This document shows, piece after piece, positions 1 to 64,000 of a stretch of 64,000 nt of DNA. Position 1 is the stretch's first letter; each line of letters starts with the position of its first letter. The stretch spans positions 248,001 to 312,000 of the forward strand of contig NZ_JAIWZC010000001.1 of NCBI RefSeq assembly GCF_020297485.1, in the 5' to 3' direction. Below the pieces are notes generated by a model. It was not told the origin of the DNA, made no database searches, and saw only the letters and a program-made list of their open reading frames with translations. This DNA is from Enterocloster clostridioformis (GTDB lineage Bacteria; Bacillota; Clostridia; Lachnospirales; Lachnospiraceae). The translations under genes were made by a program, and so were the position numbers.

Positions 1-29
1 TCAAAGATACCTAAAATAATCGTTGTCAT
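1..29 (-). CDS. ABC transporter permease, N-terminal fragment (cut by window edge)
   Basis: Only the first codons lie in the window, reading MTTIILGIFE. The ATG at 27-29 is preceded by GGAGGAACATC, a good ribosome site. It lies 30 bases after the stop of the substrate-binding protein gene on the same strand. In the TrpX-type importer family the binding protein is normally followed by a permease and an ATPase, so this is read as the permease of the same system. The identity is inferred from position and a weak hydrophobic start; the rest of the gene is outside the window. Confidence 0.5.
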
Positions 30-59
30 GATGTTCCTCCAGATAATAATGATAGAGCT

Positions 60-1163
60 TTACTGGGCAATCTCAGTGAACAGCTCAGTTGCATTTTTGG
101 TCAAATCTTCCGGCAGTGTGATGCCCAGATTCCCGGCCACCCGTGTATTGCCGTAGAAGGCGGCTTCCTTTATGGTTTCGTAATTCATTTCACTGGCTTT
201 TTTCTTGCCGCGCAGTACCTGTGCGGCCATCTTTCCTGTCTGCCTGCCCAGTTCGATATAGTCCAGCCCCATGGCAGCCAGGCATCCAATCTTCACCTGC
301 TCAATCTCACTGCCGAATACAGGGATATTCTTGGCGGCAGCCTTATCCAGGATAACGGGAAGGGAGGCAACTACCGTATTGTCGGTCAGGTTGGTGATGC
401 AGTCCACCTTGTTTATAAGGGTGTCGGCAGCCAGGGCGATATCAGCGGAAGAGGAGATGCCTGTGTCCACGATTTCAAAACCATACTGGGGAGCCAGCTC
501 CTTGTACTCGGCAATGGCGGATTCAGAATTCACTTCGCTGGTGGTGTACATGATGCCGATATTTTTTGCTTCCGGAAGAACCTCACGGATCATCTTGAGC
601 TGAGCCTCCACGGGAAGTTTATCGCTGGTGCCCGTAACCTCGCCTACCGGAGTGCCGTCCGCATTGGCCAGCTCTGCGGCTACGGGGTCGGTTACAGCAG
701 TGAAAATAACAGGAATGTCTGACTTCTTAGCCACGCCGTACTCTGCCTGCGCCATGGGAGTTGCGATGCCGCACATCAGGTCCACGCCCTTTCCGATGAA
801 ATTGGTTGCAATCTGGCTGGCCGTACCGCCGTCAGCCTGGGAATTATCATAAAGCACGGTCAGGTTCACGCCCTCCTCGATGCCTTCCTCTGCCAGGCCG
901 GCCATGAAGCCTTCGCGGCAGTTGTCCAGAGAACCATGCTCTGCAAACTGTCCCACTCCGATGGTGTAGGAAGCGCTGTCAGCAGAAGATTCTGCCGTGG
1001 ACTCACCGGTCTTGTCAGCGGATGAACCGTCGGCTGAGGATGTATCAGCGGACGAGGCTTCAGCGGACTGGGCTGCGGTGGTGTTCTGGGCAGTGGAGAC
1101 GCAGCCTGATAAGAGGGATGCGCTTAAAGCCGCGGTTAATAGCATTGCAATTGTTTTTTTCAT
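60..1163 (-). CDS. trpX: ABC transporter substrate-binding lipoprotein, probable tryptophan importer (TrpX type)
   Basis: Extracytoplasmic binding protein of about 367 residues in the ABC_sub_bind family. The start at 1161-1163 follows CAGGAGGA and begins with a lipoprotein signal: MKKTIAMLLTAALS then LLSGC, where the Cys is the lipidated residue. A Ser/Ala/Asp/Thr-rich linker (about residues 25-60) tethers the periplasmic-binding fold, which contains GVGQFAEHGSLDN and IGIMYTTSEVNS. A longer reading frame begins at 1352 but would run through the T-box terminator, so it is rejected. Function as a Trp importer rests on the upstream T-box having a UGG specifier, which matches the known TrpXYZ systems of Firmicutes. 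A permease start follows 30 bases downstream. Confidence 0.85.
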   Translation of the reverse strand: MKKTIAMLLTAALSASLLSGCVSTAQNTTAAQSAEASSADTSSADGSSADKTGESTAESSADSASYTIGVGQFAEHGSLDNCREGFMAGLAEEGIEEGVNLTVLYDNSQADGGTASQIATNFIGKGVDLMCGIATPMAQAEYGVAKKSDIPVIFTAVTDPVAAELANADGTPVGEVTGTSDKLPVEAQLKMIREVLPEAKNIGIMYTTSEVNSESAIAEYKELAPQYGFEIVDTGISSSADIALAADTLINKVDCITNLTDNTVVASLPVILDKAAAKNIPVFGSEIEQVKIGCLAAMGLDYIELGRQTGKMAAQVLRGKKKASEMNYETIKEAAFYGNTRVAGNLGITLPEDLTKNATELFTEIAQ

Positions 1164-1262
1164 AATCTTGTTTCCTCCTGTTTTTAAACTATATTTGGAT
1201 GATAAAAAATGTCGTTGGATAAGGGACTTTCTGACGGGGTGCTGTTTGAATAAAGCCGGAAT

Positions 1263-1537
1263 AAAAAAGTCCCAATCATAGCTTATGCTACGATTGAGAC
1301 GAATGAAATCCGCGGTGCCACTCAAATTGACTAAAAAGTCCACTTTACACATACCAACATATGCGCCGCATGTATAACGGTTGCGGAATCCGTCGGTCCC
1401 TACAGATGATACAATCCTTCAAGACCGCCCTCAAAAGTCCATTCAGCTGCCAGCCCTATACCGCAATCCCACCGCCTGCGGCTCTCTGTGTTAAAGCTTT
1501 GATAGCTTACTCCTCTTTCTCTACGGTTTATTTTATT
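1263..1537 (-). promoter_or_regulatory. T-box riboswitch, tryptophan specific, leader of trpX
   Basis: Read on the minus strand the leader has an AG-type loop (AGAGAGCC, near 1481-1488), a specifier loop GAATGGACTTTTGAG with TGG at 1439-1441 followed by A, the conserved T-box AGTGGCACCGCGG at 1310-1322, and a terminator. The terminator is a 14-bp stem (1287-1300 with 1269-1282, loop ATAA) followed by six T. Uncharged tRNA-Trp would pair with UGG and with the T-box bulge, favour the antiterminator, and let trpX be transcribed when Trp is scarce. Element order and spacing fit the family. Confidence 0.92.
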
Positions 1538-1544
1538 AATCCGT

Positions 1545-1573
1545 ATCTTAATACAATAAAATGAATTTGTCAA
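1545..1573 (-). promoter_or_regulatory. Sigma-A type promoter of the trpX T-box transcript
   Basis: On the minus strand: TTGACA (1568-1573), a 17-base spacer, then TAAGAT (1545-1550). It lies directly upstream of the T-box leader, which places transcription start near 1538. Confidence 0.8.
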
Positions 1574-1739
1574 GAGTGTTTTGAAAATTCATATAAAGTC
1601 ATGTAATGTCGCACAAAAGTGTAAAAGAACTTTTATTGGTTGATGAAATGTGGTAGACTGTAGGTGTGGAAAGGAACATTTTGGGTTCCAAACAAAGGTG
1701 TTTACAATAAAACGTGTTCGCAACAAGGAGGAAAGTTCT

Positions 1740-2252
1740 ATGAGCCGGTTACTTGTGGTGGTGGATATGCAGAAGGATTTTGTGGATGGAGCTTTGGGCA
1801 GTCCTGAGGCCCAGGCCATTGTCCCTCATGTGCTGGATAAGATAAAGGCGTACCAGGATGCAGGAGACGAGGTGGTATTTACCCTGGACACCCATTTTGA
1901 CGATTATATGGATACCATGGAAGGGAGAAAGCTTCCGGTGGTCCATTGCGTCAAGGGAACGCCGGGCTGGGAACTGATACCGGAGCTCAGGGGAATTTCA
2001 GGGACCCGTTTTGAGAAGCATACCTTTGGAAGCAGGGAACTGGCGGATTACGCAGCCGGGGGACAGTATGATTTTGTGGAGCTGGTGGGCCTGTGCACGG
2101 ATATCTGCGTTATATCCAACGCCATGCTGCTCAAGGCAGCGGTTCCTGATACATCCATACAGGTGGATGGGGCCTGCTGCGCGGGGGTAACGCCTCAAAG
2201 CCATCACAATGCCCTCAGCGCCATGGGGATGTGCCACATAGACATTGTATAG
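1740..2252 (+). CDS. Cysteine hydrolase of the isochorismatase/nicotinamidase family
   Basis: A 170-residue single-domain hydrolase. The candidate catalytic triad is visible: Asp in VVVDMQKDF (about residue 9), Lys in FEKHTFGS, and the nucleophile Cys in LCTDICVIS. A metal-binding pair resembling nicotinamidases appears in TLDTHFDDY and in VHCVKGTPGWEL. The GTxGxEL-like segment and overall length favour nicotinamidase-like amidohydrolases over true isochorismatases, but the substrate cannot be fixed. The start at 1740 follows AAGGAGGAAAG. It is separated by 66 bases from the following kinase-like gene on the same strand and may be cotranscribed with it. Confidence 0.8.
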   Translation: MSRLLVVVDMQKDFVDGALGSPEAQAIVPHVLDKIKAYQDAGDEVVFTLDTHFDDYMDTMEGRKLPVVHCVKGTPGWELIPELRGISGTRFEKHTFGSRELADYAAGGQYDFVELVGLCTDICVISNAMLLKAAVPDTSIQVDGACCAGVTPQSHHNALSAMGMCHIDIV

Positions 2253-2318
2253 ACGTGAAAGCGACCACGGCCCTGTCATGGGCACGGCTGTGGATTAGGA
2301 ATAAGGGGGATACTCAAT

Positions 2319-2954
2319 ATGAATGACAAGCATTTTGTAATTACCATTGAACGCCAGTACGGAAGCGGCGGCCGCCTGACAGGCAAACGCCTGGCCGAGG
2401 AGCTGGGCATTCATTTCTACGATGAAGAGATACTTAAGATGACCTCTGAGACCAGCGCCATAGGGGAGCAGTACTTCAGGCTGGCTGATGAAAGGGCAGG
2501 AAACAATCTGCTGTACCGTATAGTGACCAGCATGAAGCCGGAGCTGACAGAACCGGATAAGGACGGCCCAAACATTACTTCGCCGGAGAACCTGTTCCGT
2601 TTCCAGTCATCGGTCATCCGCGGGCTGGCAGCCTCTGAGACATGTATTATCGTAGGCCGCTGCGGCAACTATGTGCTTCAGGACCAGATGGATAATCTGG
2701 TGCGCGTCTTTGTGTATGCGGATACGGTCACCAGAATCCGCAGGGTCATGGACGTGGATAAGGTGGATGAGGCGGAAGCTCTCCGCAGGATGAGACGGAT
2801 TGATAAGGAGAGGACGGAGTATCACCGCTACTTTACCGGCAGGGAGTGGATGGATATGGAAAATTATGATCTTCCCATCAATGCCAGCCGGATTGATTAT
2901 GACCAGATGATTCAACTGATAAAAGACTATCTGAAGCTCAAAGGATTCCTGTAG
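2319..2954 (+). CDS. Cytidylate kinase-like family protein
   Basis: A 211-residue P-loop protein of the cytidylate_kin2 family, found widely in Clostridia. The N-terminus ITIERQYGSGGRLTGK is the modified Walker A region, and VGRCGNYVL and RRIDKERTEYHRYF resemble the NMP-kinase core and lid. It is shorter and more divergent than housekeeping Cmk, so the phosphate acceptor is uncertain. It sits between the cysteine hydrolase and the ZIP transporter, all on the plus strand with short gaps. Confidence 0.75.
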   Translation: MNDKHFVITIERQYGSGGRLTGKRLAEELGIHFYDEEILKMTSETSAIGEQYFRLADERAGNNLLYRIVTSMKPELTEPDKDGPNITSPENLFRFQSSVIRGLAASETCIIVGRCGNYVLQDQMDNLVRVFVYADTVTRIRRVMDVDKVDEAEALRRMRRIDKERTEYHRYFTGREWMDMENYDLPINASRIDYDQMIQLIKDYLKLKGFL

Positions 2955-2996
2955 AAGAGAGGGCCGGGGCTCAGGAGATGACAGAGGTGTATTGAG

Positions 2997-3773
2997 ATGA
3001 GCGGTATATTTGCGGGAATCATGATTCCCTTTATCGGGACCACGGCAGGGGCAGCCTGTGTGTTCTTTCTGAAAGACGCATTGAAGCCCAGCGTCCAGAA
3101 GGCATTTCTGGGATTTGCGTCAGGTGTAATGGTAGCGGCTTCTGTCTGGTCCCTTTTGATTCCGTCCATGGACATGAGCGGGCACATGGGCAAGCTGGCA
3201 TTCATCCCTGCTTCCGTGGGTTTTATTTTGGGAATTGGTTTCCTGCTTCTGTTGGATGAGATAATACCTCATCTGCACATTGATACAGAGCAGCCGGAAG
3301 GACCGAAGAGCAGCTGGAAAAAGAGTACCATGCTGGTGCTGGCGGTGACCCTTCACAACATACCGGAGGGAATGGCAGTGGGCGTTGCGTTTGCAGGGCT
3401 TCTGTCACAGAACGGGACGATCACCCTGGCGGGCGCGCTGGCCCTGTCCGTGGGTATTGCCATACAGAATTTCCCGGAGGGAGCCATCATATCCCTGCCT
3501 CTTAAGGAAGCGGCCGGGAAGGGGAAGGCGTTTATTTACGGCACGCTTTCAGGCGTGGTGGAGCCCATAGGCGCTGTCCTTATGCTGGTGCTGGCTGAGT
3601 TTTTAGGCCCGGTTCTTCCATACTTCCTGTCCTTTGCGGCAGGCGCCATGATTTACGTGGTAGTGGAGGAACTGATTCCGGAGTCAGGCGAAGGAGAGCA
3701 TTCCAATGTGGCAACCATTGGATTTGCCGTTGGGTTTGTGGTGATGATGATACTGGATGTAGCGCTGGGGTAG
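2997..3773 (+). CDS. ZIP family divalent metal transporter
   Basis: A 258-residue polytopic membrane protein. The ZIP signature is clear: helix IV contains HNIPEGMAVGVAFAG and helix V contains QNFPEGAIISLPL, which supply the His/Asn/Glu metal ligands. A cytoplasmic loop has HLHIDTEQ, a His-containing segment typical between helices III and IV. Family members import zinc or related ions down a gradient. The start ATG at 2997 follows a weak purine-rich stretch. The gene ends a three-gene plus-strand run. Confidence 0.88.
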   Translation: MSGIFAGIMIPFIGTTAGAACVFFLKDALKPSVQKAFLGFASGVMVAASVWSLLIPSMDMSGHMGKLAFIPASVGFILGIGFLLLLDEIIPHLHIDTEQPEGPKSSWKKSTMLVLAVTLHNIPEGMAVGVAFAGLLSQNGTITLAGALALSVGIAIQNFPEGAIISLPLKEAAGKGKAFIYGTLSGVVEPIGAVLMLVLAEFLGPVLPYFLSFAAGAMIYVVVEELIPESGEGEHSNVATIGFAVGFVVMMILDVALG

Positions 3774-3836
3774 GTTTTGAAAAAAGGTTAAAGATTTATT
3801 TCTTTTGCCTTTTTTCTATTTGCAGGTAACACAGAA

Positions 3837-3858
3837 AAGGCAGATTTGCATCTGCCTT
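3837..3858 (-). terminator. Possible minus-strand terminator
   Basis: Eight-bp stem (AAGGCAGA with TCTGCCTT, 6-base loop). On the minus strand it is followed by TTCTG, a weak T-run. It would terminate transcription of the minus-strand fragment upstream. On the plus strand there is no immediate T-run. Confidence 0.4.
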
Positions 3859-3922
3859 CAAGAATTCTATTCTTTTTATCTACCATTTCTAATATAGAGA
3901 GCCTGGTTCTTGCCATCTTAAC

Positions 3923-4141
3923 TTAATGACATTGGGTCTTGACACGGGTTTCCTTTTTTGCTAAAGTGAATTTACTTCTGCTGGATAATTCAGGTATTCC
4001 GGCAATCTGCTGCATCCTAAGATACAGTTTAGGAATCTTATTCCGTCCGGCCCTTTCGGCTGCTGAAATCACATCAAACTCATATTTGGAATCACACAGA
4101 AAAGACACAGGGAATACACAGGAAGGACAGGTGATGCCCAT
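3923..4141 (-). pseudogene. Unrecognised minus-strand frame, possibly the 3' remnant of a gene
   Basis: The distal part reads like real protein: SKYEFDVISAAERAGRNKIP, then LYLRMQQIAGIPE and KFTLAKKETRVK. The N-terminal part is Cys/Pro/Phe-rich and not convincing, and no good ribosome site precedes it. A hairpin with a short T-run lies downstream on the same strand, which fits the end of a former gene. I do not recognise the family. It could also be chance coding potential. Confidence 0.3.
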
Positions 4142-4257
4142 AAGAACAAGCCAATGGCGACGATCCGGCAGCGAAACCAGTGAGGCCGGAAACAGAGATA
4201 CATATTGAATCGGCCTCGAAAAATGATTATAATAAAAAGAAAGAGGGAGGAGTGGAA

Positions 4258-5085
4258 TTGTTGAATAATCAAGATTTATTGTTGGCTATATCCGGTATGA
4301 TGGATGATAAGCTGGAGAAAAAACTGGAACAGAAACTGATACAGTCAGAGCAGAGGCTGGAGATAAAGCTAAAACTGGCGATGGAGCAAACGCTGGAAGA
4401 AAAGTTAGAGGAAAAGCTGGAACAAAAGCTGGATAGGAAACTGGATGAAAAGCTGGAGGAAAAGCTGGAGGAAAAGCTGGAGGAAAAGCTGGAGGAAAAG
4501 CTGGAGGAAAAGCTGGAGGAAAAGCTGGAGGAAAAGCTGGAGGAAAAGCTGGATAGGAAACTGGATGAAAAGCTGGAGGAAAAGCTGGATAGGAAACTGG
4601 ATGAAAAGCTGGAGGAAAAGCTGGAACAGAAACTGGAGGAAAAGCTGGAGCAGAAGCTGGAACAGAAACTGGAGGAAAAGCTGGAACAGAAGCTGGAACA
4701 GAAACTGGATGAAAAACTGGAACAGAAGCTGGACGAAAAACTGGAACAAAAGCTGGATGAAAAACTGGAGCGGAAGCTGGATGAAAAACTGGCTCCAATC
4801 CGTGCTGACATCACCATCCTGAAGGAACAGGTCCTCTCGCTGACAGACAGGATGGGCCGTGTAGAGGCGGACATCGAAGATATCAGGAAGCAGCAGGAAC
4901 GGACATCCAAAATCATTGAAAACCAGCTGATACCCAATATCCAGCTTCTGGCTGAGAACTATGTACCTGCCGCCAGGCGGTATCAGGAGTCAGAGCAGAA
5001 GCAAACTGCCATGGAGAACGATATCAAGCTCCTTAAAATCGTGGTGGCGGACCACAGCGCAAAGCTCTGTGAATTGGCAAAATGA
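4258..5085 (+). CDS. Low-complexity (LxxK) tetrad-repeat protein with coiled-coil C-terminus
   Basis: About 275 residues. A TTG start at 4258 (or 4261) is chosen because GGAGGAG ends 7 bases upstream; the frame stays open further upstream but without a ribosome site. The N-terminus carries NNQDLLLAISGMMDDKLEKK. Residues about 46-177 are 33 uninterrupted four-residue units of the form L-(E/D)-(E/Q/R)-K. The C-terminal third is normal sequence with heptad-like helices (LTDRMGRVEADIEDIRKQ) and IPNIQLLAENYVPAARRY, a segment that recurs in uncharacterised clostridial proteins as far as I recall. No signal peptide or membrane segment. Function unknown; a rod-like spacer or scaffold is plausible. 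Confidence 0.75.
   Translation: MLNNQDLLLAISGMMDDKLEKKLEQKLIQSEQRLEIKLKLAMEQTLEEKLEEKLEQKLDRKLDEKLEEKLEEKLEEKLEEKLEEKLEEKLEEKLEEKLDRKLDEKLEEKLDRKLDEKLEEKLEQKLEEKLEQKLEQKLEEKLEQKLEQKLDEKLEQKLDEKLEQKLDEKLERKLDEKLAPIRADITILKEQVLSLTDRMGRVEADIEDIRKQQERTSKIIENQLIPNIQLLAENYVPAARRYQESEQKQTAMENDIKLLKIVVADHSAKLCELAK
4393..4788 (+). repeat. In-frame tandem 12-bp repeat, 33 units
   Basis: The unit is CTGGAGGAAAAG and near variants (CTGGATGAAAAG, CTGGAACAGAAG, CTGGATAGGAAA). Eight consecutive units at 4453-4548 are identical, which points to recent slippage or unequal exchange. All units keep frame, so expansion or contraction changes protein length in four-residue steps. Long open frames on the other strand and frames are by-products of this repeat. 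Confidence 0.95.
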
Positions 5086-5127
5086 CAGGAGTCAGCGGAC
5101 AGCGCGCAGTACCGTATCATCAAAACA

Positions 5128-5170
5128 AAACCGCATCCATCCCCAGAATGAGCCGGAGCGGATGCGGTTT
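5128..5170 (-). terminator. Terminator of the aroF-tyrA-aroA operon
   Basis: An 11-bp stem, AAACCGCATCC with GGATGCGGTTT, lies 5 bases past the aroA stop. On the minus strand it is followed by TTTTGTTTTG. It can also stop plus-strand transcripts of the tetrad-repeat gene. Confidence 0.75.
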
Positions 5171-5174
5171 CAGC

Positions 5175-6455
5175 TTAACCCTGCGCCAGCCTCTTTAAAT
5201 CGCTGTAAAAGCCGGGATAGGATATATTGACACAGTCAGCGTCCTTTATCTCTGTGATGCCATCCGCACACAGCGCAGTGACAGCAAATGTCATGGCAAT
5301 ACGGTGGTCTTTGCGGCTGTCGATGACAGCTCCGTGGAGAGGAGCGCCGCCCCGGATAATCATTCCATCCTCTGTCTCGGTCACGTCAGCGCCCATGGCA
5401 GTCAGTCCCTGGACCATGACCGCAATCCGGTTGGACTCTTTTACCTTTAACTCTCCGGCATCCCGGATTATGGTCTCACCCTCTGCTAGACAGGCCATGG
5501 ATGCGATGACAGGAAGCTCGTCAATCAGGGTAGGTATGACGGCGCCGCCTATGACGGTTCCATGAAGGCTGCCGTGGCGTACAAGGATATCGGCTGTTTG
5601 CTCTCCTGTTCCTCCGCTTACATTCAGCAGTTCAATGTGCGCTCCCATATCACGGCATACACGCAGGATACCGTCCCTGGTAGGGTTGATGCCCACATTG
5701 CGTATCAGAACTTCCGAGCCGGGCACCATAAGGCCTCCGGCGATGAAATAGGCGGCAGAAGAAATATCTCCCGGAACCATGACCTGATTGCCATGGAGTT
5801 CACTGGCAGGCTTTATGACTGCCGTGGTTCCTTCGGTGGATACCTGGGCGCCAAAGAGCCGCAGCATCAGCTCAGAATGATTTCTGGACACATACGGTTC
5901 GGTTATGCTGGTGGGGCTGTCTGCATATAAACCAGCCAGCATAATGGCGGATTTCACCTGGGCGGAAGCTACCCTGGAGTCATAGTGGATGCCGTGGACC
6001 GGGCCTCCCTTGATGAACAGGGGAGCACAGCCATTGCCTTTTATGCTGGTAATATGGGCGCCCATCATGGTAAGGGGGTCCATAATACGCTTCATGGGCC
6101 GCTTACAGATGGATTCGTCACCTGTGAGAGTTACGTCAAATTCCTGGGCGCAGAGGATTCCGGATATGAGACGTGTGGTAGTGCCGCTGTTTCCGCAGTC
6201 CAGGATTTCCCGGGGTGCTTTCAGTCCGTGCAGTCCGCGGCCGTGGACCAGCACCTGTCCGCCCTTATTTTCTATATCAATGCCCATCTTCTCAAAACAT
6301 GCAATGGTAGACAGGCAGTCCGCTCCCTGGAGGAAATTGTGTATCTCCGTAAGCCCTTCTGCAATGGAGCCGAACATGACGGCCCGGTGGGAGATGGATT
6401 TATCTCCGGGGACCCTGATTTCTCCCTTTAAATGGGATGCTCTTTTCAATTCCAT
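5175..6455 (-). CDS. aroA: 3-phosphoshikimate 1-carboxyvinyltransferase (EPSP synthase)
   Basis: Cytoplasmic shikimate-pathway enzyme that joins phosphoenolpyruvate and shikimate-3-phosphate. The 426-residue length is normal. Signature segments: PGDKSISHRAVMFGS near residue 17 (substrate-binding Lys), GNSGTTTRLISGIL near 90, QVKSAIMLAGL near 165, DELPVIASMA near 310 (catalytic Asp), ESNRIAVM near 340 and DHRIAMTFAV near 385. It is the last gene of a three-gene minus-strand operon, 28 bases after tyrA. The plus-strand frames inside it are shadows. Confidence 0.97.
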   Translation of the reverse strand: MELKRASHLKGEIRVPGDKSISHRAVMFGSIAEGLTEIHNFLQGADCLSTIACFEKMGIDIENKGGQVLVHGRGLHGLKAPREILDCGNSGTTTRLISGILCAQEFDVTLTGDESICKRPMKRIMDPLTMMGAHITSIKGNGCAPLFIKGGPVHGIHYDSRVASAQVKSAIMLAGLYADSPTSITEPYVSRNHSELMLRLFGAQVSTEGTTAVIKPASELHGNQVMVPGDISSAAYFIAGGLMVPGSEVLIRNVGINPTRDGILRVCRDMGAHIELLNVSGGTGEQTADILVRHGSLHGTVIGGAVIPTLIDELPVIASMACLAEGETIIRDAGELKVKESNRIAVMVQGLTAMGADVTETEDGMIIRGGAPLHGAVIDSRKDHRIAMTFAVTALCADGITEIKDADCVNISYPGFYSDLKRLAQG

Positions 6456-6483
6456 AATCTGTTACCTGACCTTTCTCTCCGGA

Positions 6484-7617
6484 TTACATGCTAAACATCT
6501 CGTATTTGTATTTGTCCAGCCTCTGCCATGCGGCTTCCATGGAAGCCTCGTCATAGAAGGCGATTTTCAGTGCCCCCTCACCACGTTCGCGGTTGTTGTT
6601 GATACCGATATTCTTAATGCTGATGCCTTTGGCGGCCAGGATGACGGATATGGTGGAAATGGCGCCCACCTCATCGTTTACATCCACGGTGAACTCATAG
6701 GACGGTTCCACGGATCCCTTGGCCTTGTCTGTAATGGAATTGCGGTAATCACGGGAGGTCTCAAACAGCCTGTAGATATCCTGTCCCTTATGTTCTCTGA
6801 TTTCCTCCAGCACCTTGTTTAAAGATGCGATGTATGCTTCCAGTATGTCCGATATTGGCTCCACATTGGTCATGCATATCTGTTCCCACATCTCAGGGGA
6901 GGAAGAGGCAATTCGGGTGATATCCTTAAAACCGCCTGCTGCCACCTGCTTCATGGTGCCGTCTGCTGTGTCGTGGTCCTTAATCAGATTCACAAGGCTG
7001 GAAGCCACCAGATGGGGGAGATGGCTGATGGCAGCCACCACCTTGTCGTGTTCCCTGTAATCCAGAACAAGGGGAATGGCGCCGATGGCTTTTGCCACCG
7101 CCATGATGCGTTCTGCATTGGGGCTTAAAGCCTGCGGGTGGGAACTGTTCTTTCCCTCAGGAGGAGTGACGATGTAGTAGGCATTTTCCAGGAGATGGTC
7201 CGTAGAGTTCTCATAGCCGGTCTTTTCCGAGCCAGCCATGGGATGGCCGCCCACAAAGCAGTATTCCAGGCCCTGGCGTCTGATTTCCTCATGGATGCCG
7301 CATTTTGTGCTTCCCACGTCTGTAATCAGGGCGCCCTGCTTCAGGTAGGGCCGTATGGCGGAGAGATAGCCCGCGTTGTATTCCACCGGGGTGCAGAGGA
7401 ATATAAGGTCGCATTCACGCAGGTTCTCATCAATTCCATCCAGAATCACATCCACGATTCCTTCCTGCCGGGCCTGCTCCAGACGGGAGCGGGAACGCAT
7501 GTAAGCCATGATGCGGATATCCGGCCGTGTTTTTCTGATAGCCCGGGCAATGGAGCCGCCTATAAGCCCCAGTCCGATGAATGCGATGGTGGAATCGGTC
7601 ATGGTTATTTTTTCCAT
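6484..7617 (-). CDS. tyrA: Prephenate dehydrogenase with C-terminal ACT-like domain
   Basis: Oxidative decarboxylation of prephenate to 4-hydroxyphenylpyruvate, the tyrosine branch. 377 residues: Rossmann NAD-binding motif GLGLIGGSIAR near residue 14, DVGSTK near 100, the GGHPMAGSEKTGYE active-site segment near 122, SHLPHLVAS near 203, and an ACT-like regulatory domain from about residue 308 (FTVDVNDEVGAISTIS). The ACT domain suggests feedback control by tyrosine or phenylalanine. The start at 7617 follows CAGGAGGAGATACCAAT. It lies between aroF and aroA in one operon. Confidence 0.95.
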   Translation of the reverse strand: MEKITMTDSTIAFIGLGLIGGSIARAIRKTRPDIRIMAYMRSRSRLEQARQEGIVDVILDGIDENLRECDLIFLCTPVEYNAGYLSAIRPYLKQGALITDVGSTKCGIHEEIRRQGLEYCFVGGHPMAGSEKTGYENSTDHLLENAYYIVTPPEGKNSSHPQALSPNAERIMAVAKAIGAIPLVLDYREHDKVVAAISHLPHLVASSLVNLIKDHDTADGTMKQVAAGGFKDITRIASSSPEMWEQICMTNVEPISDILEAYIASLNKVLEEIREHKGQDIYRLFETSRDYRNSITDKAKGSVEPSYEFTVDVNDEVGAISTISVILAAKGISIKNIGINNNRERGEGALKIAFYDEASMEAAWQRLDKYKYEMFSM

Positions 7618-7716
7618 ATTGGTATCTCCTCCTGTAAATGCGGGAACCGGATGCGCCGTATTTAAGATATTAAAAGCGGATGCCGTAACGGCCGGGGACG
7701 CGCATCGGGCATATGT

Positions 7717-7742
7717 AAAAGCACTCCCTGAAGTGAGAGTGC
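7717..7742 (-). terminator. Weak hairpin between aroF and tyrA
   Basis: Six-bp stem (GCACTC with GAGTGC) followed by TTTT on the minus strand, 13 bases after the aroF stop. It is short and may only attenuate transcription into tyrA or shield the aroF 3' end. Confidence 0.35.
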
Positions 7743-7754
7743 CGTAAAGTTCTG

Positions 7755-8777
<1,023 letters not shown>

Positions 8778-8864
8778 AATTCAGTACTCCTTATGCAAAT
8801 TTATAAATATACAGATTGTATGGACCATAGTATGTATTCTTCAGAATGATTCATATGCAGTAAT

Positions 8865-8893
8865 AGTGTAAGCGACTCTGTCTGAAATGTCAA
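8865..8893 (-). promoter_or_regulatory. Promoter of the aroF-tyrA-aroA operon
   Basis: Minus strand TTGACA (8888-8893), a 17-base spacer, TACACT (8865-8870). Transcription would start near 8858, leaving a leader of about 80 bases with no T-box or obvious attenuator. Confidence 0.8.
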
Positions 8894-9137
8894 TACTTTA
8901 TTACTTTAAACTTTTACACTTTTAAGCGAAGATGAAAAATACGACAACGTATTATCATCACATTTGAAATATGAGAATCCTTTGTGCCCTGTTATTCAGC
9001 AATCAGGTTCCGCAAATTGGTATAAAGATGTATGTTGTAAAGGGTGAATATGAGATTTCACCTAATACAACATAGCGGCTTGCTCGTTTGTGGTGAATGA
9101 GAGCGCTATGGGAGGGGTGATAGCAATAACACACAGC
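8894..9137. other. Left edge of the accessory island, non-coding
   Basis: No gene is seen. A long imperfect hairpin at 9031-9074 pairs TATGTTGTA...GGGTGAA with TTCACCT...TACAACATA. The sequence style changes after this point to one typical of clostridial mobile elements, so the island boundary is probably near here. The exact junction cannot be fixed from the sequence alone. Confidence 0.4.
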
Positions 9138-9517
9138 TTCGAGCGTCAGCCTGACGCTCGAACCCGCTTGACGTGAGGTGCATTTTGCACTTCACGTTAC
9201 TGCGGCGGTTCAAAGGCGCAAAATGCGCCTTTGAAAATCAGAAATGCAAAATGCACTTCTGATTTTGGCAACATCGTGGAAAAAATGTCCGCCACGTTGT
9301 ACCAGGGACCAAGTTTGCATTTTGCAATCTTGATCTTCCTGGGAGGTGGCGGCGAAATGTGCCGCTACCTCCTTCTGCTGGTGCCGAACATTTTGACCGC
9401 CACCAATCAGAACGAAAATTTTTCGTCCTGGTTCTGGTCAGCGGCACAATGACGCAGGCCAAAGACGCAAACGGACAATTTGTCAACAACGTGGCCGACA
9501 AAATGTCGGTCACGTTG
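9138..9517. repeat. Array of about ten small hairpins with shared 12+3+12 geometry
   Basis: Successive inverted repeats have about 12-base arms and mostly 3-base loops of AAA or TTT with an inner CA...TG. The clearest are 9138-9162 (arms TTCGAGCGTCAG, 1-base loop), 9171-9197 (ACGTGAGGTGCA), 9209-9235 (TTCAAAGGCGCA, perfect), 9237-9263 (ATCAGAAATGCA), 9308-9334 (ACCAAGTTTGCA), 9379-9405 (TGGTGCCGAACA), 9406-9432 (ATCAGAACGAAA), 9435-9461 and 9487-9517 (CAACGTGGCCGACA, one G-T wobble-type mismatch). Arm sequences differ between hairpins but remain self-complementary. No convincing gene overlaps; frames crossing the region change reading style at each palindrome. Confidence 0.85.
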
Positions 9518-9895
9518 GTAACTATCCAATCTTGCATTTTTGCAATTTTTTCGAGGGTGACGGTCAAATCTTGCATTATCGCCATATTTTTGCGGTCATG
9601 GCCAACTTGACCGTATAATAGAGATGGGCGAACAAACTGGGCCGCTCCAAGAAATTTTCAAATTCTTTTTGAAAATGGTTCCGCTTTGCCCCCGGTTTTT
9701 CTCCTATTAGTGAGGGGATGCTTTGGGTGCTGTGAAAACCATCGTCCTTTCACGACAAAAGTACATAGGCACAATCAAGCCAGTTTTCGACTGCAAACGA
9801 CATTATGCAGCCGGAGGCTGGTTTTCTGCTGCCTGGACAAGTCCACCAACATCATATCACGGGTTGCGGCCTACCGCAAGAAAGGAAGGCAAAAT
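9518..9895 (+). other. Non-coding stretch between hairpin array and tnpW-like fragment
   Basis: The first part continues with weaker inverted repeats: TTGCATTTTTGCAA near 9533, and an outer pair ACGGTCAA / TTGACCGT at about 9560-9616. From about 9640 the sequence is a probable leader ending in GAAAGGAAGG at 9880-9889, a ribosome site placed for the small gene that follows. No complete gene is seen. Confidence 0.4.
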
Positions 9896-10045
9896 ATAGC
9901 TACAATTCAACCAGCAGCGGAGAACACCGCCATTCTCTACCGGCGTATCGGGTCTACCACCTACAAGGTGCGTGTCCATTTCAGCGATACCGCCCAGGAA
10001 ACCATGAACGACAAAATTCTGCATTTAATCAAAAAGAGGGTTTAA
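9896..10045 (+). pseudogene. TnpW-like small transposon protein, start codon apparently lost
   Basis: The frame encodes RRIGSTTYKVRVHFSDTA followed by ETMNDKILHLIKKRV and a stop, matching the core of small TnpW-type proteins that accompany TnpX-family recombinases. A ribosome site GAAAGGAAGG ends 6 bases before an ATA codon at 9896-9898, exactly where ATG is expected, so the start looks mutated (ATG to ATA) and the reading would otherwise be 49 residues. It may be silent or use a poor start. It lies just left of the IS200/IS605 insertion. Confidence 0.55.
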
Positions 10046-10109
10046 TTCCCCGCAGCTTGCTGCGTAACAAACTTTTTCAAGACATGGAGGAAGTGATATA
10101 CTAGAGGAA

Positions 10110-11866
10110 TAGGTAATTGCGAAACAAGTAGGAAATCTTGATTCCAACAAGACAAAAATCTGGCATAGCCGGATTTTCGGGAGGTGTGTGTAAAAAACAG
10201 GATTTTCGGGTGCGAAAATAAAACAGATACGGGTATCTGACAGTAAAGGAATATGAACCACGGATACTTATGCGATCAAAGGTTTCAAGCTGCGGATATA
10301 TTGATGTTTATGGATTTTATCCGCAACCATTACGGTAATCAGCTGGGCAATTCCGGCAAGGAGCAAATCCGCATGGAGTGTTTTCTCATTCTGTGTTTTA
10401 CGCCCGGCAACACAAAAGCTGTCCTTAAAGTGGTTAATGGATTTTTCTACATTCACCCGGATTTTATATGTGGAGTCCCATTCTGATGTGCCGCGGATAG
10501 TCCCTGGATAAGCACGGAGGTTCTGTTCCGGATAGATGTAGATCATTCTTCCGCAGGAAGATGCTGTACACGGGTTGTCACAATGGCATACGCGTTTGGT
10601 TTTCTTTGTAATGTTGTCTCGTTCCCATTTCATTTTGGGACAGACAAATTTCATGGTTGGAAGACCACAGCGCAAATGAGATTTACTTCCTTCCCGTTTC
10701 ATTGGGAGTGAAGCATCATGCGGGCAACAGGGAATGCCATCAGCATTTACGGTGTAATCGACTCCTTCGATTTTGAGTTTGTTTTTCAGGGGAATATACG
10801 CTTTTTCAAAGGATGTTTCCTGCAGTAGGTATTTATAAATCTCGATGGAATCGAAAGCGGCATCCCCCAGAAACGTTTTGGGGTTGATAAGCGGATGTTT
10901 CCGGAAGAAATCCTTCAGAGTCGGGATTAGCGCTTTGGAATCTGCAAGGCTTTTGTCCTCATCCGGAGAGTCAGATTTCTTTTCCACGATGATCTCAGGA
11001 TGGGATACGAGAAAATCTTTGTTGTAAAAGGAAATATGTCTGACGATACCCAGCCCGTTTGTAACGATGCCGAATTTAAAGGCATAACAGAAATGCCCGT
11101 TAATGTACATCTGCTGAATCGCAGGATTAGCGGCAGCATGAGGCGGCATGGAACCATAGGCGGCTTTATAAGGGTCAAAGGAATCATCCAGCCCGTTCGC
11201 TTTTTTTAAAGATTTTAGCTGTTTGATGATACGGTTGGCGTATTTGGGATTATTTTCTGTTACCCATGCTTCAATACCGGAGGTATCAAAGAGAAGCATA
11301 GATGCTTTTTCCTTATCAATCCGTTGGCATATCGGTTCGGTCAGGTCAACCAGCCTGTCAAACATCGATTGTAAGTCCAATAAGAAATCCTGTTTGAAGC
11401 GTGTGAATTTAGACGCGTCAGGAACAACATCAAAGCCACAGAAATCCCGTAATTCCTGAGAGTATTTCAAAAATACAATCAGGAGGGAAGTAGTAGGAAT
11501 CGAGAAAATAAGCTGTAATAACAGAGCCTTGAGCATTGGATAAAGAAGGTGCTTTCTAGGTCTGCCGGTGGCGGCGTGGAAATGGGAAACAAAAGACGTC
11601 GGGACAATTTCATCGAGGTTGATGGTTTCATCAAGCAAAGAAAGGAACTCATATTTATCGTTATCAAATTTATTTTGGCAATCGGTAAAAATATCTGCCA
11701 AAGAAAGCTGTTTGTATGTTATCATATAGGTACAACTCCTTTCTTGGTGGATTGGTAGATAGTTTCTGGACAATTCTATTTTACCATAAACCAGTGAGGA
11801 GTTGTTTTATTTTGTAAGAAAAAGAATCCCGTATTTATATGGGTTCTGGCGTTTCGCAAACGCCTA
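10110..11866 (-). mobile_element. DDE insertion sequence inserted in the IS200/IS605 leader, with 11-bp target duplication
   Basis: 1757 bases. Imperfect terminal inverted repeats: left TAGGTAATTGCGAAAC (10110-10125) and right GTTTCGCAAACGCCTA (11851-11866). The 11-base sequence TACTAGAGGAA flanks both sides (10099-10109 and 11867-11877), marking the insertion point. It carries one transposase gene on the minus strand. Removing it and one repeat restores the leader of the Y1 transposase gene. Confidence 0.85.
10268..11725 (-). CDS. DDE transposase (IS1182-like/IS4-type)
   Basis: About 485 residues. The start at 11725 is chosen because AAAGGAG precedes it; a TTG frame start lies 48 bases upstream. 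Order: an N-terminal DUF772-type region (HAATGRPRKHLLYPMLKALL, about residues 50-70), a DDE core with LLFDTSGIEAW near 146 and TFLGDAAFDS near 290, a Cys-rich insert (CCPHDAS, CHCDNPCTASSCGR), and a C-terminal SINHFKDSF where the final Glu/Asn region lies. It appears complete, with no frameshift. It fits the insertion sequence bounded by terminal repeats and an 11-bp duplication. Confidence 0.85.
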   Translation of the reverse strand: MITYKQLSLADIFTDCQNKFDNDKYEFLSLLDETINLDEIVPTSFVSHFHAATGRPRKHLLYPMLKALLLQLIFSIPTTSLLIVFLKYSQELRDFCGFDVVPDASKFTRFKQDFLLDLQSMFDRLVDLTEPICQRIDKEKASMLLFDTSGIEAWVTENNPKYANRIIKQLKSLKKANGLDDSFDPYKAAYGSMPPHAAANPAIQQMYINGHFCYAFKFGIVTNGLGIVRHISFYNKDFLVSHPEIIVEKKSDSPDEDKSLADSKALIPTLKDFFRKHPLINPKTFLGDAAFDSIEIYKYLLQETSFEKAYIPLKNKLKIEGVDYTVNADGIPCCPHDASLPMKREGSKSHLRCGLPTMKFVCPKMKWERDNITKKTKRVCHCDNPCTASSCGRMIYIYPEQNLRAYPGTIRGTSEWDSTYKIRVNVEKSINHFKDSFCVAGRKTQNEKTLHADLLLAGIAQLITVMVADKIHKHQYIRSLKPLIA

Positions 11867-11899
11867 TACTAGAGGAAAAAGGAAAGGAGAAATTGTGTG

Positions 11900-12370
11900 A
11901 TGAGTGAAACAATACGCAAGTCACACAATGTATCAGTACTCATGTATCATTTCGTATGTCCAGCAAAATATAGAAGAGTAGTAATAGATGAAGATGTAGA
12001 TAGGGTAATCAAAGAAACGTGTGAGGGAATTCAGGAAAGGTATGAAATAAGATTTTTGGAAGTAGGTACAGATAAAGACCATATACATTTTCTTATCCAG
12101 TCAGTGCCTGCATATAGTCCAAAAAAAATCATCCAAATAGTGAAGAGCATCATAGCCCGGGAGGTGTTCGCGAAATGTCCACAAGTGAAGAAAAAATTGT
12201 GGGGAGGAGAATTCTGGACAGATGGCTATTACGTAGCAACGGTGAGTGAACATGGGAATGAGCAAATCATAAGTAGATATGTGAAAGAACAGGGACAGGA
12301 AAAAAATTATAAAACAATCTATAAAAACGTAGAGAAAACAAAGCAGTATAGCATATGGGATTATATGTAG
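11900..12370 (+). CDS. tnpA: IS200/IS605 family Y1 (HUH) transposase TnpA
   Basis: 156 residues. The HUH metal motif is HIHFLIQ within GTDKDHIHFLIQ (about residue 58), and the catalytic Tyr is expected in SRYVKEQ near residue 133. GEFWTDGYYVATVSEHG is the typical core. The enzyme excises and inserts single-stranded DNA and pairs with the two subterminal hairpins described above. ATG at 11900 is used; GTG at 11897 is equally placed relative to AAAGGAG. Its leader is cut by another insertion sequence, which may alter its expression. No tnpB partner follows. Confidence 0.88.
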   Translation: MSETIRKSHNVSVLMYHFVCPAKYRRVVIDEDVDRVIKETCEGIQERYEIRFLEVGTDKDHIHFLIQSVPAYSPKKIIQIVKSIIAREVFAKCPQVKKKLWGGEFWTDGYYVATVSEHGNEQIISRYVKEQGQEKNYKTIYKNVEKTKQYSIWDYM

Positions 12371-12430
12371 AGGTTGCAACCTTCGATACCCCGCAGCTTG
12401 CTGCGGGGTAGTTCATTTCGGCGCGGAGCC

Positions 12431-12471
12431 GTGACAAAGGTTGCTGACTGTGGTACAATAGGGATACCACA
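12431..12471 (+). promoter_or_regulatory. Promoter with overlapping palindrome, serine recombinase gene
   Basis: GTGACA (12431-12436), 17 bases, TACAAT (12454-12459). A palindrome TGTGGTA ... TACCACA (12449-12455 and 12465-12471) covers the -10 box and start site, a natural operator for repression of the recombinase. The regulator is unknown. Confidence 0.55.
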
Positions 12472-12489
12472 AACGAGCCAGCCGCTTGA

Positions 12490-14298
<1,809 letters not shown>

Positions 14299-14306
14299 AT
14301 ATGCTG

Positions 14307-14340
14307 CAAAAAGGGGCGGTCTGCGGACCACCCCTTTTTT
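14307..14340 (+). terminator. Terminator of the serine recombinase gene
   Basis: Strong stem AAAAGGGGCGGTC with GACCACCCCTTTT, tetraloop TGCG, followed by more T. It starts 9 bases after the stop codon. Confidence 0.88.
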
Positions 14341-14625
14341 CGCCCTAAATTTCAATCTATGTGAAATCAGCGAACAAAACAGTATCAGCATAACGCTTTT
14401 TCGTGGAAACACGCAACGCCAAGCGGCGAACGCAATACGTCTTCCCCTGCTGGTATTCACCATTTCGCATGACTTTACGCTAAACGCTGAAATTCGATGT
14501 GCGCTCCTGTGACCTGGGCATGGTGAACGACCTGCCCGGTTTGCTGGGAGCGTTTTCTATTCCTACGCCGGAGGGCGAACACAATTTAGAAAGGAGTACA
14601 ATAGGTTGAAAGAAAAAATCAAAAA
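14341..14625 (+). other. Mostly non-coding remnant between recombinase terminator and IS110
   Basis: No recognised gene. A short plus-strand frame from ATG 14520 to the stop at 14609 (MVNDLPGLLGAFSIPTPEGE...) has protein-like composition and an open upstream stretch KFDVRSCDLG, so it may be the tail of a lost gene. GAAAGGAG at 14589-14596 is a ribosome site now separated from its gene by the IS110 insertion; the first codons of the displaced gene may be those near 16183. Confidence 0.35.
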
Positions 14626-14690
14626 AAATCGTAACTTAACAAGAGCACCAGTAAACTGCCGCCCCAAAGGATCCTATGGAATAAAGGGTA

Positions 14691-15947
14691 TCAGGCCATA
14701 GCAGGAGGAGTAATCATATAGCCTCGTTTCTCTAAACGTTTGATGGCATTTCTGTCATACTGTTCCTGAAATTTCCGGTACATTTCTTCAGGAATAGCGG
14801 AATAATCCGTATCGGCAGGATTAAATACCTCCTGCTTTTGGAACATGTGGTAAATGCAAGTCAACACCATGCGTGCAATGGCAATGATTGCCCGTTTATG
14901 ACCACGACGTTTTTTTATACGGTCATATTTGTATCTGAAGTAAGGGTTTTTACTCTTGATGGCAGCATTTGCACACTGAACCAGCAGAGGCTTTAAGTAC
15001 ACCCCGGCTCTTGAAACATGGACGCTCTTCTTTTTACCGGCACTTTCGTTATTTTCAGGAGCCAGCCCAGCCCAGGAGCACAAACGTTTTGAGGATTTGA
15101 ATACCGCCATATCCACCCCGATTTCAGCAATGATAAAGGTGGCAGACTGCTCTGTAATTCCAGGAATTGTAGTAGCCAATTCGATAAATTTATGGTAAGG
15201 TTTAGCCAGGTCGGAAATCGTTTCTTCGAGAGTGGAGACGCACTCATTGATTTCATCGAAATGCTTTCTGCAGACCTTAATCTTAACGGATTGGTCACGG
15301 CGCAGTTCATAACCGATTATGGAGGTTACAACATCATCTGCCTTGTCCTTTGCTTTTTTAAGAAGCAGGGATTTACAGTATTCGGGGTCAAATACCTCAC
15401 AGGTCAGGATATAGTCAACGATGGCGGTCGCTGATTTTCCAAAGGTATCTGAGAGGACGGATGCAAGGGCAATGTTGGAAACCGTAAGAGCATTCTGTAA
15501 CCGGTTTTTCTCACTGCTGCGGTGGCCAATCAGTTTCTGCCGGTATCGGAACAATTCCCGAAGCATGCGAATTTCCTTACAGGGGATATAACTGGAAGGA
15601 ACAATATCAAATTTAAACAGATCCGCAATCCAGGCGGAGTCTTTGTCATCGGTTTTCTGTCCTTTGATAGCCCTGACATACTTGGGGTTAGCAACGACAA
15701 CGTGACAGGAATCCTCCAGGATATTAAAAATTGGAATCCAGTATTTACCAGTGGATTCGAGGCAGATCTCAGTGCAATTGAAAGAAAGAAGCCATTTTTT
15801 CAAAGAATTAAGATCGGAATTGAAGGTGGCGAACCGCTTTTTAACATAAGAAGTAACGCCCCTGTAGTCTGTCAGAGCAATGGTAGCGACAACAAATTTC
15901 TTGTGAACGTCCATGCCACAGCAGACAAAGTGTTTGATAGATAACAT
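14691..15947 (-). CDS. IS110 family transposase (DEDD/RuvC-like plus transposase_20 domain)
   Basis: 418 residues. The N-terminal DEDD domain carries GMDVHKKFVVATIAL (first Asp about residue 13), EICLESTGKYW (Glu near 63) and KTDDKDSAWIADLF (Asp pair near 100). The C-terminal transposase_20 domain has TTIPGITEQSATFIIAEIG and the conserved SWAGLAPENNESAGKK, whose Ser is the proposed recombination nucleophile in this family. Coiled helices separate the domains. The frame is intact, so the element could be active if its guide RNA is functional. Confidence 0.93.
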   Translation of the reverse strand: MLSIKHFVCCGMDVHKKFVVATIALTDYRGVTSYVKKRFATFNSDLNSLKKWLLSFNCTEICLESTGKYWIPIFNILEDSCHVVVANPKYVRAIKGQKTDDKDSAWIADLFKFDIVPSSYIPCKEIRMLRELFRYRQKLIGHRSSEKNRLQNALTVSNIALASVLSDTFGKSATAIVDYILTCEVFDPEYCKSLLLKKAKDKADDVVTSIIGYELRRDQSVKIKVCRKHFDEINECVSTLEETISDLAKPYHKFIELATTIPGITEQSATFIIAEIGVDMAVFKSSKRLCSWAGLAPENNESAGKKKSVHVSRAGVYLKPLLVQCANAAIKSKNPYFRYKYDRIKKRRGHKRAIIAIARMVLTCIYHMFQKQEVFNPADTDYSAIPEEMYRKFQEQYDRNAIKRLEKRGYMITPPAMA

Positions 15948-15949
15948 AA

Positions 15950-16174
15950 AACAGCCCTCCTAAGTAAAATAGACAGACATTGACTGGCTGTCCAGCAAAG
16001 AAAGACCTAAGGAATTGCTTTGACAATGATTAGGTTACGAGCTCAAGGCGTCACTGGTTTGTGCTTGAGAAGACAGCCGACACATGTTTTTATGCGGACT
16101 TGATCCCAAATGGAGGAACCGATTCTACTTCCTCCTCCGTGCTCTGTAGTGTATCTGTCTGAGGAGAGTTTAAC
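15950..16174 (-). ncRNA. Candidate IS110 bridge RNA region (non-coding left end)
   Basis: The 5' non-coding end of IS110-group elements encodes a structured RNA that guides target and donor choice (known for IS621). Here three stems with large internal loops are visible: ACCTAA/TTAGGT at 16005-16035, CTCAAG/CTTGAG at 16042-16069 and GGAGGAA/TTCCTCC at 16112-16135. No protein frame of note covers the segment. I could not match the loop sequences to the flanks by eye, so the guide assignment is unproven. Confidence 0.45.
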
Positions 16175-16258
16175 ATCAAAAATAAAATAGTGGAAGCACA
16201 AACTTGCTATTTCATAACTGTTTTGTGCCTAAGCGAAGCGAAAGGAATGAGAGTTTTT

Positions 16259-16468
16259 ATGAATATCAGGAACGAAATCAAAGCCTATATTGTCCGGGAG
16301 GGCTTCACCATGAGCGAGTTAGTGGAAAAGCTAACGGAGCAATACGGATGGAGTCCCAGCGTCCCGAACCTCTCCGACAAGCTGCGCCGTGAATCCTTGC
16401 GCTATAAGGAAGCGGTCGAGCTGGCTGACGCTCTCGGCTATGACCTCGTATGGCAGAAGCGGAGATAA
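16259..16468 (+). CDS. Small conserved mobile-element protein, helix-turn-helix-like
   Basis: 69 residues. ATG at 16259 follows AAAGGAATGAGAG; a second ATG at 16247 is possible. The sequence MNIRNEIKAYIVREGFTMSE, then LVEKLTEQYGWS and NLSDKLRRESLRYKEAVELAD, resembles Cro/XRE-like helical DNA-binding proteins that often precede mobC in clostridial mobilizable elements. Relatives are sometimes mislabelled as oxidoreductases. It lies 8 bases before mobC and probably shares its transcript. Confidence 0.65.
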   Translation: MNIRNEIKAYIVREGFTMSELVEKLTEQYGWSPSVPNLSDKLRRESLRYKEAVELADALGYDLVWQKRR

Positions 16469-16476
16469 GGGGGATT

Positions 16477-16812
16477 ATGGCAAAAGAGAAGACCAGCGGT
16501 ATCTATTTCAAAGTTACAGACGAGGAACGGAGCTTAATCGAACAGAGGATGGCGTTGATGGGCGTTCACAATATGAGCGCCTATATTCGGAAGCTGTGTA
16601 TTGACGGCTACATTGTCCAACTGCAAATCAAAGAGCTGGACGAGTGCACAAAGCTCCTGCGGTACACGTCCAACAATGTGAACCAGATCGCCCGCCGGGT
16701 CAACTCCGGCGGCGGTGTCTATCCTGACGAGGTGGACGAAATCTGCGGCAAGCTGACAGAGGTCAGCGGCCTGTTCGGCAGCATATTGGAGCAGTTATCG
16801 AAAATCAAATAG
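16477..16812 (+). CDS. mobC: MobC-type relaxosome accessory protein
   Basis: 111 residues from ATG 16477, which follows AAGGGGG. Plasmid mobilization MobC family: YFKVTDEERSLIEQRMALMG, then MSAYIRKLCIDGYI (ribbon-helix-helix-like DNA-binding part) and LLRYTSNNVNQIARRVNSGG (conserved family core). It helps the relaxase recognise or melt the transfer origin. The transfer origin is probably near; no confident oriT was identified. The relaxase gene follows 64 bases downstream. Confidence 0.88.
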   Translation: MAKEKTSGIYFKVTDEERSLIEQRMALMGVHNMSAYIRKLCIDGYIVQLQIKELDECTKLLRYTSNNVNQIARRVNSGGGVYPDEVDEICGKLTEVSGLFGSILEQLSKIK

Positions 16813-16876
16813 CGGTTTGGTGGTGGGCGAAGATTTTTCGTTCACCACCTTTTTCTTTTTGCGGGAGGTTTAGAAA

Positions 16877-18280
16877 ATGGCAACAACACGATTGATGCCG
16901 CTGCACAGCGGCATGGGCCGAACCGTGGCCGAGGCCCTGGGCCGGGTGACGGCCTATGTAGAGAATCCAGAGAAAACCAACGGCGGCGATTTGGTCACGG
17001 CCTACCAGTGTAACCCGTCTATTGCTGACCAGGAGTTTTTATTTTCCAAACGGCAGTATGCTGCCATTACCGGCAGGGAACGGAAGGACAATGATGTGAT
17101 CGCCTACCACATGCGGCAGTCCTTCAAGCCGGGGGAGATCACACCGGAACTGGCAAACAAGATCGGCTATGATCTCGCTATGTCGCTGACCAAGGGGAAA
17201 CACGCTTTCATCGTCTGCACCCACGTTGACAAACACCACATTCATTCTCATATCGTGTTCAACTCGACTGCCATAGACTGCACTCGAAAATTCCGAAACT
17301 TCTGGCGGTCCTCATTTGCAATTCGTAAAATCTCCGATATGCTGTGCCTGGAAAATGGTCTGTCGGTGATCTCGGAGCCGAAGCCCAGCCGGGGCAGCTA
17401 CGGCACATGGTTAGGTGAGGATAAAGCGCCTACCATTAGGGGACAGTTGGAGGTCCTGATTGACACCGCCCTCGGTCAAGGCTGCAAGGATTTTGACAGC
17501 TTCCTCGCCGCCATGAAAGCGGCGGGCGTGGAGGTAAAACAGGGCAAACACCTTGCGTTCAAAATTTCCAATGGCAAGAGGTTTCTCCGCTGTGATTCCC
17601 TCGGCGTGGATTACTCTGAAACGGCGATTATGGAGCGCATTTCCGGCAAACGGATTGTCACTCCAAGGGCAAAGGCGGCGGTGAAGTCCAAGCCTAATTT
17701 GCTGATTGATATTCAATCGAAAATGCAGCAGGCCAACTCTCCCGGATTCGAGCGGTGGGCGAAAATTTTCAATCTCAAAGAGATGGCAAAAACGGTCATG
17801 TACTTGCAAGAAAACAATCTGACCGACCTTGGAGAATTGGAGAAAGCCTGTGATGCGGCGGTTCAGAATTTCAACGATTTAGCTGACCGGACGAAAGCCG
17901 CCAGCGCAAGAATGAAGGACATCTCCGAACTGCAAAAGCACATCGGCGCTTACGGTAAGACATGGGAGATTTACGCACAGTATCGGAAATTGACGGGCAG
18001 GAAAAGGGAGAAATTTTACGAACAGCATAGCAGTGAAATCACGGCCTGTCAAGCGGCCAAACAATACTTTGATTCCCTCGGTTTGAAGAAACTGCCGCCC
18101 ATGCAATCGCTAAAACAGGAGTATGCCATGTTGAAGGTGGAGAACAAAAAGCGGTATCCAGAGTACAAGCAGGCACGAGAAAAAATGTTAGAACTGCTCA
18201 CTGCCAAAAACAATGTGGAGCGAATTTTAGGTGTGACAGAAACGGAGAAAAATCGTGACCGCCAGCAGGGGGCAAGATAA
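16877..18280 (+). CDS. Relaxase/mobilization nuclease
   Basis: 467 residues. Relaxase domain: RVTAYVENPEKT near residue 23, a conserved Tyr/His region around AYHMRQSFKPGEITPE (about 76-92), and the metal-binding HUH motif in HVDKHHIHSHIVFNS (about 118-132). The C-terminal half is helical and charged, with no primase or helicase motifs. It nicks the transfer origin and leads the DNA strand through a helper conjugation pore. The start follows GGGAGGTTTAGAAA. It is the last gene of the mobilization cluster; an IS1182-type transposase gene begins 126 bases after its stop. Confidence 0.9.
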   Translation: MATTRLMPLHSGMGRTVAEALGRVTAYVENPEKTNGGDLVTAYQCNPSIADQEFLFSKRQYAAITGRERKDNDVIAYHMRQSFKPGEITPELANKIGYDLAMSLTKGKHAFIVCTHVDKHHIHSHIVFNSTAIDCTRKFRNFWRSSFAIRKISDMLCLENGLSVISEPKPSRGSYGTWLGEDKAPTIRGQLEVLIDTALGQGCKDFDSFLAAMKAAGVEVKQGKHLAFKISNGKRFLRCDSLGVDYSETAIMERISGKRIVTPRAKAAVKSKPNLLIDIQSKMQQANSPGFERWAKIFNLKEMAKTVMYLQENNLTDLGELEKACDAAVQNFNDLADRTKAASARMKDISELQKHIGAYGKTWEIYAQYRKLTGRKREKFYEQHSSEITACQAAKQYFDSLGLKKLPPMQSLKQEYAMLKVENKKRYPEYKQAREKMLELLTAKNNVERILGVTETEKNRDRQQGAR

Positions 18281-18329
18281 TGATTTCCCCGCTTCCGGCA
18301 GGTAACGGCAGACGCCGAAGGCGGCTTAA

Positions 18330-18357
18330 AAGGACCGGCGCATTTACGCCGGTCCTT
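18330..18357 (+). terminator. Hairpin after the relaxase gene
   Basis: Perfect 11-bp stem AAGGACCGGCG with CGCCGGTCCTT, 6-base loop CATTTA. There is no T-run, so it may be a factor-dependent terminator or a processing or transfer-related hairpin. Confidence 0.45.
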
Positions 18358-18405
18358 ACGGGGGCTTGGGGGCGTCAGCCACCAACAAGATATAATTTAT
18401 CTGTC

Positions 18406-19980
18406 ATGAAAAACAATACCATGTCTTATTATAGTCCAAAGCAGGGAAGATTTCCAGTATTTCTTGCAGATAGTCTGGATATCTGCGATCCGGTATTGGT
18501 ATTTGACCAGATCATGGAGGAGATCGGAATAGAACAGTATCTCAGGCCTGAACCATTATACCGCTATGGCAGGCCGAGATATAATCGGGTCAACATGCTT
18601 AAAACAATCTTATTCGGCTTTATGGACACGGGATACGCAAGTTTAAGGGAATTGGAGGACCGGTGCAGAACCAATATCCGTTACATGTACCTGATGGATT
18701 ACGAAACACCCGGTTACCGCTCCTTCGGACACTTTATAAATGATGAAATCAACGGAAAGGCTGAAGATATTTTCCGTGCCGTTATGGAGTATATCCGAAA
18801 AAAAGACGCCGTGGATCTGGAACATCTCTATATAGACGGCTCAAAATTTGAGGCAAATGCGAATAAATACAGCTGGGTATGGAAAAAAGCAACGGAAAAA
18901 TCCAGATACCGGCTGTTTGCAAAGATCACACAGCTGTTGGGTCAGATCAATGAGGATCTGGCCTATACCGGGCTGAAGGTTGAGACGAACACGGAATATA
19001 CTCCGCAAGGTCTGGAGATGATTCTTGGACGATACGCTTTTCAGTGCCGGATCGACGAAAAAGCGTTTGTCCACGGCAGGGGACACCGAAAGACCAGGGA
19101 GCAGAGATATTACGAGAAGCTGAAAGAATACACACAAAAGCTGAAAGAATATGTGAAAAAGATCCGGATCTGCGGTCCAGAACGCAACAGCTATTCCAAA
19201 ACGGACCATGATGCCACGTTTATGAGGATGAAAAAGGACTACATGGGAAACGACCAGCTGCTCCCGGCATATAACATTCAGATCGGGGTGGCGGATGAAT
19301 ATATAGCGGTCATCGACGTGAAGCAGTACCGCTCGGATATGGACTGCTTTGTGCCGTTGATGGAGAAATTTAGGGAACTGTATGGGTTTTACCCGAAATA
19401 TCCGGTAGCAGATGCGGGATACGGCTCGTACAACAATTATATTTATTGTCAGGAACACGGGATGGAAAAGTACATGAAATTTCCGATGTACAAAAAAGAG
19501 ACAAAAGATAAAGAATATCATGAGAACCCGTTTCGTGCGGTGAACTTTAAGCCGGGCCCGGATGGGACCCTGATGTGCCCATGGGGAAAGAAGTTCCATT
19601 TTGCATACAGGAAAGCAGTAAAAGGGAACCGATATGGACGCCAGGAAGAGTACTATACATGTGAGGACTGTGGAGGATGTCCTTATAAGGAACAATGTAA
19701 AAAGACAGATAAGAACCGTATGGTGTGTATGAACCGGGAGCTGAGCTGTATGCACCAGGAAGTAGTCGAAAACCTGGAAAGTATCCAGGGAGCGCTGCTG
19801 CGGATGAACCGTTCGATACAAGCGGAAGGGACGTTTGGAATCATAAAGTATGACCGATGGTACAAACGTGTGGTAAGAAGAAAGCTAAACCGAGTGAGTC
19901 TGGAAATATATTTGGTATCAATAGGCCATAATCTCTATAAATTCAGGAATAAAAAGAAAAGGGCTGCTGTTGCGGCATAA
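18406..19980 (+). CDS. IS1182-family transposase
   Basis: About 524 residues from ATG 18406 (a second ATG is at 18421); the open frame upstream overlaps the relaxase end and is not used. Motifs: RYGRPRYNRVNMLKTILFGF (DUF772 region, about residues 47-66), LYIDGSKFEANANKYSW (first catalytic Asp, about 145), PVADAGYGSYNNYIY (second Asp near 335), a Cys-rich segment CEDCGGCPYKEQC (about 430) and SIQAEGTFGIIKYDRW with the catalytic Glu (about 480). The frame is intact. I could not define terminal inverted repeats, so the element's limits are not given. It differs in sequence from the other DDE transposase at 10.3-11.7 kb. Confidence 0.88.
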   Translation: MKNNTMSYYSPKQGRFPVFLADSLDICDPVLVFDQIMEEIGIEQYLRPEPLYRYGRPRYNRVNMLKTILFGFMDTGYASLRELEDRCRTNIRYMYLMDYETPGYRSFGHFINDEINGKAEDIFRAVMEYIRKKDAVDLEHLYIDGSKFEANANKYSWVWKKATEKSRYRLFAKITQLLGQINEDLAYTGLKVETNTEYTPQGLEMILGRYAFQCRIDEKAFVHGRGHRKTREQRYYEKLKEYTQKLKEYVKKIRICGPERNSYSKTDHDATFMRMKKDYMGNDQLLPAYNIQIGVADEYIAVIDVKQYRSDMDCFVPLMEKFRELYGFYPKYPVADAGYGSYNNYIYCQEHGMEKYMKFPMYKKETKDKEYHENPFRAVNFKPGPDGTLMCPWGKKFHFAYRKAVKGNRYGRQEEYYTCEDCGGCPYKEQCKKTDKNRMVCMNRELSCMHQEVVENLESIQGALLRMNRSIQAEGTFGIIKYDRWYKRVVRRKLNRVSLEIYLVSIGHNLYKFRNKKKRAAVAA

Positions 19981-20066
19981 AAAAGAAGGGCCCGCTTTCT
20001 GTGGGGGTAAGGGGGAGGTATATGCTTTTTTAGGAAAGTAACAGACTTCTGGATCAAAAAGTGGGA

Positions 20067-20111
20067 GGGCTGTGGGAAATAGAGTCCATCTACTCTATTT
20101 CTTCACAGCCC
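20067..20111 (-). terminator. Terminator of the PTS operon
   Basis: Long stem: GGGCTGTG with CACAGCCC outside and AAATAGAGT with ACTCTATTT inside. On the minus strand it is followed by TCCCACTTTTTGA. It lies about 60 bases after the ptsI stop and separates the operon from the transposase gene. Confidence 0.65.
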
Positions 20112-20172
20112 CATTGCTTGCCCGTTACCTTTTACCCCGCCTCTTCCGCTGATTTCGTGGTATCTTTTCTGT

Positions 20173-21828
20173 TTAGCATTCCAGCTTCTCCAAGGTACAG
20201 GTCTTGGCAATGGACTTGCGTATCTCAGCCCGCAGGGGCAGCACAGAGGAGGGTGACACGGACAGCTCGTCGATACCGATGGCCAGGAAGGTCTCCAGCA
20301 GGGAGAGATCGGCACCCAGCTCACCGCAGATACCGATCCAGATGCCCGCCTTGTGGGCGGCGTCGGTGGCCATCTTCAGCGCCCGCAGCACGGCGGGGTG
20401 GTGGGGGTCGAAGAACTTGCCCAGGTCGTTGGCCTGACGGTCACAGGCCAGGGTGTACTGGGTCAGGTCGTTGGTGCCCACGGAGAAGAAGTCCACCTCG
20501 CGGGCTAGCTCCTCGGCCACGAACACGGAGGCCGGGGTCTCGATCATGATGCCGATCTCGGTGTCCTTGCGGTAGGGGATGCCCTCGGCGTCCAGCTCGG
20601 CCATGACCTTCTGGCAGGCCCGCTTGCACTCCCGGACCTCCCACACGGAGGTGATCATGGGGAACATGATAGCGACCTTGCCGTAGGCGGAGGCGCGGTA
20701 AAGGGCGCGCAGCTGGGTGCGGAACACCTCAGGACGGTTGAGGCAAATGCGGATGGCCCGCACGCCCAGGGCGGGGTTTTCTTCCTTCTGCATCTCGAAG
20801 TAGTCCACCTGCTTATCCGCGCCGATGTCCAACGTGCGGATGACCACCCGCTTGCCGTCCATGGCGGCGGCCACGTCCTTGTACGCCTTGAACTGCTCCT
20901 CCTCGGTGGGGTAGTCGGAGGTGGCGAGATACAGGAACTCGGAGCGGAACAGGCCGATGCCCTGACCGTCGTTGGACTTGACCGCCGCTACGTCCTCCGG
21001 GGAGCCGATGTTGCAGTAGACCATCATGTGACGCCCGTCCAGTGTCACATCCTCCTGGCCCTTCATGGTTTCCATCAGCTCTTTCATTTCCCGCTGCTTT
21101 TCCATCTTAGCCTGGAACGCAGAGAGGGTGATCTCGTCGGGGTCGATGGCGACTTTGCCCGTCTCACCGTCGATGTACGCCACACGCCCGGCCATATCCT
21201 GTTTCAAGGAGTCACCCAGGCCGCAGATGGCGGGGATGCCCATGGTGCGGGCCAGGATCGCGGTGTGGCTGTTGCCGGAGCCGCCCTGGGTAATGAAGCC
21301 GAGAATTTTGCTCTTGTCCAATTGCAGCGTCTCGGAGGGGGCCAGATCGTCTGCGGCCAAAATTACCGGCTCGTCGGAGTCGATACCACCCTCAGTCACA
21401 CCCATCAGGTTGTTCAAAATACGCCGGGACACGTCCTTGATGTCGGCGGCCCGGGCCTGCATATAGGCGTCGTCCATGGCGGCGAGCATCGCGGCAAACT
21501 GCTCCCCGGCGATCTCCACCGCCCGCTCGGCGGAGCAGTTTTGCTCCTCCAGCGCGGCGTTCATGCAGTCGCAGAAGTCCTCGTCTTCCACAAACATGGC
21601 GTGGGTCTCGAAAAGCATGGCGGCATCCTCACCGGCCTCCTCCCGGGCCTTGTCCGCGAGGGCGTTAAGCTGCTCCATGGACTTTTCTTTCGCTTCCTCC
21701 AGACGCCGCTTCTCCTCCTCCAAATCGCCGGCCACAGCGTTGGACACCGCCGCCGACGCGCGCTGGAAGAAGTAGATAGGTCCCTGGACGACACCTTTGG
21801 AAACGCCTTTTCCCTGAATCAAAATCAT
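20173..21828 (-). CDS. ptsI: PTS enzyme I (phosphoenolpyruvate-protein phosphotransferase)
   Basis: 551 residues. It autophosphorylates from PEP and passes phosphate to HPr. The active-site His is His188 in GGSGNSHTAILAR. The N-terminal helical domain starts GKGVSKGVVQGPIYF; the C-terminal PEP-binding barrel contains GLFRSEFLYL, RTLDIGADKQVDYF, GIMIETPAS, FSVGTNDLTQYTLACDR and ICGELGAD (catalytic Cys). The start at 21828 follows GTAGGAGGAAATCACC. It is the last gene of the bglP-bglA-ptsH-ptsI operon. Base composition is far richer in G+C than the flanking chromosome, which suggests transfer. A housekeeping copy presumably exists elsewhere. Confidence 0.96.
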   Translation of the reverse strand: MILIQGKGVSKGVVQGPIYFFQRASAAVSNAVAGDLEEEKRRLEEAKEKSMEQLNALADKAREEAGEDAAMLFETHAMFVEDEDFCDCMNAALEEQNCSAERAVEIAGEQFAAMLAAMDDAYMQARAADIKDVSRRILNNLMGVTEGGIDSDEPVILAADDLAPSETLQLDKSKILGFITQGGSGNSHTAILARTMGIPAICGLGDSLKQDMAGRVAYIDGETGKVAIDPDEITLSAFQAKMEKQREMKELMETMKGQEDVTLDGRHMMVYCNIGSPEDVAAVKSNDGQGIGLFRSEFLYLATSDYPTEEEQFKAYKDVAAAMDGKRVVIRTLDIGADKQVDYFEMQKEENPALGVRAIRICLNRPEVFRTQLRALYRASAYGKVAIMFPMITSVWEVRECKRACQKVMAELDAEGIPYRKDTEIGIMIETPASVFVAEELAREVDFFSVGTNDLTQYTLACDRQANDLGKFFDPHHPAVLRALKMATDAAHKAGIWIGICGELGADLSLLETFLAIGIDELSVSPSSVLPLRAEIRKSIAKTCTLEKLEC

Positions 21829-21931
21829 GGTGATTTCCTCCTACAATATTTTTTGGTATTCTCCGTGCAAATAACAGAGAAACATGATTAGGGGCGTCTG
21901 CCGCAAGGCAGACGCCCCTTTTGTGCGGCGC

Positions 21932-22192
21932 TTACAGGTTATCCTTGAAGAACTTCTCCATAGCAGCGGCGTTGGTTTCCTCATTGCCGCCCTCAACGGT
22001 TACGGTAACGGTATCGCCCTGCTTGATGCCCAGGCCCATCAAAGCCATGAGCTTGGTCGCGGCGGCGGACTTGCCATCGGCCTTGGCGATGGTGACGGTG
22101 CTGTCCAAGGCTTTGGCCTGCTTGGCAAGCACCCCGGCGGGGCGGGCGTGGATGCCTACGGGGTCAGTGATGGTGTAGGTGAACTGTTTCAT
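21932..22192 (-). CDS. ptsH: HPr-like phosphocarrier protein lacking the regulatory serine
   Basis: 86 residues from ATG 22192, preceded by GAAAGGAAG. The phospho-acceptor His15 is intact in GIHARPAG. Aligning GKSAAATKLMALMGLGIK with E. coli and B. subtilis HPr puts Lys47 where Ser46, the HPr-kinase site of Firmicutes, normally is; the neighbouring Thr46 aligns with Lys45. The protein should therefore carry phosphate to the sugar permease but not act as the Ser-phosphorylated co-repressor of CcpA. It sits between bglA and ptsI, 38 bases after bglA. A longer open frame upstream belongs to the bglA shadow and is rejected. Confidence 0.94.
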   Translation of the reverse strand: MKQFTYTITDPVGIHARPAGVLAKQAKALDSTVTIAKADGKSAAATKLMALMGLGIKQGDTVTVTVEGGNEETNAAAMEKFFKDNL

Positions 22193-22230
22193 AAGAATAC
22201 TTCCTTTCTGGTTGATAAAATGAATGGAAA

Positions 22231-25754
<3,524 letters not shown>

Positions 25755-25760
<6 letters not shown>

Positions 25761-25783
25761 TTCCGGCCCTGCTGTGGTATGAT
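25755..25783 (+). promoter_or_regulatory. Promoter of the LacI-family regulator
   Basis: TTTACA (25755-25760), 17 bases, TATGAT (25778-25783). The -35 box is the right half of the perfect operator, so the regulator probably represses itself. Confidence 0.65.
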
Positions 25784-25806
25784 AGAGAAGACAAGGAGGC
25801 GAGTTT

Positions 25807-26811
25807 ATGGCCCAGAGAAAAGACGTGTCCATCCAGATGATCGCCCAGTGGTGCGGTGTTTCCACGGCCACGGTGTCACGGGTGCTGAACAGCGACCCCA
25901 AAGTGGCGGAGACCACCCGGCAGATGGTGCTGTCGGCGCTGGAGGAGAGCGGATACCGTCCGCCGTCTCCCTCCGCCGCCGGGATAAAAAAAGTGGGCGT
26001 CGTGGTCGACACCCAAATCAACGACTATTACCGGGCTCTGCTGATTCAGCTCCACGACACCCTGGCGGAGCTTGGCATCCAGACCATCAGCGCCAGCCTG
26101 GGCTACCGGAAGGAGGCCCTGCCGGATATCCTGCGGACCATCTACGACTGCAATGTCTGCGGCGTGATCCTCGTCACCTGCGGTTATCTCGCCGTCCGGA
26201 ATATCCTGGACCCCCGTCTGCCCCATGTGTGGATCGACTGCACCGATCCCCCCGAGCAGACCGCCGGTATCTGCCAGGTCCAGAGCGACCAGCGCGTGTC
26301 CGGCGTCCTGGCCGCCCAGGAGCTCTATCGGAAAGGAAGCCGTAAGCCCATCCTGCTGGGGAGCAACCTGATCTCCCACCGGATGCGGGAGCGGTTTGAG
26401 AGCTTCCGGGGGGAGTACCGCAGGCACGGGATCGAGTTGGGAGAGGACCGAATCATCCGCACGCCCAGGGTCCGGGAGGTTTTAGACGAAAGCAAGCAAG
26501 CCATCCGCTACCTGATCAGCACTGACTATGAGTTTGACGGGGTCTTCGCTATCAGCGACTGGAGAGCCTTGGGGGCATATCTGGCCTTGGCCGAACTGGG
26601 CATCCGGGTGCCTGAGGAGGTCCGAATTATCGGTTATGACGGAGTATCCGTGGCAAGCCGGACGATTTTGAATATTACCTCCATCCAGCAGAATATCGGA
26701 GAGATTGCCCGCAACGCCTGTGATCTGCTCCTCCGGCAGATGGAGCGCAAGCCAGTTGAATACAAGCGGATTATCGTCCCCACCAGCATCCTGGCCGGGC
26801 AGACCTTGTAA
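25807..26811 (+). CDS. LacI-family transcriptional regulator of the beta-glucoside operon
   Basis: 334 residues. The N-terminal helix-turn-helix is textbook: VSIQMIAQWCGVSTATVSRV, then LNSDPKVAETTR as hinge approach. The effector domain begins near residue 60 (KKVGVVVDTQINDYY) and contains DGVFAISDWRALGAYLAL and IIGYDGVSVASRTIL, typical of periplasmic-binding-fold regulators. The start follows AAGGAGGCGAGTTT. It is divergent from bglP with shared palindromes between, so it most likely represses the operon until a sugar or sugar phosphate is bound. Its composition is as GC-rich as the operon. Confidence 0.93.
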   Translation: MAQRKDVSIQMIAQWCGVSTATVSRVLNSDPKVAETTRQMVLSALEESGYRPPSPSAAGIKKVGVVVDTQINDYYRALLIQLHDTLAELGIQTISASLGYRKEALPDILRTIYDCNVCGVILVTCGYLAVRNILDPRLPHVWIDCTDPPEQTAGICQVQSDQRVSGVLAAQELYRKGSRKPILLGSNLISHRMRERFESFRGEYRRHGIELGEDRIIRTPRVREVLDESKQAIRYLISTDYEFDGVFAISDWRALGAYLALAELGIRVPEEVRIIGYDGVSVASRTILNITSIQQNIGEIARNACDLLLRQMERKPVEYKRIIVPTSILAGQTL

Positions 26812-26945
26812 TAATAGAAGTAAAGATGAAAAGTTAAAGTCCAAATCTCACAATCCTCCTTGACAGCATCTCTATAAGCTTACTCTTGTTATGGTTGCTG
26901 AGGAGGCCATAGCGGCGTAAAATCCGAAACAAATGGAATAAAAAC

Positions 26946-26989
26946 TTGTCTTTGATATCTAAATATAGTATACTTTAACAAATTGTTAA
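26946..26989 (+). promoter_or_regulatory. Promoter and palindromic operator of the MarR gene
   Basis: TTGTCT (26946-26951), 17 bases, TATACT (26969-26974), directly followed by the palindrome TTAACAAATTGTTAA (26975-26989), which covers the start site. This is a typical position for MarR self-repression. Confidence 0.7.
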
Positions 26990-27026
26990 TGACGAATACG
27001 GTGTATATCAAAACTAGGAGTATATT

Positions 27027-27530
27027 ATGGATAAGAAGATGAAGAAATCATATAATGACGTAGAAGCAGTAGATATACTACATCAGGTTTCGAATTTTTA
27101 TATCTCTACAAAAGTGCCTCATGATTATGGAACAGGCGAAGCCTATACTTCAGTAGAGGTACACACGTTAAAGCATATTGCTGATCATCATGGAATTACA
27201 GTAACTGAACTGGCAAGAGATTATGGAAAGACCAAGGGGGCAGTTTCTCAAATCCTGAAAAAAGTGGAAAGTAAAGGCTTAATATACAGGGAAGTGGACT
27301 CTGAAAATGACAATCGATTTCACCTGTTCTTAACTGAAAAGGGAAAGGAACTGAATGAAGCCCACCGCAAATATGATGAGATAGGATTTGGAGAGTCTAT
27401 GGATATTGTTAGGGAACATTTTTCTGAGGATGAGATAAATACCACTTTCAGCGTACTTGAAGCATGGTTGGATATAAGACGCAAGGTTCAAGATAACAGA
27501 AACGCAAGAAAAAAGGCAAAAAAGAGATAA
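27027..27530 (+). CDS. MarR-family transcriptional regulator
   Basis: 167 residues. Winged helix-turn-helix: VHTLKHIADHHGITVTELAR, then DYGKTKGAVSQILKKVESKG (recognition helix) and IYREVDSENDNRFHLFLTEKG (wing). Dimerisation helices lie at both ends; the C-terminus is Lys/Arg-rich. The start at 27027 follows TAGGAGTATATT. It heads an AT-rich block and has its own terminator, so its targets may include the DcuC-type carrier gene, whose promoter has a different palindrome. The effector is unknown. Confidence 0.88.
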   Translation: MDKKMKKSYNDVEAVDILHQVSNFYISTKVPHDYGTGEAYTSVEVHTLKHIADHHGITVTELARDYGKTKGAVSQILKKVESKGLIYREVDSENDNRFHLFLTEKGKELNEAHRKYDEIGFGESMDIVREHFSEDEINTTFSVLEAWLDIRRKVQDNRNARKKAKKR

Positions 27531-27577
27531 GTAAATAGTAAAATATCCATATAATATATATTCGTTAAGACGATTGA

Positions 27578-27606
27578 GGAGTCACAACAAATGTTGTGGC
27601 TCCTTT
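27578..27606 (+). terminator. Terminator of the MarR gene
   Basis: 11-bp stem GGAGTCACAAC with GTTGTGGCTCC (one G-T pair), loop AAAT, followed by TTTGCTG. It lies 48 bases after the stop. Confidence 0.7.
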
Positions 27607-27711
27607 GCTGTATCAGAAATAGTCTAATTAGATGATACTGAATAGTTTTGGATATATTGTACAAAAAATAAATGCAATATTCGTGCATATAGACAAAGTG
27701 TATAAATGGTA

Positions 27712-27746
27712 TTGACAACAAATTATAATTAGTTTAGAATCTAAAC
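27712..27746 (+). promoter_or_regulatory. Promoter and palindrome upstream of the DcuC-type carrier gene
   Basis: TTGACA (27712-27717), 17 bases, TAGAAT (27735-27740). The palindrome GTTTAGAATCTAAAC (27732-27746) covers the -10 box, so binding of a dimeric repressor would block the promoter. A partly related sequence TACTAAACTATAG follows downstream. Confidence 0.7.
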
Positions 27747-27867
27747 ATAAGGTATACATACTAAACTATAGGTTAAGAATATAAACAAAATAGTTTGGTT
27801 TTGTATATCTGATTTAAACAACCCGGTACCGCGGTGGTTTGGGAAACTAAAAGACAGGAGAGATAAA

Positions 27868-29229
27868 ATGAATAATGCTATAGCTGTGATGATAACGCTG
27901 CTGTACATAGTCATAGTTGCAACATTGGTGATTAAAAAGTATAATTCAGTATTTGTATTCCTGGTATCAGGCATGGTAATCCTGCTAATATTCGCAATCA
28001 TTGGCGGCAATTCAATAATGGATGATAAAACGACTGGTAATGCTGTCATAGATGTGTTCGCTTATGCAGCCAACGCATTTAAATCTAATGCATCCGGTGT
28101 TGGACTGACTTTGATGATGGTAACTGGATATGCTGTTTACATGTCACACATAGGGGCATCCACAAAACTAGCATATCTTGCAACTAAACCATTATCAAAA
28201 ATCAAAAATCCATATATTGTTTTAAGCATGCTTTTTGTTATTGGTACATTACTGAAAATGGTCATTACAAGTCATGCTGGCCTGGCTATGCTTTTGATGG
28301 CCATTGCCTTCCCTATACTTACATCCTTGGGAATAAGTAAACTAAGTGCCGCTACTGTAATGATAATGTGTGGCTTTGTTGACTGGGGACCAAATGATTC
28401 AAGCGCAATATTTGCGGCAGAGAATGTAGTTGGTATGCCTATGATGGATTATTTCCTTACTTATCAAGGGAAAACCGCATCTATACTTATTATAATCTGT
28501 GCGGTCTTTCTACCTATATATCTGAGACATATGGATAAGAAGGATGTATCAGATGGGATTTCCGTTTCAAAGGCGGATATGCCTCATGACGTCAGCTGTC
28601 CTGCGTACTATGCAATACTTCCCATTGTACCCCTGGTTTTGATTACAGTATTCAGTTTTATACCATCCATTAATCTTGATGTGGTTACAGCAAACTTGCT
28701 TGGACTGTTTTTCGTATTTATTCTGGAATTAGTAAGACGAAGAGATAGAAAAGAAGTAACGAGTGATTTTAGTGTTGTGATGAAAGCAATGGGAAATTCA
28801 TTTGCAAATGTTGTGAGTATCCTGATTGGTGCGGCTGTATTTGCTGAAGCCATCAAAATGTTAGGTGGCATTACAATCATAAGCAACACTTTAGCGGCTG
28901 TTAAGAGTGCTCCCATTATTACCATGGCATTAATGTCAATGATAACATTCTTTGCAGGCATGCTTCTTGGTTCAGGTAATGCTTCATGGTATGCTTTTGG
29001 TCCGCTAGTACCGGATGTGACAGCTCAGATGGGAGTATCCACTGCTACAATCGCTCTTCCGATGCAGTTATCATCTGGTATCGGACGCTGTATGTCACCC
29101 GTTGCAGGTGTTGTAATTGCCATATCAGGTATGGCTGAACTGGATATTATGGATATTGTAAAAAGATGTTCTATTCCCGCAGTTGTAATGTATATATGTA
29201 ATCTGGTTGTATCATACTCAGTTGTCTAA
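27868..29229 (+). CDS. DcuC-family C4-dicarboxylate carrier
   Basis: 453 residues, about 11-12 membrane helices across the whole length. Family-like segments: TSHAGLAMLLMAIAFPILTS (about 133-152), CGFVDWGPNDSSAIFAAE (about 170) and a second-half equivalent GMLLGSGNASWYAFGPLVP (about 365). This pseudo-repeat with conserved Ser/Gly/Pro loops is typical of the DcuC/ArsB-like ion transporter group. DcuC proteins exchange or export succinate and related acids; the substrate here may differ because the partner enzyme acts on amino acids. The start follows GACAGGAGAGATAAA. Probably cotranscribed with the PatB-type gene 48 bases downstream. Confidence 0.8.
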   Translation: MNNAIAVMITLLYIVIVATLVIKKYNSVFVFLVSGMVILLIFAIIGGNSIMDDKTTGNAVIDVFAYAANAFKSNASGVGLTLMMVTGYAVYMSHIGASTKLAYLATKPLSKIKNPYIVLSMLFVIGTLLKMVITSHAGLAMLLMAIAFPILTSLGISKLSAATVMIMCGFVDWGPNDSSAIFAAENVVGMPMMDYFLTYQGKTASILIIICAVFLPIYLRHMDKKDVSDGISVSKADMPHDVSCPAYYAILPIVPLVLITVFSFIPSINLDVVTANLLGLFFVFILELVRRRDRKEVTSDFSVVMKAMGNSFANVVSILIGAAVFAEAIKMLGGITIISNTLAAVKSAPIITMALMSMITFFAGMLLGSGNASWYAFGPLVPDVTAQMGVSTATIALPMQLSSGIGRCMSPVAGVVIAISGMAELDIMDIVKRCSIPAVVMYICNLVVSYSVV

Positions 29230-29277
29230 AATACATGAAAATATGTTATTATTCAAAGAAGAAAAGGAGAGTCCACT

Positions 29278-30459
29278 ATGAGTAAAACAATATATGATTT
29301 TGATAAAGGCGTAGAGAGAAGAGGAACTGATGCAAAGAAATACGATCCTTCACTTTGCCCAGAAGATGTACTTCCATTCTGGATAGCAGATACAGATTTC
29401 CCAAGCCCGGTAGAGGTGACAGAGGCACTGATGGAGCGTGTAAAGATGAATCATTACGGCTATCCATATATTGATTCTGATTTTGAAAAAAGTATTGCCA
29501 GGTGGTACAAAGTAAGACATAATACAGTACTGAATCCAGAATATATTGATTTTTCCCCTTGTGTAATACCGGCTATGATATGGTTTACAGAAGAATTCTC
29601 AAGTATTGGTGATAAAATACTTTTACAGACGCCGGTTTATCCGCCTTTCCACGATTTGGTGAAAAATAACGGACGTCAACTGATTTATAATGAGATGGAC
29701 CTGGTAGAGGGACGGTATGAAATCAACTTTGGGGATTTGGAAAGAAAATTAGCAGACCCTAAAGTGAAAATTCTTTTTATCTGTAATCCCCAGAACCCAA
29801 CTGGTAGATGCTTTACTAAGGAAGAACTGGTAAGGATGGGAGAATTATGTATACGAAACAATGTAATGATTGGAGTTGATGAGATCCATGCTGACATTAT
29901 TTTTGACGGGCATAAATTCGTTCCGTTTTGCGGTATCTCTGAGGAGTTCGCCAATCATTCTGTAACTTTTATCAATCCTGCTAAAACATTTAACGTGGCT
30001 GGTTTCCGCACAGCTGCGTGGTTTACACATAACAAAGAGATTTACCGCAGAATGATGAACCAACAGACTTATAAAAAAGGTATGGGACGAAATATATTTG
30101 GAAATGTAGCATTGATGGCATGTTACAATCACGGTGATGACTATGCAGACCAGTGCGTCGCTTACCTAAATGAGACAAAGAACCAGGCAGTTACATACAT
30201 AAATGAGAATATCCCTAAAATTCAAGCAATTAATCCAGAGGCAACCTTTATGATTTGGATGGATTGTCGCGGACTTGGTTTCAAGACACAGAAAGAACTA
30301 AAGGACTTTATGTTTAAAGATGCCAGAGTATTATTAAACGATGGGACTACCTTTGGAGAAAAGGAAGGAACTGGATTTATGCGATTCAACTTTGCAGCGC
30401 CCAGAGCAGTAGTCATGGAGGGGTTAAAGAGAATCAAGGAAGCGGCTGACAGGCTGTAA
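29278..30459 (+). CDS. patB: PatB/MalY-type aminotransferase, probable cysteine-S-conjugate or cystathionine beta-lyase
   Basis: 393 residues of the fold-type I PLP family. The N-terminal MalY/PatB signature is KYDPSLCPEDVLPFWIADTD, then FPSPVEV. The PLP-binding Asp/Tyr region is FICNPQNPTGRCF and GVDEIHADIIF; the Schiff-base Lys is in INPAKTFNVAGFRTA (about residue 239). C-terminal GTGFMRFNFAAPR binds the substrate carboxylate. Such enzymes cleave the C-S bond of cystathionine or S-conjugates to pyruvate, ammonia and a thiol. The start at 29278 follows AAAAGGAGAG. Neighbours are a DcuC-type carrier and a DUF1893-like protein. Confidence 0.9.
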   Translation: MSKTIYDFDKGVERRGTDAKKYDPSLCPEDVLPFWIADTDFPSPVEVTEALMERVKMNHYGYPYIDSDFEKSIARWYKVRHNTVLNPEYIDFSPCVIPAMIWFTEEFSSIGDKILLQTPVYPPFHDLVKNNGRQLIYNEMDLVEGRYEINFGDLERKLADPKVKILFICNPQNPTGRCFTKEELVRMGELCIRNNVMIGVDEIHADIIFDGHKFVPFCGISEEFANHSVTFINPAKTFNVAGFRTAAWFTHNKEIYRRMMNQQTYKKGMGRNIFGNVALMACYNHGDDYADQCVAYLNETKNQAVTYINENIPKIQAINPEATFMIWMDCRGLGFKTQKELKDFMFKDARVLLNDGTTFGEKEGTGFMRFNFAAPRAVVMEGLKRIKEAADRL

Positions 30460-30479
30460 AATTGAGAGCAGGTGTCATA

Positions 30480-30905
30480 ATGAGAGATGATTTATTCCAG
30501 AAAGTGCTGGCCAAAACAGCATTAGCTATTCTGACTGATGACTCGGACAATATCATTTGGGAGACAGACAAAAGTCCGGTCTCAGGGATGTATCGCGCAT
30601 ACTTTAAGAACAAATTTTCTGAGTCAAAGGATATGATTCTATATGCCAGTCAAGCAGGTATTGCGATGGGAATTATGGCAGGACAGATACCAATCAGAGA
30701 ATGCCATGCGGTAAAAGTGTCTGAAGGTGGATTGAGGTTATTAAAGGAAGAAGGAGTTAAATCTGCCTACGAAGAAATAATTCCTCTAATAAAATCATCC
30801 AAGGATGATAATATAATTTGTCCTATTGAGCAATTCCTATATGAACATGAAGAAAGACAGGAGCAATGGAGATTTCTTGAAGCGCGATTTAAAGGTAGAA
30901 ATTAA
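30480..30905 (+). CDS. DUF1893-like protein
   Basis: 141 residues from ATG 30480 (a TTG 18 bases upstream is possible). The C-terminal half resembles DUF1893: IAMGIMAGQIPIRECHAVKV, then LLKEEGVKSAYEEIIPLI and NIICPIEQFL, matching the family's ending with conserved CPxE. DUF1893 has a cytidine-deaminase-like fold without a known reaction. Here the N-terminal half (ALAILTDDSDNIIWETDKSP) is also in the family's pattern of a short beta region. It follows the PatB gene by 20 bases and is probably in the same operon. Role unknown. Confidence 0.6.
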   Translation: MRDDLFQKVLAKTALAILTDDSDNIIWETDKSPVSGMYRAYFKNKFSESKDMILYASQAGIAMGIMAGQIPIRECHAVKVSEGGLRLLKEEGVKSAYEEIIPLIKSSKDDNIICPIEQFLYEHEERQEQWRFLEARFKGRN

Positions 30906-31067
30906 TCCAGAAGCCTGGAAAGATAACAGCATATTTAAAGAGAATGACAACAGGCAAAGGTATGGATAAGATGAAACGCTATGCGACCATTTTGCCTTGA
31001 TTTTACGTTGTTGCCCGCGGCTGGACATGCAACCTCAAAAGAATGTTGTGCAAATCATATAAAATGC

Positions 31068-31096
31068 TTGAAAAATTCTGAAAAATTTAGTAAAAT
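31068..31096 (+). promoter_or_regulatory. Promoter of the EF-G-like gene
   Basis: TTGAAA (31068-31073), 17 bases, TAAAAT (31091-31096), with an AT-rich upstream stretch. The ribosome site ACAGGAGGGAAG precedes the start at 31137. Confidence 0.75.
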
Positions 31097-31136
31097 ATAC
31101 GCATAGGCTTAAATTTAATGAACAGGAGGGAAGTTT

Positions 31137-33233
31137 ATGAACGTATATGGAACTGAACAAATCCGCAACGTTGTATTACTTGGACATGGAGGCGCTGGTA
31201 AGACAACAGTTGCGGAAGCATTGGCGCTGCTGACTGGTGTTACAAAACGTATGGGCAAGGTGCCGGACGGAAACACCATCAGCGATTATGACAAGGAAGA
31301 AATCAAGAGACAGTTTTCTATCTCCACCACCCTGATTCCGCTGGAATATGAGGGAGAGGACGGGCCAATTAAGATTAACCTTCTGGATACGCCGGGATTT
31401 TTTGATTTTGTAGGAGAGGTTGAGGAGGCAATCAGTGTTGCCGATGCGGCCATTATCGTTGTCAACTGTAAGGCAGGTATTGAGCCTGGTACAGAGAGGG
31501 CATGGGAGATGTGCGAGAAGTACAACCTGCCCAGGCTGATTTTCGTCACTAATATGGACGATGACCATGCCAGCTATCGTGAGCTTGTGGTTAAGCTGGA
31601 GACAAAGTTCGGACGTAAGATTGCTCCGTTCCAGCTGCCAATCCGTGAGAATGAAAAGTTCGTAGGTTTCGTCAATGTGGTAAAGATGGGCGGACGCCGT
31701 TTCACTAATTTAAGTGATTATGAAGAGTGTGAGATTCCGGATTATGTCCAGAAAAACCTGACCATTGCCAGGGATGCCCTCATTGAAGCCGTTGCCGAGA
31801 CCAGTGAAGAATATATGGAGCGTTATTTCCTTGGAGAAGAGTTTACCCAGGAAGAGATTTCCACCGCTCTGAGGACCCATGTTATTGAAGGGGACATCGT
31901 TCCTGTCATGATGGGTTCCGGCATTAACTGCCAGGGCTTTAAGGTTCTGCTGCAGGCCATTGACAAATACTTCCCGTCACCTGATCATTTTGAGTGTATC
32001 GGCGTGGATGTTTCCACAGGCGAGCGCTTTACCGCCAAATACAACGACGATGTGTCCCTGTCCGCCAGAGTGTTCAAGACCATCGTGGACCCATTCATCG
32101 GCAAGTATTCACTGATGAAGATTTGTACAGGTACCCTTAAAGGCGATACGATTGTGTATAATGTAAATAAGGATACGGAGGAAAAGATTGGCAAGCTCTA
32201 TATCCTGCGGGGCAAGGACCAGATTGAGGTGCAGGAGCTGAGGGCAGGCGACATCGGAGCCGTTGCAAAGCTGACCGTGACCCAGACCGGCGATACCATG
32301 GCTGTGCGCACGGCACCCATTGTATACCATAAGCCGCAGACCTCCACACCATACACATACATGGCATATAAGGCTGCGAACAAGGGTGAGGATGACAAGG
32401 TATCCACGGCTCTGGCTAAGATGATGGAGGAAGACTTAACCCTTAAGGTTGTCAACGACGCTGAGAACCGTCAGGCCCTGTTATACGGCATAGGCGATCA
32501 GCAGTTGGATGTGGTAATCAGCAAGCTGCAGAGCCGCTATAAGGTTGACGTGACCTTAAGCCCGCCTAAGTTTGCATTCCGCGAGACCCTGCGCAAGAAA
32601 GTAAAGGTTCAGGGCAAGCATAAGAAACAATCCGGCGGACACGGACAGTATGGCGATGTCATTATGGAGTTTGAGCCATCCGGCGATTTGGAGACACCGT
32701 ACGTATTTGAGGAAAAGATATTCGGCGGTTCCGTACCCAGGAACTACTTCCCGGCTGTTGAGAAGGGACTGCAGGAATGCGTATTAAAGGGACCGCTGGC
32801 GGGTTATCCGGTTGTGGGCTTAAAGGCCACTCTTCTGGATGGCTCCTATCACCCGGTGGATTCCTCGGAGATGGCATTTAAGATGGCCACCATTCTTGCA
32901 TTTAAGCAGGGCTTCATGGAAGCAAATCCAGTACTCCTTGAACCCATTGCCTCCCTTAAGGTTACTGTTCCGGATAAGTTTACAGGCGACGTCATGGGCG
33001 ATTTAAACCGCAGAAGAGGACGCGTGCTGGGCATGAATTCCAATCACAACGGAAAGCAGGTCATTGAGGCGGATATTCCTATGTCTGAGCTCTTTGGATA
33101 TAATACGGACCTACGCTCCATGACAGGCGGCCTGGGCGATTATTCCTATGAATTCAGCCGCTATGAGCAGGCTCCCGGCGATGTACAGAAACGTGAGATA
33201 GAAGCAAGGGCTGCAGCCAAGGACGGCGAATAA
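31137..33233 (+). CDS. Elongation factor G-like translational GTPase (EF-G paralogue)
   Basis: 698 residues, full EF-G domain order. G1 is GHGGAGKTT (residue about 17), G3 DTPGFFDF (about 82). The G4 position reads FVTNMDDDHAS, TNMD rather than the usual NKMD. Domain II follows (about 300-400), then III-V, with GGHGQYGDVIMEFEP (domain IV start) and KPxLLEP-like ANPVLLEPIASLKVTVP. Domain IV and V are complete, so it should bind ribosomes. Paralogues of this type are often annotated as fusA2 or tetracycline-resistance-like; resistance cannot be claimed. Codon use looks native and fairly optimal. Confidence 0.88.
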   Translation: MNVYGTEQIRNVVLLGHGGAGKTTVAEALALLTGVTKRMGKVPDGNTISDYDKEEIKRQFSISTTLIPLEYEGEDGPIKINLLDTPGFFDFVGEVEEAISVADAAIIVVNCKAGIEPGTERAWEMCEKYNLPRLIFVTNMDDDHASYRELVVKLETKFGRKIAPFQLPIRENEKFVGFVNVVKMGGRRFTNLSDYEECEIPDYVQKNLTIARDALIEAVAETSEEYMERYFLGEEFTQEEISTALRTHVIEGDIVPVMMGSGINCQGFKVLLQAIDKYFPSPDHFECIGVDVSTGERFTAKYNDDVSLSARVFKTIVDPFIGKYSLMKICTGTLKGDTIVYNVNKDTEEKIGKLYILRGKDQIEVQELRAGDIGAVAKLTVTQTGDTMAVRTAPIVYHKPQTSTPYTYMAYKAANKGEDDKVSTALAKMMEEDLTLKVVNDAENRQALLYGIGDQQLDVVISKLQSRYKVDVTLSPPKFAFRETLRKKVKVQGKHKKQSGGHGQYGDVIMEFEPSGDLETPYVFEEKIFGGSVPRNYFPAVEKGLQECVLKGPLAGYPVVGLKATLLDGSYHPVDSSEMAFKMATILAFKQGFMEANPVLLEPIASLKVTVPDKFTGDVMGDLNRRRGRVLGMNSNHNGKQVIEADIPMSELFGYNTDLRSMTGGLGDYSYEFSRYEQAPGDVQKREIEARAAAKDGE

Positions 33234-33244
33234 AAGTAAATGCC

Positions 33245-33279
33245 ACAGCTGCCCGGAGTAAGTTTGGGCAGCTGTTTTT
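33245..33279 (+). terminator. Terminator of the EF-G-like gene
   Basis: Stem ACAGCTGCCC with GGGCAGCTGT, 11-base loop, followed by TTTTTCC. It begins 12 bases after the stop. Confidence 0.88.
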
Positions 33280-33446
33280 CCATGCATGTTTTCCGGAATA
33301 TGTGGCAAATTAAATATTATATCAAAAAGTCATTTTAATGTTGCAAATATCACAGAAAAACAGGAATACTTATGATATAGTAATGACATCAAAGGAAATG
33401 ATTCAAAACAAAGATAAATGATATGATAATTAAGGAGGAAATGATA

Positions 33447-33611
33447 ATGAAAAAATATGTATGTGATCCATGTGGATGGATATATGACCCTGAGGCAGGC
33501 GATCCGGACGGCGGAATCGAGCCGGGAACCGCATTTGAGGATATTCCGGATGATTGGGTATGTCCTATCTGCGGAGTCGGAAAAGATATGTTCTCTGTTG
33601 TTGAAGAATAA
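33447..33611 (+). CDS. Rubredoxin
   Basis: 54 residues, the normal size of a one-iron rubredoxin. The Fe(Cys)4 site is formed by [13 protein letters not shown] and [12 protein letters not shown] (CxxCG near residue 6 and CxxCG near 39). It is a small cytoplasmic electron carrier used in anaerobes for oxygen and peroxide reduction. ATG at 33447 is chosen, 8 bases after AAGGAGG; ATG at 33441 is less well spaced. It is monocistronic, with a strong terminator. Confidence 0.95.
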
Positions 33612-33621
33612 GATGTGCGCT

Positions 33622-33663
33622 GGCGCCTCTTCCCGGATAAAACCCGGGAATAGGCGCCTTTTT
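33622..33663 (+). terminator. Terminator of the rubredoxin gene
   Basis: Nested stem GGCGCCT with AGGCGCC outside and TTCCCGG with CCGGGAA inside, followed by TTTTTA. Confidence 0.9.
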
Positions 33664-33677
33664 ATTTGATTTTCCCC

Positions 33678-33706
33678 TTGTACATAATCTGGAAAGAGTT
33701 TACAAT
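33678..33706 (+). promoter_or_regulatory. Promoter of the GGDEF/EAL gene
   Basis: TTGTAC (33678-33683), 17 bases, TACAAT (33701-33706), about 35 bases upstream of the start codon at 33748. Confidence 0.6.
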
Positions 33707-33747
33707 AAAGAGAGAGCTTTCAAATATAGTAAAGAGGATTTTTTGAG

Positions 33748-36300
33748 ATGGAAGAACAGCAAAACTCATTTAAGGATACATTCCTGGCAGCTGTTTTGGA
33801 CCAAATGGACACCAATTTCTATATAACGGATGTAGAAACGGATGAAATCCTTTATATGAATAAAACCATGAAGGAAACCTTCGGGCTTACAAGGCCGGAA
33901 GGCTGTGTCTGTTGGCAGGTGCTGCAAAAGGATATGAAGGAACGGTGCCCTTACTGTAAAATCAGGCAGATGGAACAGATGGAGGGCAATAAAATCTGTG
34001 TCTGGCGCGAGACCAATTCTGTGACCGGCAAAAAATACAGGAATTATGACAGCCTGATTCAGTGGAGGGGGAAGATATACCACATTCAGAATTCCGTGGA
34101 CATGACGGAATATGACAAGATTTCGGAGACGGCCCGCACCGATGAGCTGACACGCATGCTAAACCGCCGGGGAGGCAGTGAACGCCTTATGCGGGCCCTG
34201 GAGCAGGGGAGCCGTGAGAACCAGGTGGTGACCGTGGTACTGTATGATATCAACGAGCTGAAATCGGTCAATGACCGGTATGGACACAGCGAGGGGGACA
34301 GGCTTCTTCAGTACGTGGCAGCCATAGCCAAGGAGTGCCTTGGAAGGCTGGACTTCATGTACCGTCTCAGCGGTGATGAGTTCGTCATGGTATTTTATGG
34401 GCGGGACATGAAAGCGGCAGACGAAAGCATGAAGCGTCTCTTGACCAGGGCAGGACAGGAACGGAAACGCCAGCTCCAGGAATATGACGTCTCCTTCAGC
34501 TATGGAATCGCAGAGGTCTGTCCTGGGGATATGGGCTCGGTGGAGGACATCATATCCCGGGCAGACGAGCAGATGTATATACAGAAGAGAGGATATCACA
34601 TAGAGCGTGCCAAGCGCAGGCTTGGGGAGAAACATGAGGACGGGGATGCCCCCTTTTATTATGACGGCGGAAGCCTCTATGAAGCGCTGTCTGCCAGCAC
34701 GGACGACTATATCTTTGTGGGAAATATGAAGACCGGGGTATTTTGTTATCCCCAGGCCATGGTGGAGGAATTCGGCCTGCCGGGCCAGGTGGTCAGGGAG
34801 GCAGCCGCATTTTGGGGGCAGCTGATTCATCCCCATGATGAGGCCTATTTTCTGGAGAGCAATCAGAGTATAGCAGACGGAAGAGAAGAGTATCACAACA
34901 TAGAGTACCGGGCCAGGAACGTGAGAGGGGAGTGGACATGGCTGCGGTGCAGGGGAAAGATGCTCAGGGATAAGGACGGGCAGCCTAAGCTGTTTGCCGG
35001 CATGATCAGCAATCTGGGCAAAAAGAACCAGATTGACCATATGACCGGCCTTTACAACAAATATGAATTTGAGGAAAATATAAAGAAATACCTGGCAGAC
35101 CGCAAATGCATGGACACCATCGGCCTTATGGTGCTGGACATGGATTCCTTTAAAAATATCAATGCTCTGTATGACCGGTCTTTCGGGGACGAGGTCCTGC
35201 GGATTACGGCCCAGAAGGTGGCATCCATGCTTCCGCCCAATGCCATGCTCTACCGGCTGGATGGGGATGAATTCGGCATCCTCCTCCTGGGCGGAGACGC
35301 AAAAGAGGCGGCCCATCTATTTGACAAGCTGCAGCAGAACTTCTGCAAACAGCAGGAATACGGAGGAAAGAAATACTTCTGTACCCTGTCGGCGGGATAT
35401 GCTGCTTATCCGGAGGACGGGGGCAATTATCTGGAGCTCTTTAAGAGGGCCAACTACTCCCTGGAATACTCCAAAATCATGGGAAAGAACCGGATGACCG
35501 TGTTTTCCAGGAATATTCTGGCCGACAGGGAGCGGCGGCTGGAGCTGATGGAGCTTTTGCGTGAGAGCGTGGAGCGCGGATTTGCGGGGTTCTCCATCCA
35601 TTACCAGCCCCAGGCAGACACTTTGTCGGGCAGGCTCTGCGGAGCGGAGGCCCTGGCCAGATGGCACTGCGGCAAGTATGGGGATGTCTCTCCCGGAGAG
35701 TTCATACCTTTGATGGAGCAGAGCGGTTTAATCGTACCTTTTGGACAGTGGATACTGAGCCATGGCATGGCCCAATGCCTGGAGTGGCGCCGGTCAAGGC
35801 CGGATTTCCAGATTAGTGTGAATCTGTCCTATATCCAGCTTTCCCAGGGGGACTTTATCTCCTTCCTCAGGACGGCTCTGGAGGAAAACAGCCTGGATCC
35901 ATCCAGGCTCATCATGGAACTGACCGAGACATATCTGGCAAAGGCAGAGGAGGACACCCTCCGCCTGATCGCACAGATGAAGGAGCTTGGGGTAAAAATT
36001 GCCATGGATGATTTCGGAGTGGGATATTCGTCTCTGTTTTCATTGAAAAGCATCCCCGTGGATGTGGTGAAGATAGACAGAAGATTTGTGAAGGGGATTA
36101 CCTCAGAGCCCTTTAATGCCACCTTTATCCGATCCATCACCGACCTGTGCCATGATGTGGGCAGGAAGGTATGCCTGGAGGGAGTGGAGACAAAAGAGGA
36201 ATATGAGGCTGTAAGGGAACTGGGAATGGAATATATACAAGGATATTATTTTGGGCGCCCTATGAGCGCCCGGCAGTTTGAGGACAGGCTAAAGGAATAA
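33748..36300 (+). CDS. Dual GGDEF plus EAL cyclic-di-GMP signalling protein with PAS-like sensors
   Basis: 850 residues, no membrane segment. Order: PAS-like domain (about 10-110, with Cys-rich CPYCKIRQME), GGDEF-1 (about 130-290, signature RLSGDEFV), second PAS-like domain with PAC (about 310-425, WTWLRCRGKML), GGDEF-2 (about 430-590, RLDGDEFG), EAL (about 600-850). The EAL domain keeps AEALARW, NLSYIQL, ELTETYL, DDFGVGYSSL and EGVETKEEYE, so it is probably an active phosphodiesterase. Both GGDEF loops deviate at the first Gly (S or D) but keep GDEF, so one may synthesise or sense. Its 3' end overlaps that of a convergent regulator gene by 12 bases. Confidence 0.93.
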   Translation: MEEQQNSFKDTFLAAVLDQMDTNFYITDVETDEILYMNKTMKETFGLTRPEGCVCWQVLQKDMKERCPYCKIRQMEQMEGNKICVWRETNSVTGKKYRNYDSLIQWRGKIYHIQNSVDMTEYDKISETARTDELTRMLNRRGGSERLMRALEQGSRENQVVTVVLYDINELKSVNDRYGHSEGDRLLQYVAAIAKECLGRLDFMYRLSGDEFVMVFYGRDMKAADESMKRLLTRAGQERKRQLQEYDVSFSYGIAEVCPGDMGSVEDIISRADEQMYIQKRGYHIERAKRRLGEKHEDGDAPFYYDGGSLYEALSASTDDYIFVGNMKTGVFCYPQAMVEEFGLPGQVVREAAAFWGQLIHPHDEAYFLESNQSIADGREEYHNIEYRARNVRGEWTWLRCRGKMLRDKDGQPKLFAGMISNLGKKNQIDHMTGLYNKYEFEENIKKYLADRKCMDTIGLMVLDMDSFKNINALYDRSFGDEVLRITAQKVASMLPPNAMLYRLDGDEFGILLLGGDAKEAAHLFDKLQQNFCKQQEYGGKKYFCTLSAGYAAYPEDGGNYLELFKRANYSLEYSKIMGKNRMTVFSRNILADRERRLELMELLRESVERGFAGFSIHYQPQADTLSGRLCGAEALARWHCGKYGDVSPGEFIPLMEQSGLIVPFGQWILSHGMAQCLEWRRSRPDFQISVNLSYIQLSQGDFISFLRTALEENSLDPSRLIMELTETYLAKAEEDTLRLIAQMKELGVKIAMDDFGVGYSSLFSLKSIPVDVVKIDRRFVKGITSEPFNATFIRSITDLCHDVGRKVCLEGVETKEEYEAVRELGMEYIQGYYFGRPMSARQFEDRLKE

Positions 36301-36939
36301 GCGGACACAGCGCTTGTCCATCTCAATCAGTCCCTCCTCCTTCATGCGTTTCAGTTCCCTTGTCATGGCGCTGCGGTCAATGGAAAGGTAATCGGCCAGG
36401 TCCACCATGGTAAAGGGGAGACTGAAGGAGGAGGCTTTGGCCTGGGCGGCCAGCTGCATGAAGTAGCATATGAGCTTCTCGCGGATGGTGCGCTGAGACA
36501 GGACCTCCACCCTGCGGCTTAAGTTTAAGGCCCGCTCCGAAATCAGGTCCAGCAGATTCTGGGTCAGCTGGTGGTGGTGGGCGCAGGACTTGGTGCAGGG
36601 AGAGCCGATGGTGGCATAGTGGATGAAGAGAATGTCACAGGGGCTGTCGCAGACAACGCTGATACCGGCATGTTCGCTGCCCTTGTAGGACAGCAGATGG
36701 CCGAAGATGTCCTGGGGGCCCAGGCGCTCCAGGATGGTTCTGGCTCCGTTGTATTCATAGCGGACAACGGAGGCAGTGCCTTTGCCTATAATGCCGATTT
36801 CATGAAAGCCCTCATCGTAATCGCATATGGTCTCGCCTGCCTTAAACTGTTTTGTCCTTCCGTCCAGGCAGGAGAGCAGTTTTTTATACTCGTCAATGGA
36901 AATGTCTTTAAATAGGTTTTTCTGAAAATATTCTGTCAT
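36289..36939 (-). CDS. Crp/Fnr-family transcriptional regulator
   Basis: 216 residues. The N-terminal cyclic-nucleotide-binding-like beta-roll (about 20-115) contains IGIIGKGTASVVRYEYNGAR and LGPQDIFGHLLSYKG. The C-terminal winged helix (about 150-216) has LPFTMVDLADYLSIDRSAMT, then RELKRMKEEGLIEMDK. Two Cys in SPCTKSCAHHH (about 113-121) might bind metal or sense redox, but a full FNR four-Cys set is absent. The stop overlaps the GGDEF/EAL gene end. A perfect palindrome upstream may be its own operator. Confidence 0.88.
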   Translation of the reverse strand: MTEYFQKNLFKDISIDEYKKLLSCLDGRTKQFKAGETICDYDEGFHEIGIIGKGTASVVRYEYNGARTILERLGPQDIFGHLLSYKGSEHAGISVVCDSPCDILFIHYATIGSPCTKSCAHHHQLTQNLLDLISERALNLSRRVEVLSQRTIREKLICYFMQLAAQAKASSFSLPFTMVDLADYLSIDRSAMTRELKRMKEEGLIEMDKRCVRLFL

Positions 36940-36995
36940 GTTTCTTTTACCCTGCTATCTTTTATGGTATGATATTTATTATCATAATACTTTTT

Positions 36996-37011
36996 TGTTG
37001 CAATTGCAACA
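36996..37011. promoter_or_regulatory. Perfect 16-bp palindrome between Crp/Fnr and CPBP genes
   Basis: TGTTGCAATTGCAACA lies 57 bases upstream of the Crp/Fnr start and about 100 upstream of the CPBP start. Its size and symmetry fit a Crp/Fnr dimer site for control of one or both divergent genes. Confidence 0.55.
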
Positions 37012-37040
37012 CTAAAAAGAACTGTCTTTTGGCAGTTACC

Positions 37041-37082
37041 ATACAGTGCGGTGTGACACATAGAACAGGAGCCGCACTGTAT
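37041..37082. repeat. Inverted repeat in the CPBP leader
   Basis: Perfect 11-base arms ATACAGTGCGG and CCGCACTGTAT, separated by 20 bases. Neither strand has a following T-run. It may be an mRNA structure or a second operator pair. Confidence 0.6.
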
Positions 37083-37113
37083 AAGATCTGATGAAGGAGA
37101 CTGGATATGGCCT

Positions 37114-38169
37114 ATGATATATGAATATGAAAACAGGGGAACGGCCTGGGAGCCGGACCCGGAGCAGGCAGCTGCCATGGAGCGGCGCCAGAGGAAGCAG
37201 TTCTCACATGTGGGGCTGGCGGCAGCGGCCTTTATGCTGATTACCCTGGCTGCCCAGATGACGGTCATGGTCCTGGTGGGGCTGCTTAATTCCCTGCTGG
37301 GCGATTTCATTGATTTTTACGGATTTACGGGGCGTATGCTTATGTCGTCCCTGCCCATGTACCTGGTGGCCTTTCCGGCGGCGGCAGGACTGCTCCAGCT
37401 TGTGCCGAAGTGCGGTTCGCCCCAGAAGGAGCAGTGGGGATTCTGGAAATTTGCGTCCTTTTTTGTCATTGCAGTGGGAATCGGGCTGGCAGGAAATATT
37501 CTGGGCAGGCTGGCAGGGATTTTACAGCCATCGGGACCTGACTCCGTTTTATTGGACCAGCTTATCAGAAATTCCAGCCTGTGGGTCAATCTGCTGACGA
37601 CGGTCATCATGGCTCCTGTGGTGGAGGAGCTTTTTTTCAGAAAGCTGGTCATGGACCGGCTGCTGGGATATGGACAGAAAGCAGCCATCATCATGTCGGG
37701 CATTATGTTCGGCATGGCCCACGGCAATTTTTCCCAGTTTTTTTATGCCTTTGGCATTGGAATTCTTTGGGCCTACGTGTACGCAAAGACAGGGAAGGTG
37801 GGATACACCATTGGGTTCCATATGCTGTTTAACCTGTTGGGCGGCGTCATCACCGTGGAACTGTCAAAGGGCGCCCAGGGGCTGGCAGAGGGGCCGTGGA
37901 TTATACGGCAGATTGAATCTATTCTGGGAATTGACATGGGATGGCTGGTGACCGCGTTTTCCTCTGTCATGATACTGGCATATTTCTTTTTCATGCTGGC
38001 CTGCCTCATTGCGGCCATTATCCTTATCATCATGTACCGGCGCCAGATTACCTTCCGGCCGGGACAATGGCCTCTGAGAAAGGGAAGAGCATTCAAGACG
38101 GCATTTCTGAATGTGGGGATGATTGTCTATTTTGTCATATGCTGCGGCTTGTTTATATTAAATTGGTGA
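37114..38169 (+). CDS. CPBP-family intramembrane metalloprotease (CAAX/Abi type)
   Basis: 351 residues with about eight membrane segments from residue 30 onward. The catalytic marks of the family are APVVEELFFRKLVMDR (about 168-183, EExxxR) and FGMAHGNFSQF (about 201, FxxxH); a third conserved region is HMLFNLLGG (about 236). Members process or bind prenylated-like or bacteriocin-related peptides, or scaffold; the substrate is unknown. A short charged N-terminus (YEYENRGTAWEPDPEQAA) is cytoplasmic. The ribosome site GAAGGAG is 14 bases from the ATG used, slightly far, so the start is uncertain. Confidence 0.85.
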   Translation: MIYEYENRGTAWEPDPEQAAAMERRQRKQFSHVGLAAAAFMLITLAAQMTVMVLVGLLNSLLGDFIDFYGFTGRMLMSSLPMYLVAFPAAAGLLQLVPKCGSPQKEQWGFWKFASFFVIAVGIGLAGNILGRLAGILQPSGPDSVLLDQLIRNSSLWVNLLTTVIMAPVVEELFFRKLVMDRLLGYGQKAAIIMSGIMFGMAHGNFSQFFYAFGIGILWAYVYAKTGKVGYTIGFHMLFNLLGGVITVELSKGAQGLAEGPWIIRQIESILGIDMGWLVTAFSSVMILAYFFFMLACLIAAIILIIMYRRQITFRPGQWPLRKGRAFKTAFLNVGMIVYFVICCGLFILNW

Positions 38170-38254
38170 TTTACACCGGCGCTTTCGTATGATAAAGTAT
38201 TAGCATGTGACAGCAATGGACATGTCAGAGTCAATATGATTTACAATGCAAAAG

Positions 38255-38307
38255 TTGTGGTGACCACAATAAAAATACTGGACAAATCGAATATTTTGTT
38301 TTATAGT
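38255..38307 (+). promoter_or_regulatory. Promoter with upstream palindrome, hydratase-citrate synthase operon
   Basis: TGGACA (38279-38284), 17 bases, TATAGT (38302-38307). The 15-base palindrome TTGTGGTGACCACAA (38255-38269) lies 9 bases upstream of the -35 box, a position suited to an activator or a CcpC-like regulator. Confidence 0.65.
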
Positions 38308-38388
38308 AATAACCAACGAATGTAAGGGGGCAGGCGGAAATCCAAGCCGAGCCCTTTTTCATAAAATCAGACACCAGGAGGTAATGAA

Positions 38389-40692
38389 ATGGTATCATTG
38401 TATGACAGCGGTATTTATCTGGTTAACGGCACTGAAATCGTACCGGAATCAGAGAGCGGAAAGGTAAAGAAACTGACCGGCAAGGACGCGGACCAGGCAT
38501 CTGCCAGGAAAGGGACCATTGCCTACTCCATTCTGGAGGCCCACAACACATCCGGTGACATGGAACATCTCAAGCTGCGGTTTGACAGCATGGCATCCCA
38601 TGACATCACCTTCGTGGGTATTGTACAGACAGCCAAGGCTTCCGGCATGGAAAAGTTCCCGATTCCTTATGTATTGACAAATTGCCACAATACCCTTTGC
38701 GCGGTAGGCGGGACCATCAATGAGGATGACCACATGTTCGGTCTGTCCGCGGCGAAGAAATACGGGGGCATCTATGTTCCTCCACATATTGCGGTCATTC
38801 ATCAGTACATGAGGGAGATGATGGCCGGATGCGGCAGAATGATACTTGGTTCCGACAGCCACACACGTTACGGGGCATTGGGAACCATGGCCATAGGTGA
38901 AGGCGGCGGTGAGCTGGTAAAGCAGCTGCTTAAGGATACATATGATGTGGCGTATCCGGGCGTCATAGCCGTTTATCTGGACGGCGCGCCGCAGCCGGGA
39001 ACCGGCCCCCAGGATATAGCCCTGGCTATCATCGGAGCCGTGTTTAAAAGCGGATATGTAAAGAATAAAGTAATGGAGTTCGTGGGACCGGGCGTGGCTT
39101 CCATGACGACAGATTACCGCAATGGCGTGGATGTCATGACCACGGAGACCACCTGCCTTTCATCTATATGGAAGACGGACGATGATACGAAGGCATATCT
39201 GGCCAGGCATCACAGGGAGGAGGATTATAAGGAACTGGCTCCTGCGGATATGGCGTACTATGACGGCTGCGTATACGTGGACCTGTCCACGGTAAAGCCC
39301 ATGATTGCCCTTCCCTTCCACCCCAGCAATACATATGAGATTGACGAGCTGAAGGCCAGCCTGAACGACATACTGGGCATGGTGGAGGCAGAAGCAGCCA
39401 AGGTATCGGGCGGCAAGGCATCCTTCACCTTGAGGGATAAGATTCAGGGAGGACAGCTTATGGTACAGCAGGCAGTCATTGCAGGCTGTGCGGGCGGCAC
39501 CTATTCCAACGTGATGGAAGCTGCCCGTGTATTAAAGGGAAAGAACTGCGGCTGCGACGAGTTCTCCCTGGCGGTTTATCCGTCTTCACAGCCTGTCTTT
39601 GCGGACCTGGTAAAGAAGGGGGCTGTGTCCGACCTGATGGACGCAGGCGCCATCATACGGACTGCGTTCTGCGGCCCCTGTTTCGGCGCGGGCGATACTC
39701 CCTGCAACAACGGTCTGAGCATCCGCCATACCACCAGAAATTTCCCCAACAGGGAAGGTTCCAAACCGGGCAGCGGCCAGATGGCAGCGGTTGCCCTGAT
39801 GGATGCGCGTTCCATTGCAGCTACGGCAGCCAACGGAGGAAAGCTTACCTCCGCGTGGGAGATGGAGGGCTGGGGCAATGTGCCTGAGTATGAATTTGAC
39901 GGCATTTCCTATAAAAACCGGGTATACATGGGATACAACAAAGGCGACGGGGAAAGGGAGCTGGTCTATGGACCGAATATCAAGGACTGGCCGGAGATGA
40001 GCCCTCTGGCTGACAACATTCTCCTGAAGGTATGTTCTAAAATCATGGACCCTGTGACCACCACCGATGAGCTGATTCCCTCCGGCGAAACCTCATCCTA
40101 TCGGTCCAATCCGCTGGGCCTGGCAGAATTCACCTTATCCAGAAGAGATCCTGAGTACGTGGGAAGAGCCAAGGAAGTGGATAAGCTGGAAAAGGCCAGG
40201 ATTAGGGATGGCGCGGCAAAAGAACTGGAGCTGGAGCCTGCTTTGGAGAAGCTCTTTGACGCCATACGCGGCATTGAAGGCAATGAGAATGTAACGGTTC
40301 AGGACACGGAAGTGGGCAGCATGATTTATGCTGTAAAACCCGGCGACGGATCTGCCAGGGAGCAGGCAGCCAGCTGCCAGAGAGTGATCGGCGGCCTGGC
40401 CAATATCTGTAAAGAGTACGCCACCAAGCGTTACCGTTCCAATGTGATGAACTGGGGCATGGTTCCTTTCCAGATGGAGGAGGCTCCCTGCTTTGAGGTA
40501 GGAGATTATATTTATGTTCCGGGCGTAAGGAAAGCCCTGGACGGGAATTTAAAGGATATTAAGGCTTATGTGCTGGGAAAAGAGGGGAGCAGCATAAGAA
40601 CCCTGGATTTATATATTGCGGATATGACGGCAGAGGAGCGGGATATTGTAAAGGCCGGCTGTCTGATTAACTATAACAGGGGCAGACACTGA
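38389..40692 (+). CDS. Aconitase-family hydratase
   Basis: 767 residues. Aconitase/IPM-isomerase superfamily with 4Fe-4S ligands visible: the first Cys in [11 protein letters not shown] or, for the cluster, [14 protein letters not shown] near residue 368 and CGPCFGAGD near 431. [20 protein letters not shown] (about 151) and [20 protein letters not shown] (about 463) are typical substrate and C-terminal swivel elements. It is probably aconitate hydratase, since citrate synthase follows 30 bases downstream; together they make isocitrate for 2-oxoglutarate and glutamate synthesis. Similar clostridial proteins are just called hydratase, so the substrate is inferred. The start follows CCAGGAGGTAATGAA. 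Confidence 0.85.
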
Positions 40693-40722
40693 TGGGGATA
40701 TTTGGGAAAGGAGTATGGGCGC

Positions 40723-42063
40723 ATGGTTAAGGAAAGTTTTCTTGCACAGTTCTATGGGAAGTCGCAGAATTATACGGATATTCCTAACAAATGGTATAAA
40801 GAGTACAATGTAAAGAAGGGCCTCAGGAATGAGGACGGAACCGGAGTGCGGATAGGCCTTACCAGGGTGGCCGACGTTGTGGGATATGAGGAGGCAGACG
40901 GAGGAATCAAGGCTATTCCCGGACGGCTGCTCTACCGCGGTGTGGATGTACTGGACCTGGTAAAGGGAAAGAAGGAGAGCCATTTCGGATATGAGGAAAC
41001 CTGTTTCCTATTGCTGTTTGGATATCTGCCGAAGAAAGCCGAACTGGAGAAGTTCTGCAATGTGGTGAGGCACTGCTACACCATTCCGGATGATTTCGTG
41101 GAAATGAACCTGCTGCGCTTTCCTGGTAAGAATCTGATGAATAAGCTTCAGGACGCGGTCCTTACCCTGTATAATTACGATGATGACCCGGATAATACGG
41201 ACGTATACCAGACACTGGTCAAGGGCGTCAATCTTTTGGCAAAGCTTCCCTCCATTGCCTGCTACGCGTATCAGAGCAAGGTGCATTATTATGACAGGGA
41301 AAGCCTGTTCATTCATTATGCAAATCCGGAATATTCCATTGCCGAGAATTTCTTAAGCCTTTTGAGAAAGGACCAGAAATTCACGTCCAAGGAAGCAAAT
41401 CTGCTGGATACCATACTCATGCTTCATGCGGACCACGGCGGCGGCAACAACTCCACCTTTACCAATGTGGTGATTGCCTCCACCGGCACTGACATCTATT
41501 CCACGGTATGCGGCGGCATCGGTTCTCTTAAAGGACCGCGCCACGGCGGCGCCAATATCAAGGTGGCGGAGATGATGGACGCCGTGCTGGCTGAAACAGG
41601 CGGCTATGATGCGGACGATAAGAAAATCCGCCAGTCCGTAGAGAAGCTGATGGCAGGAGAGCTCTATGACCGTTCCGGCCTTGTATACGGCTTCGGCCAT
41701 GCTGTTTACACGGTGTCCGATCCCCGTGCGGAGGTCTTGAAGGCCTGCTGTATGGAGGTGGCCAAGGAGCAGAAGCATACCAGGGAGCTGGACTTCTACA
41801 TCCGTTTCGAGCGCATTGCCAAGGAGGTAATGGAGGAAATCAAGGGTAAGGCCCTTCCAACCAATGTGGATTTCTACAGCGGGTTTGCATATGGTATGCT
41901 GCGGATTCCAAGGGATTTATATACACCTCTGTTTGTGTGCAGCCGCGTTGTGGGCTGGGTGGCCCATAATATTGAGAATAAGTTGTATGACGGCCGCATT
42001 ATGCGTCCGGCAACCAAGTATGTAGGCGACAATATGGATTATGTGCCTATGCCAGAGAGATAG
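40723..42063 (+). CDS. Citrate synthase (Si type)
   Basis: 446 residues from ATG 40723, nine bases after AAAGGAG; an upstream TTG frame is not used. Motifs: GRLLYRGVDVLDLVKGKK (about 66), the active-site His in LHADHGGGNNSTF (about 233), GSLKGPRHGGANIKV (about 268) and VYGFGHAVYTVSDPRAEVL (about 317, second His), with Asp in NVDFYSGFAYGMLRI (about 378). It condenses oxaloacetate with acetyl-CoA. It forms an operon with the upstream hydratase. The paired PFOR gene at the right of the window can supply the acetyl-CoA. Confidence 0.95.
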   Translation: MVKESFLAQFYGKSQNYTDIPNKWYKEYNVKKGLRNEDGTGVRIGLTRVADVVGYEEADGGIKAIPGRLLYRGVDVLDLVKGKKESHFGYEETCFLLLFGYLPKKAELEKFCNVVRHCYTIPDDFVEMNLLRFPGKNLMNKLQDAVLTLYNYDDDPDNTDVYQTLVKGVNLLAKLPSIACYAYQSKVHYYDRESLFIHYANPEYSIAENFLSLLRKDQKFTSKEANLLDTILMLHADHGGGNNSTFTNVVIASTGTDIYSTVCGGIGSLKGPRHGGANIKVAEMMDAVLAETGGYDADDKKIRQSVEKLMAGELYDRSGLVYGFGHAVYTVSDPRAEVLKACCMEVAKEQKHTRELDFYIRFERIAKEVMEEIKGKALPTNVDFYSGFAYGMLRIPRDLYTPLFVCSRVVGWVAHNIENKLYDGRIMRPATKYVGDNMDYVPMPER

Positions 42064-42110
42064 GATGCCCGGTATTGCCATTCCGGTTTCCTGATATATG
42101 TGAATATGTG

Positions 42111-42155
42111 AAAAGACCTGATGCAGCCATCTGTGTGGCATGCGTCAGGTCTTTT
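42111..42155. terminator. Bidirectional terminator after citrate synthase
   Basis: Stem AAAAGACCTGATGC with GCGTCAGGTCTTTT (one mismatch pair) around a 17-base loop. Both strands end in T-runs, so it serves citrate synthase and possibly the convergent helicase gene at 42196. Confidence 0.85.
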
Positions 42156-42195
42156 GGCATTGAAGTGAAAAGCCGGCGTCCCGGTACTCAAAAGC

Positions 42196-45100
42196 TTACA
42201 TGAAGTCAAAGAGGCTCAGCTGCTTCATCCCGCTGCCGGGTGCCTGGGCCTTTTCATCGCGGCAGGCATCTTTGGGAAGCTCCTCTAAGAACGGGGAGGG
42301 TTCCTCTGAGGTGGTGAGAATTAATTCGTCTCTGGCCCTTGTCATGCCCACATACATAAGACGGCGTTCCTCATACGGATCCATAGGTCCCTTTCCTGTT
42401 TTAAGGGGAAGGATTCCCTGCTTTAAGCCATAGAGAAAGACAACCGGGAATTCCAGGCCCTTTGAGGCATGAAAGGTCATGAGCGTCACTGCATCGGAGG
42501 GGCGGGAGTCCTGGCCGCTTCGCTTCAGGTCGTGGGCCTGTCCAAAGGCCAGTGTGTTCAGCATATCCTCCATGGTCTTGTGAAAATAGGACATGCAGAC
42601 AAAGGTGTCCATGGACTTGTCTGCACCCAGTCCCAGGCATGAAATCCAGTTCTCCAAAAGCTTCCAGGGCTTGTCTTTTTTTAGTCTTGGCAGGAACCGT
42701 TCCTCCAGGCCTCTGTAATCAGCGGAAGGGGAAATGCGCTTTCTGCAGAGCTCCAGCGTGTCCCCATCTATCCCGGACTGTCTAAGCAGGGCTCCGAAAA
42801 AGGAGATGGTACCCTGGACAGCCGGATGATCCAGATAATCCTCCCTTCCTGCTACCACGTAAGGGATTCCCTCCTTTTGCAGGCATTGCTCCAGCAGGCG
42901 GGCCTGATGATTGGTGCGGTAGAGGACGGCAATGTCGGAAAAGCTCCTGGCAGTATCCCGCAGGCCGGGAGCCTGGCTGTGGGCATCCAGCATGTCGATG
43001 CCGCCGATTATGCGGTTGATTTCCTTGGCAATAAAGATGGACTCAGACAGACTGGTTTCCGCCGTCACCAGACGCACCGGATCGCCATGTGGACGGACGG
43101 CCGCAAGCCTGCGCTCACCGCCCGGATTGCGGGAGATGAGAAAAAGGGAGGCGGAGAGTATCTCCGGGGTGGAGCGGTAGCCGGCGGTAAGCCGTATGAC
43201 GCTGGTTCCCGGAAAATCCTGTTCCAACCGGTCGAAGCACCGGCTGTCAGAGCCCCGGAAGCCGTAGATGGACTGATCCGGGTCACCGATGACAAAGAGT
43301 TCCCGTCCGCCTTTATTCCATGCCTTGATGAGCTGGTACTGGACCGGGTTGATGTCCTGGAATTCATCTACCAGCAGATAGGAAAAATGCTGCTTTCTGT
43401 ATTCTGCTCTCTGCTCCTGCCGGAGAAGGCGCAGCATGTTGAGAAGAAGGTCGTCGAAGTCCATAAGCTTCCTGCTGTCCAGCGCCTGCTGGTACCGGGC
43501 TGCCGATTCCGGTGTCAGGGTAAAGCCGGTTTCCCCGGCGGAGCCATCGGCCATTTGGGCTTCGATGCCTTTAAGGGCGGACAGCCCTGCCTTGTGCAGA
43601 GAGACGGCAGTGAGAAACTGCCTGACCGTGCAGGCAAGTTCCAGGGCTGCTATGGTTTCCCCGGCGCATTCTTCCGCCTGGCCCTGGTCTGCCAGGGACA
43701 GCTCTATTCCGGACTGGGCTAACAGCCGGTAGCAGAGGGAGTGGAAGGTCCCGACCTGCATCTGGTTCAGGCTGCGCTTGCCGGGCAGCGCCTGGCGGAT
43801 TCTCTGGGTCAGCTCTTTCGCGGCCTTGTTTGTAAAGGTGACGGCTGTAATCTCAGAAGGTTTTACGCCCCGATTCCCAATAAGGTATTCAATACGCGAA
43901 ACCAGTGTCTTTGTTTTTCCTGTACCCGGACCGGCTATGACGGCTGTTACCGGAAACACGGACTCCACGGCCTGCTGCTGGTCCTGGTTCAGGGCAGAGG
44001 AAGGCATGGAAACAGTCGGGATATTTGAGACGGCTGTTTCGCGGGAGGCGGGTGTGCCGTGGGGGGCCGATGGGCCAGATGTGCTGCCGGAACCGGCAGC
44101 TTTGCCGGATAACGCTGTATAGGCCGATAGGTCCTCTTCCTCTGTATCAAACGTCATGCACAGCTGCCCCTCCACATTGTTAAGCTCTGCTGACTGGAAC
44201 AGACACATGGTCCCGTACTCGCCGTCGTAGCCGGGCCTCCACTGGACCTTGCCGTCCCTGAGATGGCGTATGCCTTCGGCTGTCAGGGCTCCGGCCACAT
44301 GGCTGATGTCCTCCAGCGGGGCCTGGCGCAGAATATAAAATTCATTGCCCAGTTCCTCCAGCAGGTGCTCATACTGCCTGGAAACCTTTACGCTGGAGGG
44401 GGAGGACCCCACGGAGGAGGCAATGACCTCGCCCAGGGGCACCAGATTTTCAAATGGACGTCCCTGGGGCAGCAGGAAATCTTCGTCCCGGTCGGCCAGC
44501 TGTTCAATCCGGTGAAGTACGCCTGTGGTCAGTTTTCTGCCGCAGACAGGACATATGCCGTTGTATTTTCTGGCCTGGGAGGGACTGAGGCAGAGATGGC
44601 ATTTCCGGTGGCCGTCAAAATGATATTTGCCCTCTTCAGGAAAGAATTCAATGGTCCCCCTAAGGCCCTCGCCCCTCTGAATGGCGCCGTAGAGCCCTGC
44701 ATAGGACATGGGGATGTCAAAAAGGCTGGCCTCCCTGCCCAGTTTGGCTGGAGAGTGGGCGTCAGAGTTGGAGATGAGCTGAAAGGAATCAAGGGCTGAC
44801 AGTCTCCGGTTCATGGCCGGATCAGAAGACAGTCCTGTCTCCAGGGCATGAATCTGGGGAGTCAGCTCCTCATAGCACTCTTCAATGGTATCAAAACCGG
44901 AAAAAGCCCCGAACAGTGAAAAATGCGGAGTCCAGATGTGGGCCGGAACATAGATGGCATCCGGGCATGCCTCCAGTGTTATGGCCAAAAGGTCGTGACA
45001 GTCCAATCCCAGGATGGGGCGTCCGTCCGAATGTATGTTGCCGATGGCCTCCAGCCGCCTGGAAAGGATTTCGGCCGCTTCCAGGCCGGGCAGAAGGATA

Positions 45101-45417
45101 AGGCTGTGTACCTTGCGCACACGGCCGTTTTTCTTGTATATGGAGCTGATTTCCCCGCTGATAACAAAACGTGGGCTGCTCTGGCCCAGTATGGCCGGGC
45201 GCTGTAAGGAATATTCCTTTTTAAGCATGTAAAGACCCGGCTCGGCGGGCTCCAGCTTTTCAGCCAGCTCCGCCCTCCAGGCCGGATGGGTGAAGTCTCC
45301 CGTACCTACAATGTTAATTCCCTTTTTTCCCGCCCATAAGTCCAGATGCTCCGGCGTAAGCTCCTTGCTGGTGGCCCTGGAGTAGCGGGAGTGGATATGT
45401 AAATCACCAATGTACAT
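42196..45417 (-). CDS. Fusion of EndoQ-like PHP nuclease and UvrD/PcrA-type helicase
   Basis: 1073 residues. The N-terminal part (about 1-300) matches EndoQ/TIGR00375: DLHIHSRYSRATSKELTPEH, NIVGTGDFTHPAW, FVISGEISSIYKK, HIWTPHFSLFGAFSGFDT and SNSDAHSPAKLG; a zinc site follows, CHLCLSPSQ and CPVCGRK. A Ser/Ala/Pro linker (about 435-475) leads to a superfamily 1 helicase: Walker A VIAGPGTGKTKTLVSRI, TFTNKAAKELTQR, LLVDEFQDINPVQ, VIGDPDQSIYGFRG, LMTFHASKGLEFPVVFLYG and RLMYVGMTRAR. EndoQ cuts DNA 5' of deaminated bases; a fused unwinding motor suggests a deamination or abasic-site repair enzyme. Full-length, no frameshift. Confidence 0.9.
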   Translation of the reverse strand: MYIGDLHIHSRYSRATSKELTPEHLDLWAGKKGINIVGTGDFTHPAWRAELAEKLEPAEPGLYMLKKEYSLQRPAILGQSSPRFVISGEISSIYKKNGRVRKVHSLILLPGLEAAEILSRRLEAIGNIHSDGRPILGLDCHDLLAITLEACPDAIYVPAHIWTPHFSLFGAFSGFDTIEECYEELTPQIHALETGLSSDPAMNRRLSALDSFQLISNSDAHSPAKLGREASLFDIPMSYAGLYGAIQRGEGLRGTIEFFPEEGKYHFDGHRKCHLCLSPSQARKYNGICPVCGRKLTTGVLHRIEQLADRDEDFLLPQGRPFENLVPLGEVIASSVGSSPSSVKVSRQYEHLLEELGNEFYILRQAPLEDISHVAGALTAEGIRHLRDGKVQWRPGYDGEYGTMCLFQSAELNNVEGQLCMTFDTEEEDLSAYTALSGKAAGSGSTSGPSAPHGTPASRETAVSNIPTVSMPSSALNQDQQQAVESVFPVTAVIAGPGTGKTKTLVSRIEYLIGNRGVKPSEITAVTFTNKAAKELTQRIRQALPGKRSLNQMQVGTFHSLCYRLLAQSGIELSLADQGQAEECAGETIAALELACTVRQFLTAVSLHKAGLSALKGIEAQMADGSAGETGFTLTPESAARYQQALDSRKLMDFDDLLLNMLRLLRQEQRAEYRKQHFSYLLVDEFQDINPVQYQLIKAWNKGGRELFVIGDPDQSIYGFRGSDSRCFDRLEQDFPGTSVIRLTAGYRSTPEILSASLFLISRNPGGERRLAAVRPHGDPVRLVTAETSLSESIFIAKEINRIIGGIDMLDAHSQAPGLRDTARSFSDIAVLYRTNHQARLLEQCLQKEGIPYVVAGREDYLDHPAVQGTISFFGALLRQSGIDGDTLELCRKRISPSADYRGLEERFLPRLKKDKPWKLLENWISCLGLGADKSMDTFVCMSYFHKTMEDMLNTLAFGQAHDLKRSGQDSRPSDAVTLMTFHASKGLEFPVVFLYGLKQGILPLKTGKGPMDPYEERRLMYVGMTRARDELILTTSEEPSPFLEELPKDACRDEKAQAPGSGMKQLSLFDFM

Positions 45418-45496
45418 TGCGATGCACCTGCTTTCCTTTGATAATATTTATTATAAAGGATTCATCCTAAAAAGAAAGCGGTTTTTTCTGCCATCA

Positions 45497-46195
45497 TCAG
45501 CCGGCCAGTCCCTCCACTGCATCCACGGGCAGGGAAATTGCCACTGCATGTTCTCCGGTTTCCTTCATTACGGTTTCGCATATGGCCTTTAGTATGGGGA
45601 TCCTTAAGTCCGCAGGGGTCAGGATCAGCAGTATGGCTTTTTCCTGGGAAAGGGTCATGCCGAACAGCTTTTTGCCGGCATCGGTACCTATTTCCCTGGC
45701 CTTTATCAGAGTGCCGCCCTGACAGCCGGCCTTTCTGGCGGCCTCCATAACCGGCGCGGACAGGTCGGTGTGGATGACGGAAGCAATTAATTCATAGGAA
45801 TGGGAATTTGTCATGGAAATATCCTCCTTGTGTTCTGCGGTGTGGCTGTTTGGGGCGGTCTGGTCTTCATGCCGGCTTAAAATGTCCATGGCAGCGAGAC
45901 TGATGCCTGAAAGGGACAGAGTGAAGGCTATGCCGTGTCCCGGCTTGTAAAATTCCATTTCCCGGCCAAGGGCATGGAGCAGGCGGTCCGCGTCCGATTT
46001 GTTTGAAAGGCCCAGAACCAGGTCCTTCTCAGGCTCATCCAGTCCCAGACAGTCCATGACAGCCGAGCTGGCTGTGCCGTGTCCCCTGACTGCCAGCAGT
46101 ATTTCATGGTTGTATGTATGGAATATGGAAGCCGCCCTGTTTCCGGCTCCCCTGTTTACGATGGCGGCTGCCAGTTGTATGCTTTTATGGCTCAT
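45497..46195 (-). CDS. Tandem PII-like signalling protein
   Basis: 232 residues with two PII-like halves: residues about 5-105 (AAAIVNRGAGNRAASIFHTY, FTLSLSGISLA) and about 128-228 (YELIASVIHTDLSAPVMEAA, then ARKAGCQGGTLIKAREIGTD, ILLILTPADLRIPILKAI). The GGT/GNRAA segments correspond to the PII loop region near the T-loop. The T-loop itself is short, so classic uridylylation is unlikely. It overlaps the 3' end of the DUF1538 gene by 11 bases and is translationally coupled through GGAGGAGCC. A regulator of that membrane protein is the natural reading. Confidence 0.78.
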   Translation of the reverse strand: MSHKSIQLAAAIVNRGAGNRAASIFHTYNHEILLAVRGHGTASSAVMDCLGLDEPEKDLVLGLSNKSDADRLLHALGREMEFYKPGHGIAFTLSLSGISLAAMDILSRHEDQTAPNSHTAEHKEDISMTNSHSYELIASVIHTDLSAPVMEAARKAGCQGGTLIKAREIGTDAGKKLFGMTLSQEKAILLILTPADLRIPILKAICETVMKETGEHAVAISLPVDAVEGLAG

Positions 46196-47717
46196 AAGGC
46201 TCCTCCTCTAAATTAATGAATTCCTGGTTCATATCCACCACAGGATGTCTGGAAACAGCTTTCTCCCTGCGGGTTTTCAGCTCATAGGACAGTCCGATAA
46301 GCTGGATGATGATGAGAGGAGTCATGGCTACCATGGCCACGATGCCAAAGGCGTCAGTCAGGATATTGCCGCCCAGGGCCTCGCAGGCGCCCATGCACAG
46401 CGGAAGAAGAAAGGTGGCTGTCATGGGGCCGGATGCGACTCCTCCTGAGTCAAATGCAATGGAGGTAAAGACCGGGGGTACCACAAAGGAAAGCCCCAGA
46501 GCCAGGGCATAACCTGGCAGCAGAAAGGCCATGAGAGGCAGTCCTGTGATGACCCGGAACAGGGAAAGGCCCAATGACAGGGCCATACCGATGGAAAGTC
46601 CGGTCATCATGGTCTTTTCGGATATGCTTCCTCCGGTCACGTCCGCCACCTGCTTGTTCAGCACCTGTACGGCAGGCTCTGCCTTGACGATGTAATAACC
46701 GATGAGCATGGCTACGGGCACCAGAATCCAGCGGTAGGGAAGGGATGCCATCTGTTTTCCCAGATAGCTTCCGGCGGGCATGAAGCCCACATTTACACCT
46801 GTAAGGAACAGCGTCAGCCCGATGTAGGAATACAGCATTCCAACCAGAATCTTCACCACCTGGCGTTTGCGCATATTCAGGAAAAATATCTGAAAGAGCA
46901 GGAAAAATGCCAGGATGGGGAACAGGGCTGTGAATACTTCCGCAGCATAGTGGGGGAGTTCACTCTGGAATGCCAGCCAAAGGTCCTGGGAATTGCTGAT
47001 GCTGGGAATGGTCATGGGCTCATAGGAGCCGGAAGATGACTGGAACAGAAGTCCCAGTATCATGACGGAGAGGATGGGTCCGATGGAACAAAGGGATACC
47101 AGCCCAAAGCTGTCGCTGTCCGCGTTTTTTCCCTGACCGATGGAAGAAAGTCCCACGCCCAGGGCCATGATGAAGGGAACCGTAATAGGTCCTGTTGTCA
47201 CACCGCCGGAATCAAAGGCTACAGCAAGAAAATCACCTGGAATATAGAAGGCCAGGATGAAGAGAATGATGTAGCAGACCAGGAGGATGTGGGAAAGGCT
47301 CCAGCCGAAGAGGGAGCGAAGGAATGCCAGTGCCAGGAAAAAACCGACTCCTGCGGCTACCGTGAGGATGAGCACCATGTCAGGTACTGCCGGTGTCTGT
47401 CTGGCCAGGACCTGCAGGTCCGGTTCGGCCACTGTTACCATGGCGCCTATGATGATACATGCGATGACGATGACCGGAAGCTTCGTTGCCCTGGCCAGCT
47501 GCGCGCCTACCTTTTCTCCAATGGGCATCATGGCCATATCCACTCCCAGGGTGAAGAATCCCATCCCTATAATAAGGAAGGCTGCCCCCGCCAGAAACAG
47601 CATCAGCGGGTCCAGGGGAATGGGGGTGATGGTGATCCCGAGGATTAATACAATGCAGGTAACGGGCAGCACAGATGATAAGGATTCTGTGATTTTTTCT
47701 TTTAGCTTCTGATTCAA
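46185..47717 (-). CDS. DUF1538 integral membrane protein, probable transporter
   Basis: 510 residues, about 12-13 membrane helices. The two halves are related: LAVAFDSGGVTTGPITVPFI (about 165-184) and SIAFDSGGVASGPMTATFLL (about 425-444) repeat the same FDSGGVxxGP motif, the hallmark of DUF1538, so it arose by internal duplication. It has a TTG start at 47717 after CAGGAGGTAATTTA. The DUF1538 substrate is unknown. The overlapping tandem PII-like gene suggests allosteric control of flux, as PII proteins do for ammonium channels. Confidence 0.85.
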   Translation of the reverse strand: MNQKLKEKITESLSSVLPVTCIVLILGITITPIPLDPLMLFLAGAAFLIIGMGFFTLGVDMAMMPIGEKVGAQLARATKLPVIVIACIIIGAMVTVAEPDLQVLARQTPAVPDMVLILTVAAGVGFFLALAFLRSLFGWSLSHILLVCYIILFILAFYIPGDFLAVAFDSGGVTTGPITVPFIMALGVGLSSIGQGKNADSDSFGLVSLCSIGPILSVMILGLLFQSSSGSYEPMTIPSISNSQDLWLAFQSELPHYAAEVFTALFPILAFFLLFQIFFLNMRKRQVVKILVGMLYSYIGLTLFLTGVNVGFMPAGSYLGKQMASLPYRWILVPVAMLIGYYIVKAEPAVQVLNKQVADVTGGSISEKTMMTGLSIGMALSLGLSLFRVITGLPLMAFLLPGYALALGLSFVVPPVFTSIAFDSGGVASGPMTATFLLPLCMGACEALGGNILTDAFGIVAMVAMTPLIIIQLIGLSYELKTRREKAVSRHPVVDMNQEFINLEEEPYEP

Positions 47718-47742
47718 TAAATTACCTCCTGTTGTCCGTTAT

Positions 47743-47820
47743 TTATGTTAACATATATAATTTAGCTTAACATAAGGACAAACGGAAAGGCAAGAGAAGG
47801 GACCGTTAGAATTATGTTAA
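47743..47820. promoter_or_regulatory. Triple TTATGTTAA motif upstream of the DUF1538 operon
   Basis: TTATGTTAA occurs at 47743-47751 (inside the palindrome TATGTTAACATA, 47744-47755), inverted at 47767-47775 and again at 47812-47820. The AT-rich box between the first two is the likely DUF1538 promoter region. A repressor site is plausible; the regulator is unknown. Confidence 0.45.
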
Positions 47821-47937
47821 GAAATTCATTGAATCCAGGACCCTGGGACCGGCAAAGCCCTCGCGCCATGAGACGCCGGCAAGATGGGCCAGAGCAGCCA
47901 GGCCGGTGAGACGGTCCGGGGAGACAAAGCGCTCCAA
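47812..47937 (-). other. Short protein-like frame, possible gene remnant or small protein
   Basis: A TTG-started frame of 41 codons reading ERFVSPDRLTGLAALAHLAG and then VSWREGFAGPRVLDSMNFL. Third positions are rich in G and C, like real genes here, but there is no ribosome site and an in-frame stop lies just upstream. It could be the tail of a lost gene upstream of DUF1538. Confidence 0.25.
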
Positions 47938-48003
47938 GACAGCTTATAAGGCAGCCTGGTCAGAGACAGCGGCAGGGGCAGGGGATTTTTTGTCGGGTAA
48001 CAG

Positions 48004-48032
48004 TTGACACTGTTTGGGAAATATGTTAAATT
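48004..48032 (+). promoter_or_regulatory. Promoter of the leuS T-box transcript
   Basis: TTGACA (48004-48009), 17 bases, TAAATT (48027-48032), directly before the T-box leader. Confidence 0.85.
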
Positions 48033-48039
48033 AAGAATC

Positions 48040-48318
48040 AGTGCAAATACGCAGATAGGGAAGAGTAGACAACCGGATGGATGCAGAGAGCCGGCGGCTG
48101 GTGAGAGCCGGTGACGGATGGTTGTTGAACTGGCCCTGGAGTAGCCTGCCCCAACGAGGAAGGACCACCGGAAACGGGGACCGGGAGCCAGTAGGACAGG
48201 ACGGAGACCTTACCGTTATAAGAGGATTAAGCGCATGCGTCAGACAGCATGAACCAGAGTGGTACCGCGCGGGGATTTTCAGCCTTGCGTCTCTAGCAGT
48301 AGAGGCGCAGGGCTTTTA
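48040..48318 (+). promoter_or_regulatory. T-box riboswitch, leucine specific, leader of leuS
   Basis: AG-type loop GCAGAGAGCCGG near 48080, specifier loop TTGAACTGGCCCTGG with CTG at 48130-48132, T-box AGTGGTACCGCG at 48258-48269, and a terminator (stem 48282-48295 with 48300-48313, then TTTT). Uncharged tRNA-Leu with a CAG anticodon would favour leuS transcription. Confidence 0.93.
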
Positions 48319-48403
48319 TATTTCACAAAAACCACGGGGAGGCGGTATGCTGTCTGGATAAAGGGGAATCATCCCCTTAGATAACCAATGGAGGAATGAG
48401 ATT

Positions 48404-50818
48404 ATGGCAACACAGTACAACCACAGCGCCATTGAGAAAAAGTGGCGTGAGAACTGGGAAGAGAAGCCCATCAATGTGAATGATGGCAGGAAGGAAAAGT
48501 ATTACTGTCTGGATATGTTCCCATACCCCTCAGGCAGCGGCCTTCACGTAGGACACTGGAGAGGATATGTGATTTCCGATGTCTGGAGCAGGTATCAGCT
48601 TTTAAAGGGCAAGTATGTCATTCATCCCATGGGGTGGGATGCCTTCGGCCTTCCTGCTGAGAACTACGCTATCAAGATGGGCGTTCATCCGGCTAAGTCC
48701 ACGGAGGCAAACATCAGGAATATCAAGCGCCAGATCAAACAGATTGCGGCAATTTATGACTGGGATATGGAAGTGAACACCACGGACCCGGATTTCTATA
48801 AATGGACCCAGTGGATTTTTGTCCAGATGTTCAAAAAGGGGCTGGCCTATGAGAAGGAATTCCCCATTAACTGGTGTCCTTCCTGTAAGACCGGACTGGC
48901 AAACGAGGAAGTGGTCAACGGATGCTGCGAGCGCTGCGGCACCACGGTTACCAAGAAGAATCTGCGCCAGTGGATGCTTAAGATTACTGCTTACGCAGAG
49001 CGCCTGTTAAATGACCTGGATAAGCTTGACTGGCCTGAGAAGGTCAAGAAGATGCAGACTGACTGGATCGGCAAGTCATACGGCGCGGAGGTGGATTTCC
49101 CCATTGACGGGCGTGAGGAGAAGATTACCGTATACACCACCAGGCCGGACACCCTTTACGGAGCCACCTTCATGGTACTGGCTCCGGAGCATGCTCTGGC
49201 TAAGAGCCTGGCAACCGATGAGACAAGGGAAGCAGTGGAGAAGTACATTTTCGATTCATCCATGCGTTCCAATGTAGACCGTATGCAGGCAAAGGAAAAG
49301 ACCGGCGTGTTTACCGGAAGCTATGCAATCAATCCTCTAAACGGCGCAAAGACACCTATCTGGCTGTCTGATTATGTGCTGGCTGATTACGGTACGGGCG
49401 CCATCATGTGCGTGCCTGCCCACGATGACAGGGACTTTGAGTTTGCCAGGAAGTTCGGCCTGCCTATTGTACAGGTAATCGCAAAGGACGGCAAGGAAAT
49501 CGAGAACATGACTGAGGCATATACAGAGGCAAACGGCATCATGATTAATTCCGGGGATTGGAACGGCTTAGAGTCTGCTGTCCTTAAAAAGGAAGCGCCT
49601 TACATGATTGAGGAAAAGGGCTTTGGCCATAAGACGGTCAACTATAAGCTGAGGGACTGGGTATTCTCACGCCAGCGTTACTGGGGCGAGCCTATCCCCA
49701 TCATCCATTGCCCCAAGTGCGGCTGCGTGCCTGTGCCTGAGGACCAGCTGCCGTTAAAGCTTCCCGAGGTGGATAGCTACCAGCCCACAGGAACCGGCGA
49801 GTCACCTCTGGCCGCCATTGACGAATGGGTCAACACCACCTGTCCTGTCTGCGGCGCTCCCGCCAAGAGAGAGACAAATACCATGCCCCAGTGGGCTGGT
49901 TCCTCCTGGTACTTCCTGCGCTATGTGGACAGCCACAACAAGGAAGATCTGGTATCCAGGGAAAAGGCAGACAAGTATCTTCCGGTGGATATGTATATCG
50001 GCGGCGTGGAACACGCGGTGCTTCATCTGCTGTATTCACGTTTCTACACCAAGTTCCTGTGCGATATCGGCGCCATTGACTTTGACGAGCCTTTCAAGAA
50101 GCTGTTTAACCAGGGTATGATTACCGGCAAGAACGGCATTAAAATGAGCAAATCCAAGGGAAATGTGGTTTCTCCCGACGATTTGGTGAGGGATTACGGC
50201 TGCGATTCCTTAAGGCTTTACGAGCTGTTCGTGGGACCGCCGGAGCTGGATGCGGAGTGGGATGACCGGGGCATCGAGGGCGTATCCCGCTTCCTGAACC
50301 GTTTCTGGAACCTGGTGATGGACAACAAGGATAAGGATGTGAAGGCGTCCAAGGAAATGATAAAGCTGCGTCATAAGCTGGTATATGACATTGAATACCG
50401 CTTTAACCAGTTCAGCCTCAACACCGTGATTTCCGGTTTCATGGAGTATAACAATAAACTGATAGAGCTGGCCAGGAAGGAAGGCGGAATTGATAAGGAG
50501 ACCCTTAAGACCTTCGTGATACTTCTGGCACCCTTTGCCCCACATATCGGAGAGGAGCTGTGGCAGCAGTTAGGCGGTACCGACAGCGTATTCCATGCAC
50601 AGTGGCCGGAATGCGATGAGGAGGCCATGAAGGACGATGAGATCGAAGTGGCTGTCCAGATTAACGGAAAGACACGCGCCGTCATCAGCATCAGTGCGGA
50701 CAGTTCCAAGGAAGATGCCATTGCCGCGGGCAGGGAAGCGGTGAAGGAGAAGATGACCGGCAATGTGGTGAAGGAAATTTACGTGCCGGGAAAGATTATC
50801 AATATTGTGTGTAAATAA
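48404..50818 (+). CDS. leuS: Leucyl-tRNA synthetase
   Basis: 804 residues, the normal bacterial size. Catalytic HIGH-type motif in PYPSGSGLHVGHWRGY (about 40-52) and KMSKSKGNVVSPDD (about 578). A zinc-like knuckle WCPSCKTGLANEEVVNGCCE (about 158) and the CP1 editing domain with TTRPDTLYGATFMVLAPEH (about 245) and TGAIMCVPAHDDRDF (about 330). The anticodon-binding domain (about 640-720) and a C-terminal domain with VAVQINGKTRAVI close the protein. The start follows ATGGAGGAATGAGATT. Transcription depends on the leucine T-box upstream. Confidence 0.98.
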   Translation: MATQYNHSAIEKKWRENWEEKPINVNDGRKEKYYCLDMFPYPSGSGLHVGHWRGYVISDVWSRYQLLKGKYVIHPMGWDAFGLPAENYAIKMGVHPAKSTEANIRNIKRQIKQIAAIYDWDMEVNTTDPDFYKWTQWIFVQMFKKGLAYEKEFPINWCPSCKTGLANEEVVNGCCERCGTTVTKKNLRQWMLKITAYAERLLNDLDKLDWPEKVKKMQTDWIGKSYGAEVDFPIDGREEKITVYTTRPDTLYGATFMVLAPEHALAKSLATDETREAVEKYIFDSSMRSNVDRMQAKEKTGVFTGSYAINPLNGAKTPIWLSDYVLADYGTGAIMCVPAHDDRDFEFARKFGLPIVQVIAKDGKEIENMTEAYTEANGIMINSGDWNGLESAVLKKEAPYMIEEKGFGHKTVNYKLRDWVFSRQRYWGEPIPIIHCPKCGCVPVPEDQLPLKLPEVDSYQPTGTGESPLAAIDEWVNTTCPVCGAPAKRETNTMPQWAGSSWYFLRYVDSHNKEDLVSREKADKYLPVDMYIGGVEHAVLHLLYSRFYTKFLCDIGAIDFDEPFKKLFNQGMITGKNGIKMSKSKGNVVSPDDLVRDYGCDSLRLYELFVGPPELDAEWDDRGIEGVSRFLNRFWNLVMDNKDKDVKASKEMIKLRHKLVYDIEYRFNQFSLNTVISGFMEYNNKLIELARKEGGIDKETLKTFVILLAPFAPHIGEELWQQLGGTDSVFHAQWPECDEEAMKDDEIEVAVQINGKTRAVISISADSSKEDAIAAGREAVKEKMTGNVVKEIYVPGKIINIVCK

Positions 50819-50846
50819 ATCAGATTCCGCATATCCGCGGGATGAC

Positions 50847-50892
50847 AAAATGCCTGCGCAGCCGGTAACACATGGGCTGGGCAGGCATTTTT
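50847..50892 (+). terminator. Terminator of leuS
   Basis: Stem AAAATGCCTGC with GCAGGCATTTTT plus an inner CAGCC/GGCTG, 29 bases after the stop. Confidence 0.85.
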
Positions 50893-51008
50893 ACGCAGGA
50901 GTTCCCGGCTGTTTCCATTCCGGGAAATGTAAGAAAAAAGAAATAACATTTCCTGTTATTGCAGGTTATAATAGGAAATGGACAAAACACGATATTGAGG
51001 TGACGGCG

Positions 51009-51812
51009 ATGAGACATGAAAGAAGAGTATTAGGCAGGGCAGCGGCGGCGCTGGTTCTGACAGGCGTCATGATGGCAGCGGGAAGTCTTACGGCCATGGC
51101 TGCCGGCAGCACAGGCGCGGGTACAGCCCCTGACCCTAAGGAGCAGGGGCCGGGAGTAATGGCTGTTTCGGAAGCAGAGCCTGAGGAAAAGGGAGCGGCA
51201 GTGGAGAACGGAATCATACAGCCCCAGAATCTGGAAGGAGCAAAGGATGCGGACCAGCTGGTGGTGGTAGTGGGCACCGGCGGCTGCGGCGCGGATGTAT
51301 ATTATTATAAGAAGTCAGGGGAAGCATGGGAGATGGCCTGGAAGGAGGCCGGCATCGTAGGCAGAAACGGCATTACGGACCAGAAGGCAGAAGGAGACGG
51401 CAGCACGCCTTCCGGTACATATGGATTTACCATGGCCTTTGGGCTCAGGGAAAATCCGGGCAGCATCCTGCCCTACCATAAGATCGCAAAAGGCGATTAC
51501 TGGGTGGATGATTCAGCCAGTCCCTATTATAACAAGCTGGTCAATACATCACAGGTTGCAAAGAACTGGAATTCCGCAGAGAACATGGCGTCTGCCTCCC
51601 CATACTATAATTATGCCCTGGCATTGAATTATAATGAGGCATGTGAGCCCGGAAAGGGATCTGCCATCTTTCTTCACTGTTTTACCGCATCCAGGGATAA
51701 TGGCTCCGCGGGCTGTATCCGCCTGCCCCAGGAAAGGGCAAAGGAGCTGGTACAGTCAGCCACAGAGCGCACTAAGATTGTGATTGCGCCGGATTTGGAA
51801 CGGTTAAAATGA
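51009..51812 (+). CDS. Secreted L,D-transpeptidase-like (YkuD family) protein
   Basis: 267 residues from ATG 51009 (GAGGTGACGGCG precedes). Sec signal: MRHERRVLGRAAAALVL then TGVMMAAGSLTAMAA, cleavage near residue 33. After a Pro/Glu/Ala linker the catalytic domain (about 80-265) contains QLVVVVGTGGCGADVYYY, GDGSTPSGTYGF and LHCFTASRDNG with SAGCIRLPQERAKEL. The active-site Cys and Arg of YkuD enzymes are present, but the usual SHGC is SAGC, as in the YafK/ErfK-like subgroup with altered His. It probably acts on peptidoglycan cross-links or lipoprotein anchoring outside the membrane. Monocistronic. Confidence 0.82.
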   Translation: MRHERRVLGRAAAALVLTGVMMAAGSLTAMAAGSTGAGTAPDPKEQGPGVMAVSEAEPEEKGAAVENGIIQPQNLEGAKDADQLVVVVGTGGCGADVYYYKKSGEAWEMAWKEAGIVGRNGITDQKAEGDGSTPSGTYGFTMAFGLRENPGSILPYHKIAKGDYWVDDSASPYYNKLVNTSQVAKNWNSAENMASASPYYNYALALNYNEACEPGKGSAIFLHCFTASRDNGSAGCIRLPQERAKELVQSATERTKIVIAPDLERLK

Positions 51813-51856
51813 TTCAGGGTAAAATGACTCACGTTAAAATGATTCCATAAGGCAGA

Positions 51857-51893
51857 GGCAGGGGCGCCATCAGCGCGGCCCTGCCATTTTTTT
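51857..51893 (+). terminator. Terminator of the L,D-transpeptidase gene
   Basis: Stem GGCAGGG...CGC with GCG...CCCTGCC followed by ATTTTTTT. It overlaps the 3' end of the convergent small gene. Confidence 0.75.
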
Positions 51894-52151
51894 GGAAAGC
51901 ATTTTTAATAAATCAATTTTCTTTTTCTCAGAGGGAGGCATCCTGGAACTGAGGATGTTGACCAGAAGGTCTGTCTCCCTGTCGTTAAACTGTACGCCCT
52001 TTTGCCTGGCTTCCATGTTAATGGTCATGAATACCTCCATCAGGTTGTTTTTGTCTGAATGTTCGATCCGCTCCGCAAATTCAGTGAGCATGGCCAGTTT
52101 ATCTTTGTTCATGGCCTTGAGCCTGGGGTCCTGTTTCCAGCTGTTATCCAT
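51870..52151 (-). CDS. Conserved hypothetical protein, 93 residues
   Basis: Highly charged and helical: MDNSWKQDPRLKAMNKDKLA, LTEFAERIEHSDKNNLMEVF and ILSSRMPPSEKKKIDLLKML. No signal or membrane segment and no catalytic motif recognised. It is preceded by AAAGGAC upstream of ATG and follows the next hypothetical gene by 44 bases on the same strand, so they form a pair. Similar small paired proteins occur in Lachnospiraceae, as far as I recall, without known function. Confidence 0.7.
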   Translation of the reverse strand: MDNSWKQDPRLKAMNKDKLAMLTEFAERIEHSDKNNLMEVFMTINMEARQKGVQFNDRETDLLVNILSSRMPPSEKKKIDLLKMLSKKMAGPR

Positions 52152-52195
52152 AATTATGTAGTCCTTTCTGTAATGGGGTTCAGTGATTGGCCGTA

Positions 52196-52612
52196 TCAGG
52201 CCATGGCCTGCATGGCAGTGAATATCATTTCCATGGTCTCAAAACGGGATTGCTGCTCCGGCGTCAGGAACCTGCGCAGCTGCTCCATGGGAGTCTGGCC
52301 TTCCATCAGGGTTTCGGCCATGTCAATTATATCCTGCTCCATGGGATTCCCATATGGACGTATGGCCTTCAGCAGGTCGCGCAGGGAGCCTTTGCCCTGG
52401 GGACGGTCCAGGGAGCAGATGCCCATGGATGCTACCTCCTCAGTCTCAAAAAGCTCCATTGTTTTTCTCAGTTCCTGAGCTTTGACAAACAGGGAGATGG
52501 CCTTTTGTTCGGGAACGCCCAGGTAGGGGAGGGAGGCCTTGATCATTTGCAGATGGTGGTCGCCTATGAGATAGTCCAGGTCGGTTAGTTTATAGTCATC
52601 AGATGGATTCAT
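52196..52612 (-). CDS. Conserved hypothetical protein, 138 residues
   Basis: Acidic, helical cytoplasmic protein: LTDLDYLIGDHHLQMIKASL, SLFVKAQELRKTMELFE and FLTPEQQSRFETMEMIF. No known motif recognised. It is transcribed ahead of the 93-residue protein and probably in one operon. The repeated Met and Gln content and pairing suggest a small structural or regulatory complex, but this is speculation. Confidence 0.7.
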   Translation of the reverse strand: MNPSDDYKLTDLDYLIGDHHLQMIKASLPYLGVPEQKAISLFVKAQELRKTMELFETEEVASMGICSLDRPQGKGSLRDLLKAIRPYGNPMEQDIIDMAETLMEGQTPMEQLRRFLTPEQQSRFETMEMIFTAMQAMA

Positions 52613-52748
52613 GTATTTCCACCAGCCTTTTCTTTCTTTGCTTCCAATTTATGCAGGAGGAGCCTGTTGCATGCCACTTATTTTCCGGCACAATGAGCCA
52701 AAGCCTGGACACTGCATATATTATAAGTATGGAAGGAGAGTGAAATCC

Positions 52749-52901
52749 ATGTACAGCCGTTTGATTATAGATGGAAATGCAGTATATGAAATAGATGAGG
52801 AATGCTTAAAACAGAGACAGGGAAGAAAGGGGTATGGGGGTAAGAACCGGGGTACGAAAAGCCCTTTTTCGCCCCGGGAGACAGGTGAGGCCGGCAAGTA
52901 A
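52749..52901 (+). CDS. Small hypothetical protein, 50 residues
   Basis: Starts MYSRLIIDGNAVYEIDEECL after GGAAGGAGAGTGAAATCC, an excellent ribosome site. The N-terminal 20 residues look like a conserved domain, while the tail is basic and low-complexity (QRQGRKGYGGKNRGTKSPFS). A longer frame begins at 52611 without a ribosome site. Function unknown. Confidence 0.55.
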   Translation: MYSRLIIDGNAVYEIDEECLKQRQGRKGYGGKNRGTKSPFSPRETGEAGK

Positions 52902-52919
52902 GCCCGGCTTCCCCGCAAG

Positions 52920-52951
52920 AAAAAACAGGGAGTGGTGAAGCACTCCCTGTT
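52920..52951 (-). terminator. Terminator of the Cys/Gly-rich gene
   Basis: 11-bp stem AACAGGGAGTG with CACTCCCTGTT, 6-base loop; on the minus strand followed by TTTT, about 40 bases after the stop. It can also serve the small plus-strand gene. Confidence 0.8.
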
Positions 52952-52990
52952 CCTTCGATTCTTTGGTGAAGGATTTCTTAGAGGTGGAAA

Positions 52991-53245
52991 TTAGCAGCAG
53001 AAGCCACCGCCACCGCCGCCACAGCAGCACAGGATTAAGATGAGCCAGATAATATCTCCGCATCCTCCTCCACAGCCGCACCCACAGCCACAACCGCCAC
53101 CGCAGTCGTTATGTCCGAAGCCACCGCCGCCACAGCAGCACAGAATCAGGATAAGCCAGATGATATTGCATCCGCATCCGCTGCCTCCTGTTCCACATCC
53201 GCATCCACAGTCACAACTGCAGTTTGTTGCTGCTACATCACTCAT
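52991..53245 (-). CDS. Cys/Gly-rich miniprotein with a duplicated hydrophobic core
   Basis: 84 residues, of which 21 are Cys and 28 Gly by direct count. Two copies of the same module: a CGCGCG-rich stretch, then IIWLILILCCCGGGG (residues 28-42 and 65-79). The N-terminus is MSDVAATNCSCDC; the end is GGFCC. The ribosome site is AGGAATTAAC-like before ATG (GGAGGAATTAACATG). Each hydrophobic core is only 8 residues long, too short to cross a membrane alone, so the protein may be surface-associated, metal-binding or cross-linked by disulfides. It resembles small high-Cys proteins of spore-forming Clostridia in composition; function unknown. Confidence 0.8.
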   Translation of the reverse strand: MSDVAATNCSCDCGCGCGTGGSGCGCNIIWLILILCCCGGGGFGHNDCGGGCGCGCGCGGGCGDIIWLILILCCCGGGGGGFCC

Positions 53246-53339
53246 GTTAATTCCTCCATATAAAGTTTAATTACACTGTATCATATGAAGCCCTGCTTGC
53301 TCATGTTTCCACAATTTGATAAAATTTAGTAAATTTTTG

Positions 53340-53369
53340 TTGGTACAAGGCAGGGATATATAGTATAAT
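53340..53369 (+). promoter_or_regulatory. Promoter of the AlaX gene
   Basis: TTGGTA (53340-53345), 18 bases, TATAAT (53364-53369), about 90 bases before the start codon. Confidence 0.6.
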
Positions 53370-53458
53370 GTCGGCAGGCATGATACTGCGCGGACCGTTT
53401 TCTGACAAAGATAGGAAAAACATGGTCCGGCAGATGAAAAGGAAAAGAGGCTTTGAGA

Positions 53459-54628
53459 ATGGACAAAAGCAGATTATATTACCAGACACCCTATGTAAAA
53501 TCGTTTATGTGCACGGTGGAACACTGTGAGGAAAGCGGGAAGGGAACCTGGCTGGTGATCCTGAACCAGACTGGTTTTTATCCGGAAGGAGGAGGACAGC
53601 CCTATGATACAGGAACTTTAAACGGGATTCCCGTGCTGTCCGTCCATGAGAGGGGGGAGAAGGTGATCCATGAACTGGCGCAGCCCATAGAGGAGGGGAC
53701 GCTGGCAGAGGGAATCATAGACTGGCAGAGGCGGTATGACAACATGCAGCTGCACACCGGGGAGCATATTTTGTCCGGTCTGGTGCACAGACACTTTGGT
53801 TACGATAATGTGGGCTTTCACATGGGGACCGAGGAGGTGACGGTGGACTTTAACGGCGTCATTGAGCCGGAGGATCTGGACCGGCTGGAGGACGAGGCCA
53901 ACCAGCTGGTCTATGCCAATGTCCCTGTGAAGGTTCTTTATCCCACTGAGGAAGAACTCAGGACCATGGAGTACAGAAGCAAAAAGGAACTGTCCGGTCT
54001 GGTACGTATTGTGGAGGTGCCTGGAGGGGATGTGTGCGCTTGCTGCGGCACACATGTAGAAAACACCGGAGAAGTGGGCATTATTAAGATAAGAAGCATG
54101 ATTCATTACAAGGGCGGCGTCCGCCTGTCCATGCTGTGCGGCCGCAGGGCCCTGTTGGATTACAGGGACAGGCTGAAGGATGAAATCAGGATATCCAACC
54201 TGCTGTCAGCCAAGCTCATCCAGGTGCCGGACGCAGTGGAAAAGCTTAAAAATGATTGCCAGGACAGGGATTTCCTGATTGGAAAGCTGGGAAGCAGCCT
54301 GGTGGCCCTGAAGGCAGGACAGTTCCCGGAAAGCACAGACCCCCTCATTGTATTTGAGGAGGATTTAACACCTGTTCAGGTCCGCCAGTATGCCACCCTT
54401 CTCTATGAAGAGAACAGGGCCGGGGTGGCTGCCGTGTGTTCCAGAAATGACAGGGACGGCGAATATCACTATGCCCTGGGCAGCAGCCGGATGGACATGC
54501 GCGCTCTCAGCAAAGCCCTGAACAGCCGCCTGAGCGGCAGGGGCGGGGGCAGCAGCCTCATGGCCCAGGGGACCTTCCGGGCGGGACGGGAAGCCATTGA
54601 GGCAGCCTTCCGGGAAGAGACAGAATGA
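53459..54628 (+). CDS. AlaX-type alanyl-tRNA editing protein, long form
   Basis: About 389 residues from ATG 53459 (AAAGAGG upstream). It is a free-standing homologue of the AlaRS editing domain: FYPEGGGQPYDTGTL (about residue 44), the zinc ligands in MQLHTGEHILSGLV (about 98-111) and VCACCGTHVENTGEVGI (about 188-204). The C-terminal part (about 230-385) resembles the AlaRS oligomerisation domain, ending in GRGGGSSLMAQG, a DHHA1-like signature. It clears Ser- or Gly-mischarged tRNA-Ala. The stop overlaps an alternative start of the AI-2E gene, suggesting one operon. Confidence 0.92.
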   Translation: MDKSRLYYQTPYVKSFMCTVEHCEESGKGTWLVILNQTGFYPEGGGQPYDTGTLNGIPVLSVHERGEKVIHELAQPIEEGTLAEGIIDWQRRYDNMQLHTGEHILSGLVHRHFGYDNVGFHMGTEEVTVDFNGVIEPEDLDRLEDEANQLVYANVPVKVLYPTEEELRTMEYRSKKELSGLVRIVEVPGGDVCACCGTHVENTGEVGIIKIRSMIHYKGGVRLSMLCGRRALLDYRDRLKDEIRISNLLSAKLIQVPDAVEKLKNDCQDRDFLIGKLGSSLVALKAGQFPESTDPLIVFEEDLTPVQVRQYATLLYEENRAGVAAVCSRNDRDGEYHYALGSSRMDMRALSKALNSRLSGRGGGSSLMAQGTFRAGREAIEAAFREETE

Positions 54629-54642
54629 TAAAGGATGGTATG

Positions 54643-55836
54643 ATGGAATTAAATAGCGATACAATAAAAAAAATCAGAGGACTTATTGTCTTTACCGTGG
54701 TGGTTGTGGTTGCGGGAATCAATTACAGACGTCTGGTGGATGTGGCGGCCGGACTGATGCACATTGTCTGGCCCTTTATTCTGGGGGCGGCCATTGCCTT
54801 CATACTGAACGTACCCATGCGCAATATCGAGAGGCATTTGCCCGTGTTTGGAGAGGGCAGCAGGCTGAGACGGCCTGTCAGCCTGGTGGTGACCATCCTC
54901 CTGGTTACAGGGGGCCTGTTTTTGGTCATCTTTGTGGTGGCGCCTCAGCTGGTAAAGACTTTTTTGAATCTTCAAAGCAGTATCCCTGTGTTTTTTGCGG
55001 GGGTACGCGATGAGGCGGAACGCGTCTTTGCCAGCAATCCCCAGATACTGGAATATATGAACCAGATGGAAGTGGACTGGCAGGAAGTGTTTCAGAACAT
55101 GGTCGCGTTTTTAAAGAGCGGGGCGGGAACCATGCTGAACACCACCTTTTCGGCAGCTGTTTCCATTGTCAGCGGCGTGTCCTCATTCCTGATAGGATTT
55201 ATCTTTGCCATTTATATTCTTCTGCAGAAGGAGACGCTGGGGCGGCAGATGAAGAAGGTGCTGGCGGCATTTCTGCCGGAACCGGCTGTAGGGCGGATAC
55301 TGGATATCATGGCCCTTACGGAACGCACCTTCTCCAATTTCCTTACAGGACAGTGCGTGGAGGCCGTGATCCTGGGAACCATGTTTTTTGTGGCGCTGAC
55401 CGTCATCCGTCTGCCCTATGCGCTGCTGATTGGGGTGCTGATTGCATTTACGGCTCTGATACCCATATTCGGCGCGTTTGTGGGACTGGCAGTGGGCGTG
55501 TTCCTGATGCTCATGGTAAATCCCATGGATGCCCTGGTTTTTACGATTACCTTCTTTGTATTGCAGCAGATTGAAGGAAACCTGATATACCCCTATGTGG
55601 TGGGGAATTCCGTGGGACTCCCATCCATATGGGTGCTGGTGGCCGTAACCGTGGGCGGAAGCATGATGGGAATTGTGGGAATGCTCATATTCATTCCGCT
55701 GTGTTCCGTTCTGTACGCGCTTTTAAGGGATGGAGTCAATGCCCGTTTAAGAAGAAAGGGCAGGGGAGAGTCTGCCTGTGAGCCTGTATGCGTGGCGGTC
55801 AGTGAGGAAAATGGGGACCAGGAGCATCAGGAATAA
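54643..55836 (+). CDS. AI-2E family transporter
   Basis: About 397 residues from ATG 54643 (AAAGGA 7 bases upstream); ATGs at 54625 and 54640 are possible. About eight membrane segments, including GLIVFTVVVVVAGINYR at the start and IVWPFILGAAIAFILNVPM. The conserved segment LPYALLIGVLIAFTALIPIF, then GAFVGLAVGVFLML, and QQIEGNLIYPYVVGNSVGLP are diagnostic. Members export AI-2 or other small solutes, or act as sodium/proton antiporters, so the substrate is not set by sequence. It is coupled to the AlaX gene. Confidence 0.9.
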   Translation: MELNSDTIKKIRGLIVFTVVVVVAGINYRRLVDVAAGLMHIVWPFILGAAIAFILNVPMRNIERHLPVFGEGSRLRRPVSLVVTILLVTGGLFLVIFVVAPQLVKTFLNLQSSIPVFFAGVRDEAERVFASNPQILEYMNQMEVDWQEVFQNMVAFLKSGAGTMLNTTFSAAVSIVSGVSSFLIGFIFAIYILLQKETLGRQMKKVLAAFLPEPAVGRILDIMALTERTFSNFLTGQCVEAVILGTMFFVALTVIRLPYALLIGVLIAFTALIPIFGAFVGLAVGVFLMLMVNPMDALVFTITFFVLQQIEGNLIYPYVVGNSVGLPSIWVLVAVTVGGSMMGIVGMLIFIPLCSVLYALLRDGVNARLRRKGRGESACEPVCVAVSEENGDQEHQE

Positions 55837-55856
55837 AGACTTGGAATAATAAAACG

Positions 55857-55887
55857 GCCCGGAACCTGTCAAATGGTTCCGGGCTTT
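55857..55887 (+). terminator. Terminator of the AlaX-AI-2E operon
   Basis: 10-bp stem GCCCGGAACC with GGTTCCGGGC, 8-base loop, followed by TTTGCC, 20 bases after the stop. Confidence 0.8.
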
Positions 55888-55932
55888 GCCTTTGCCTGTA
55901 TTCCTGCCTGTTTGGGGCTTATTCTCTTAGGC

Positions 55933-56169
55933 TTATTCTCCCTGATACATATATTTGATTAAACGCTCGATGTCTTCCTTCTCATGAGCAACCAGGTCTA
56001 ATTCCTTGATATATCCGTTGGAGAAGATGGTGGCCATAGACAGATACTGGGCTAATTTGGATTTCAGATTGATGCGGTCGCCTTCCGGAGATACAAGCTC
56101 CACGGTTCCCTTGCACTGGTCAATGACAGAGAAAAACTTTTCTACGTCTGTGATATTCTGAATCTTCAT
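55933..56169 (-). CDS. Conserved hypothetical protein, 78 residues
   Basis: ATG at 56169 follows CAGGAGGATATGCC, so the longer upstream frame is rejected. Sequence: MKIQNITDVEKFFSVIDQCK, VELVSPEGDRINLKSKLAQY and DIERLIKYMYQGE. A single small acidic alpha/beta domain, no signal. Relatives are common in Lachnospiraceae and are sometimes called polya polymerase without support. Function unknown. Confidence 0.75.
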   Translation of the reverse strand: MKIQNITDVEKFFSVIDQCKGTVELVSPEGDRINLKSKLAQYLSMATIFSNGYIKELDLVAHEKEDIERLIKYMYQGE

Positions 56170-56295
56170 GGCATATCCTCCTGTGTTTGTAAGCTTTTTC
56201 CCGAAATGGAAAAGGCTGGTTAATTTTTTAACATATATGATTATAGCAGAACGAAAGGGGAAGGGCAATTATGAACTTTCATAAAAAAAAAGGGA

Positions 56296-57135
56296 TTAAA
56301 GGGTGTTTTTTATCGCATCTAACAGCAGGGAGGAGACCCGCAGGCCGCCCCGTCCTGTCCCTATGGAAATATCTGGTTTATTGCTGCCGTGAAAATCGGA
56401 GCCGCCTGTGGGGAGAAGATGGTGGCGCGCAGCCATTTCCTGGAGCTTGGCGCTTTCCAGGCGGTTGTGGGAGGAGTGATATACCTCCAGGCCTTTCATG
56501 CCCAGGCCGGCCAGATAGGCGATGAGCTCCTGCGTGTCCCTGTCCCCCAGCTTATACTGGAGGGGATGGGCCAGGGCCACAAAGGCATGGCTGTCTAAGA
56601 GCGCTTCCATGACTGCCTCCGGGGGCAGAAATTCCTTGGGCGGGCAGTATGTGCCTCCGTACTTCAGATATTTCTTGAAAATATGGTCCAAATCAGGCCC
56701 CAGACCCTTTGCCAGAAGGGCTCTTGCCACATGTGCCCTGGTGATGACCGTGTCGGGATTCCCGGCGCACAGTTCTTCGGCGGTAAGGTGGATGCCGTGG
56801 GCATCAAAGCGTTTCAGCATCTCCTGGTTGCGCTGGTCTCTGTGCTGGCGGAATTCCTTCAGCGCGGCCTGCAGAGAGGGGGAATCCGTGTCCACGAAAA
56901 GTCCAAGTATATGAATTTCGTGGTCCTTAAAGCTGCTGGACACCTCGATGCCGGGCACCACCTCCAGCCCCAGCTTTGTTCCGGCCTCCATGGCCACGTC
57001 AACTCCGGCCGTGGTATCGTGGTCTGTAAGCGCGATGGCTGAAAGTCCGGCCTCATGGGCCAGATGCACCACCTGTTCAGGTGACAGGGTGCCATCGGAT
57101 GCATTTGAGTGGACGTGTAAATCAACGTAAGACAT
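56296..57135 (-). CDS. PHP-domain phosphoesterase
   Basis: 279 residues. Metal-binding PHP motifs in order: YVDLHVHSNASDGTLSPEQV (HxH near residue 7), LTDHDTTAGV (about 37), VVPGIEVSSSFKDHEIHILG (about 60), ITRAHVARALL (about 130), FVALAHPLQYKLG (about 192) and PTGGSDFHGSNKP (about 245). This is the YciV/RNase AM-like group that hydrolyses 3',5'-nucleoside bisphosphates or short RNA ends. The start at 57135 is preceded by AATTTGGAGGTCGCATC. It stands alone; the divergent neighbour is the VanW gene. Confidence 0.9.
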   Translation of the reverse strand: MSYVDLHVHSNASDGTLSPEQVVHLAHEAGLSAIALTDHDTTAGVDVAMEAGTKLGLEVVPGIEVSSSFKDHEIHILGLFVDTDSPSLQAALKEFRQHRDQRNQEMLKRFDAHGIHLTAEELCAGNPDTVITRAHVARALLAKGLGPDLDHIFKKYLKYGGTYCPPKEFLPPEAVMEALLDSHAFVALAHPLQYKLGDRDTQELIAYLAGLGMKGLEVYHSSHNRLESAKLQEMAARHHLLPTGGSDFHGSNKPDISIGTGRGGLRVSSLLLDAIKNTL

Positions 57136-57350
57136 GATGCGACCTCCAAATTATAAGATGTAAAAACCTCGAAAAGGCTTGTAATTGATTTTTAATAATT
57201 TAATAATACTTACTTTATATATAGTAACATGAAATTCACAATAAGTAAAATTGGGCTGAAAAAAACAAAAAAGACGGTTCCATTTTACATAAAGTATGTT
57301 ATACTACAATCTGTGAATAAATTTATAGGCAGAGATGACAGGTGAATAGA

Positions 57351-59180
57351 ATGAATCAGTTAGAGAACAATCAGAACAGAAGAAGCTCCTCAGCAGGCAG
57401 AAGCCGCGGCAGGGGGTCAGATAAAGGCACGGGACGCGCAGCGTCCAGAAATACAGGCAGAAGCAGTTCGTCGGGCAGCGGTTCAAGGAGTTCCTATTCC
57501 TACCGTTCAGGAGGACAGGCCGGCAGGATGAACGCGGCCCAGACAGCCAGGCGCAACAGCCCTCACAGGAGAAAGAAGGGGCCGGATTATAAGAAGATTG
57601 CCATAGCCGGAGTTATCCTTATTATCCTTATTGCGTGCATATCACTGGCCATGAAGTTTAAGGGCGCCGGGGGAAGCGAACCGGTAGACAGCACGGAAGA
57701 GACAACCGGGACAGAGATGATGAAGGAAGTCAAGGTGGATGGAATCGCCATCACCGGCATGTCCAAGAACCAGGCCAGAAATGCGATCCTGAAGGAATAT
57801 CCCTGGAGCATGACGGTCACCTATGACGGAGATACATATAATGTGACGAATTTAGCGGCGGAAAAGGTGGATGCGCTGCTGGAGGAAATCTACAGCCAGG
57901 AGCCGGCCGAGAGTTATACTCTGAGCATGGACGGACTGGAGGAGGCGGCTGCCAAGGAGGCGGAAAGCTGTGCCGCCAAGTGGAATAAAAAGGCCAAAAA
58001 CGGTTCCATTGACAGCTACGACAAGGAAAAGGGCACTTTTGTGTTTGCAGGGGAAGAACATGGTTTTGCCATTGACCAGGAGAAGCTGGCGGCAGACATA
58101 CTGAAGGCCCTGAAGGATAAGAAGTTCGACGCTTCCATCACAGCCACGGGAAGTGAGACGGCGCCGGATATCAGCGCCGCGGCTGCCAAGGAAAAATATA
58201 AGACCATAAGCACCTTCACCACAAAGACCACAGCCAATAAGGCCCGAAACACCAACATCAGGCTGTCTGCGGAGGCGCTGAACGGTACGGTTGTGCATCC
58301 GGGAGAGGAATTCTCCTTTAACGCAGTGGTGGGACAGAGGACAGAAGCAAAGGGCTACCAGGGAGCAGCCGCCTATAACAACGGAGAGGTAGTACAGGAA
58401 ATCGGCGGAGGCGTATGCCAGGTATCCACCACCCTGTACAATGCAGTATACAGGTCAGGTCTGGGGGAGGAGAGCATTACCTTCAGACGCTCCCATACAT
58501 TTGAGCCCAACTATATCACGCCGGGCCAGGATGCAACGGTGAGCTGGGAACAGCCGGATTTCCGCTTCAAGAACACCTCCAGCACATCCATCGGCATCAA
58601 GGCCAGCTACGCGGACCAGAAGATGACGGTTTCCATTTATGGAATTCCCATTCTGGAGGAGGGAACCAAGCTGGATTTGGTATCCGAGAAAGTGGAGGAA
58701 CTGGATCCGCCGGCGCCTGCTTATGAGGAGGACCAGACCCTTGAGCCGGGTGTGGAGATTCAGAAGAGCGCAGGCAGCAAGGGAAGCAGATGGATTACCT
58801 ACAAGGTGGTATATAAAGACGGAAAGGAAATTTCCAGGGAACAGGACCATAAGACCACATACAAAGGCCATGCCCCTGTTATCCGCCGCAACACCACCGG
58901 CGTGGTGCTGGCGCCTGAGGAGACTACCCTTTCCACAGAGACAACACCGCCAATCATTGACGGAATGCCGGACGGCTATATTCCGGGTGATGAGGCAACC
59001 TCCATACCTTCCGGGAACGGTTCACAGGAGAATGGACCCGGCACAGTGACCCAGCCGGCAGCGCCCACCACAGCGCCTGGGACGGCGCCAAATCCCTCCC
59101 AGGTACCACAGCCGTCTGAGAACGGGGCAGCCGGACCGGGCGGGGATAATCCGGTGATTGCACCGCTGAAACCGGAATAA
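57351..59180 (+). CDS. VanW-family cell-envelope protein with PG-binding and G5-like regions
   Basis: 609 residues from ATG 57351 (GTG at 57342 possible). A basic Ser/Arg/Gly-rich cytoplasmic N-terminus (about 1-80), one membrane helix KIAIAGVILIILIACISLAM (about 85-104), a peptidoglycan-binding_4-like region (about 150-270), the VanW domain (about 300-425) with LNGTVVHPGEEFSFNAVVG, IGGGVCQVSTTLYNAVYRSG and HTFEPNYITPG, a G5-like region (about 455-525) and a Pro/Thr/Ala-rich tail (about 535-609). It is anchored outside the membrane. VanW domains are widespread in Clostridia; a vancomycin-resistance role is not implied. Confidence 0.92.
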   Translation: MNQLENNQNRRSSSAGRSRGRGSDKGTGRAASRNTGRSSSSGSGSRSSYSYRSGGQAGRMNAAQTARRNSPHRRKKGPDYKKIAIAGVILIILIACISLAMKFKGAGGSEPVDSTEETTGTEMMKEVKVDGIAITGMSKNQARNAILKEYPWSMTVTYDGDTYNVTNLAAEKVDALLEEIYSQEPAESYTLSMDGLEEAAAKEAESCAAKWNKKAKNGSIDSYDKEKGTFVFAGEEHGFAIDQEKLAADILKALKDKKFDASITATGSETAPDISAAAAKEKYKTISTFTTKTTANKARNTNIRLSAEALNGTVVHPGEEFSFNAVVGQRTEAKGYQGAAAYNNGEVVQEIGGGVCQVSTTLYNAVYRSGLGEESITFRRSHTFEPNYITPGQDATVSWEQPDFRFKNTSSTSIGIKASYADQKMTVSIYGIPILEEGTKLDLVSEKVEELDPPAPAYEEDQTLEPGVEIQKSAGSKGSRWITYKVVYKDGKEISREQDHKTTYKGHAPVIRRNTTGVVLAPEETTLSTETTPPIIDGMPDGYIPGDEATSIPSGNGSQENGPGTVTQPAAPTTAPGTAPNPSQVPQPSENGAAGPGGDNPVIAPLKPE

Positions 59181-59192
59181 AAAAGCAGACAG

Positions 59193-59230
59193 AAAAAGAG
59201 AAACCCGAATCATTGGTTTCTCTTTTTTTT
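59193..59230 (+). terminator. Terminator of the VanW gene
   Basis: 13-bp stem AAAAAGAGAAACC with GGTTTCTCTTTTT, followed by more T, 12 bases after the stop. Confidence 0.92.
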
Positions 59231-59293
59231 GCTGCATTTTATACATTTTTAAAATTTGACATTGTATTTTTTGGCGTAATTTCGATTAAGCAT

Positions 59294-59321
59294 TTGCAAT
59301 TTGTTAAATAATTGCTATAAT
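59294..59321 (+). promoter_or_regulatory. Promoter of nifJ
   Basis: TTGCAA (59294-59299), 16 bases, TATAAT (59316-59321), preceded by AT-rich sequence. The leader is about 105 bases. A second TTGACA at 59256 lacks a matching -10. Confidence 0.7.
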
Positions 59322-59431
59322 AGTAGACAGGTCAGTCTGCATAGGGTTGAAGCATGTTTATACATGCCCGGATCCAGGGCAGACTCACATGTATACCATT
59401 ACATATTCACTATTTGTAGGAGGAAATCAAA

Positions 59432-62400
59432 ATGGCAAGAAAAATGAAAACCATGGATGGTAACCATGCAGCAGCACATGCGTCATATGCATTTACTGAT
59501 GTAGCGGCTATCTATCCGATTACCCCATCCTCACCTATGGCTGAAGCCACAGACGAATGGGCAACAGACGGAAGAACCAATATCTTCGGTCGTGAAGTAC
59601 AGATTACAGAGATGCAGTCTGAGGCTGGTGCAGCAGGTGCTGTACATGGTTCTCTGGCAGCAGGTGCTCTGACCACCACCTACACAGCGTCACAGGGTCT
59701 GTTACTGATGATCCCTAATCTTTATAAAATCGCGGGCGAGCAGCTGCCAGGCGTATTCAACGTATCCGCACGTGCTCTTGCTAGCCATGCATTATCTATT
59801 TTCGGTGACCATTCCGACGTTTACGCGTGCCGTCAGACCGGATGCGCCATGCTGTGCGAGTCCAGTGTACAGGAAGTAATGGACCTGACTGTTGTTGCAC
59901 ATATGGCATCCATCAAGGGCAAGGTTCCATTCATCAACTTCTTCGACGGTTTCCGTACATCCCATGAGATTCAGAAAATTGAAACCTGGGATTATGAGGA
60001 TCTTAAGGAAATGGTTGACATGGACGCTGTAGATGCTTTCCGCAAGCATGCACTGAATCCAAATCATCCATGCCAGAGAGGCTCCGCTCAGAACCCGGAT
60101 ATCTTCTTCCAGGCAAGAGAAGCCTGCAACCCGTACTATGATGCCCTTCCTGCAATCGTTCAGGAATATATGGACAAGGTTAATGCCAAGATTGGTACTG
60201 ACTATAAGCTGTTCAACTACTACGGCGCTGCTGATGCCGAGCACATCATCATCTCCATGGGTTCTGTCAATGACACCATTGAGGAGACCATCGACTACAT
60301 GATGAAGCAGGGACAGAAGGTTGGTGTTGTTAAGGTTCGTCTGTACAGACCATTCTGCGTACAGGCCCTGATTGACGCCATTCCTGATACTGTTAAGGTT
60401 ATCTCCGTATTAGACAGAACAAAAGAGCCGGGCGCCATCGGCGAGCCTCTGTACCTGGATGTTGTTGCCGCCCTTAAGGGAAGCAAGTTTGACCAGGTTA
60501 AGGTTTTAACCGGACGTTACGGCTTAGGTTCCAAGGATACCACACCTGCTCAGATCGTGGCAGTTTACGGGAATACAACCAAGTCCCCATTTACCGTAGG
60601 TATCGTGGATGACGTTACAAACCTGTCCTTAGAGATTGGAGCTCCTTTGGTTACCACTCCTGAGGGAACCACAAACTGTAAGTTCTGGGGGCTGGGCGCT
60701 GACGGTACGGTTGGTGCAAACAAGAACTCCATCAAGATCATCGGTGACAATACAGACATGTATGCACAGGCATACTTTGATTATGACTCCAAGAAGTCAG
60801 GCGGCGTTACCATGTCCCACCTGCGTTTCGGACACAGCCCAATCAAGTCTACCTATTTAATCCGTACAGCTAACTTCGTTGCCTGCCACAATCCCGCATA
60901 TGTACGCAAGTACAACATGGTTCAGGAGCTGGTTGACGGCGGTACATTCCTGTTAAACTGCCCATGGGATATGGAAGGTCTTGAGAAGCATCTTCCAGGA
61001 CAGGTTAAGAAGTTCATCGCTGACCACAACATCAACTTCTACACCATCGACGGTGTAAAGATTGGTATTGAGACAGGCATGGGCCCAACACGTATCAACA
61101 CCATCCTTCAGTCCGCGTTCTTCGAGCTGACCGGCATCATTCCTGCTGAGAAGGCAAATGAGCTGATGAAGGCTGCTGCAAAGGCAACCTACGGCCGCAA
61201 GGGCGAGGACGTTGTTCAGAAGAACTGGGCAGCTATCGACGCAGGCGCTAAGGGCATGCACAAGGTAGAGGTTCCGGAGAGCTGGAAGAACTGTGAAGAC
61301 GAAGGTCTTGACTATGCAGTTGTAACCCAGGGAAGAAAGGATGTAGTTGACTTCGTCAACAACATTCAGACAAAGGTAAGCGCTCAGGAAGGTAACTCCC
61401 TGCCCGTATCCGCATTTACAGAATACGCAGATGGTTCCACACCATCCGGTACCTCCGCATATGAGAAGCGCGGCATCGCTGTTAAGGTTCCTGTATGGAA
61501 TCCGGACAACTGTATCCAGTGTAACTTCTGTGCGTATGTATGTCCTCACGCTGTAATCCGTCCGGTTGCCATGACCGCTGACGAGGCTGCTAAGGCACCT
61601 GCGGACATGAAGATGAAGGATATGACAGGTATGGCCGGCTACAAGTTTGCCATAACCATCTCCGCACTGGATTGTACGGGATGCGGTTCCTGTGCAAATG
61701 TATGCCCAGGCATGAAGGGCAACAAGGCTCTGGTTATGGAAAGCCTTGAGGCTAACCTTGGCCAGCAGGCCATCTTTGACTTTGGCCAGTCCCTGCCTAT
61801 CAAGGAAGAAGTTCTGGCTAAGTTCAAAGAGAACACCGTTAAGGGCAGCCAGTTCAGACAGCCTCTGCTTGAATTCTCCGGCGCTTGCGCAGGATGCGGC
61901 GAGACTCCTTACGCAAAACTAATCACCCAGCTGTTTGGTGACAGGATGTACATTGCCAACGCAACAGGATGCTCTTCTATCTGGGGCAACTCCTCACCAT
62001 CCACACCTTACACCGTAAATGCCAAGGGACAGGGTCCTGCATGGGACAACTCCCTGTTTGAGGATAACGCTGAGTTTGGTTACGGTATGTTACTGGCTCA
62101 GAACGCAATCAGAGACGGCTTAAAGGCTAAGGTTGAGAGCGTAATGGCTAACGAGAAGGCTACTGACGAGATGAAGGCAGCCTGCAAGGAATGGCTCGAT
62201 ACATTTGGCATCGGCGCTCTGAACGGCACTGCTGCCGATAAGCTGGTTGCAGCTCTGGACGGCGTTGACTGCGATGTCTGCAGAGACATTGTTAAGAATA
62301 AAGATTTCCTGGCTAAGAAGTCCCAGTGGGTATTCGGCGGTGACGGATGGGCTTACGATATCGGTTTCGGCGGCGTAGACCACGTACTGGCATCCGGTAA

Positions 62401-62968
62401 GGACATCAACATCATGGTATACGATACTGAGGTTTACTCCAATACAGGCGGCCAGTCCTCCAAGGCTACCAAGACAGGTGCTGTTGCACAGTTCGCTGCA
62501 GGCGGTAAGGACGTTAAGAAGAAAGACCTGGCCAGCATTGCCATGAGCTATGGTTATGTGTACGTTGCACAGATTTGTATGGGCGCTGATATGGCTCAGA
62601 CTGTTAAGGCAATTGCCGAGGCAGAGGCTTATCCGGGACCATCTCTGATTATTGCATACGCTCCATGTATCAACCATGGTATCAAGAAGGGCATGGACAA
62701 GGCTCAGACAGAGGAGAAGCTGGCTGTAGAGTGCGGCTACTGGAACAACTTCCGCTACAACCCGGCAGCTGAGAAGAAGTTCACCCTGGATTCCAAGGCT
62801 CCTAAGCTTGAGACATATCAGGACTTCTTAAAGGGCGAGGTTCGTTACATGTCCCTGGCTATGAAGAATCCTGAGAGAGCAGCCGAGCTGTTTGCACGTA
62901 ACGAGGCAGAGGCTAAGGAGCGTTACGCTTACTTAGAGAAGCTGGTTGCACTGTACGGCAACGACTAA
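59432..62968 (+). CDS. nifJ: Pyruvate:ferredoxin (flavodoxin) oxidoreductase
   Basis: 1178 residues, all domains in one chain. It oxidises pyruvate to acetyl-CoA and CO2, reducing ferredoxin. N-terminal pyrimidine-binding part: AYAFTDVAAIYPITPSSPMA (about 19-38). Middle transketolase-C and gamma-like domains. Two 4Fe-4S motifs, CIQCNFCAYVCPHAV (about 690) and CTGCGSCANVCPG (about 749). The TPP pyrophosphate domain has SGACAGCGETPYAKL, NATGCSSIWGNSSPSTPYT, FGGDGWAYDIGFGG and YSNTGGQSSKAT. Codons are strongly biased to one preferred set, as expected for an abundant catabolic enzyme. Ribosome site TAGGAGGAAATCAAA. Monocistronic with its own terminator. Confidence 0.98.
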   Translation: MARKMKTMDGNHAAAHASYAFTDVAAIYPITPSSPMAEATDEWATDGRTNIFGREVQITEMQSEAGAAGAVHGSLAAGALTTTYTASQGLLLMIPNLYKIAGEQLPGVFNVSARALASHALSIFGDHSDVYACRQTGCAMLCESSVQEVMDLTVVAHMASIKGKVPFINFFDGFRTSHEIQKIETWDYEDLKEMVDMDAVDAFRKHALNPNHPCQRGSAQNPDIFFQAREACNPYYDALPAIVQEYMDKVNAKIGTDYKLFNYYGAADAEHIIISMGSVNDTIEETIDYMMKQGQKVGVVKVRLYRPFCVQALIDAIPDTVKVISVLDRTKEPGAIGEPLYLDVVAALKGSKFDQVKVLTGRYGLGSKDTTPAQIVAVYGNTTKSPFTVGIVDDVTNLSLEIGAPLVTTPEGTTNCKFWGLGADGTVGANKNSIKIIGDNTDMYAQAYFDYDSKKSGGVTMSHLRFGHSPIKSTYLIRTANFVACHNPAYVRKYNMVQELVDGGTFLLNCPWDMEGLEKHLPGQVKKFIADHNINFYTIDGVKIGIETGMGPTRINTILQSAFFELTGIIPAEKANELMKAAAKATYGRKGEDVVQKNWAAIDAGAKGMHKVEVPESWKNCEDEGLDYAVVTQGRKDVVDFVNNIQTKVSAQEGNSLPVSAFTEYADGSTPSGTSAYEKRGIAVKVPVWNPDNCIQCNFCAYVCPHAVIRPVAMTADEAAKAPADMKMKDMTGMAGYKFAITISALDCTGCGSCANVCPGMKGNKALVMESLEANLGQQAIFDFGQSLPIKEEVLAKFKENTVKGSQFRQPLLEFSGACAGCGETPYAKLITQLFGDRMYIANATGCSSIWGNSSPSTPYTVNAKGQGPAWDNSLFEDNAEFGYGMLLAQNAIRDGLKAKVESVMANEKATDEMKAACKEWLDTFGIGALNGTAADKLVAALDGVDCDVCRDIVKNKDFLAKKSQWVFGGDGWAYDIGFGGVDHVLASGKDINIMVYDTEVYSNTGGQSSKATKTGAVAQFAAGGKDVKKKDLASIAMSYGYVYVAQICMGADMAQTVKAIAEAEAYPGPSLIIAYAPCINHGIKKGMDKAQTEEKLAVECGYWNNFRYNPAAEKKFTLDSKAPKLETYQDFLKGEVRYMSLAMKNPERAAELFARNEAEAKERYAYLEKLVALYGND

Positions 62969-63004
62969 TCTTTGGTCAGATTTTAAATATTTTATGAATG
63001 ACAG

Positions 63005-63036
63005 ACCCCGGAGGGCTTAGGCTCTCCGGGGTTTTG
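63005..63036 (+). terminator. Terminator of nifJ
   Basis: 12-bp stem ACCCCGGAGGGC with GCTCTCCGGGGT (one mismatch), loop TTAG, then TTTGTTTG, 37 bases after the stop. Confidence 0.88.
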
Positions 63037-63040
63037 TTTG

Positions 63041-64000
63041 CCCAGCATGGGCGTTTTCTAATGGGTGAAAGTCCCAAGTGCGCGTAGGCAACAACGAAGC
63101 ACATAGCCGAACAGCAAGGGTGTCCGCCGTGAGACGGAATCTGAAAGAAGCTGTAAGCAAACCTCTGACCTGACGGACAGGAACCGCATATAAGGCTCGG
63201 AAATACGGATAAGGTGGCAAAAGGCACTGAAGTCCAAAAGGTTGCCGGAAGTACGAGTAAATGCGGCAGGTACATGGAGGAAAAGAACACGCACCTTAAC
63301 TGGGGAGGTCTCACAGGCGGTCTCATTAGCCGTAGTAACAACGAATTGTGAGAAGTCAGCAGAAGCCATAGTAGTGAGGAAGTTCCTGTAATGGGGACGG
63401 AGCGAAGGGCTGAACAATCAATCAGTTGAAGTACGTTCCACTTCGTAGCCGGAGCATACGCCTGTCGATGACTTCAAAGGCGGCAAAGGCAAAAGGGGCA
63501 GAAAGGAAACAACGCATGGACACAAGCAGTCTCATGGAGCAGATATTAAGCAGGGATAATCTAAATGCGGCGTATCTGCAAGTCGTAAGGAATAAAGGAG
63601 CGGCAGGCGTGGACGGGATGACCGTTGAAGAACTTGGCGCATATCTTTCGGAAAACGGCGAAAACATTAAGGAACAGTTGCGGACGAGGAAGTATAAGCC
63701 GAAGCCAGTCCGCAGGGTGGAGATACCCAAACCCGATGGTGGTACAAGAAATCTTGGAGTGCCAACAGCAGTAGACCGCTTTGTACAGCAGGCGGTGGCA
63801 CAGGTGCTTACCCCGATATTTGAGGAGCAGTTTCACGACCACAGCTATGGATTCAGACCCAAGCGGTGTGCACAGCAGGCAGTCCTTAAAGCATTGGAAA
63901 TGATGAATGACGGACACAACTGGATAGTGGATATCGACCTAGCGAAATTCTTTGACACAGTAGACCATGACAAGCTGATGACGATTTTCGGACGGACAAT
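63041..64000 (+). mobile_element. Group II intron with maturase gene, right part beyond the window
   Basis: From about 63041 a structured RNA begins: hairpin GCCCA-GCA-TGGGC, then GGGTGAAAGTCCC, a GAAGCACATAGCCGAACAGC stretch and AGGAACCGCATATAAGGC-type domain I elements, all typical of bacterial group II introns. The intron-encoded reverse transcriptase starts at 63516. The exact 5' splice site was not fixed; it lies just after the nifJ terminator, the preferred location of group IIC introns, though the class is not proven. Confidence 0.8.
63516..64000 (+). CDS. ltrA: Group II intron reverse transcriptase/maturase, N-terminal part
   Basis: The first 161 codons are present and open to the window edge. 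Starts MDTSSLMEQILSRDNLNAAY after GAAAGGAAACAACGC. Reverse-transcriptase blocks: NKGAAGVDGMTVEEL (RT0), YKPKPVRRVEIPKPDGGTRN (RT1), GVPTAVDRFVQQAVAQVL (RT2), HDHSYGFRPKRCAQQAV and WIVDIDLAKFFDTVDHDKL (RT3, first catalytic Asp). The YADD block and maturase domain are outside. The protein helps splicing and reverse-splices the intron into DNA. Confidence 0.93.
   Translation, partial: MDTSSLMEQILSRDNLNAAYLQVVRNKGAAGVDGMTVEELGAYLSENGENIKEQLRTRKYKPKPVRRVEIPKPDGGTRNLGVPTAVDRFVQQAVAQVLTPIFEEQFHDHSYGFRPKRCAQQAVLKALEMMNDGHNWIVDIDLAKFFDTVDHDKLMTIFGRT

Follow-up and report, generated by a model that had tools for sequence, protein, structure and literature searches.

What is a row of short palindromes for when its members share one geometry and differ in sequence? 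Such a row lies in Enterocloster clostridioformis, within a stretch of 64,000 nucleotides (contig NZ_JAIWZC010000001.1, positions 248,001 to 312,000) that was analyzed at its full length and is referred to here as the window; all coordinates are positions in it. The first-pass annotation had described at least nine consecutive inverted repeats of one geometry, with an AAA or TTT loop, an inner CA..TG, and a spacing of 27 to 36 bases. The array is larger than that. We counted 11 palindromic units across 9137-9515, each with an odd center (9150, 9184, 9222, 9250, 9284, 9321, 9357, 9392, 9419, 9448, and 9502). Between 8 and 12 of the 12 arm positions pair in each unit (111/132 overall), which gives all 11 the form of a palindromic double-stranded DNA site such as a ParB-type parS. 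Centers pairing at 9 or more of 12 positions number 10 within a 491-bp stretch, whereas 300 dinucleotide shuffles averaged 0.33 such centers and never exceeded 3. Some details of the earlier description need adjusting: the central triplet is AAA or TTT in 7/11 units but GCC, AAT, ATT, or CAA in the other four, and one unit (9342-9372) has a 7-nt loop; the inner CA..TG is kept in 8/11 units and lost in 3; and the center-to-center distance, although close to the range proposed, is 27-38 with a single gap of 54. Two abutting units had been reported correctly (units 8 and 9; units 3 and 4 are separated by one base), and the array is indeed not a CRISPR, since it has no constant repeat and the direct-repeat families in 8800-9900 reach only 2 to 3 copies. 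Candidate centers at 9477, 9542, and 9571 were dropped, with pairing at just 5 to 6 of 12 positions.

The array lies close to the left end of its host element, which we would place at ∼9022, where the sequence common to orthologues starts. The features of this element are as follows.

9031..9074, no strand: inverted repeat close to the left end of the element, with arms of 18 nt; a similar repeat occurs in locus L009
9649..9718, + strand: oriT-like element (..GGTTTTTCTCCTATTAGTGAGGGG..), with a putative transfer-origin function
9689..10045, + strand: TnpW-like protein (PF14202)
12502..14298, + strand: large serine recombinase of the element (PF00239, PF07508, PF13408, PF14287)
16450..16812, + strand: MobC/NikA-like mobilization protein (PF21983, PF05713)
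16877..18280, + strand: relaxase (PF03432)

The order is thus array, oriT-like DNA, tnpW, large serine recombinase, MobC/NikA-like gene, and relaxase, which agrees with the initial assignment of the array to a mobilizable element with transfer-origin-like DNA adjoining. In another locus (L005), the oriT-like element is located directly upstream of a frame that resembles MobC by eye. Transposase genes of the IS1182, IS200, and IS110 types lie within or beside the element (10268-11773, 11897-12370, and 14691-15947), and a further frame (18280-19980) looks like a transposase by eye. Elsewhere in the window, Rfam identified two ordinary T-box leaders (1292-1532 on the minus strand and 48043-48297 on the plus strand) and group II intron pieces (63123-63410), and a frame at 4180-5085 is rich in EEKLEEKL/DRKLDEKL repeats, coiled-coil-like by eye.

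A scan with a two-hairpin pattern yielded 85 stretches in species genomes and 6 viral contigs. Ten related arrays were found, composed of the window type (L027, L092, L083, L094, and L054) and of others (L029, L036, and L066 on the one hand, L065 and L087 on the other); the remaining stretches of the 85 comprise pairs of sites and isolated palindromes, in part within ORF6N- or ParB-like genes, or were left unclassified, and loci with 4 to 5 hairpins (L046, L076, L030, L049, and L096) are excluded from the array count. A comparison of homologous elements upstream of tnpW-like genes had been suggested in the first-pass annotation, and L027, L083, and L054 indeed keep the order array, oriT-like DNA, tnpW-like frame, recombinase, where the recombinase of L027 was assigned by Pfam and the other calls in these loci by eye. 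The array of L087 is flanked by a MobA/MobL relaxase gene and a TnpW gene. That of L029 has a relaxase-like frame (of the L087 type, by eye) on one side and, on the other, a small gene with a serine recombinase after it. The array of L065 lies ahead of an actin-like (ALP_N) gene, beyond which comes a MobA/MobL relaxase. Orthologous arrays differ by the presence or absence of whole units, and identity among the five window-type arrays is 85.5% in unit columns, 78.6% in spacers, and 86.3% in the stretch 9520-9720. In the left flanks of L083, L092, and L094, the element is apparently inserted in related coding sequences, with ..ASRLYK or similar at the junction; we take the interrupted gene to resemble a helicase/methylase gene of conjugative elements. 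Site pairs of the same class, a fixed 38 bp apart, occur upstream of an HTH-regulator-like gene in L003 (1509-1571), L025 (2707-2769), and ∼30 similar loci, which presumably resemble Tn1549-like elements; a ParB search in 35 site-pair loci gave no clear match (one at E 0.006).

The array is rare. Its hairpin pattern was found in 2/145 genomes of relatives, and a class-wide DNA and pattern search returned 1/391 genomes, the window's own. A family search gave 7/397 genomes with mostly short matches, including one close array (L110, 90% identity), while a single unit pattern occurred in 3/397 genomes of the family. BLAST of 9100-9720 against plasmid and phage collections gave no match, and a search of the own genome with 8960-9900 retrieved just the region itself and two oriT-like pieces, with no dispersed copies. 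Judged by titles and abstracts, no description of such arrays or of ParB sites in the linker of a gene was found in the open literature.

Searches of viral contigs with single units (returning 2 and 4 stretches) led to stretches that all lie within ParB-like genes, except for L124. To avoid the bias of unit searches, we retrieved ParB-like genes with peptides that lie outside the linker (EIDEN[FV][VI] and IAG[LF]HRLE), obtaining 25 loci, of which 22 carry a palindrome, two a weak one (L148 and L151), and one (L130) yielded no call. The palindrome occupies the linker codons just before the helix-turn-helix, in frame and with one unit per gene. A first parse found it in 18/18 loci reached (L138 and L139 among them have identical linkers), and no more than 9 of 200 synonymous-codon shuffles paired as well; among the 7 loci that this parse missed, it is present in L134, L147, L143, and L146, the last two called without shuffles. 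Chromosomal-type ParB genes served as a control and gave 0/4, or 0/16 with a looser parse (of 30 loci), a crude comparison in which several parses were off target. The linkers form a small repertoire among the homologues listed (120 of 3,168 scored hits), and two proteins (P0096 and P0079) that share 96% of the 75 N-terminal residues compared differ in both linker type and helix residues. A class-wide protein search for the ParB-like protein at E ≤ 1e-20 found none in 391 genomes. Upstream of the ParB-like gene in L021, L022, L044, and L123, ∼450 bp from the in-gene site, there is a palindrome with ∼25-bp arms (ccggatgaaagacctg... or similar). In-frame palindromes were also seen in ORF6N-type genes, where they code for KSQ[FI]AT (L101 290-600, L106 1203-1295, L114 1212-1531, and L076 2763-3212; ORF6N identity by Pfam for L101 only). 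L101 and L106 have two or three of them in tandem, and L114 and L076 have similar ones in upstream intergenic DNA as well; these genes may be a second DNA-binding family whose members contain their own site.

The sequence of the in-gene palindrome follows the helix encoded next to it. We wrote the helix segment as G-x-x-x-A-x-V-B, with A and B denoting the compared residues, and numbered the half-site such that base -5 is five positions before the central triplet. In 24 genes, residue B and base -5 pair as R-G (11/11), E-C (10/10), Q-C (2/2), and A-T (1/1), and residue A and base -3 pair as R-A in 13/16, with G (5) or T (3) at non-R residues; 0/20000 permutations did as well in either case. 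For this table we read the half-sites by eye and assigned L199 the helix of L122, a close relative. Omitted are L148 (weak), L191 (no clear palindrome), L206 (4-nt center), and L122 (L199 type), as well as L130, L198, L200, L201, L202, L204, L205, L207, and L208 (linker unreached or no frame parsed), while the weak L150 and L151 were retained. A second set of 79 loci was drawn, with other peptides, from another group of these proteins; 66 distinct genes were parsed, of which 41 have a good palindrome. Here the pairs are R-G 9/9, Q-C 9/9, E-C 15/16, A-T 2/3, S-T 1/1, N-G 1/1, and K-G 1/2, where 4 of the 41 genes repeat genes of the first table, near-identical genes (e.g., L277/L278 and L210/L211) are counted separately, and, as judged by eye, a poor palindrome (L287) and misplaced helices (L234 and L246) are among the exceptions. 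One fixed parse of 101 loci gave 43 distinct genes, 38 of which have at least 10/12 pairs, and 38/38 of these fit R/K/N-G, E/Q-C, and A-T, a residue grouping chosen after data inspection.

The same correspondence appears on a tree of the N-terminal domain, drawn quickly and without support values, where residue-class changes and base changes, 12 of each, map to an identical set of 12 out of 75 branches. Given that base -5 tracks the helix residue both in the genes and on the tree, the palindromes behave like cognate ParB sites within the gene. In the AlphaFold2 model of the L121 protein (mean pLDDT 70), helices 142-150 and 154-166 form a helix-turn-helix pattern with residues A and B (R155 and R158) on the second helix, whereas the linker (115-137) is disordered (pLDDT <50). 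Linker and helix, being neighbors, could also change together if they were exchanged as one piece. However, joint exchange would leave a single residue-base rule across Clostridia and alphaproteobacterial phages unexplained, while recognition would predict such a rule. For the in-gene sites, sequence specificity follows the recognition helix, as expected of a ParB-type parS site; array units are connected to this property by similarity only.

That similarity was measured against a panel of 16 in-gene sites, from genes also retrieved by protein peptides. For each unit of the window, none of which has an assigned strand, the list below gives the arms around the central triplet and the best in-gene ParB site, as identity over 27 nt and as the number of 1,000 pairing-preserving shuffles scoring as well.

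9137..9163: unit 1, cttcgagcgtca GCC tgacgctcgaac; half-sites CGTCA/CGTCA; 13/27, 154/1000
9171..9197: unit 2, acgtgaggtgca TTT tgcacttcacgt; half-sites GTGCA/GTGCA; 19/27 to L134, 11/1000; predicted partner with Arg at helix position B
9209..9235: unit 3, ttcaaaggcgca AAA tgcgcctttgaa; half-sites GCGCA/GCGCA; 12/12 pairs; 21/27 to L022, 1/1000
9237..9263: unit 4, atcagaaatgca AAA tgcacttctgat; half-sites ATGCA/GTGCA; 25/27 to L021, 0/1000
9271..9297: unit 5, acatcgtggaaa AAA tgtccgccacgt; half-sites GGAAA/GGACA; 8/12 pairs; 25/27 to L138, 0/1000
9308..9334: unit 6, accaagtttgca TTT tgcaatcttgat; half-sites TTGCA/TTGCA; 24/27 to L141, 0/1000; predicted partner with Ala at position B
9344..9370: unit 7, aggtggcggcga AAT gtgccgctacct; 7-nt loop form at 9342-9372; 20/27 to L145, 3/1000
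9379..9405: unit 8, tggtgccgaaca TTT tgaccgccacca; 24/27 to L113, 0/1000
9406..9432: unit 9, atcagaacgaaa ATT tttcgtcctggt; half-sites CGAAA/CGAAA; 24/27 to L123, 0/1000; predicted partner with Glu or Gln at position B
9435..9461: unit 10, tggtcagcggca CAA tgacgcaggcca; 18/27 to L131, 9/1000
9489..9515: unit 11, acgtggccgaca AAA tgtcggtcacgt; half-sites CGACA/CGACA; 24/27 to L120, 0/1000

Ten of the 11 units resemble an in-gene site at a level reached by ∼1% or less of the shuffles, the best at 25/27, and unit 1 is the only one in the window with no significant match. In the nine other arrays, 45/56 units reach that level, and 11/56 fall short of 1%. One array and one gene come from the same organism: in Oscillibacter sp. 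1-3, a unit of array L029 (NZ_KE159707.1) is 26/27 identical to the in-gene site of the ParB-like gene L044 on another contig (NZ_KE159713.1). Base -5 of the window units falls into G, C, and T classes, with one unit mixed (A/G), so that a single protein should not read all of them. In the own genome, one ParB-like query found three distant matches only (best E 3.9e-7), none within the window, suggesting that no partner is present now. The host is accordingly an integrative, mobilizable element in which we found no ParB gene, like the carrier in SGI1-like parS hijacking.

Based on these sequence comparisons, the array is probably a set of about eleven palindromes that act as protein-binding sites in double-stranded DNA, with several specificities among them, and it is predicted to dock foreign ParB-like proteins. 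A ParB-like family (ParB_N plus helix-turn-helix) has sites of this kind inside its own coding sequence, in the linker codons ahead of the helix-turn-helix. In the mechanism that we propose, a dimer would read two half-sites, so that the arms of a unit match, and units of different sequence would suit different recognition helices. The host element, for which our search returned no such ParB, may have collected sites for the ParB-like proteins of mobile elements that it met, and most likely uses the array beside the oriT-like DNA to dock the ParB-like proteins of whichever foreign element co-occupies the cell. We infer physical binding, and from it a docking role and a benefit, which might be self-stabilization or distribution of the element, possibly with interference with the helper, or else help in excision or transfer.

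ParB-like proteins may also bind these sites for another purpose, either integration, excision, or transfer (as an accessory of a recombinase or relaxosome) or as decoys that titrate a rival's ParB. Serine recombinases adjoin ParB-like genes in L138, L133, L044, and L019, and in L203 and L206, which are palindrome-bearing relatives, a transposase gene follows the ParB-like gene, so that another role is possible. The arrays themselves adjoin tnpW/recombinase genes or oriT-like DNA, and a Pfam scan of 12 neighboring proteins (2 plus 10) found no ParA, so that any role in partition is putative. Nothing decisive speaks against such a role; the parS mimics of SGI1 are described as giving both stabilization and helper displacement (PMC10954446). 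We regard it as possible rather than likely.

Mobile palindromic units could have spread into ParB linkers and piled up between genes without any binding role. Rickettsia palindromic elements and REP elements are likewise short palindromes, some of them in frame within genes. Gain and loss of whole units between orthologous arrays, single in-frame units within genes, and the similar in-frame palindromes of ORF6N genes would all suit this explanation. However, the palindromes of the peptide-fetched ParB group occupy a constant place in the gene that nearly all members share, the unit sequence follows the adjoining DNA-binding helix, and the search with the array region found no dispersed copies in the host genome, in all of which these palindromes differ from Rickettsia palindromic and REP elements. 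We therefore consider a purely mobile origin unlikely.

Selection on folding was the reading of the first-pass annotation, which had taken the covariation of the arms as its sign. The array would then work as structured RNA, or as hairpins of single-stranded DNA in the region near oriT (such as a single-strand origin or an Frpo-like promoter). The region 9100-9650 does fold very stably (z-score -11.8 as RNA), and it adjoins oriT-like DNA, but the opposite strand folded as DNA scores -11.0, and any row of palindromes would give such energies on both strands. Mismatches on the array strand are G.T in 25 cases, A.C in 19, and other in 47 (55 distinct units), and in the window-type arrays alone, G.T 16 versus A.C 12; this small lean singles out no strand, as expected for double-stranded sites. 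A comparison of the window array with four orthologues gave 69 pair cells with a single-sided change and 12 in which both sides had changed, which does not uphold the argument from covariation, and the structured-RNA role likewise loses ground, given the slight strand preference and an Rfam scan of the whole window with four matches, none near the array. Moreover, like units inside protein-coding genes have bases that track a DNA-recognition helix, which dyad symmetry for a protein dimer explains and folding does not. Folding of the array is thus not favored, and we consider it improbable, a caution that arm complementarity in DNA need not imply RNA structure. For an IS200/IS605 or recombinase substrate array, another role raised in the first-pass annotation, these comparisons yielded no support. 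Operators of a local repressor are the least credible alternative, since the two related sites upstream of the HTH-regulator-like gene in L003 and similar loci would fit them, but one repressor is expected to use one operator sequence and the array shows G, C, and T at -5.

Docking of foreign ParB-like proteins could be part of a wider arrangement resembling a key ring, in which the ParB-like genes of mobile elements hold the cognate site beside the recognition helix, with reader and site in one cassette, and mobilizable elements gather such sites near oriT to dock the ParB of many helpers; we see the chances of this generalization as evenly balanced. If it is true, the rule R/K/N-G, E/Q-C, and A/S-T at -5 would predict partners from sequence, a hairpin row would be a readable list of the ParB-like proteins that an element is built to meet, and which helpers a mobilizable element exploits would become testable from sequence. 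It would also provide a protein-DNA recognition rule from nature in which a single gene encodes the reader and contains the site, and this in-gene site with its rule may be a more general discovery than the array.

Among known systems, SGI1 is the closest parallel, as it is also an integrative mobilizable element with imitations of the ParB sites of another element: its two parS mimics are reported to bind the helper's ParB, stabilizing SGI1 and destabilizing the helper, in a hijacking of the parABS system of IncC plasmids (PMC10954446). Unlike SGI1, for which that report describes two copies mimicking the parS of one plasmid family, our array has about eleven units of several predicted specificities beside oriT-like DNA, whose binding we infer. 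A ParB site inside a ParB gene has a precedent in parS-359 of Bacillus subtilis, which lies within parB (PMC4442127), although the in-gene site described here is fixed just before the helix-turn-helix and varies in sequence with the helix. That few interface residues govern specificity is reported for ParB and Noc (PMC7383237). In staphylococci, nonconjugative plasmids carry oriT mimics, with several subtypes across plasmids (PMC8136818), so that a passenger imitates the recognition site of its helper there as well, but those mimics serve as oriT for transfer and are not ParB-type palindromes. We rate the array as what appears to be a new variation on the known hijacking of parS.
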